Source of the DNA: a virus
Virus record (IMG/VR): IMGVR_UViG_3300010296_000074
Location: 1 to 25,389 of that record
DNA: 25,389 bases
Strand: one strand, 5' to 3'
Position numbers and translations under genes: made by a program. Under the pieces are notes generated by a model, which was given only the letters and a program-made list of their open reading frames with translations, ran no database searches and had not been told where the DNA came from. Of the stretch, positions 1 to 25,389 are shown one piece after another. Within the stretch, counting starts at the first letter, position 1. Each line of letters opens with the position of its first letter.

Positions 1-2
1 CT

Positions 3-377
3 CAGTACAGTGGAGTGAGTTCTGGATCTAAAATGATCCCAATTGAAAGCCAGCTCGATGGCGAGATGATGCCTGGAGCCTCGGGTGATCAGTTTTATTA
101 TCGTGGCTATGCTCTGGAGTGGACAACAGTTCCTGCTGACTGGGATCTTGAGACGTCTGACGAGACTGGGCTGGTTTTTCAGCAGGTTACTACGCAATAC
201 ACCTGGATGGCTACAGGTACTGAGACCACATTCAGGTTTGGTCAGGATCCGATTATGTACGGCTCGAAGATTCAGCGCTCCAGTGGCCTTTTCGGCGGCC
301 AAGGCATTGATGAGATTATCTATAAAGAGATTGGCGGCGTTGAATTACAGCTTACGGGTGCTGAACTGCAAAACTAA
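3..377 (+). CDS. Virion connector-region protein of unknown function, 5' partial
   Basis: The reading frame is open from base 3, so the gene probably starts upstream of the window. A GTG at 15 could start a 120-residue product, but no ribosome binding site lies at a workable distance. The visible protein is acidic, aromatic-rich and predicted mostly beta, with no motif I recognise. It ends in TAATG, overlapping the start of the tail-completion gene at 377 by one base, so the two are translationally coupled. Position before a gp10-like neck gene and the chaperones suggests a head-tail joining or stopper protein; this rests on context only. Confidence 0.6.
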   Translation, partial: QYSGVSSGSKMIPIESQLDGEMMPGASGDQFYYRGYALEWTTVPADWDLETSDETGLVFQQVTTQYTWMATGTETTFRFGQDPIMYGSKIQRSSGLFGGQGIDEIIYKEIGGVELQLTGAELQN

Positions 378-913
378 TGGCTAAATTAACTTCTGTTTCG
401 ATGACCCTTGACTTCGAGCTGCCAAGGATGCAGCTCAAGGGCAGGGATGTAACCGCTGCGTACGATGCGGCAAGCAATGCCATTGTTGGTGGTGTTTACG
501 ATGGTGTAAGGGAGGCCTCAGAGGAAGTAAAGCCTGCGCTGAACGAAGCTATGGCGCAGTCTGTTTGGCCTTGGCCGAATAAAACCATCAGGAAAAATAC
601 TTCTGATGTAACCGCCCCAAGGGATATCATTGATACTACAAACCTTAGGGACAGTATGGATACCGAAGTAACTTCATCCAAGTCGTTTCAGATTGTCTAT
701 ACAGCTCCTTATGCCAATTTAGTCCATTACGGTGGAATTACCAGGCCCTATGGTCGAGGAGGTAACTCTTTTGTTTACCCGGCAAGGCCATGGATATCTT
801 CTATGTTTTTAGGCAAAAGTGGTATTGAACAGTTTCCGTTAATGGACATAATCGATAAGAACGTCAAAAAATCATGGGCAAACCGTTATCAGAGTAAAAG
901 GTTTAAGATTTGA
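377..913 (+). CDS. HK97 gp10-like tail completion/neck protein
   Basis: A 178-residue protein. It carries the pattern typical of HK97 gp10 / lambda gpZ-type neck proteins: an N-terminal helical part (residues 20-65), an RDSM segment near residue 91, then YANLVHYGG (about 112-120) followed by a basic loop and YPARPWI (about 134-140). In that family the Y-A-x-x-V-H-x-G-G and P-A-R-P motifs mark the conserved core, and the protein acts at the head-tail interface. Its ATG overlaps the previous stop (TAATG) with no Shine-Dalgarno sequence, which implies coupling. The length fits the family. Family assignment is fairly firm; its exact role in this virion is inferred. Confidence 0.75.
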   Translation: MAKLTSVSMTLDFELPRMQLKGRDVTAAYDAASNAIVGGVYDGVREASEEVKPALNEAMAQSVWPWPNKTIRKNTSDVTAPRDIIDTTNLRDSMDTEVTSSKSFQIVYTAPYANLVHYGGITRPYGRGGNSFVYPARPWISSMFLGKSGIEQFPLMDIIDKNVKKSWANRYQSKRFKI

Positions 914-920
914 TTTTAGT

Positions 921-932
921 TAGGTATTATAT
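921..932 (+). promoter_or_regulatory. Candidate phage late promoter, TAGGNATNCTAN family
   Basis: TAGGTATTATAT lies just after the stop of the neck gene. It ends 18 bases before ATG 951 and is followed after three bases by AGCTT. The spacing matches other members of this motif family and favours ATG 951 over the alternative TTG 939 as the start of the chaperone gene. Confidence 0.55.
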
Positions 933-950
933 GTCAGCTTGACCAACAAA

Positions 951-1499
951 ATGTCCCGCAAAAATCGTACCCTTCCTTTTGTAGTACAGCCTCGCCTTAG
1001 TCCTATTATCGAAAGTATTGGTAGCGAGTTTAGCGGAACAATTGAAATCGAAAGGAGGGGGTATCTTTGTGTAGCAGAAAAGGCTTGGATCCAAGCTTTT
1101 GATTCTGGAGACGAAAGCCAAGGTATTTTGTTTCGCCTTGCTGCAAATATCGGCAACGATCTTAGCATGGACCCCAATGAGGTCTTTAAAATGATCACTT
1201 CCAGCGGAGCACAGGACCCAAGGTTGACCCCCTATGCTGCGGATCTCCTCAGTGCAATCCAGGCGGTAAACGCAGCACAGGAAAGAAAGAAGTTTGTGAT
1301 GGCGACATGCTTGATTACAAATAGAATTGACCCTAAGTGGCAAGTCGAGGATACTATGACCCTGCATCCAGACATCCTTGATGGGCTCGCTCAATTGTTT
1401 GTCGAAGAGGAGACAAAGAGCCTTGAAGCTTTCCAGGAGTCTGAAAAAGAGGAAAGTGAAGAAAACGAAGGGCAAAAGAGTGAGCTGGGAAAGGACTGA
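951..1499 (+). CDS. Tail assembly chaperone, short form (lambda gpG-like)
   Basis: A 182-residue, mostly helical protein with a Glu/Lys-rich C-terminus, located upstream of the tail tube and tape measure genes. The frame is also open from TTG 939, but ATG 951 sits at the usual distance from the upstream promoter-like motif. Near its end the frame runs through GGGAAAG (1487-1493), the same heptamer lambda uses for G/GT frameshifting, two codons before the TGA. In lambda and relatives the short G form and the frameshifted GT form coat the tape measure protein and recruit tube subunits during tail assembly, and are absent from virions. The call rests on the frameshift architecture, size and context rather than on sequence motifs. 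Confidence 0.75.
   Translation: MSRKNRTLPFVVQPRLSPIIESIGSEFSGTIEIERRGYLCVAEKAWIQAFDSGDESQGILFRLAANIGNDLSMDPNEVFKMITSSGAQDPRLTPYAADLLSAIQAVNAAQERKKFVMATCLITNRIDPKWQVEDTMTLHPDILDGLAQLFVEEETKSLEAFQESEKEESEENEGQKSELGKD
1487..1493 (+). promoter_or_regulatory. Programmed -1 frameshift site GGGAAAG
   Basis: In the chaperone frame this reads G GGA AAG, a perfect X XXY YYZ slippery heptamer identical to the lambda G-T site. The -1 frame is closed by a TGA at 1481-1483 and then open from 1484 to 2110, while the zero frame stops at 1497-1499, so only a slip in this 16-base window links the frames. No strong downstream stem is apparent to me. Confidence 0.85.
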
Positions 1500-2110
1500 A
1501 CCAGGGAACTGTCATTGATTTTGAGGCCTTTTTCTGGACTCTAAAGAGACTATTTCCTGGAGATGCTGATTTTTCTGTAGAAAATTACTCAGGACTTTGC
1601 TATGGTTATGTCCTGAGGGCCATTAAAATGGCGTCAAAGATGCGCAAGAAGACCCTTCATGAAAATGAGAGGCCTGTTGCCATGCTAACGTCGTTGACGG
1701 CTAACTCAAACAGAGACCCTAAAAAACAGAAAAAGCCTTATACATTGGATCAATTCTGTTTATATCAACCCCAAGAAGACAAGGACATTCCTTCCTACAA
1801 GTACGGCTCAGCGGCCCTGAGTGCTCAGAAGATGGGATTATTGCCCAACTGGTCATTCTTCTGTTTTAAGGAGCTTGTAGCCGCCGCTAGTGACACCTAC
1901 AGACCTTCTAATCCTATTCTGCTGGCGGAAGATGCTCTGTTGCTTCACCCAGTAAAGACAGATCACGGCTGGAAAGGCATGTTAATCGCTTGCGAGTCCG
2001 CAGGCGGCCAAGTGAGAGAGTTTATGGATTCAGAGGGCAAGTCGTATAAACTTGCCGTTCCGATTGTTGACACTAAATACGTTGCTTATGAGGATATTAT
2101 CCTCAGCTAG
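1493..2110 (+). CDS. T domain of the frameshifted tail assembly chaperone (lambda gpGT-like)
   Basis: After a -1 slip at 1487-1493 translation continues for 205 codons to TAG 2108-2110, giving a GT-type fusion of about 386 residues. The first in-frame ATG is at 1628, but no ATG, GTG or TTG lies between 1484 and 1628, and that stretch reads as ordinary protein (VIDFEAFFWTLKRLF, then GLCYGYVLRAIKMASKM). The domain therefore starts by frameshift, not at 1628, and no promoter-like motif precedes 1628. A segment NSNRDPKKQKKPYTLDQF (about 1705-1760) resembles the NRDPK-containing region of siphovirus chaperone fusions as I recall it. Its role would be to couple the tape measure to tube subunits. 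It overlaps the convergent HNH gene by 8 bases at the 3' end. Confidence 0.75.
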   Translation, partial: GLNQGTVIDFEAFFWTLKRLFPGDADFSVENYSGLCYGYVLRAIKMASKMRKKTLHENERPVAMLTSLTANSNRDPKKQKKPYTLDQFCLYQPQEDKDIPSYKYGSAALSAQKMGLLPNWSFFCFKELVAAASDTYRPSNPILLAEDALLLHPVKTDHGWKGMLIACESAGGQVREFMDSEGKSYKLAVPIVDTKYVAYEDIILS

Positions 2111-2543
2111 GCCAGTCTAATTCTATAGAATTGAGGTAATCGTCGACGATCTTGCTGTCTTCTTCGTCGAATTGACCAAAATAAGCCCTGTCTCGTGACA
2201 GCCATTGACGGATTCTCCATTCCCCCTCGATTGTATAAAACTCTTGCATCCTGTACCAGGCAGCCCAGTCTTGACTGGACTTGCTTTGATTGCACTCAGT
2301 ACAGGCAGGGATGCAGTTTGAGGTTCTATCCTCTCCGCCCTTCGATTTAGGGCGTACGTGGTCGATTGTGATCGATTCGTCATCGATTGGAGGCTTTCCG
2401 CAGTAGGCACAGCGGTTGTTCCAGGCCTCTTTTATTGAGTTCCGCCATTGCTGACGGGCTTCACGCCTTGTCAGTGCAGTCATGTTGAATAGATAATCTG
2501 AAATTCGCTCGTAAACGGGAGCGTAGTCCTGAAAGGAATGCAT
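2103..2543 (-). CDS. HNH endonuclease (probable free-standing homing nuclease)
   Basis: A 146-residue protein and the only full-size minus-strand gene here. The HNH fold is clear: CAYC at about residues 45-48, IDHVRPKSKGG (59-69) supplying the catalytic His, N at about 75, then PACTECNQSK (79-88) with the second zinc CxxC and the final N. The CxxC pairs bind structural zinc, and the Asp-His/Asn core coordinates the catalytic metal for DNA cleavage. It sits between the chaperone and tail terminator genes in opposite orientation, ending tail-to-tail with an 8-base overlap, as expected for an invasive nuclease rather than a structural gene. ATG 2543 has no good Shine-Dalgarno; it follows a 17-codon ORF by one base. 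A packaging-associated HNH is possible but less likely, with no terminase nearby in view. Confidence 0.85.
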   Translation of the reverse strand: MHSFQDYAPVYERISDYLFNMTALTRREARQQWRNSIKEAWNNRCAYCGKPPIDDESITIDHVRPKSKGGEDRTSNCIPACTECNQSKSSQDWAAWYRMQEFYTIEGEWRIRQWLSRDRAYFGQFDEEDSKIVDDYLNSIELDWPS

Positions 2544-2544
2544 T

Positions 2545-2598
2545 TCAGAAAATCATATTGACATCACCACGGGAGAAGGGGGTATTCTTCGGCAGCAC
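2545..2598 (-). CDS. 17-codon leader ORF upstream of the HNH gene
   Basis: On the minus strand a perfect AGGAGG (2609-2604) is followed after 5 bases by GTG 2598-2596 and then 16 more codons to TGA 2547-2545. The stop is one base from the HNH ATG (TGA A ATG), and the HNH frame itself is closed by a TGA just upstream. The predicted peptide is MLPKNTPFSRGDVNMIF. The most economical reading is that ribosomes load at the strong site, translate the mini-ORF and reinitiate at the HNH start, keeping nuclease output low and coupled. The coding claim rests on ribosome-site quality and spacing alone. Confidence 0.45.
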   Translation of the reverse strand: MLPKNTPFSRGDVNMIF

Positions 2599-2624
2599 TG
2601 TAGCCTCCTGTGGGTTTGTCTACT

Positions 2625-2636
2625 TTATAATACCTG
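2625..2636 (-). promoter_or_regulatory. Candidate promoter for the HNH unit, TAGGNATNCTAN family
   Basis: Read on the minus strand this is CAGGTATTATAA, matching the motif used on the + strand (G3, G4, A6, T10, A11 kept). It lies 26 bases before the mini-ORF GTG. It is back to back with the + strand copy at 2638-2649, one base away. The overlapping TATAAT on the + strand (2626-2631) makes the orientation uncertain. Confidence 0.35.
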
Positions 2637-2637
2637 A

Positions 2638-2649
2638 AAGGAACACTAG
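2638..2649 (+). promoter_or_regulatory. Candidate phage late promoter for the tail terminator gene
   Basis: AAGGAACACTAG keeps the invariant G3, G4, A6 and T10, ending 21 bases before GTG 2671. A GCTT element follows at 2656-2659. This is one of the weaker copies and is called because its spacing matches the family. Confidence 0.4.
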
Positions 2650-2670
2650 GTTGACGCTTTTCTAGCTATC

Positions 2671-3102
2671 GTGCAGAGCTTTCCTACATCAGCACAGGTT
2701 ATATACGAAACTCTGTCGAGCGACAGTAATTTTACCGACCTTTTGGGTACATACAACTTCAAGGGTGGCGGTGGTCCCATTGACGCAATTTCGATGGTTA
2801 CAGCTGGCGCTGATTTGCCTGCCCTAAGAAATGTCGATGGCGTTGAATGTGTTATCCAGGATGCGGGCAATTCCTCGCTTCAGGAATATTATGGCAGCCG
2901 AGTCGTAGTAACTGAGTGGAGCGTTTTCCTGGTAGCTTGGGGAACTGCTACAGGTGCTGACCTGCAGAACGCCGCAGAGGTGGCTTTGAGGCGATTTGCA
3001 AGTTCGGAGATGGTTCAAACAGTAGCAACATCTGATGGACTTGGATCTCTTGTACAGACCAAGATTACAATTAAATCAAACATGCCAATTTTGGATCCCT
3101 AA
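2671..3102 (+). CDS. Probable tail terminator protein (lambda gpU-like position)
   Basis: A 143-residue alpha/beta protein just upstream of the major tail tube gene, the place held by tail terminators (gpU in lambda). Features fitting that family are the N-terminal helix with IYETLSSDSN, a strand DGVECVIQD (about 55-63), a strand VVVTEWSVFLVAWG (about 77-90) and a long helix NAAEVALRRFASS (about 98-110). The terminator caps the tube as a hexameric ring once the tape length is reached and provides the head-binding face. The start is taken as GTG 2671, 21 bases after the promoter-like motif; no Shine-Dalgarno is visible. A neck protein is the main alternative. Confidence 0.5.
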   Translation: MQSFPTSAQVIYETLSSDSNFTDLLGTYNFKGGGGPIDAISMVTAGADLPALRNVDGVECVIQDAGNSSLQEYYGSRVVVTEWSVFLVAWGTATGADLQNAAEVALRRFASSEMVQTVATSDGLGSLVQTKITIKSNMPILDP

Positions 3103-3110
3103 AACCCTCT

Positions 3111-3122
3111 TTGGCAACCTAA
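3111..3122 (+). promoter_or_regulatory. Candidate phage late promoter for the major tail protein unit
   Basis: TTGGCAACCTAA matches the family at G3, G4, A6, C9, T10 and A11. If positions 5-10 act as a -10 box, transcription would start near 3126-3127, exactly at the base of the leader hairpin region, so the mRNA would begin with a stem. Confidence 0.4.
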
Positions 3123-3125
3123 GTT

Positions 3126-3175
3126 AACGGACCGTAAGAAGGTCCGAAGTACCTTCGTGCGGACTTTAGTCCGTT
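3126..3175 (+). promoter_or_regulatory. Structured 5' leader with mutually exclusive hairpins
   Basis: Stems visible by eye: CGGACC 3128-3133 with GGTCCG 3141-3146; GAAGGT 3138-3143 with ACCTTC 3151-3156, which competes with the first; and CGGAC 3160-3164 with GTCCG 3169-3173 around a TTTA loop. AACGGAC 3126-3132 can also pair with GTCCGTT 3169-3175. A U-rich stretch (TTCTTTTAT) follows and the tail tube ATG comes 7 bases after it, with no Shine-Dalgarno. It could stabilise the mRNA, attenuate transcription or gate translation. Confidence 0.55.
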
Positions 3176-3182
3176 CTTTTAT

Positions 3183-3797
3183 ATGGCAAACTTTTCTGCT
3201 GCCTTCGGGTATGATCTTTACTTGATCCCCCTCAAGGCGGAATCTGTCGACACTTCTTTCACTGGCGTGACGGCAGGCGTGGATGCTTCCGCTACCGCCT
3301 TCGTCGACACCACCGCTATTATCCCCGCTGACGAAAAGATCACCTATGCTGACGGTATCTTCTCCATCGGCGCCACTCCTGTCGCTGAGCCCACCGACGG
3401 CACCATGCAGCCTGTGCGTCTGACTGGACTCACAAGTGCTTCCCTTGAGACTGATACCGGCTCTGAGGACATCTACACCTACGACGACGAAGTCAAGGGC
3501 TTCAACCAGGCTGTGGCTACGACCAAGTCCTGGAGCATGTCACTGGCTGGCGTCGCCGACTTTAAGGACGCTGGCTATCAGATCCTGCGCCTTACCGAGC
3601 AGAACACCGTGGCCGATGGCCTCCGTGTAAAGATCGCTCGTGTGGGCCCCACGGGCACCGTTGAGACCATTTACGGCTACGGCACTCTGATGGGCTACAG
3701 CGAGTCCAACGAAGTGACAAGTATCGTTTCCTGGGAGTGCTCCGTTAGCGGCTACGGCGCCTACGTCGTTGAGCTCGACGAGAACGCTGGTAATTAG
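3183..3797 (+). CDS. Major tail tube protein
   Basis: A 204-residue protein of the right size and position (terminator-tube-tape order) for the tube subunit that stacks as hexameric rings around the tape measure. The C-terminal half reads as a gpV-type tail tube fold: LTGLTSASLETDTGSED (80-96), the strand KSWSMSLAGVADFKDAGYQIL (116-136), a helix, then KIARVGPTG and a closing strand SWECSVSGYGAYVVEL (185-200). Codon choice is visibly cleaner than in neighbours (many GTC, GGC, TAC, AAG codons), which I read as adaptation to high expression. It has its own promoter-like motif, a structured leader and a downstream terminator. No Shine-Dalgarno precedes the ATG. The stop is amber TAG (3795-3797), followed by an in-frame extension. 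Confidence 0.8.
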   Translation: MANFSAAFGYDLYLIPLKAESVDTSFTGVTAGVDASATAFVDTTAIIPADEKITYADGIFSIGATPVAEPTDGTMQPVRLTGLTSASLETDTGSEDIYTYDDEVKGFNQAVATTKSWSMSLAGVADFKDAGYQILRLTEQNTVADGLRVKIARVGPTGTVETIYGYGTLMGYSESNEVTSIVSWECSVSGYGAYVVELDENAGN

Positions 3798-4049
3798 TTG
3801 ACTGGAGGTATTGCAACCACCGATACCTTCGTGACTACGACTGCATTCGACGCTGGAGCTTTTGCTACTGCCGTCGCAGTCACCCTCTCTGGAAATGCAA
3901 CTGGCACCGTCGATCTCGACGGAGCTGCCGAAATTTCCGCAGTCAACATCACCTCTGGTGGTACTGGCTACACAGTGGGCGACACAGTTATTGTCAACGA
4001 AGATGGCGGACTTGGCGCTGGTTCGTTCCGAGTTGCCTCTATCACCTGA
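3798..4049 (+). CDS. In-frame C-terminal extension of the tail tube protein beyond an amber stop
   Basis: The frame of the tube gene continues for 83 codons after TAG 3795-3797 to TGA 4047-4049, before the transcription terminator. Independent initiation would have to use TTG 3798 directly abutting the stop, with no Shine-Dalgarno. Codon choice matches the tube gene. The segment is Gly/Thr/Val rich, predicted beta, with ITSGGTGYTVGDTVIV at about residues 50-66, a G-x-G-Y-x-x-x-D-T-[VI] element seen again in the protein at 12693. Occasional readthrough would give a 288-residue tube protein with a surface domain, comparable to the minor extended tube proteins other siphophages make by frameshifting. 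TAG serves as an ordinary stop elsewhere here, so genome-wide recoding is unlikely. A decayed fusion is the alternative. Confidence 0.6.
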   Translation: MTGGIATTDTFVTTTAFDAGAFATAVAVTLSGNATGTVDLDGAAEISAVNITSGGTGYTVGDTVIVNEDGGLGAGSFRVASIT

Positions 4050-4052
4050 AGC

Positions 4053-4073
4053 CCGTAACCGCAATACTTACGG
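4053..4073 (+). other. Small hairpin before the terminator
   Basis: CCGTAA (4053-4058) pairs with TTACGG (4068-4073) around a 9-base loop, a few bases after the stop of the tube extension and 12 bases before the terminator stem. It may protect the 3' end or assist termination. Confidence 0.4.
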
Positions 4074-4085
4074 CGAAGAATATTC

Positions 4086-4113
4086 AGAGGGGCTTAATCA
4101 ACCCCTCTTTTTT
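4086..4113 (+). terminator. Rho-independent terminator after the tail tube unit
   Basis: AGAGGGG (4086-4092) pairs with CCCCTCT (4102-4108) around a 9-base loop and runs into six Ts (4108-4113). It separates the abundantly needed tube protein from the tape measure, needed in few copies per virion. Confidence 0.85.
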
Positions 4114-4123
4114 ATGCGTTTTC

Positions 4124-4135
4124 CTGGAAACCTAT
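4124..4135 (+). promoter_or_regulatory. Candidate phage late promoter for the tape measure gene
   Basis: CTGGAAACCTAT keeps G3, G4, A6, C9, T10 and A11, lies just after the terminator, and is followed after three bases by AGCTT. It ends 21 bases before the TTG start at 4157 and would restart transcription after termination. Confidence 0.45.
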
Positions 4136-4156
4136 ACCAGCTTTGGTGGTCTTACG

Positions 4157-7100
4157 TTGAGCAATCTAGTTTTTACCGTTGGTGTTGACACTAAAAACGC
4201 AACAGAAAGCGTAAATACATTCTTCAACACGTTTGGCCAAGCGGCTCAGAACGCAGACAACAAACTCAAGGATGTCTTCGGCAAACCAATCAAGAAACAG
4301 ATTGAACTTGCTTTTGAAAATGGACAGTTCATATCCAAACAGTTAGATGCTGCTGCTAAAGAGGCTAGAAAGATTGAGCTTGCAGCTAAAGCTATTAAAA
4401 ACGAATTTGCCCAAACGCCTAAAGAACTCAAGTTACAGCTTTCCCTGCTGAGGCAGGCCAGGGAGACTACGAGAAAGTTTGAGGCTGACGGTAAAACTGT
4501 TACAGAAGATTGGAAAAAACTTACAGCAGCTATAGCTCAAGGGCAGGAAGAGCTGAAAAAATTAACTGCAACCGCTGGAGAGCTTAAGGATAAAAAACCT
4601 GCTCAAGACATGACGGCCCAGTTCCTTAAGGCTAATCTGGCTGCGAAAGCGATTGAGGCTACCTTCAAACTCTTGGTGGGTAGCGTTCAGGATCTTGTAA
4701 GCACCGCAGCGGAGATGGAGGTTCTAGACATTCAACTTCAGGCCTTTACCGGCGGAGCGGATGAGGCTCGTGCGGCACTAGCTGAGTTTGCAGCGATTGC
4801 AGCCGGAACGCCATTTAACCTCCAGCAGATTGCCAATGCTGGTAAGATCATGATGGCATTCGGCGTTGAGACAGATATCGCAAAAAGAGCGACAAAAGAC
4901 CTTGCGGTCGTGGCTACTGCTACTGGTGGTGACCTTAACAACCTGGCGAGGAACCTCGGTCAGATCGCTGCACAGGGACAGGCTTATACTCGTGACTTGA
5001 CACAGTTCGCTATTCAGGGTATTCCGATCTGGGATGAGATGTCCAAGATTACAGGTAAAAATGTAAACGAACTCAAGAAGCTCGCAACAGAGGGTGCGAT
5101 TAGTTTTGAGCTTGTTAATGGAGCCCTTAAGAACTTAGCGGCAGATGGAGGGGCTTACGCAGAAATCGTAAAGAATTATCAAAATACAATCAAGGGTCAG
5201 ACGGCTCAGCTTGAAGCAAATTTTCAGCTTCTCTCAAAAACAGCACTTGACACAGCCAAGAAAATTGCAGAGGCTTTTGGAATAGATCTACTTGCACCGT
5301 TTAAATTATTAAACGCGGCTATTAAAAACGTAGCCGAAAACTTGCCAGGCATGATCGCAAACGCGATCGAAATGTTCCAGAGATTTTCTCCTGTTATCGC
5401 CACTGTTGTGGCTGGACTGATCGCCATGTTTGGGCCACAGGTGGTCGCGGCCTTTGCTGGTGTTGTCGCGAAAATCGTTCTGATAACAGCAAAGACTTTT
5501 GCCTTAATTGTAGCGCAAACAAAGCTACTCCTTTTGATGGGTCCAAAGGGATGGGCTATTATAGCTATTGCCGCTGGCGCAGCTGCACTTGCTATAGGCA
5601 AAACTGCCAAAACCCTCCAAGGAGCAAAAGAAGTGGCGCAGAAATTTCAAAGAGAGATGGATGCAGCCAGAAAGAGAGCCGAAGAACTAGCTAACGGTGC
5701 GGATGAAGCCGCCGATAGCGGTCAAAACTTAATGGATACTTTCAGTAAGGGCGACAAGTTAGAAGCTTCGATTGAGAAGGCAGGTAAGGCCTTGAAAAAA
5801 ATGGGCGAAGACGCTAAGGTAGTAGCAAGAGAAACAAAGCTAGCAAAACAAGAAGTTGAAGATAAGGCGCGTGTTGCTGTGAGGGCTTTGGAGGACGAAA
5901 AACAGGCAATTAAGGAGGCTGGACAAGCAGACAAGGATCGGTACCAAGACGCCAAAAGGGAAATCAAAGCAAAAAGGGATACGGCTATCCGCGCTATCGA
6001 AGAAGAGAAGGCTGCAGCGCAGAGGGCTCACAATGCCGTTATGTCAAACCTTGATGCACAAGCTTCAAAGGTTCAGGCAGAGCTGGCGAGTCTTTCCAGA
6101 AGCTATGATGCGGCTGTATCCAGGGCACAGGCCAGTGCCGACGCTGCCAGCGCACGGATGGACAAGAGGATTGCTCGGGCTGAAGCGGCTGCAAACGCAG
6201 CCCAAGCCAGGCAAGAGAGAAAACAGCAGGAAGAAAAAGCAGCTTATGACGCTGAGATTAGTCGCTTAAAAAGGATTGAGGCCGAGGCTAAAAAGTCTTA
6301 CGACGCGGAAATAAGAAGACTCGACGAATTAAGGAGCCTTGAGGAAAGAAGGCAGGATGCATATCTCAGAGACATAAAAGAGAGAAAGTCAGCAGCTAAA
6401 GGTCTGTACGAAAACGCGCAGAGAGAGCTCGAGTCGTTAATGGCGAAGGAGGAGGAGCTTTTCAATCAAAGCATAGCACTGCTTGAAGAGCAGGCAAGGA
6501 AGGCGAAAGAAACTGCCAACGCAAAAATTAGTGCTATCGACAAGGAAATCCAAGCACAAAGGGATTTGACGTCTGAGATTAAAAATTTAATCGAAACTCG
6601 ATACGACGGGGAAATCGAAAAACTTAACCAGAGAAGAGACGCTCTTGAAAGGCAGTACGAAGAGGAAAAGATACAAATCCAGTCAGTTATTGATGATATC
6701 GAGACAAGGTACGATAATGAGCTAAGGAGAATTGATGAGATTCAGGCGGCTTCAGGAGCAGCTTATGATGCTGAAATTGCAGCCCTGAGAGAGTTAACAC
6801 CCGCAGAGGAGAAACTCAAGCAGCTTAAGAAGGAGAAACTGATTGAGCAGGCTAACAACTTAGCCCTATCCGAAGAAGAAAGGCTATCCGCACAGGCGCA
6901 GCTTGACGACATGGAGCGTCAAAAGGCAATTGCAGAGGTCAGGGCTCGCCAGCAAGAAGCAGAGGCTGGCTTTGAGGCTCAGAAACAGGCCATTCTCGCC
7001 CAACAGACAGAAGCGCTTAAGGCGCAAGAGCAGCTGCTCGCCCAGCGTGCCTCTTTCTATGAACAGGAGCTATTAGCAATCGAAGCTGCTACCGAGGCCG

Positions 7101-9610
7101 CCGAGGCCGCCAAGCAGTCGGAGATCGCAGCTGAGGAAAATCGCTACCAGCAAAGGATTACGAACCTAGAAAACGAAAGAGAAGCACTAGTCGCTGGTCT
7201 TAATTTTGAATTAGCCAGGATCGAGACGGTCGAAACAGCTCAAACCAACTCTTTTAATCGGAGAAAGGCTGAAATTGAGGCTGAAATTGAGGCTAACAGG
7301 GCTAAATATGATAACTTTATTTCTGAAATTGATCGCCAAGCAGAGGTCGAAGAAAGGCGTCACGAAAAAGCTCTCGCACTTATCGCAGCTGAGGCAGAAG
7401 CATATGGCAGTCTTTACAAAGAGGCGCAGAGCGAAATCAATATACTAGAGGAGGCGGAGAGAGCTCGTCATGAGGCGAGGATGAATGAACTCGAGATCGA
7501 GGAACAAAGAAGCAATAGGTATTACGATAATCTTTTGAATCGACTGCAACAGCAAAAGGTCGAGGAAGAGCAGAAGGCTCAGGCGAGGATTAAGCAGATT
7601 GAAGAAGAAAGGAAGAAGGCAGAGTTCCTGAAACAACAAGAACTAGAGAGAATTGAAGAGCAGAAAAAGAAAGAAGAAGAGAAACATAAGCAACGCATGG
7701 AGAACCTTGACGAAGAAAAAGACAATACCAAAGATAAGTTCGACAGAGAGGCTGAAGCAATGGACCTTGTAGAGCAGCTTAGAATAAGACAGGAAAGGGC
7801 TAGGTTAGAGAGGATTGAGGCACAGTTAAAGGATATCAAAAGAAGAACTGACGACGAAATCAGGGAAATCGAGAGGGGATATGAGCAATGGAAGTACTAC
7901 AATGATCTGCAGATGGAAGCACTCAAGAAAAAGATTGATAGAATGAAAGAGGTCAAGGACGCATCGGAGCAAGGCACAGATCAAATCAAAAGTCAGGCTA
8001 CGGCAACTGGTCAGCTTGCTGGTAACGCCTCGCAAGCGGCTACGGCGCTGTCTGCTCAGGCCAGAGCCCAGCGAGAGCTGAATGCAGCCAACGCTGGTGC
8101 AGGCTCGGCTGGTGGTCCTACCATTACGGCGAGCGGAGGCCCTGCTGCCAGGGCGAGCGGGGGCCCTGTGTCCGGTGGTTCACGATACACGGTTAACGAG
8201 CTTGGGAAAGAGGCATTCCTGAGTGCTTCTGGTAAGCTGAGCATGATCAAAGCTCCTTCTTATGGTACTTGGAAAGCTCCTTCGAGCGGTACCGTTATTC
8301 CGGCACACTTGACGAGTGAGCTTGACATCCCCGCAACTGGAATCAATATTAAAAACATCAAAGCTCCTTCTTATGGTACTTGGACAGCTCCTTCGAGCGG
8401 TAACGTTATCCCGAAAAACTTGACCAGTGAGCTTGACGTCCCCGAAACTGAAGTCAATGCTAAAAACATTAACACTTCACCAACCTTTACTTCAAAACAC
8501 CTGACCAGTCAACTTGGCGTTCCCACAACTGAAATTAATACTAAAAACACCAACACTTCACCAACCTTTACTCTAAAGCACCTGACCAGTCAGTTTGGGG
8601 TTCCCACAACTAAAGTCAATGCTAAAAACACTAACACTTCACCAACCTTTACTTTAAAGAACCTGACCAATGAGCTTGGCGTTCCCACGACTGAGGTTAA
8701 TGCTAAAAACACTAACACTTCACCAACCTTTACTCTAAAGCACCTGACTAATGAGCTTGGCGTTCCCACAACTGAAGTCAATACTAAAAACATTAACACT
8801 TCACCAAACGTTATCCCGGCATACTTGACCAATGAGCTTGGCGTTCCCACAGCTGAAGTCAATACCAAAAACATTAACACTTCACCAACCGTTACTCTAA
8901 AACACCTGACCAGTGAGCTTGACGTCCCCACAGCTGAAATTAATACTAAAAACATTAACACTTCATCAACCGTTACTCTGGAACACTTGACCAATGAGCT
9001 TGACGTCCCCACAGCTGAAATCAATACTAAAAATATTAACACTTCGCCAACCGTTACTCTGGAACACTTGACCAGTGAGCTTGGTGTTCCCGAAACTGAA
9101 ATTAATACTAAAAACATTAACACTTCACCAACCTTTATTCTGGAACACCTGGCCAGTCAACTTGGCGTTCCCACAACTGGAATCGATATTAAAAACATTA
9201 ACACTTCACCAACCGTTATCCCGGAACACCTGACCAGTCAAATTGGCGCTCCCGCAACTGGAATCGACGTTAAAAACATTAACACTTTACCAGCCGTTGC
9301 TCTGGAACACTTGACCAGTCAACTTGACATCCCCGCAACTGGAATCGACGTTAAAAACATTAACACTTCGCCAACCGTTATCCCGGCATACTTGACCAGT
9401 CAACTTGACATCCCCGCAGCTGAAATTAATATTAAAAACATTAACACTTCACCAAGTGGAATGGTTAGTGCCATCTCTAACGCCAGAAGCAACGTAAGAC
9501 AAGGCGACAATATTAGCAATAGCGTAACTATCCAGTCAGCTCAGCCACGCCAAACCGCCAGCGATGTCATGGTCCAATTGGCTAAACTTAAGAGGGTTAG
9601 GTATTCTTGA
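4157..9610 (+). CDS. Tail tape measure protein
   Basis: An 1817-residue protein. In order: an N-terminal helical region; a tape-measure core at about residues 185-315 (MEVLDIQLQAFTGGADEAR, then TPFNLQQIANAGKIMMAFGVE and FAIQGIPIWDEM) matching the conserved phage tape measure domain; a hydrophobic stretch (about 410-480) with several potential membrane segments; a very long charged coiled coil (about 495-1290, rich in Glu, Arg, Lys, Ala); an ASGGPVSGGSRYTVNELG segment (about 1330-1350) common near tape measure C-termini; tandem repeats (1389-1772); and a C-terminal tail ending in VTIQSAQPRQTASDVMVQLAKL. It sets tail length and is ejected during DNA delivery. By the usual rule of about 0.15 nm per residue the tail could approach 270 nm, less if the C-terminus does not span the tube. 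The start is TTG, supported by the upstream motif and preceding terminator. Confidence 0.92.
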   Translation: MSNLVFTVGVDTKNATESVNTFFNTFGQAAQNADNKLKDVFGKPIKKQIELAFENGQFISKQLDAAAKEARKIELAAKAIKNEFAQTPKELKLQLSLLRQARETTRKFEADGKTVTEDWKKLTAAIAQGQEELKKLTATAGELKDKKPAQDMTAQFLKANLAAKAIEATFKLLVGSVQDLVSTAAEMEVLDIQLQAFTGGADEARAALAEFAAIAAGTPFNLQQIANAGKIMMAFGVETDIAKRATKDLAVVATATGGDLNNLARNLGQIAAQGQAYTRDLTQFAIQGIPIWDEMSKITGKNVNELKKLATEGAISFELVNGALKNLAADGGAYAEIVKNYQNTIKGQTAQLEANFQLLSKTALDTAKKIAEAFGIDLLAPFKLLNAAIKNVAENLPGMIANAIEMFQRFSPVIATVVAGLIAMFGPQVVAAFAGVVAKIVLITAKTFALIVAQTKLLLLMGPKGWAIIAIAAGAAALAIGKTAKTLQGAKEVAQKFQREMDAARKRAEELANGADEAADSGQNLMDTFSKGDKLEASIEKAGKALKKMGEDAKVVARETKLAKQEVEDKARVAVRALEDEKQAIKEAGQADKDRYQDAKREIKAKRDTAIRAIEEEKAAAQRAHNAVMSNLDAQASKVQAELASLSRSYDAAVSRAQASADAASARMDKRIARAEAAANAAQARQERKQQEEKAAYDAEISRLKRIEAEAKKSYDAEIRRLDELRSLEERRQDAYLRDIKERKSAAKGLYENAQRELESLMAKEEELFNQSIALLEEQARKAKETANAKISAIDKEIQAQRDLTSEIKNLIETRYDGEIEKLNQRRDALERQYEEEKIQIQSVIDDIETRYDNELRRIDEIQAASGAAYDAEIAALRELTPAEEKLKQLKKEKLIEQANNLALSEEERLSAQAQLDDMERQKAIAEVRARQQEAEAGFEAQKQAILAQQTEALKAQEQLLAQRASFYEQELLAIEAATEAAEAAKQSEIAAEENRYQQRITNLENEREALVAGLNFELARIETVETAQTNSFNRRKAEIEAEIEANRAKYDNFISEIDRQAEVEERRHEKALALIAAEAEAYGSLYKEAQSEINILEEAERARHEARMNELEIEEQRSNRYYDNLLNRLQQQKVEEEQKAQARIKQIEEERKKAEFLKQQELERIEEQKKKEEEKHKQRMENLDEEKDNTKDKFDREAEAMDLVEQLRIRQERARLERIEAQLKDIKRRTDDEIREIERGYEQWKYYNDLQMEALKKKIDRMKEVKDASEQGTDQIKSQATATGQLAGNASQAATALSAQARAQRELNAANAGAGSAGGPTITASGGPAARASGGPVSGGSRYTVNELGKEAFLSASGKLSMIKAPSYGTWKAPSSGTVIPAHLTSELDIPATGINIKNIKAPSYGTWTAPSSGNVIPKNLTSELDVPETEVNAKNINTSPTFTSKHLTSQLGVPTTEINTKNTNTSPTFTLKHLTSQFGVPTTKVNAKNTNTSPTFTLKNLTNELGVPTTEVNAKNTNTSPTFTLKHLTNELGVPTTEVNTKNINTSPNVIPAYLTNELGVPTAEVNTKNINTSPTVTLKHLTSELDVPTAEINTKNINTSSTVTLEHLTNELDVPTAEINTKNINTSPTVTLEHLTSELGVPETEINTKNINTSPTFILEHLASQLGVPTTGIDIKNINTSPTVIPEHLTSQIGAPATGIDVKNINTLPAVALEHLTSQLDIPATGIDVKNINTSPTVIPAYLTSQLDIPAAEINIKNINTSPSGMVSAISNARSNVRQGDNISNSVTIQSAQPRQTASDVMVQLAKLKRVRYS
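8420..9472 (+). repeat. Tandem 81-bp (27-residue) repeat array in the tape measure gene
   Basis: Thirteen units, with the recurring (t/c)TGACCA(G/A)T at 8420, 8501, 8582, 8663, 8744, 8825, 8906, 8987, 9068, 9149, 9230, 9311 and 9392, exactly 81 bases apart throughout. A longer founder-like unit begins at 8309, 111 bases upstream. The protein unit reads roughly LTSELDVPTAEINTKNINTS followed by PTVTLEH. Units differ by scattered substitutions but no indels, so the frame and length are constrained. The founder copies carry APSYGTWxAPSSG, which looks like the ordinary C-terminal tape measure segment from which the array expanded. Confidence 0.95.
9598..9609 (+). promoter_or_regulatory. Candidate phage late promoter inside the tape measure 3' end
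   Basis: TAGGTATTCTTG covers the last codons and stop of the tape measure gene and ends 18 bases before ATG 9628, the spacing shared by the motif family. It would give the distal tail genes their own transcript. Confidence 0.5.
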
Positions 9611-9627
9611 TAATCTACTGAAATTAG

Positions 9628-9987
9628 ATGTTTATTTTTGGAGACAGCAAAAGCCTGATTGTAAAATATTACATCGATGCAACCAGGAACAAAGGTCCTA
9701 AGTTTGCCGAAGGTCACTTCACTGAAATAAGCGAAGAAGACGCTGTGGAGTACTATGTCCACACCGCCATGGCATATAATCAAGCAAAGATCGACAAAGC
9801 CTCACAGGACGTCCTGGACGCCTTACATGAAGAATTCGTAGCGGTCTTCCGTTACGTCATTCAATTCTCCGAAAAAACCGTAAAAGCAGTTGAGGAAGGT
9901 AGGTTTTCTCCGCCCGTTGGAGCAAAAAGTTTTTACCGTGAAATCGTGAGAGAGCTTCGGCATCCTAGCTCAGCCGATGCTGGTTGA
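9628..9987 (+). CDS. Conserved-context tail protein of unknown function
   Basis: A 119-residue, largely helical, charged protein directly after the tape measure gene. I do not recognise a family. It begins with a short strand region (IFGDSKSLIVKYYID), then helices through about residue 90, and ends with a basic stretch (SFYREIVRELRH). The start ATG 9628 sits 18 bases after a promoter-like motif and lacks a Shine-Dalgarno. Its stop overlaps the next start (TGATG), so it is coupled to the small distal tail gene. The position corresponds to lambda gpM/gpL-type tail tip genes, but it could equally be an assembly factor. Confidence 0.6.
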   Translation: MFIFGDSKSLIVKYYIDATRNKGPKFAEGHFTEISEEDAVEYYVHTAMAYNQAKIDKASQDVLDALHEEFVAVFRYVIQFSEKTVKAVEEGRFSPPVGAKSFYREIVRELRHPSSADAG

Positions 9988-10385
9988 TGTCACTGGGTAT
10001 TTCGTACACTCCTGTTGCTGGCTCTCCAGTATATGATATTACGTTTACAGAATTTACCGACAACTCCTTGCCAAGGACTTATTCTGGGGACATTAGCTAC
10101 GGCCAGTCCGTCACGGGAGCAAGCGTTCTTACTGGGCCAGCGTATATGCAGAAGTACATCTGGACGATTTCAGCTCATTTAACTCCTTCTAAGGCGCAGG
10201 AGCTGGATGCAATGTTTAGAGATTGGGATCTTGACAGGTCTAATGGCCAGAGTGCTGCTGTTGGCATTATTGACAGGACTTTTGGTAGTGAGGTTAACTC
10301 ATCCGCGTTGTTCTCAACTCCACCATCTTACGTATACGTCTCTCCCTCGATTACACTGGTCGCTTTTGGGCTTTCGGAGGTTTGA
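9987..10385 (+). CDS. Small distal tail protein, probable tail tip component
   Basis: A 132-residue protein starting at ATG 9987, which overlaps the previous TGA as TGATG; a TTG one codon earlier is also open. The sequence is beta-rich, with strands around YDITFTEFTD (17-26) and KYIWTISAHLTPSKAQELDAM (56-76), the latter resembling small minor tail proteins that compare a domain width against a residue range. Placed between the tape measure and a large hub-like protein, it probably forms part of the ring where tube meets tip. I cannot name the family with certainty. Confidence 0.55.
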   Translation: MSLGISYTPVAGSPVYDITFTEFTDNSLPRTYSGDISYGQSVTGASVLTGPAYMQKYIWTISAHLTPSKAQELDAMFRDWDLDRSNGQSAAVGIIDRTFGSEVNSSALFSTPPSYVYVSPSITLVAFGLSEV

Positions 10386-10388
10386 TCG

Positions 10389-12653
10389 ATGGCGTACTTA
10401 GTAACCTCAACAAGGGCTTCCCTTCTAACTGTAGGAGGGGTTGATTACACCGAGAATCTAATCGACTGGGTCTGCAGTGATACCTCTGCTTATAAGAACG
10501 GTCTTATTCAAACGACTGGCCAGCTAACTCTAGCAACTATTCCAGGCACATCCTTAGAGGACTACGACAGGAATATGTTCAAGAGAGGGCAAAAGGTGAT
10601 TCTTGATATTACTTACCCAGATGGAACGACAGAAAGACATCCAAGAGGTCTTCTGTATGTCGTCTCGGCCGCTTATATCCCAGAGTCTGAGGCTATTGAG
10701 ATTGAAATAGGTTGCAGGATCGCCATGGCAGCTCTGATAGACAATACAGACGCTCTTGTATCGCTTCCAACTGTAACCTTGGATCCAGCAAGAAAGAATG
10801 ACTATCAAAACATTTCTGCAGCTCTGGCCTCAGAAGGTAAGGCCGCATATCAAGACAATAATGGGGACCTTCAAGTTGTTTCCTTCTTTGGAGGCGACAA
10901 CACAAGCTCATATGATCCAGGTGAATGGGTTTCAGTACTGGGTGGGACGACCTTGTCGGTTTCGCCTCTTGCTGGAGCGTCGCCATTACCTGACGGCATC
11001 AGGCTGTCATATCAAGTACCTGCAGATCTTGACTCCATCGTAGACGAGGAAGACCAGGCGGATCAGGATTCCCCTAATAAGGTGCAGATCGACGAGGTTG
11101 ACTCTTACTATTTTCTAACATATCCAGCTACTGTCTATGTCAGAACAGGTGATGGAGATTTACCTACTGGTGTTAGCGATGGCTCCATCCCCACCTCTGT
11201 AGACTCTGGGTGCGGAAACACCCCTGACAAGCCAGGGGATAATGGCCAAGGTAGTTGCAACGACAACTACACCCTCAGTCAGACTCCGCTCGTTATTCCA
11301 GCCTTCAGGAGACAGGTTTCCCGAACAGAGTACAAAGGGCCGAGTGGTCAGGTCTCATCTAGGTATAGCGAGGTGCGTGGGCCTGCAATTGAAGCTAACC
11401 AACAGTACTACTCAGATAAATTCGCCTATTGCCGATACACTTGGGCTACAGCTTGTCAGCCCAATGGCGGTTGTCCGACAGATGGTACTGAAGAGATTCT
11501 GCTAGGCTATACGCAGCAGACTAATTCATACGGCCCTGCCTCTCAGCTACTGTCAACTGTCACAGACACGTACATCCCTACGCTAGCTGCAGCGCAGCCA
11601 TTCGACTGGAGGTCGGGAGTCGTTAACGGGGCGCCTCAGAACTTCACCGAGCTCAGTACAACTGAGATGTTTAGGAGTCAGCGTCGAGTTGAAGAGTTCT
11701 CTCGGGAAGGAAACACAAATGTAACAGTTACAACTGTATATACGAGTAGCACTGCTCGTCAAAGTGGAATCAGCTCTGGCAACATCGACGCACTTGCAGG
11801 TCAAAAAACCAAGGAGATTAGAAGGTCTACGACTATTACTGGTAACTCCGTTTTACCTGATACAATTAACTCCGTAGAAACTGCCACGGAAGAAAAGGTA
11901 ACATTGATCAGAATCTTCGGCACCTCTTATATCACTCCCCCTCCTGAAGCGGGTCCTTACTACATGGAAGAGAGTGTTCCAGTACCAGCTCTCTACGACA
12001 CTCAAGGCCAGATAGAAAATTTTATAGAAAAATACTCTGCGACCTTGGCCTCTTTTGTTCGAGGTGACGCCCTTGGTCTCCAAATTGGAGAAACGATGAG
12101 GAAAGATATTGCGAGTAATTGGAGACCTGGAATGCCATTCAGGTATTGTGATCAATATAAGAATAGAATTTCAGCGCTAAGGATGGACGCCACGAGCTGG
12201 AGTGTCAATAACACGGAGTCTCTTCTTGTTACTTCTGGTATTTGGATTGGATTTTCTGACGGCACTCTTTCTCTGGGCTCTAATCTTGTTGGAAATTCAA
12301 CACCTTCAATGGGCGAGGGAGAAGTTGTCCCTCCGACTGGCACAGTAGAGGCTCCCAGTGTTAACGGCGAAAACAACGTATCCCCTGGGGCTTTAGCTTG
12401 GGAGGTTGATATCAATATCTATACTGAGGTATCAGCTGAAGCCTTCGGAGCGGATGGAGTAGTGCCTCCAATACCTTCTGGCGAAGAGGCGGAGATAGAT
12501 CATCATTCGACGTTTATGTGTTACATCAGGGGCTATGTGGTGGGAGCAGGAAGCCTCTCCTCTCCTAACGGCAATGGAGGTATTCCTTTGGAACTGGGGG
12601 GAAGCTTACTTGTTAGTAGTCCGACGATTATCGATTCAGACATATTTGCCTAA
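10389..12653 (+). CDS. Large tail tip/baseplate hub-like protein
   Basis: A 754-residue protein starting at ATG 10389 with a good Shine-Dalgarno (GGAGG at 10376-10380), three bases after the previous stop. The N-terminal 150 residues are beta-rich and resemble the first domain of hub-type tail proteins (a TxDxTENLIDW-like opening, then GQKVILDITYPDGTTERHPRG near 68-88). A central part (about 260-420) has several cysteines and Ser/Gly/Thr-rich loops. A C-terminal domain follows a PP/Gly-rich linker near 645-665. No lysozyme or peptidase catalytic motif is evident. By position (tape measure, small tip protein, this, fibres) it should be the central tip structure onto which fibres dock; the role is inferred. 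Confidence 0.6.
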   Translation: MAYLVTSTRASLLTVGGVDYTENLIDWVCSDTSAYKNGLIQTTGQLTLATIPGTSLEDYDRNMFKRGQKVILDITYPDGTTERHPRGLLYVVSAAYIPESEAIEIEIGCRIAMAALIDNTDALVSLPTVTLDPARKNDYQNISAALASEGKAAYQDNNGDLQVVSFFGGDNTSSYDPGEWVSVLGGTTLSVSPLAGASPLPDGIRLSYQVPADLDSIVDEEDQADQDSPNKVQIDEVDSYYFLTYPATVYVRTGDGDLPTGVSDGSIPTSVDSGCGNTPDKPGDNGQGSCNDNYTLSQTPLVIPAFRRQVSRTEYKGPSGQVSSRYSEVRGPAIEANQQYYSDKFAYCRYTWATACQPNGGCPTDGTEEILLGYTQQTNSYGPASQLLSTVTDTYIPTLAAAQPFDWRSGVVNGAPQNFTELSTTEMFRSQRRVEEFSREGNTNVTVTTVYTSSTARQSGISSGNIDALAGQKTKEIRRSTTITGNSVLPDTINSVETATEEKVTLIRIFGTSYITPPPEAGPYYMEESVPVPALYDTQGQIENFIEKYSATLASFVRGDALGLQIGETMRKDIASNWRPGMPFRYCDQYKNRISALRMDATSWSVNNTESLLVTSGIWIGFSDGTLSLGSNLVGNSTPSMGEGEVVPPTGTVEAPSVNGENNVSPGALAWEVDINIYTEVSAEAFGADGVVPPIPSGEEAEIDHHSTFMCYIRGYVVGAGSLSSPNGNGGIPLELGGSLLVSSPTIIDSDIFA

Positions 12654-12660
12654 TGCAGCT

Positions 12661-12672
12661 TTGGAATCCTAG
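12661..12672 (+). promoter_or_regulatory. Candidate phage late promoter, TAGGNATNCTAN family
   Basis: TTGGAATCCTAG ends 20 bases before ATG 12693. The ten-base core GGAATCCTAG is identical to the copy at 20413. The motif lies inside the loop of a weak stem (GCAGC 12655-12659 with GCTGC 12673-12677). Confidence 0.5.
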
Positions 12673-12692
12673 GCTGCTTAAAGTGATACCAG

Positions 12693-13427
12693 ATGACTAT
12701 TGCCGCCAAGATCTCTGCTACTGAGCTAACTGCACAGGTCACCAATCGCTTTGCGGATAGTTACTTTGAAGCAAGACTAATTGATGCATCTGGAACGACG
12801 TATATTCCTGGGGTTACCAGTGATGCTTCTTTTCTTGCATTCGAGTCACCAATTGGCACTGGGGGATATAAAAGAGCGATCATAAACTGGTCAGCTTCAG
12901 ATGTTCAGGCCTATTCCGACGATGGCGTGGCTCTGACGCAGAGAGCTGCAGTATTTGCTCAAGATGGTTCTGCTAATACGATCAATTTTTCTCATGTCGC
13001 CCTTGTTTGGAGCTCTGGTAACGCTTCTGGCGTAAGTGCTGTCTCTGGGGCTCCGGCCTCGGGTGGAGATGGGGTGTACAGCGGCCTTCTCCCCACTTCT
13101 ACTAGTGGCGCCGGAGTTGGTGCGACATTTGATCTTTCCGTTATTAATGGTGGAGTGAGTGCAGCCAACTACGCCGTTTCGATTAAGAGCCCCGGCTATG
13201 GATACTCCGCTTCTGATACCATCACAATATCCAATGCGGCCTTGCAATCAGCTGGGGTGACAACTGAAGTAACTGGCGACCTGGTGTTTTCGATAACGTC
13301 TGTAGCGACCTCTTCTGAAGCTGGTAGCATCCTTTCCGTGGCTCAGACTGCTAGCCCTGTTGTGGTCTCTGGCGGCAACGAAGCCGCCTTCTACTTTAAC
13401 CTTAAACAGTTTGGCTTTAACTCATGA
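12693..13427 (+). CDS. Tail/fibre-associated beta protein with a GxGYxxxDT module
   Basis: A 244-residue protein rich in Ser, Ala, Gly and Thr, without signal peptide or membrane segment. The N-terminal half (1-110) is beta-rich (AQVTNRFADSYFEARLIDASG); a Gly/Ser linker follows; the C-terminal part has FDLSVINGG then IKSPGYGYSASDTITI (about 168-183). That last element resembles the extension of the tail tube protein, and similar modules are known in structural proteins of marine T4-like phages. Its TGA overlaps the next ATG (ATGA), so it heads a four-gene coupled cluster ending at 14212. It is probably a baseplate or fibre-attachment protein; the specific role is unknown. Confidence 0.55.
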   Translation: MTIAAKISATELTAQVTNRFADSYFEARLIDASGTTYIPGVTSDASFLAFESPIGTGGYKRAIINWSASDVQAYSDDGVALTQRAAVFAQDGSANTINFSHVALVWSSGNASGVSAVSGAPASGGDGVYSGLLPTSTSGAGVGATFDLSVINGGVSAANYAVSIKSPGYGYSASDTITISNAALQSAGVTTEVTGDLVFSITSVATSSEAGSILSVAQTASPVVVSGGNEAAFYFNLKQFGFNS

Positions 13428-13690
13428 TCAACATAGAAGAGCTGAAGTCCATCAGTATCTCCAACAGAATTGAAGAGCTTGAGCGAAGGGTTAAAATTAC
13501 CAATGGTCCCATTTCGGACTTTGAAGGGTCTGTCACCGCTAACTGGGTCAAGCTAGATCAGAATGCAGGAGGGGTTGTCGAATACAGAGGCAAAGAGTAC
13601 GTCACGAAAACAATTGGCTGGACTTCTATTGATCCAGGAACGCCGGTCAAGGTAACAGCCGCTGGCGGCATCTATTACTCGGAGTGGTAA
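13424..13690 (+). CDS. Small coiled-coil protein in the fibre cluster
   Basis: An 88-residue product. Residues 1-27 form a short amphipathic helix (IEELKSISISNRIEELERRVK) that could trimerise; the remainder is a compact beta unit ending GGIYYSEW. The ATG overlaps the previous stop (ATGA) with no Shine-Dalgarno, indicating coupling. The arrangement of helix then small beta domain fits a fibre connector or chaperone, but I recognise no family. Confidence 0.5.
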   Translation: MINIEELKSISISNRIEELERRVKITNGPISDFEGSVTANWVKLDQNAGGVVEYRGKEYVTKTIGWTSIDPGTPVKVTAAGGIYYSEW

Positions 13691-13691
13691 A

Positions 13692-13904
13692 ATGGCAATC
13701 AATAGATCTTTTATTTCAACTCAGTCCACTGATAAATTTGGGGGTAGTATCGTTAAGATGATGGTAGGATCTCCTCCGACCAACTTAGCTCTAAACCCAC
13801 CACTAACTCCTGGCCAAATGATTGGCTATTATGATGGGACCACTAACTCAGTGTCTCTTTATGTTGTTTCCGCTACTGGTAACAACCTTCTGAGGGTGGG
13901 CTGA
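13692..13904 (+). CDS. 70-residue protein of unknown function, fibre cluster
   Basis: Starts one base after the preceding TAA with a GGAG 9 bases upstream, and its TGA overlaps the next ATG. The body is beta-rich: PPLTPGQMIGYYDGTTNSVS then LYVV. The central pattern (Pro-rich turn, G-x-x-I/L, then a strand ending LYV) is also found in the next protein, so the two may be distant paralogues. Tight coupling on both sides supports it being real despite its size. Confidence 0.5.
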   Translation: MAINRSFISTQSTDKFGGSIVKMMVGSPPTNLALNPPLTPGQMIGYYDGTTNSVSLYVVSATGNNLLRVG

Positions 13905-14212
13905 TGGCTTTCAATAATTATATCCTTGACGTTGGTCCAACGATTCAAATCAAAGCCTCCATCGAAGGTACAGCCTATGTCGACCCGTCTGGAGCTCAGA
14001 CTGAGCTTAATTACCCTCCGACACAGGAGGGGGAGTTGCTTGCTATACGAAACCTTAATCCATCGTCAATCATTACTTTGTACGTAGGAGTCGAGACCTC
14101 TGAAAACATTTTTGAGTGGAAAAAAGTTCAACCAGTAACAACCTACATCGACACCAGGACAGGGCAAAAATGGGATCCGTTGGCCTCTATCCTTTATTCT
14201 TATGCACGCTAA
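13904..14212 (+). CDS. 102-residue beta protein of unknown function, fibre cluster
   Basis: ATG 13904 overlaps the previous TGA (TGATG), with a G-rich stretch (GAGGGTGGG) just upstream serving as ribosome site. The protein includes YPPTQEGELLAIRNLNPSS followed by ITLYVG, echoing its neighbour, and ends with DTRTGQKWDPLASIL. No known domain is recognised. It closes the coupled cluster 12693-14212; its TAA is immediately followed by the next promoter-like motif. Confidence 0.5.
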   Translation: MAFNNYILDVGPTIQIKASIEGTAYVDPSGAQTELNYPPTQEGELLAIRNLNPSSIITLYVGVETSENIFEWKKVQPVTTYIDTRTGQKWDPLASILYSYAR

Positions 14213-14222
14213 GGTATAATAT
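14211..14222 (+). promoter_or_regulatory. Candidate phage late promoter for the Cys-rich gene
   Basis: AAGGTATAATAT contains a perfect TATAAT (14215-14220), is followed after three bases by AG, and ends 19 bases before ATG 14242. GGTATA-A-TATACC (14213-14225) is a perfect dyad overlapping it. No -35 box is recognisable at the expected distance. Confidence 0.55.
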
Positions 14223-14241
14223 ACCAGTCCCTGCTTGAGTA

Positions 14242-16806
14242 ATGAGAGATTATAATAAGTGGCTTGAGGATAACCTGCCAGAAAAGAACGACAAGAACTG
14301 GCTTAAGAATTGGAGAAGGACGTCAACTGAGGATCCAGCCTTAAGATTAGGAACACCTATTGACGAGATAATTTCGTTTACTTCAATAAGTAACGACGAT
14401 CCTACCCTCCTCAATCAAGTAACTAATTTTCGAGATCCAAGAAGTACATCATGCATTGGTCAAAGCGACTGTGCCGTTGGCTTTGCTTGCAAGGGTGGCT
14501 TCTGTGTACCTGCTGACACTGAAGATTCGACCAGCAGTGGTGGCTGTGGGACCGGAGGAACTGGCACTGATGACGGGTTTGGCTGCATTGAAGTGACGGG
14601 TACGGGTGGAGGTTGTACTACGGGTAATTGTGGGGACGATGGTTCAGGTAATCCTGGTGCTGTGGAGTACTGCTGTGGTGACTGGAAGTGTGATAAAGAT
14701 TTGGTTACAAATGAGCTTAAATGTGAATGCATCCCCTACAACCCTGGAACCTGTTCAACGGATAACGATTGCGCTCCAGGTTATATTTGCTCTGATGGGT
14801 ATTGTGTCTACGATTTCAGTGAGTGCGATGATGACACTGATTGCCCGGAGGGCTATTATTGTTCTGGGGGGTTTTGCCTCTTTGACTGGACTATCAACAG
14901 TTGCAATCAGGAATCAGACTGCGAAGAAGGATATATATGCATAGATGGCTATTGTGTCTATGATTACGGCGCCTGCAATAGCGACGAGCAATGCCAGAAC
15001 GGCGAGGTATGCTACGGAGGTTTTTGCACCTCAGGCTGTAGAAGTGATAACGAATGCGGAGAAGATGAAGTTTGCAGGAACGGGTTCTGTGTTCCTGGAT
15101 GTAACTTCAATGAAGAATGCCCTACCGGCGAGGTCTGCGTAGGAGGATTCTGTTATCCCGGTTGTGATAATACTAGCGACTGCGAAAGCGGTCAAACTTG
15201 TGTGGATGGTTATTGTCAAACAACCTGCTCAGACAATAGCGACTGCCCTCCTGGTACGAAATGCGTCAATGGTTTCTGCGTATTCGGATGTGACGACAGC
15301 AGCGACTGTGAAGAAGGAGAAGTATGCCTTGGAGGTTTCTGCTACAGAGGCTGTGACGAGAACACTACATGCCCGTCTGGCACAACCTGTATCAACGGTT
15401 ACTGCCTTGATTCTTGTGCTTCTAATGAGGAGTGCCCAGATGGCCAGGTCTGCGTTGGTGGTTATTGTGTCTTTGGCTGCAGAGACGACAACGATTGTCC
15501 AGAAAATTTTGAATGCGTGGACGGATTCTGCTACCCTTTGTACGAATCCTGCGTAGGTGATTACCAATGCAATGCTCAGGAACTATGCATTGGTGGTCTG
15601 TGTTTTCCAGGACCAAGGGATTGCACGTCTGACCTGGAGTGCGAAGAGAATGAGGTCTGCCTCAATGGAATTTGCACTCCTTATTTTGACCTACCTGACT
15701 GCGGCACATTAGATTTTACCGATTGCGACGCGGTTAACAATGCGCCTTTAAACTGCTTATTCCAGTCACTGGAAACCGTCTACAGTGACTGTTTTGATGG
15801 GCTTCAGAGGTGTGGTGATACTCTTCCTAACAAGGACGAAACTCAGCTCATTCCAGCTGGCGGCTGGCTTTATAAAAATAGTCAGAGCGATTGGCGGGTT
15901 TTCTGTTACGATAATACACCCCAAGACCCTATATGCCTAGGACCAAACCCTCCGCCAAACTGTCCGCAACCTCAAGTTCAGCAATGTAGTCAGTACTGCT
16001 CAGAGCGTGCCAGACTCGGGGAAGACCTTCCTGGCTGGTGCTCGAATAGCGTTATATGTTCAGAGTGTGAAACCTGTAACAATGTCTACTGCGTGCCTGA
16101 CGATGGCCCCTGCTACTGCCCAGAGTCAACCGTCAAATGCGGCGATTGCCAAGAATGCGACAAAGACTCTGGAGCATGCAGGGATAAGCCAGAAGAGAGT
16201 CAGACCTGCGTCAAAACATGCGAGGTTTGCCAGAGTTGCTCTCGCTATACTGGGACCGACTTTTATGGCTTTGATCCTGGCAATGATAACAGGGTTGTCT
16301 GCGCGAGAGGCGTCGTGGGTTACTATGATCAAAGAAGCCCATGTGCGGAGGCTATAAAATTAATCCAGGAAGAGTGCAAGCAAGAAGAAGAAGAAGAAGA
16401 AATTACTTGCGACAATGGAAGTAACATCAAAGACTGTGATTGCAGCTGCGATAAAGATTGCCCCAGCTGTTATAGCTGTAGCGAGGCTGACTGCACATGT
16501 GTTTACGATAACAGCTTGCCTGGCTGCAGTATTTGCTCTGAGGCAGACCTGGAATTTGGCAAACGGGTAACAACCGTAATACAGTTTAGACTTCTTACTT
16601 CAGAGACTGGCAGTCAATTTGGGACTTGGTTCACAAATGGAACCTTTAGTGTCTATGATTCTGGCGGAATTCTCCAGGCAGACTATGTCACCCCGTGTGG
16701 CACTCCTCTTTCCGAAAGTACTGGGCTCGTAGTTGCAGAGCACCCTGACTACGTCATCTCATCGGACGAGCCTTTTCAGGACTGCCGCCTCTGCGAGAAC
16801 GGCTAG
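14242..16806 (+). CDS. Giant cysteine-rich repeat protein of the tail/fibre module
   Basis: An 854-residue acidic protein with, by my count, over 100 cysteines. The N-terminal 65 residues are Cys-free and charged (KWLEDNLPEKNDKNWLKNW). One Cys repeat at about residue 71 is followed by a Gly/Thr-rich Cys segment (95-165), then fourteen repeats (171-478) of C-x5-C-x5-C-x4-C with a G[FY]C ending, eight spaced exactly 21 residues. A second Cys region with many CxxC pairs follows (about 580-770), including an E6 tract, and the C-terminus (775-854) is beta-like with few cysteines. The repeat resembles small disulfide knots of secreted proteins (EGF- or Dickkopf-like). There is no signal peptide, so disulfides would form after lysis, unless the cysteines bind metal. 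Location just before two fibre genes suggests a fibre or adsorption component. Stop TAG is followed by a second in-frame TAG three codons on. Confidence 0.7.
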   Translation: MRDYNKWLEDNLPEKNDKNWLKNWRRTSTEDPALRLGTPIDEIISFTSISNDDPTLLNQVTNFRDPRSTSCIGQSDCAVGFACKGGFCVPADTEDSTSSGGCGTGGTGTDDGFGCIEVTGTGGGCTTGNCGDDGSGNPGAVEYCCGDWKCDKDLVTNELKCECIPYNPGTCSTDNDCAPGYICSDGYCVYDFSECDDDTDCPEGYYCSGGFCLFDWTINSCNQESDCEEGYICIDGYCVYDYGACNSDEQCQNGEVCYGGFCTSGCRSDNECGEDEVCRNGFCVPGCNFNEECPTGEVCVGGFCYPGCDNTSDCESGQTCVDGYCQTTCSDNSDCPPGTKCVNGFCVFGCDDSSDCEEGEVCLGGFCYRGCDENTTCPSGTTCINGYCLDSCASNEECPDGQVCVGGYCVFGCRDDNDCPENFECVDGFCYPLYESCVGDYQCNAQELCIGGLCFPGPRDCTSDLECEENEVCLNGICTPYFDLPDCGTLDFTDCDAVNNAPLNCLFQSLETVYSDCFDGLQRCGDTLPNKDETQLIPAGGWLYKNSQSDWRVFCYDNTPQDPICLGPNPPPNCPQPQVQQCSQYCSERARLGEDLPGWCSNSVICSECETCNNVYCVPDDGPCYCPESTVKCGDCQECDKDSGACRDKPEESQTCVKTCEVCQSCSRYTGTDFYGFDPGNDNRVVCARGVVGYYDQRSPCAEAIKLIQEECKQEEEEEEITCDNGSNIKDCDCSCDKDCPSCYSCSEADCTCVYDNSLPGCSICSEADLEFGKRVTTVIQFRLLTSETGSQFGTWFTNGTFSVYDSGGILQADYVTPCGTPLSESTGLVVAEHPDYVISSDEPFQDCRLCENG
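14752..15675 (+). repeat. Fourteen-unit Cys-rich repeat, core period 63 bp
   Basis: Units start with Cys codons from 14752. The eight units from 14974 to 15477 are exactly 63 bp apart (14974 to 15415 spans seven periods); flanking units are 3-5 residues longer in their linkers. Each encodes C-x5-C-x5-C-x4-C with conserved G at the x-G-[FY]-C turn. One isolated unit lies at 14452-14505. The DNA is more diverged than the Cys spacing, indicating old duplication under selection for spacing. Confidence 0.95.
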
Positions 16807-16815
16807 GAAGACTAG
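16804..16815 (+). promoter_or_regulatory. Candidate phage late promoter overlapping a stop codon
   Basis: TAGGAAGACTAG begins with the TAG stop of the Cys-rich gene, ends 18 bases before GTG 16834 and is followed after three bases by AGCTT. GGCTAG (16801-16806) and CTAGCC (16812-16817) form a 6-bp inverted repeat across it. Confidence 0.5.
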
Positions 16816-16833
16816 CCTAGCTTCTGTTTCGTC

Positions 16834-19800
16834 GTGGCCGTTTTCCCCGATCGTATCGTTCTAAAAAATTCCTCTGACAGCGAGGTTGCGATTATTGCAG
16901 CGATCGAATCTGGCGGTACGGATGAGATTACTACTGGCGAAGTAGTGCTAGGCCTATCCACTGATGAAGTTAAATTCTACACCAAGGCAGGAGATGGTAG
17001 CATTGTTTCTATCGGAGGGACTGGTGTTGGTGCTACTGCTTTATCTGGCCTCTCTGATGTAAATACGCTCTCCCCTCTGCCGACAGATGGTCAAGTACTG
17101 CAATACGACAATACTACATCTAAGTGGATTGCGGCTGACCCAAATGCGGGCTTCAGTCTCGATGACTTGACCGATGTTGACCTATCAACGCCTCCTACCA
17201 GTGGCCAGATCCTTAGATGGGCGCCAGCGTTTAACGCCTTTCAGGCTGTCGATTTTGCCGTTCAGTACGACACGGCACCAATTCTTGGTGGAAATTTAGA
17301 TACCGGCGGGTATTACATTACTGGAAACTCAACTGTATCAGTCGAAGCTGGCAATGGTAATCTTGCAGTTAGAGGTAACGCAGGCCAAACAGGAAAAATC
17401 ACACTCAACTCTGAAACCAATGGTTTTGGCGTTTCGATTAAATCACCCGAAAACTCTTTCGCCGCTAGCTACACTCTAACACTTCCTACTAATTCTGGCG
17501 TAGCCGGTCAGGGTTTGATTACTACTAACGGAAGCGGTCAGCTGGAGTGGGCTTCCGTTCCTGGCTCGGGAACCGTTACGAGTGTTGACGCCATAGGCAC
17601 TAGTGGTATTAGTGTTTCGGGTGGACCCATAACAAGCGCTGGATCTCTGAATATTAGCCTTGCAACAGTCTCGGGAGTTTCAGGTTTTTACACCTTACCC
17701 GAGATAACTGTCGACAGTACTGGCAGGGTAGTCAGTGTAAGCAGTGGCAGTCTCGATGTCGAGGGTCTCAGCGATGTTGACTATGTCACTACTCCAACAG
17801 AAGGCCAGGTTCTTGGCTACGACTCTGCGAATAACAGGTGGATCCCTAAAACCGTTCCTGGAGGCGGAACTGTAACGAGTATTACTCTCACTGGTTCGGA
17901 TGGTATTTTGATAAATGGTGTATCTGAGGACAGCACCACTGGAGCGGGCACTTTCGATGTCCAACTGGCAGACACAGATGTGACCGCAGGTACGTATTCA
18001 AACGCGAGCATTACTGTAGATGCACAAGGAAGAATTACGAGCGCGACCAGCAACCCAGAGTACCTGGTTGATCCTCTGACGAATGATGGCGATATGATTA
18101 TCCGCTTCGGCGGAACAACAACCCGTCTCAGCATTGGTACCGAGGGACAGCAACTAGCAGTTGAAGGGGGTTACCCGAGATGGAAGACCTTTCAGCAAGC
18201 TAGTGGCGGCACTGTCACGAGTATCGACATTACACCCGGAGCTGGTATTACTAGTTCTGGCGGACCAATTAGCACCAGTGGGTCTATAGAAGTTGGCCTA
18301 GAAAATAGCGGCGTAGTGCCTGGGCAATATCTTAGCGCAGATATAACAGTTGACTCTACTGGCAGGGTGATCGCTGCCGGAAACGGGTCTTCAGGTGGAG
18401 GTGTGATCGTAAAAGAAACTCCTCCCGTTGTTAGGCCTAATAATTCACCTCTGCAGGAAGGTGACCTTTGGCTGGAAGAAACAACAGAAGTCCTGTACTA
18501 CTACGAGACAACTGGCGTTGCTTCGTGGGCTCCTGTCGCAACACAGCCCGGCCAGCTTCAGGATCTAACAAATGTTAGCGACACAACCCCGACCGAGGAT
18601 CAGATCTTAGCGTATATTAATGGCGAGTGGACTCCAGTCGATAATGACGGAGGGACAATTGCCCTTGACTCCCTGAGCGATGTCAATGCTCCTTCACCCT
18701 TAACAGGTCAGGTCCTTGGGTGGACTGGGTCTTCCTGGACTCCGGTCGAGCAAACTGGTGACGGTGGTGGCGGCGGTGCTACGAATCTTAACGAACTAAC
18801 TGATGTTGATACCGCGACAAATCCACCTTCGACTGGCGACGCTCTATTATGGAGTGGGGTTCGGTGGGTGCCAGGCGTGCCTTCTGGAGGCGGAGGTACT
18901 CCGGGTACTATTTTCCTTGATGACCTTGGCGATGTCGACGCGTCGACCACTCCCCCTACCCAAGGACAGGTGCTTGGATGGGATGGCGCTGAATGGGTCC
19001 CGGTAGACCAAGCTGCTGCTAGTAGCGGTGTAGACAGCATCATCGCCGGACCAGGAGTTACGGTTAACAGCCCCACTGGCGATGTAACCATCTCTGGCTA
19101 TGATGACCCCCTTGTTACCAAGGGCGATTTAGTCGTTAGAGGAGTTTCTGCAACCGAAAGGCTGCCTATCGGTCGGGAAGGGCAAGTCCTGAGAGTTGTT
19201 GGCCGCGAGGTTGAGTGGGGTAAAGCAGGAGACACCTCTGGTTTTATCGAAGAAACCGCACCTCTGGCAGGACTGCCGCTGAGTGGTCCTGACAGCTTCT
19301 ATCCCGACGCCGTGAGTATCACTGATGACGGTTTTACTCTTATCGTTGGTTCTATTGATAACGATGAGTCGATTTTATCTTTTACCGTTCCTAGCCAGTT
19401 TGCGGGTGTCGACTATATGGGCCAGGGTGGCCTTAGTTCTACTGTTTGGTTTTTCAATCCAAATGGCGGTGTTGGTTACAAATCCAACAACGCTGTCCCT
19501 AACTTAAGCCTTAGCACTGGTAGTGCAGTTGACGCTACCGACTCTTTGGACATAGACTTTTACGTGTCATGGTGGGTGACCGACTCCGAGAGTCGCCTCG
19601 CAGGCTGGAAGGTCTATGACGACGGCGAGCGTGAATGGCTTATTGTCAGGGCTGATATGAAAGTCCCGTTCAACAGTGAGACAGACGGTTTTCCTGTTGA
19701 AGCATGGTTTGCAACTGATGGCAGCGTCAGTGTTCGGTATGGCAGCCAGATAGGTAGTGCAGTTATACCTATTGACTCATCCCAGAATGTCATTGCATCC

Positions 19801-20415
19801 AGAGGGTTTGCTTTGACGGATTCATCTTACAACGGCCTTACCAACACGGGGGATCACGGATACATCTCTTTGTATTCTGCATCAACGATTAAGCTAGAAG
19901 ATTTAGCAAATGTCAGCGATACCTTGCCGGTAGCGGGACAAGGGCTTGTATGGAACGGTAGTATCTGGACGCCTGGAACCGTAGCTGGCGGCGGTGGTGG
20001 TGGTTCCGGGGCCGGTATCTATTTAGTGGAAACCAAGACAGCCTCTGGCGGCATTGCCGACTTTACGGGCTTGGGCTACAGTGGTATTTTGCAAAGGTTG
20101 TCATCTAACTTTGCGGCATGGGTTGTTCTTTATACTACAAGTGCTGCTCGTACTGCGGATGCAGGCCGTGCGTTCGACACGGACCCAGCCCCCGGATCAG
20201 GTGTGCTATTCGAAGGCTATCTGGAAATCGGTGGCACTATTACGCCAACACCTGGAACTACCTACATGAATGACGATGCGACCCTTACTGAGACGATCTA
20301 TGCGGCAGTGAGGAACCAGGCAGGGGCTGCGGTCGACGCGACTATTACCATTAGCGCATACGGGTTAGCTGCGATCACGGGAGTTAATGGCGGTACTTTT
20401 GGATCAGGCCTATAG
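16834..20415 (+). CDS. Large tail fibre protein with LxDLxDV and GTVTSI repeats
   Basis: An 1193-residue fibre. The N-terminal 60 residues (FPDRIVLKNSSDSEVAI) look like an attachment cap. Eight copies of a short module, roughly LxxLxDVD-x(4-6)-P-x(2-3)-GQVL-x-W/Y-x(5)-W-x-P, occur near residues 70, 109, 308, 574, 610, 651, 694 and 1021. Three copies of a GTVTSI...SGGPI...ITVDSTGRV module lie near 248-305, 347-410 and 462-520. A beta domain follows (about 820-1015), then a Gly-rich linker and a distinct C-terminal domain (1060-1193). Such repeats are typical of trimeric fibres of marine phages. The GTG start, with no Shine-Dalgarno, is supported by the motif 18 bases upstream and the onset of coding character. 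Confidence 0.8.
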   Translation: MAVFPDRIVLKNSSDSEVAIIAAIESGGTDEITTGEVVLGLSTDEVKFYTKAGDGSIVSIGGTGVGATALSGLSDVNTLSPLPTDGQVLQYDNTTSKWIAADPNAGFSLDDLTDVDLSTPPTSGQILRWAPAFNAFQAVDFAVQYDTAPILGGNLDTGGYYITGNSTVSVEAGNGNLAVRGNAGQTGKITLNSETNGFGVSIKSPENSFAASYTLTLPTNSGVAGQGLITTNGSGQLEWASVPGSGTVTSVDAIGTSGISVSGGPITSAGSLNISLATVSGVSGFYTLPEITVDSTGRVVSVSSGSLDVEGLSDVDYVTTPTEGQVLGYDSANNRWIPKTVPGGGTVTSITLTGSDGILINGVSEDSTTGAGTFDVQLADTDVTAGTYSNASITVDAQGRITSATSNPEYLVDPLTNDGDMIIRFGGTTTRLSIGTEGQQLAVEGGYPRWKTFQQASGGTVTSIDITPGAGITSSGGPISTSGSIEVGLENSGVVPGQYLSADITVDSTGRVIAAGNGSSGGGVIVKETPPVVRPNNSPLQEGDLWLEETTEVLYYYETTGVASWAPVATQPGQLQDLTNVSDTTPTEDQILAYINGEWTPVDNDGGTIALDSLSDVNAPSPLTGQVLGWTGSSWTPVEQTGDGGGGGATNLNELTDVDTATNPPSTGDALLWSGVRWVPGVPSGGGGTPGTIFLDDLGDVDASTTPPTQGQVLGWDGAEWVPVDQAAASSGVDSIIAGPGVTVNSPTGDVTISGYDDPLVTKGDLVVRGVSATERLPIGREGQVLRVVGREVEWGKAGDTSGFIEETAPLAGLPLSGPDSFYPDAVSITDDGFTLIVGSIDNDESILSFTVPSQFAGVDYMGQGGLSSTVWFFNPNGGVGYKSNNAVPNLSLSTGSAVDATDSLDIDFYVSWWVTDSESRLAGWKVYDDGEREWLIVRADMKVPFNSETDGFPVEAWFATDGSVSVRYGSQIGSAVIPIDSSQNVIASRGFALTDSSYNGLTNTGDHGYISLYSASTIKLEDLANVSDTLPVAGQGLVWNGSIWTPGTVAGGGGGGSGAGIYLVETKTASGGIADFTGLGYSGILQRLSSNFAAWVVLYTTSAARTADAGRAFDTDPAPGSGVLFEGYLEIGGTITPTPGTTYMNDDATLTETIYAAVRNQAGAAVDATITISAYGLAAITGVNGGTFGSGL

Positions 20416-20424
20416 GAATCCTAG
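20413..20424 (+). promoter_or_regulatory. Candidate phage late promoter overlapping a stop codon
   Basis: TAGGAATCCTAG starts with the TAG stop of the upstream fibre gene, ends 18 bases before ATG 20443 and is followed after three bases by AG. Its centre is an inverted repeat (TAGGA-A-TCCTA). Confidence 0.5.
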
Positions 20425-20442
20425 CGAAGACTTTTTCCCCAG

Positions 20443-22953
20443 ATGGCTGAACTGAACGCACGCATCATTGCCAAGGCCTCTGCTACTGCGGGTGAAGAGC
20501 CAGCGGCAGGCGACCTGGAAGTAGCTGAACTTGCTGTTAATACTGCTGACGGAAAGATCTTCACAAAGCATACAGACGGTTCGATCGTAGAGATTACTGG
20601 CAGTGGCGGTGGCGGTGGCGGAGCAGTCAGTAGTGTCAACGGTCAGACCGGCACCGTAATTCTTAACGTCGAGGATCTGAATGACGTAGACACGGCCTCT
20701 AGTTATGTTAACTATACGTTTTTCGACAGCGGACAAAGCACATTTAGCGACCCCCTACCAAGTGTGACGCAAGGTACGGTAGACGCCTCGCTGGGAGATA
20801 ACGCGTATAAAGTGTCTTCGACAGTAGCCTATGGTGATGGCTCTGGTTTGTCTCAATTCCTGGAAAATGATGGACGCTATGATGTCGTAAACATGAGAAT
20901 TAGAAGCACGAATGCAATAGATACAAACAACAGGGTCTCGATTGGAGGTAACAAGCAGGAGCTTGGCGGTGGTGGTGGTTGGACTATCTACACAAGGGAT
21001 ACAGGTTATGGTTTTTACGCCGACGCCGCTTTTACTGAGATCGGCACTCGATCGGCGATGGCTGCCGACACCTGGTATAACATCACTTACGTTCTTGACT
21101 GGGGGTCCGTCCAGAGAACATCGCTTCCAGTGATCTCTCTCTGGCTTAATGGCAGCATCGAGATAAGCCAGGAGACGTTAAGTGTAGCATACTCCGAGTT
21201 GACGGGTCCTGAAGGGAATAACTTTAGGCTTGCGAACTCCAGTTTTGGTCAGAACAACCAAGGGGACAAATTTTGGGATGATATTCGCGTCGTTAGCGGC
21301 GATGCTATTCCGTGGGGAATGACCGATAGCACGATCACTGATCCGGCAGGCCTTATGGATGCATTCTACGTCGCCGATGGTGCCGAAGACGGTCAAGCTC
21401 TTCTCTGGAATGATGCTAGAGGCGCATGGCAGCCTGGAACCATTGGTCTTGCTGTTGACTACGATCAGGACCCAGTTTACGGCAGATTCAACTGGACATG
21501 GGATGCCGACAAATCTAATTCTACCTATCCAGGTGACGGAGTTGCATGGCCTGGCACATACCCTGTGAATTATATCTGGTTTACTACCATCGATAACGGC
21601 GGTATCGATTGTCAATCAGAACTTTACGCTTTGACCGGCTCAGACAACCTAAAACTTTATCGCAACAATTCTCTTATTTACGAAGGTGCTGCGGCTTTCT
21701 TTGCGAACAAAAGTTCTGGAAGAATCACGTTATCTTTTGGAGTGGATGTAGATCATAGCACGTTTTCAAGTGGCGACATTATCGGTTTAGAGTCAGACTC
21801 CTGGGTTGGTGATGCTAAAACTCTTGGCACTGGCCAAATCCTGCAATACGACGCAACCCCTCAGGCCTGGACTCCGATTGTTCCTGACTTTGTTAGAGCG
21901 GTCAATGGCCAGAAAGTTAACGCCACCATCGGTGTGACCGATCTAAGCGGATTGGAGTCTGGCGTACCTGAAAGGCCTAGTTATGTGTGGATCTATAACA
22001 ACATAAACACCGCCAATCCTAGCACTGGAAGGGTTACTGACTATACTCCGTACGGCACTTCTTCCTTTTTCATTAACACGACAGACGACAATGGAGTGGA
22101 CTTACAGACCGAGCTCTATAACTCTTTCAATGGAATGAGGATCAAGATCTGGGTTAATGGTGAGTTGTTCTATGATGGCATCTCTAGCCGGACACTCGCA
22201 ACGAGTAACGACCGAGTTGACTTTGAGATGGTCGGTGCCGACATCACAAGTTGGGTTGACGGGGACGTGATTGGATTTTGGACTGAGTTATTGCCAAATC
22301 CTGCTAGTTCGCCAGATAAAAGTATTGTTTATTACGCAGAAGGACAATCTTCTTGGATTTATGGCAAGTCACCGCTGGGGATTCAAGATGCTAGCGATTA
22401 CCAAAAAAGAGAGGATTCTGGACAGATTACGCTGAAAAGAGTTACGGAAGAAGATCTAGAGGACACTGGAGTTAAAGGAGGTTGGAGTATTTTTGGTACG
22501 GGCAATCAGTTCTACTATTCCCAGTTTGATACAGACATTACTGATAATCTAAGCAACGGAGACTCTATTACTATGGAGGTGCCAGGAATGGCGTCTCCCT
22601 TTGCTACTACTCTCACAACCGACCCCCAGCAGGCAGGAACTAGCCGTAAATACTTTTTCAACATTTCTCCCTCAGCCCCCGCTGAAATCATTAACACCCC
22701 CAATGGAACAAATCTAATTATTAAATCCGTAAACTTAACTAGTAACCCAAGCTTACCTCTTAATGGTGACGTCCTTCAGTGGGTGGAAGCAGACGAAAAA
22801 TTCGTCCCCACCCAATTACCTGATGCAGCTGCCACAAGAACCCTTCTTGGCATTGGTGAATATGTCGACGATGCGGCCGCAGGTACAGGTGGCGTTGCTT
22901 CTGGGGCCATGTATTACAATACCACTTCCAGTGATTATCGTCTAAAAACCTGA
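20443..22953 (+). CDS. Tail fibre protein with lectin-like (LamG-type) domain
   Basis: An 836-residue fibre. Residues 1-55 (LNARIIAKASATAGEEPAAGD, then LAVNTADGKIFTKHTDGSIVEITG) form the cap seen at the N-terminus of many marine phage fibres. A Gly linker and SSVNGQTGTVIL...LNDVD module link it to the upstream fibre. Residues about 90-290 look like a concanavalin/LamG jelly roll (WTIYTRDTGYGFY, DTWYNITYVLDW, LWLNGSIEIS, FWDDIRV), a plausible glycan-binding domain. Two similar beta domains follow (about 340-460 and 500-610: NGGIDCQSELY...RLYRNN and NGVDLQTELYNS...IKIWVNGELFY). The end VDDAAAGTGGVASGAMYYN...YRLKT is typical of fibre C-termini in cyanophages. Role: host recognition. ATG 20443 has a U-rich leader and no Shine-Dalgarno. 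Confidence 0.8.
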   Translation: MAELNARIIAKASATAGEEPAAGDLEVAELAVNTADGKIFTKHTDGSIVEITGSGGGGGGAVSSVNGQTGTVILNVEDLNDVDTASSYVNYTFFDSGQSTFSDPLPSVTQGTVDASLGDNAYKVSSTVAYGDGSGLSQFLENDGRYDVVNMRIRSTNAIDTNNRVSIGGNKQELGGGGGWTIYTRDTGYGFYADAAFTEIGTRSAMAADTWYNITYVLDWGSVQRTSLPVISLWLNGSIEISQETLSVAYSELTGPEGNNFRLANSSFGQNNQGDKFWDDIRVVSGDAIPWGMTDSTITDPAGLMDAFYVADGAEDGQALLWNDARGAWQPGTIGLAVDYDQDPVYGRFNWTWDADKSNSTYPGDGVAWPGTYPVNYIWFTTIDNGGIDCQSELYALTGSDNLKLYRNNSLIYEGAAAFFANKSSGRITLSFGVDVDHSTFSSGDIIGLESDSWVGDAKTLGTGQILQYDATPQAWTPIVPDFVRAVNGQKVNATIGVTDLSGLESGVPERPSYVWIYNNINTANPSTGRVTDYTPYGTSSFFINTTDDNGVDLQTELYNSFNGMRIKIWVNGELFYDGISSRTLATSNDRVDFEMVGADITSWVDGDVIGFWTELLPNPASSPDKSIVYYAEGQSSWIYGKSPLGIQDASDYQKREDSGQITLKRVTEEDLEDTGVKGGWSIFGTGNQFYYSQFDTDITDNLSNGDSITMEVPGMASPFATTLTTDPQQAGTSRKYFFNISPSAPAEIINTPNGTNLIIKSVNLTSNPSLPLNGDVLQWVEADEKFVPTQLPDAAATRTLLGIGEYVDDAAAGTGGVASGAMYYNTTSSDYRLKT

Positions 22954-22965
22954 TAGGCATACTAA
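22954..22965 (+). promoter_or_regulatory. Candidate phage late promoter, TAGGNATNCTAN family
   Basis: TAGGCATACTAA lies directly after the fibre stop codon, ends 19 bases before ATG 22985 and is followed after three bases by AGCTT. Confidence 0.55.
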
Positions 22966-22984
22966 CTCAGCTTTTTAGGGTTAA

Positions 22985-23365
22985 ATGGGCAAGCCAAGCA
23001 AGAAGCTTTCTGGCATGGATCTGATCAGGGAGGAATTGAAGAGCGCGGGGGTTTATCCAACTGGACCTGTTTCGGCCTGGCCAAAGGAGAGAAACGCTCG
23101 GCTTAACGCCATTGCAAGCCAGTCACCTGAGTACCCGAGCATGGGCAAGATGGCCAAGGGCCTTGCAAAGACGGCCAAGCAGGCCATTATGAATGGTCGC
23201 GTATCAAAGGAGATTCGAAAAGAGCGTTACGAAATTTGCAGGAATTGCCCTGCCTTCGATCCCGAAAGCAAGCGCTGCAAGGAATGTGGCTGCTTCATGG
23301 AGGCAAAAACATGGATTGGCGGCAGCCCTAAGCTTCTGTGTCCCCTTCAAAAATGGAGCCGCTAA
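22985..23365 (+). CDS. Small zinc-ribbon-like protein
   Basis: A 126-residue basic protein. The N-terminal two thirds are Lys-rich and helical; the C-terminus (about 83-126) has RYEICRNCPAFD, CKECGCFMEAK and LCPLQKW, i.e. C-x2-C, C-x2-C-x-C and a final C-P, a zinc-binding pattern met in many phage genomes, including marine myoviruses, where its function is unclear. The basic N-terminus suggests nucleic-acid or protein binding. It begins a two-gene transcript: the next ATG (23367) comes one base after its TAA. Its position between fibres and scaffold gives no firm hint of role. Confidence 0.7.
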   Translation: MGKPSKKLSGMDLIREELKSAGVYPTGPVSAWPKERNARLNAIASQSPEYPSMGKMAKGLAKTAKQAIMNGRVSKEIRKERYEICRNCPAFDPESKRCKECGCFMEAKTWIGGSPKLLCPLQKWSR

Positions 23366-23366
23366 T

Positions 23367-24056
23367 ATGACATCGTCTGCTCTTAGGCCTCCCAATATGG
23401 ATGACTGCAAGCCGAAAGGCCTCTGCGTAGATCCAAGTGGAGTTGAAACGGTTTTTGCTATTGATACCCCCTGCTATCCAGGGCGTGATTTTGATGAATG
23501 CAATTGCACTTGTGAAGGTGATCCTGACGACCCGTGCAGCGAATATACACAGCAGGATCTAGTTATTATCGCAGATCCTTTTAATTCTCCTTTTTCGGTC
23601 ACAGGATTGTATCAGTTTAATGGAGGACTTTCAGGGCAAACGAGGGAGTTGTATATTAGCTACACAGCCGTGAGTTGGCCTAGGTTTGAGCTTACATTTA
23701 ATAGTCTAAAATATGGAGGAGCGATCATAAACATCAAAGACAGTTACACGGGCAGAACCTATTTTAACAATCAAACGATTGGCATTGAGCCAGGTAGAGG
23801 TGTCTGTGCAGACGAATTCACAGGACTGTGCGGAAAAACGGGCTGTGGAATTGAAGGGGTTTTGACAGTTACGCTTAGAGATATTGGCCAATCACTTGAC
23901 AATCGGTTTGACATTACGCGCAGCTGGACTAGCTGTCCTCTTCTCGGCGGCCTTGACGTGTGCGAAGGAGGGGTTATCCAGGGTTGTGGGCAGGGAGATT
24001 TTCAGCTGTTCGGCAGGTTCGAAGGAGTCTGGTCTGCTAGCTGTTTTAATGAATAA
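23367..24056 (+). CDS. Cysteine-rich protein of unknown function
   Basis: A 229-residue protein. The frame is open further upstream, back to 23193, but that part overlaps the zinc-protein gene; ATG 23367, one base after its stop, is the natural start. The N-terminal 60 residues hold many cysteines (DECNCTCEGDPDDPCSEY); the middle is beta-rich (LYQFNGGLSGQTRELYISY); the C-terminal third has further cysteines (GLCGKTGCGIEG, GLDVCEGG, IQGCGQG). Together with the 854-residue protein this is the second Cys-rich product of the region, hinting at a shared disulfide-stabilised outer structure. No domain is recognised. Confidence 0.6.
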   Translation: MTSSALRPPNMDDCKPKGLCVDPSGVETVFAIDTPCYPGRDFDECNCTCEGDPDDPCSEYTQQDLVIIADPFNSPFSVTGLYQFNGGLSGQTRELYISYTAVSWPRFELTFNSLKYGGAIINIKDSYTGRTYFNNQTIGIEPGRGVCADEFTGLCGKTGCGIEGVLTVTLRDIGQSLDNRFDITRSWTSCPLLGGLDVCEGGVIQGCGQGDFQLFGRFEGVWSASCFNE

Positions 24057-24064
24057 ATAGGCCT

Positions 24065-24076
24065 TAGGCATACTAC
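24065..24076 (+). promoter_or_regulatory. Candidate phage late promoter for the scaffold gene
   Basis: TAGGCATACTAC, nearly identical to the copy at 22954. Its 3' end overlaps a 10-bp inverted repeat (24075-24099). The distance to ATG 24116 is 39 bases, longer than in most copies; GTG 24098, at 21 bases, is an alternative start. Confidence 0.5.
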
Positions 24077-24107
24077 CCCTGTAACATTCTTACAGGGGTG
24101 ATCCCTG
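24075..24107 (+). promoter_or_regulatory. Perfect 10-bp inverted repeat and competing stem upstream of scaffold
   Basis: ACCCCTGTAA (24075-24084) and TTACAGGGGT (24090-24099) are perfect complements around a CATTC loop. CAGGG (24093-24097) can instead pair with CCCTG (24103-24107). There is no T tract, so it is a poor terminator. It overlaps the predicted transcription start, so it could be an operator for a dimeric regulator or a switchable leader hairpin. Confidence 0.55.
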
Positions 24108-24115
24108 TCTATAAC

Positions 24116-24853
24116 ATGTCCGAAGAAAACCTCAACGCTTCTGCAGAGAATGCAGCACCCGAGGCAGCCGCTCCCGCTCCAGCGAGTACCGGTGAAGAAA
24201 TGATGCCTCGCTCAGAGGCCGAGAACTTGCTGAAGGCTCTCAAGGCTGAGCGCGAAGCACGCAAACAGTATGAGCGAGAGGTCAAGGAGACCAAGGCTCA
24301 TCTGGAAAAGTTCGCAGAGATCAACCCCGAGGAATATACTAAACTGCAGCAGGAAGCCGCCGAGGCCGCTCGTCTGCAAGCTCAATGGGGCGAGGCTCGT
24401 GATGCCATCGAAACCAAGTACTCACAGCAAGCCCAGGAGGCTCGCCAAGAAGCTGAAGGTGCCATCAAGGCTTTGGCTGCCTATAAAAAGCAGTACGCTC
24501 TTGAGAAAGTGTTTAATGCTGCAGGCGGCCGTACTGACTCTGTTGATGGAGTGTCTTTCTTTGACTTGATGGCTGGCCAGCTGGGTGGCAACTTCCGCCA
24601 GGAAGCCGATGGCTCTCTGACCGTTGTTGATGCCTCTGGCGACCCCATGCTCGACAAGGAGTCTGGCAAGCGCATCACGCCTGAAGACTACCTATCTAGC
24701 TATAAGCATCACCCTGTTTTTGGTACGTTCTTTAAGGGCGCCAAGGGTAGTGGAGCTGGTATCGGCTACGGTGGCACTGATGCCAACGGCATGCCCGTAG
24801 AGGATCTCTCTGGACTGAGCGCTGAGGAGATGTTCCAAAGAGCTTTTGGATGA
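24116..24853 (+). CDS. Capsid scaffolding protein
   Basis: A 245-residue protein with the classical scaffold profile: a disordered Ala/Pro/Glu N-terminus (1-30), a long charged helix/coiled coil (about 30-130, EAENLLKALKAEREARKQYE onward), then a shorter C-terminal part ending EDLSGLSAEEMFQRAFG. It lies immediately before the major capsid gene, as scaffolds do, and would template prohead assembly and then leave or be degraded. Codon use is clean, like the tail tube gene, implying high expression. ATG 24116 is preferred; GTG 24098 would add six residues and lies inside the hairpin. A terminator follows, so capsid expression is set separately. Confidence 0.8.
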   Translation: MSEENLNASAENAAPEAAAPAPASTGEEMMPRSEAENLLKALKAEREARKQYEREVKETKAHLEKFAEINPEEYTKLQQEAAEAARLQAQWGEARDAIETKYSQQAQEARQEAEGAIKALAAYKKQYALEKVFNAAGGRTDSVDGVSFFDLMAGQLGGNFRQEADGSLTVVDASGDPMLDKESGKRITPEDYLSSYKHHPVFGTFFKGAKGSGAGIGYGGTDANGMPVEDLSGLSAEEMFQRAFG

Positions 24854-24885
24854 TATACTGTAAACTCAGAACGGAATCTGATGTG

Positions 24886-24908
24886 CGGCCTCTTCGGGGG
24901 CCGTTTTT
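24886..24908 (+). terminator. Rho-independent terminator with UUCG tetraloop
   Basis: CGGCCTC (24886-24892) pairs with GGGGCCG (24897-24903, one T-G wobble) around a TTCG loop closed by C-G, followed by five Ts (24904-24908). It separates scaffold from capsid. Confidence 0.9.
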
Positions 24909-24914
24909 CATGGT

Positions 24915-24926
24915 TAGGCATAATAT
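24915..24926 (+). promoter_or_regulatory. Candidate phage late promoter for the major capsid gene
   Basis: TAGGCATAATAT directly follows the terminator. If positions 5-10 act as a -10 box, transcription starts near 24931, about two bases before the first ATG of the leader micro-ORF chain. Confidence 0.55.
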
Positions 24927-24932
24927 ATTTAG

Positions 24933-25047
24933 ATGATACCCTCAAGGGTCGTTTCGTGATGAGGCGAACTGGACAGGGTGTCCTGAGGCAATGAGCGCGA
25001 CGCTCGGCGACTCGATCACCCAAACCTCTTCACCTTCATCTTTTTAG
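24933..25047 (+). promoter_or_regulatory. Capsid leader: three chained micro-ORFs and three hairpins
   Basis: Micro-ORF 1 runs 24933-24959 (MIPSRVVS), micro-ORF 2 runs 24959-24994 (MRRTGQGVLRQ) and micro-ORF 3 runs 24991-25047 (MSATLGDSITQTSSPSSF). They overlap as TGATG and ATGA, and the last stop is 9 bases before the capsid ATG. The same stretch has stems ACCC/GGGT with a TCAA loop (24938-24949), GGACA/TGTCC (24971-24983) and GAGCG/CGCTC (24993-25005). It may act as a translational relay or as a structured stabiliser; the peptides themselves need not matter. Confidence 0.4.
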
Positions 25048-25056
25048 GTATTTATC

Positions 25057-25389
25057 ATGGCGTTAACATTGCTCGAGGCACAAAAGCACGCTCGTACTCC
25101 TCAAGAGCTTGCTGTTGTGACCGAACTGGCCGCCGGTCAGCTCATGTCTGTTCTCCCTTTCCGCAACATCGAAGGCAACGGCCTTTTTTGGAAGCGTGAA
25201 GAGAGCCTGCCCGATGTGGGATTCCGTAACTACAACGGCTCCCTAGCCGAGTCCTACGCTGAAGTCAGCCAGCAGTCCGAGAGCCTGAAGCTCTTCGGTG
25301 GCGACATCAAGGTTGACCGCGCTATCGTGGCCCTCGAAGGCGCTCAAGCCAAGGCTTATCAGGTGCAGTCCCGCGTCCGCGCAATGCGC
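25057..25389 (+). CDS. Major capsid protein, 3' partial
   Basis: Open from ATG 25057 to the window edge, 111 codons visible. The N-terminus (ALTLLEAQKHARTPQELAVV), then VLPFRNIEGNGLFWKREESLP and, further on, SESLKLFGGDIKVDRAIV, resembles HK97-fold capsid proteins, in which an early L-P-F-x-x-I-E-G-N strand leads into the E-loop and a G-G-D-x-x-V-D-R segment begins the P domain. It follows a scaffold gene, has its own terminator-insulated promoter-like motif, and uses the cleanest codons in the window (CGC, ATC, AAC, GGC), all as expected for the most abundant virion protein. The start has no strong Shine-Dalgarno. Another motif-like TAGGTATTTATC (25045-25056) abuts the ATG. Confidence 0.8.
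   Translation, partial: MALTLLEAQKHARTPQELAVVTELAAGQLMSVLPFRNIEGNGLFWKREESLPDVGFRNYNGSLAESYAEVSQQSESLKLFGGDIKVDRAIVALEGAQAKAYQVQSRVRAMR

Follow-up and report, generated by a model that had tools for sequence, protein, structure and literature searches.

Putative amber readthrough of tail-tube genes with a long-range kissing RNA signal in a family of cyanophages

In the viral DNA analyzed here, a stretch of 25,389 nucleotides that we refer to as the window, a tail-tube gene with a single start very probably gives rise to two products through amber readthrough, with a bipartite nucleotide context around the stop codon and a long-range kissing RNA as the putative signal. This reading rests on comparison of sequences, with no protein or reporter data. 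The phages that share this junction between tube and extension are a family that infects marine cyanobacteria, and it appears that part of the ribosomes translating their tube gene continue past its stop codon.

The tube gene occupies positions 3183 to 3797 of the window (plus strand, as for all features below) and encodes 204 amino acids. Its product matches PHROG 38654 ('tail protein') in a profile comparison with an E value of 1.7e-91, falls just under the cut-off for Pfam Phage_tail_2 (PF06199; E 1.2e-4, 22.6 bits, cut-off 23.8) and is 63-75% identical to the 'major tail protein' of the Synechococcus siphophages S-CRES1-3 and S-CBS2 (gp019 in the latter); by these similarities it is a phage tail tube, or major tail, protein. 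As the initial annotation proposed, the gene ends in TAG at 3795-3797 and the same frame remains open for a further 83 codons (3798-4046), the putative readthrough extension, up to a TGA stop at 4047-4049. The end of the extension is adjoined by a hairpin, CCGTAA-CCGCAATAC-TTACGG, at 4053-4073 and then by a terminator-like hairpin with a T-run at about 4086-4113, again in agreement with that annotation. The terminator is evident by eye in the sequence and is absent from the output of our plus-strand scan because its loop exceeds the limit of the scan.

TAG had also been described as an ordinary stop elsewhere in the window, and we find that after the TAGs at 2110, 16806 and 20415 a second in-frame stop follows within 2-5 codons, so an open extension of 83 codons is exceptional here. 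TAG terminates 20 of 102 genes in S-CBS2 and 4 of the 20 counted genes of the window, the tube gene included. These counts bear on the possibility that TAG has been reassigned to sense, in the manner of genetic code 15, in which case the extension would be present on every subunit. Phages with TAG reassigned exist (PMC9523058), and UAG is the very codon that is proposed to be read through; however, the use of TAG as a stop in both genomes, the near second stops behind the three other window TAGs and the lack of tRNA genes leave genome-wide reassignment scarcely credible, and we reject it. Neither the window nor the S-CBS2 genome, which is complete, yielded any tRNA gene. In S-CBS2 there is therefore no phage suppressor, and without one the decoding of UAG depends on host tRNAs. 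The missing phage suppressor also counts against readthrough, as does the presence of UAGU instead of UAGC in the window and in 4 of the 63 other TAG loci.

Searches of IMG/VR, phage records and a genome collection, made with the tube protein alone, yielded 115 distinct tube 3' ends. Sixty-four of these end in TAG, and an in-frame extension follows in all 64; the remaining 51 end in TGA or TAA, and an extension follows the stop in none of them. The prediction that relatives would show a decaying frame or a stop lost at random if readthrough were wrong thus met with the opposite outcome, as TAG and extension are perfectly co-conserved across the 115 distinct tubes. Extensions are 81-95 codons long, or 185-187 codons where two modules stand in tandem behind the TAG (loci L147, L255, L265, L271-L275 and L314), and 2 of the 64 are cut by the end of the contig. 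When the alignment of extensions was used as a query against viral contigs it proved too degenerate, returning 10 loci. The search of cellular genomes for tube relatives gave one contig, L314 (DGOV01000074.1), which is binned in a Proteobacteria metagenome-assembled genome and is probably a cyanophage contig in that bin.

On a tree of the tube built without its last residues, presence of the extension changes state about 10 times, at least four of them on well-supported branches, and at each change stop and extension switch jointly. The nearest pairs set AGC-TGA against AGT-TAG and AAC-TGA against AAT-TAG, with the extension inserted between stop and terminator, and the relatives that lack an extension have a similar hairpin and T-run directly behind the tube stop. 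Extensions have also been exchanged between diverged tubes (in one example, extension dS is 0.12 and tube dS 1.27), and TAG always came along.

Comparison of synonymous and non-synonymous change, which had been proposed as a check, gave a median pairwise dN/dS of 0.37 for the extension and 0.19 for the tube over the same pairs, demonstrating from the nucleotide changes that the extension is under purifying selection at the protein level. AlphaFold2 predicts that it forms an all-beta domain (mean pLDDT 97.9), and a tube-extension fusion is predicted as two confident domains joined by a linker. Its nearest relatives are S-CBS2 gp020 and the C-terminal domain of the Syn5 structural protein gp58. 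Residues 93-168 of gp58 match the extension profile with 65.9 bits, and in BFVD the two domains superpose with a TM score of 0.82 at 36% identity; as judged from profile and predicted models, they are homologous and alike over the whole domain. Syn5 gp58 has been tentatively assigned to the capsid surface (PMC9207676); it has its own capsid-associated gene and involves no readthrough, whereas the extension lies behind the amber stop of a tube gene. A search of solved structures with the extension gave no convincing match, and only viral predicted structures matched.

The extension had been thought to share a GxGYxxxDT module with the window protein encoded at 12693-13427; the motif match is present, but it is only weak, at 11 bits. 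A GxGY-type module resembling the extension (23.6 bits) also occurs within the lambda-like tail tube of Pseudomonas phage PseuP_224 (L315:1075-1800). In a distant, PSS2-like tube (L220:2501-3469), a related module (27.9 bits against the extension) is fused in frame without a stop, so a tube can accommodate such a module. This natural fusion combines tube and module as the extension-bearing tubes do, but it is constitutive, with no amber stop and with no kissing hairpin in the sequence past its own stop. Elsewhere in the window, towards the 3' end of the tape-measure gene, an 81-bp (27-codon) unit occurs about 13 times in tandem, with a 111-bp repeat ahead of it (8421-9455), and the virion gene region encodes an 854-residue cysteine-rich protein with six DUF7107 stretches (14242-16806), which is unusual in a phage.

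The nucleotides around the amber stop are constrained beyond the stop itself. The base at -1 is T in 64/64 extension-bearing tubes, making T plus TAG (3794-3797 in the window) invariant among them, and in 14/51 tubes without an extension; AAT accounts for only 19% of Asn codons in tube bodies, in contrast to the invariant T. Past the stop there is a conserved spacer, YTG AYT GGR GG (3798-3809), that is constrained at third codon positions. Its first codon is CTG in 59/64 loci and TTG in 5/64; its third is GGA in 53, GGG in 8 and AGA in 3, whereas Gly is mostly encoded by GGT or GGC elsewhere. Downstream of the YTG, GGAGG is usual, 7-11 nt past the stop. When the whole of IMG/VR was scanned for exact matches to TTAGCTGAYTGGAGGYAT, 47 contigs were returned, of which 40 are the tube junction and 7 are unrelated and without an open extension.

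The same region could be read as the start of a separate small gene, re-initiated either at the CTG or TTG abutting TAG or at an internal start, given that a YTG codon stands invariably next to the stop, that GGAGG sits just past it and that GenBank places the start of S-CBS2 gp020 at an internal GTG. However, the abutting codon is in most loci CTG, a very poor start, so that the TTG which the initial annotation had named as the only start available to the extension is not a conserved one. The same annotation saw no Shine-Dalgarno sequence for the extension, and this extends to the relatives: an SD-like motif occurs within the final 15 nucleotides of the tube gene in 0/62. On these two observations we reject a start adjoining the stop. 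Among the 62 extensions that are complete, 29 lack any in-frame ATG, GTG or TTG up to codon 45, and start-like codons lie at scattered positions among the 62. With many extensions startless, start codons scattered and no Shine-Dalgarno sequence, re-initiation cannot explain the family. Neither does it have any need of TAG over TGA or TAA, of T at -1 or of the kissing helix described below, and the fold predicted by AlphaFold2 starts within the first residues of the extension. We therefore consider a separate gene very unlikely. In S-CBS2 (NC_015463), gp020 (12118-12354) is annotated as a separate 'structural protein' starting from the internal GTG. It covers the S-CBS2 extension minus its first seven codons; the extension of gp019 begins at 12097 by the present analysis, according to which gp020 is the readthrough extension of gp019. 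The annotation as 'structural protein' fits the presence of the extension in virions, which is indirect support and not proof.

The hairpin past the extension, whose presence had been noted but not its possible role, has a loop complementary to bases just past the amber stop, with strong covariation between the two. In the window, GTATTGC at 3808-3814 (+14 to +20 relative to the amber stop) is complementary to GCAATAC in the loop at 4061-4067, and 3806-3807 may add two pairs. All usable relatives have a hairpin after the extension's own stop, with a stem of 4-8 bp and a loop of 9 nt (53 loci) or 7 nt (8 loci), and the loop is complementary to +14 to +20 in 61/61 usable loci. When the two bases adjoining the loop are included, at least 8 of the 9 positions from +12 to +20 pair in 61/61 tube-found loci. 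The distance between stop-proximal site and hairpin is about 250 nt in the window and ranges from 250 to 560 nt; among loci with doubled modules, those checked (L147, L255, L265, L272 and L273) keep the kissing pair over about 560 nt.

Compensating variants of site and loop include GUAUCGC/GCGAUAC, GCAUCGC/GCGAUGC, GGAUUGA/UCAAUCC and GGGCUGA/UCAGCCC, as well as GUACUGA/UCAGUAC, GCUUUGC/GCAAAGC and GUUCUAC/GUAGAAC. The 7-bp kissing helix reaches 98.1% pairing over 37 distinct sequences, all of them with loops of 9 nt; 6/7 of its pairs have changed on either side, and 59 cells are compensated. Its covariation score is 0.698, compared with 0.250 for shuffled alignments (0/500 reach the observed value) and at most 0.09 when the helix is slid. 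In the hairpin stem 5/6 pairs covary too, so covariation is demonstrated in both helices. When loops were permuted among the 28 distinct site/loop combinations, the observed pairing was reached in 0/20,000 permutations. The hairpin served as the anchor of the covariation alignment, and kinship between sequences inflates tests based on shuffling; the argument for pairing nevertheless holds, because the compensated pair types are varied and hard to obtain by descent alone.

Among relatives without an extension no kissing hairpin was found, three regular-expression matches there being terminators. A scan of IMG/VR for the hairpin returned 30 contigs, of which 28 are the tube junction and the rest are unrelated; the hairpin-only matches L321 and L322 were set aside as belonging to an unrelated, collagen-like gene. 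A search of Rfam with the kissing element gave no match at E <= 1. To judge from these alignments, hairpin and stop-proximal site look like a bipartite kissing-loop readthrough signal.

Covariation also bears on whether the junction could be a seam at the DNA level used in cassette exchange, with TAG, T at -1 and the motif merely being shared boundary sequence. Near-identical extensions are found on diverged tubes, so the unit does recombine. However, the motif varies while compensatory changes preserve its complementarity to a loop far downstream, as fits pairing in RNA, and an extension under protein-level selection would still need a route to translation; a mere seam is barely conceivable as the explanation.

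Local RNA structure is a less consistent feature of the junction. In 40 representatives, the first ~70 nt past the stop are more stably folded than their synonymously shuffled counterparts (mean z of about -1.8 to -1.9), as compared with z of -0.65 to +0.26 for control windows further downstream. The window taken alone gives no significant signal in this comparison with shuffles, and structures differ between clades; we therefore rejected a single conserved local stem-loop as the stimulator. The kissing site shares bases with the local hairpin, which may therefore compete with the kissing helix or else serve as a switch.

The conserved stop context (T at -1, YTG and GGR) and the kissing helix are both present, as expected for programmed readthrough, and the initial proposal that readthrough is probable here is strongly supported by comparison, through the link between TAG and extension, selection on the extension, the lack of a usable start in about half of the extensions and the kissing helix. 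Under this proposal, most ribosomes would terminate at UAG and release the plain 204-residue tube subunit. A minority would insert a residue at UAG and carry on, adding a C-terminal tail of 84 residues that consists of the inserted residue and the 83-residue beta domain. The putative signal would have two parts: a stop context, with U preceding UAG and CUG or UUG following, and a pseudoknot formed at long range between bases 10 nt beyond UAG (8 nt with the two extra pairs) and the loop past the extension's stop. This distance past UAG is about that of the mRNA entry when UAG occupies the ribosomal A site. A helix there would slow the ribosome or disfavor release factor 1, letting a near-cognate host tRNA decode UAG; both the stimulation by kissing and the identity of the decoding tRNA are inferred. 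We likewise infer that the beta domain lies on the outside of the tail, in which a minority of subunits would be expected to bear a surface domain. The occurrence of readthrough is itself inferred, from sequence comparison alone.

Because the distal hairpin is placed past the extension's stop and close ahead of the terminator, readthrough may have to wait until the tube mRNA is almost fully made, and every ribosome that reads through may disrupt the signal for a short time. Taking these two features together with the rest, we think it likely that this family of dsDNA phages, with no suppressor tRNA of its own and on the ribosomes of bacteria, uses kissing-loop-driven amber readthrough to set the fraction of tail subunits bearing a surface domain. 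Natural readthrough signals on bacterial ribosomes are poorly defined. If the proposal is true, a kissing-loop signal acting over 250-560 nt would mean that termination on these ribosomes can be adjusted by RNA elements far from the stop. The proposal, directly testable with a small reporter, would also set right how a widespread cyanophage group is annotated, the extension now being missed or called a separate gene, and provide a compact bacterial system for stop-codon recoding.

As far as the searched literature shows, phages are known to add domains to tail tubes by frameshifting or by direct fusion. In SPP1, frameshifting extends tube subunits (gp17.1 and gp17.1*) at a ratio of about 3:1, and the extra domain is dispensable (PMC8718954); the Listeria phages PSA, A118 and A500 also make C-terminally extended major tail proteins by frameshifting, and bipartite recoding signals are discussed in the same work (PMC5009743). 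As in these phages, recoding is proposed here to give a fraction of tail-tube subunits a C-terminal domain. Unlike in the SPP1 type, the extension lies in the tube's own frame, which excludes an extension by frameshifting; it would be reached by amber readthrough with a long-range kissing RNA, and its domain is a gp58-like beta domain where theirs are FN3/Ig. In the RNA phage Q-beta, a structural protein is likewise extended by stop-codon readthrough, yielding the A1 coat extension, but the phage is an RNA phage and the codon is UGA, not UAG (PMC7764779). Our literature searches, which covered few subscription journals, turned up neither tail readthrough in dsDNA phages nor, for bacteria or phages, a readthrough element acting at long range.

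What appears to be new is a hairpin after the extension's stop with a loop complementary to stop-proximal bases, an arrangement so far coming from plant RNA viruses. In tombusviruses and luteoviruses, such as carnation Italian ringspot virus and barley yellow dwarf virus, sequence near a stop codon reportedly pairs with an element far downstream for in-frame readthrough. These are plant RNA viruses that use eukaryotic ribosomes and make polymerase or coat extensions in this way, and their readthrough-stimulating structures place an RNA helix near the ribosomal mRNA entry. The kissing element would work as theirs do; common ancestry with them is unsupported, in the absence of an Rfam match. Like them, the cyanophage junction joins in-frame readthrough, as proposed, to a stop-proximal site paired with a distal element (7 bp). 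Unlike them, it belongs to a dsDNA phage of cyanobacteria, its loop comes right after the stop of the extension, and the protein that would be extended is that of a tail tube.
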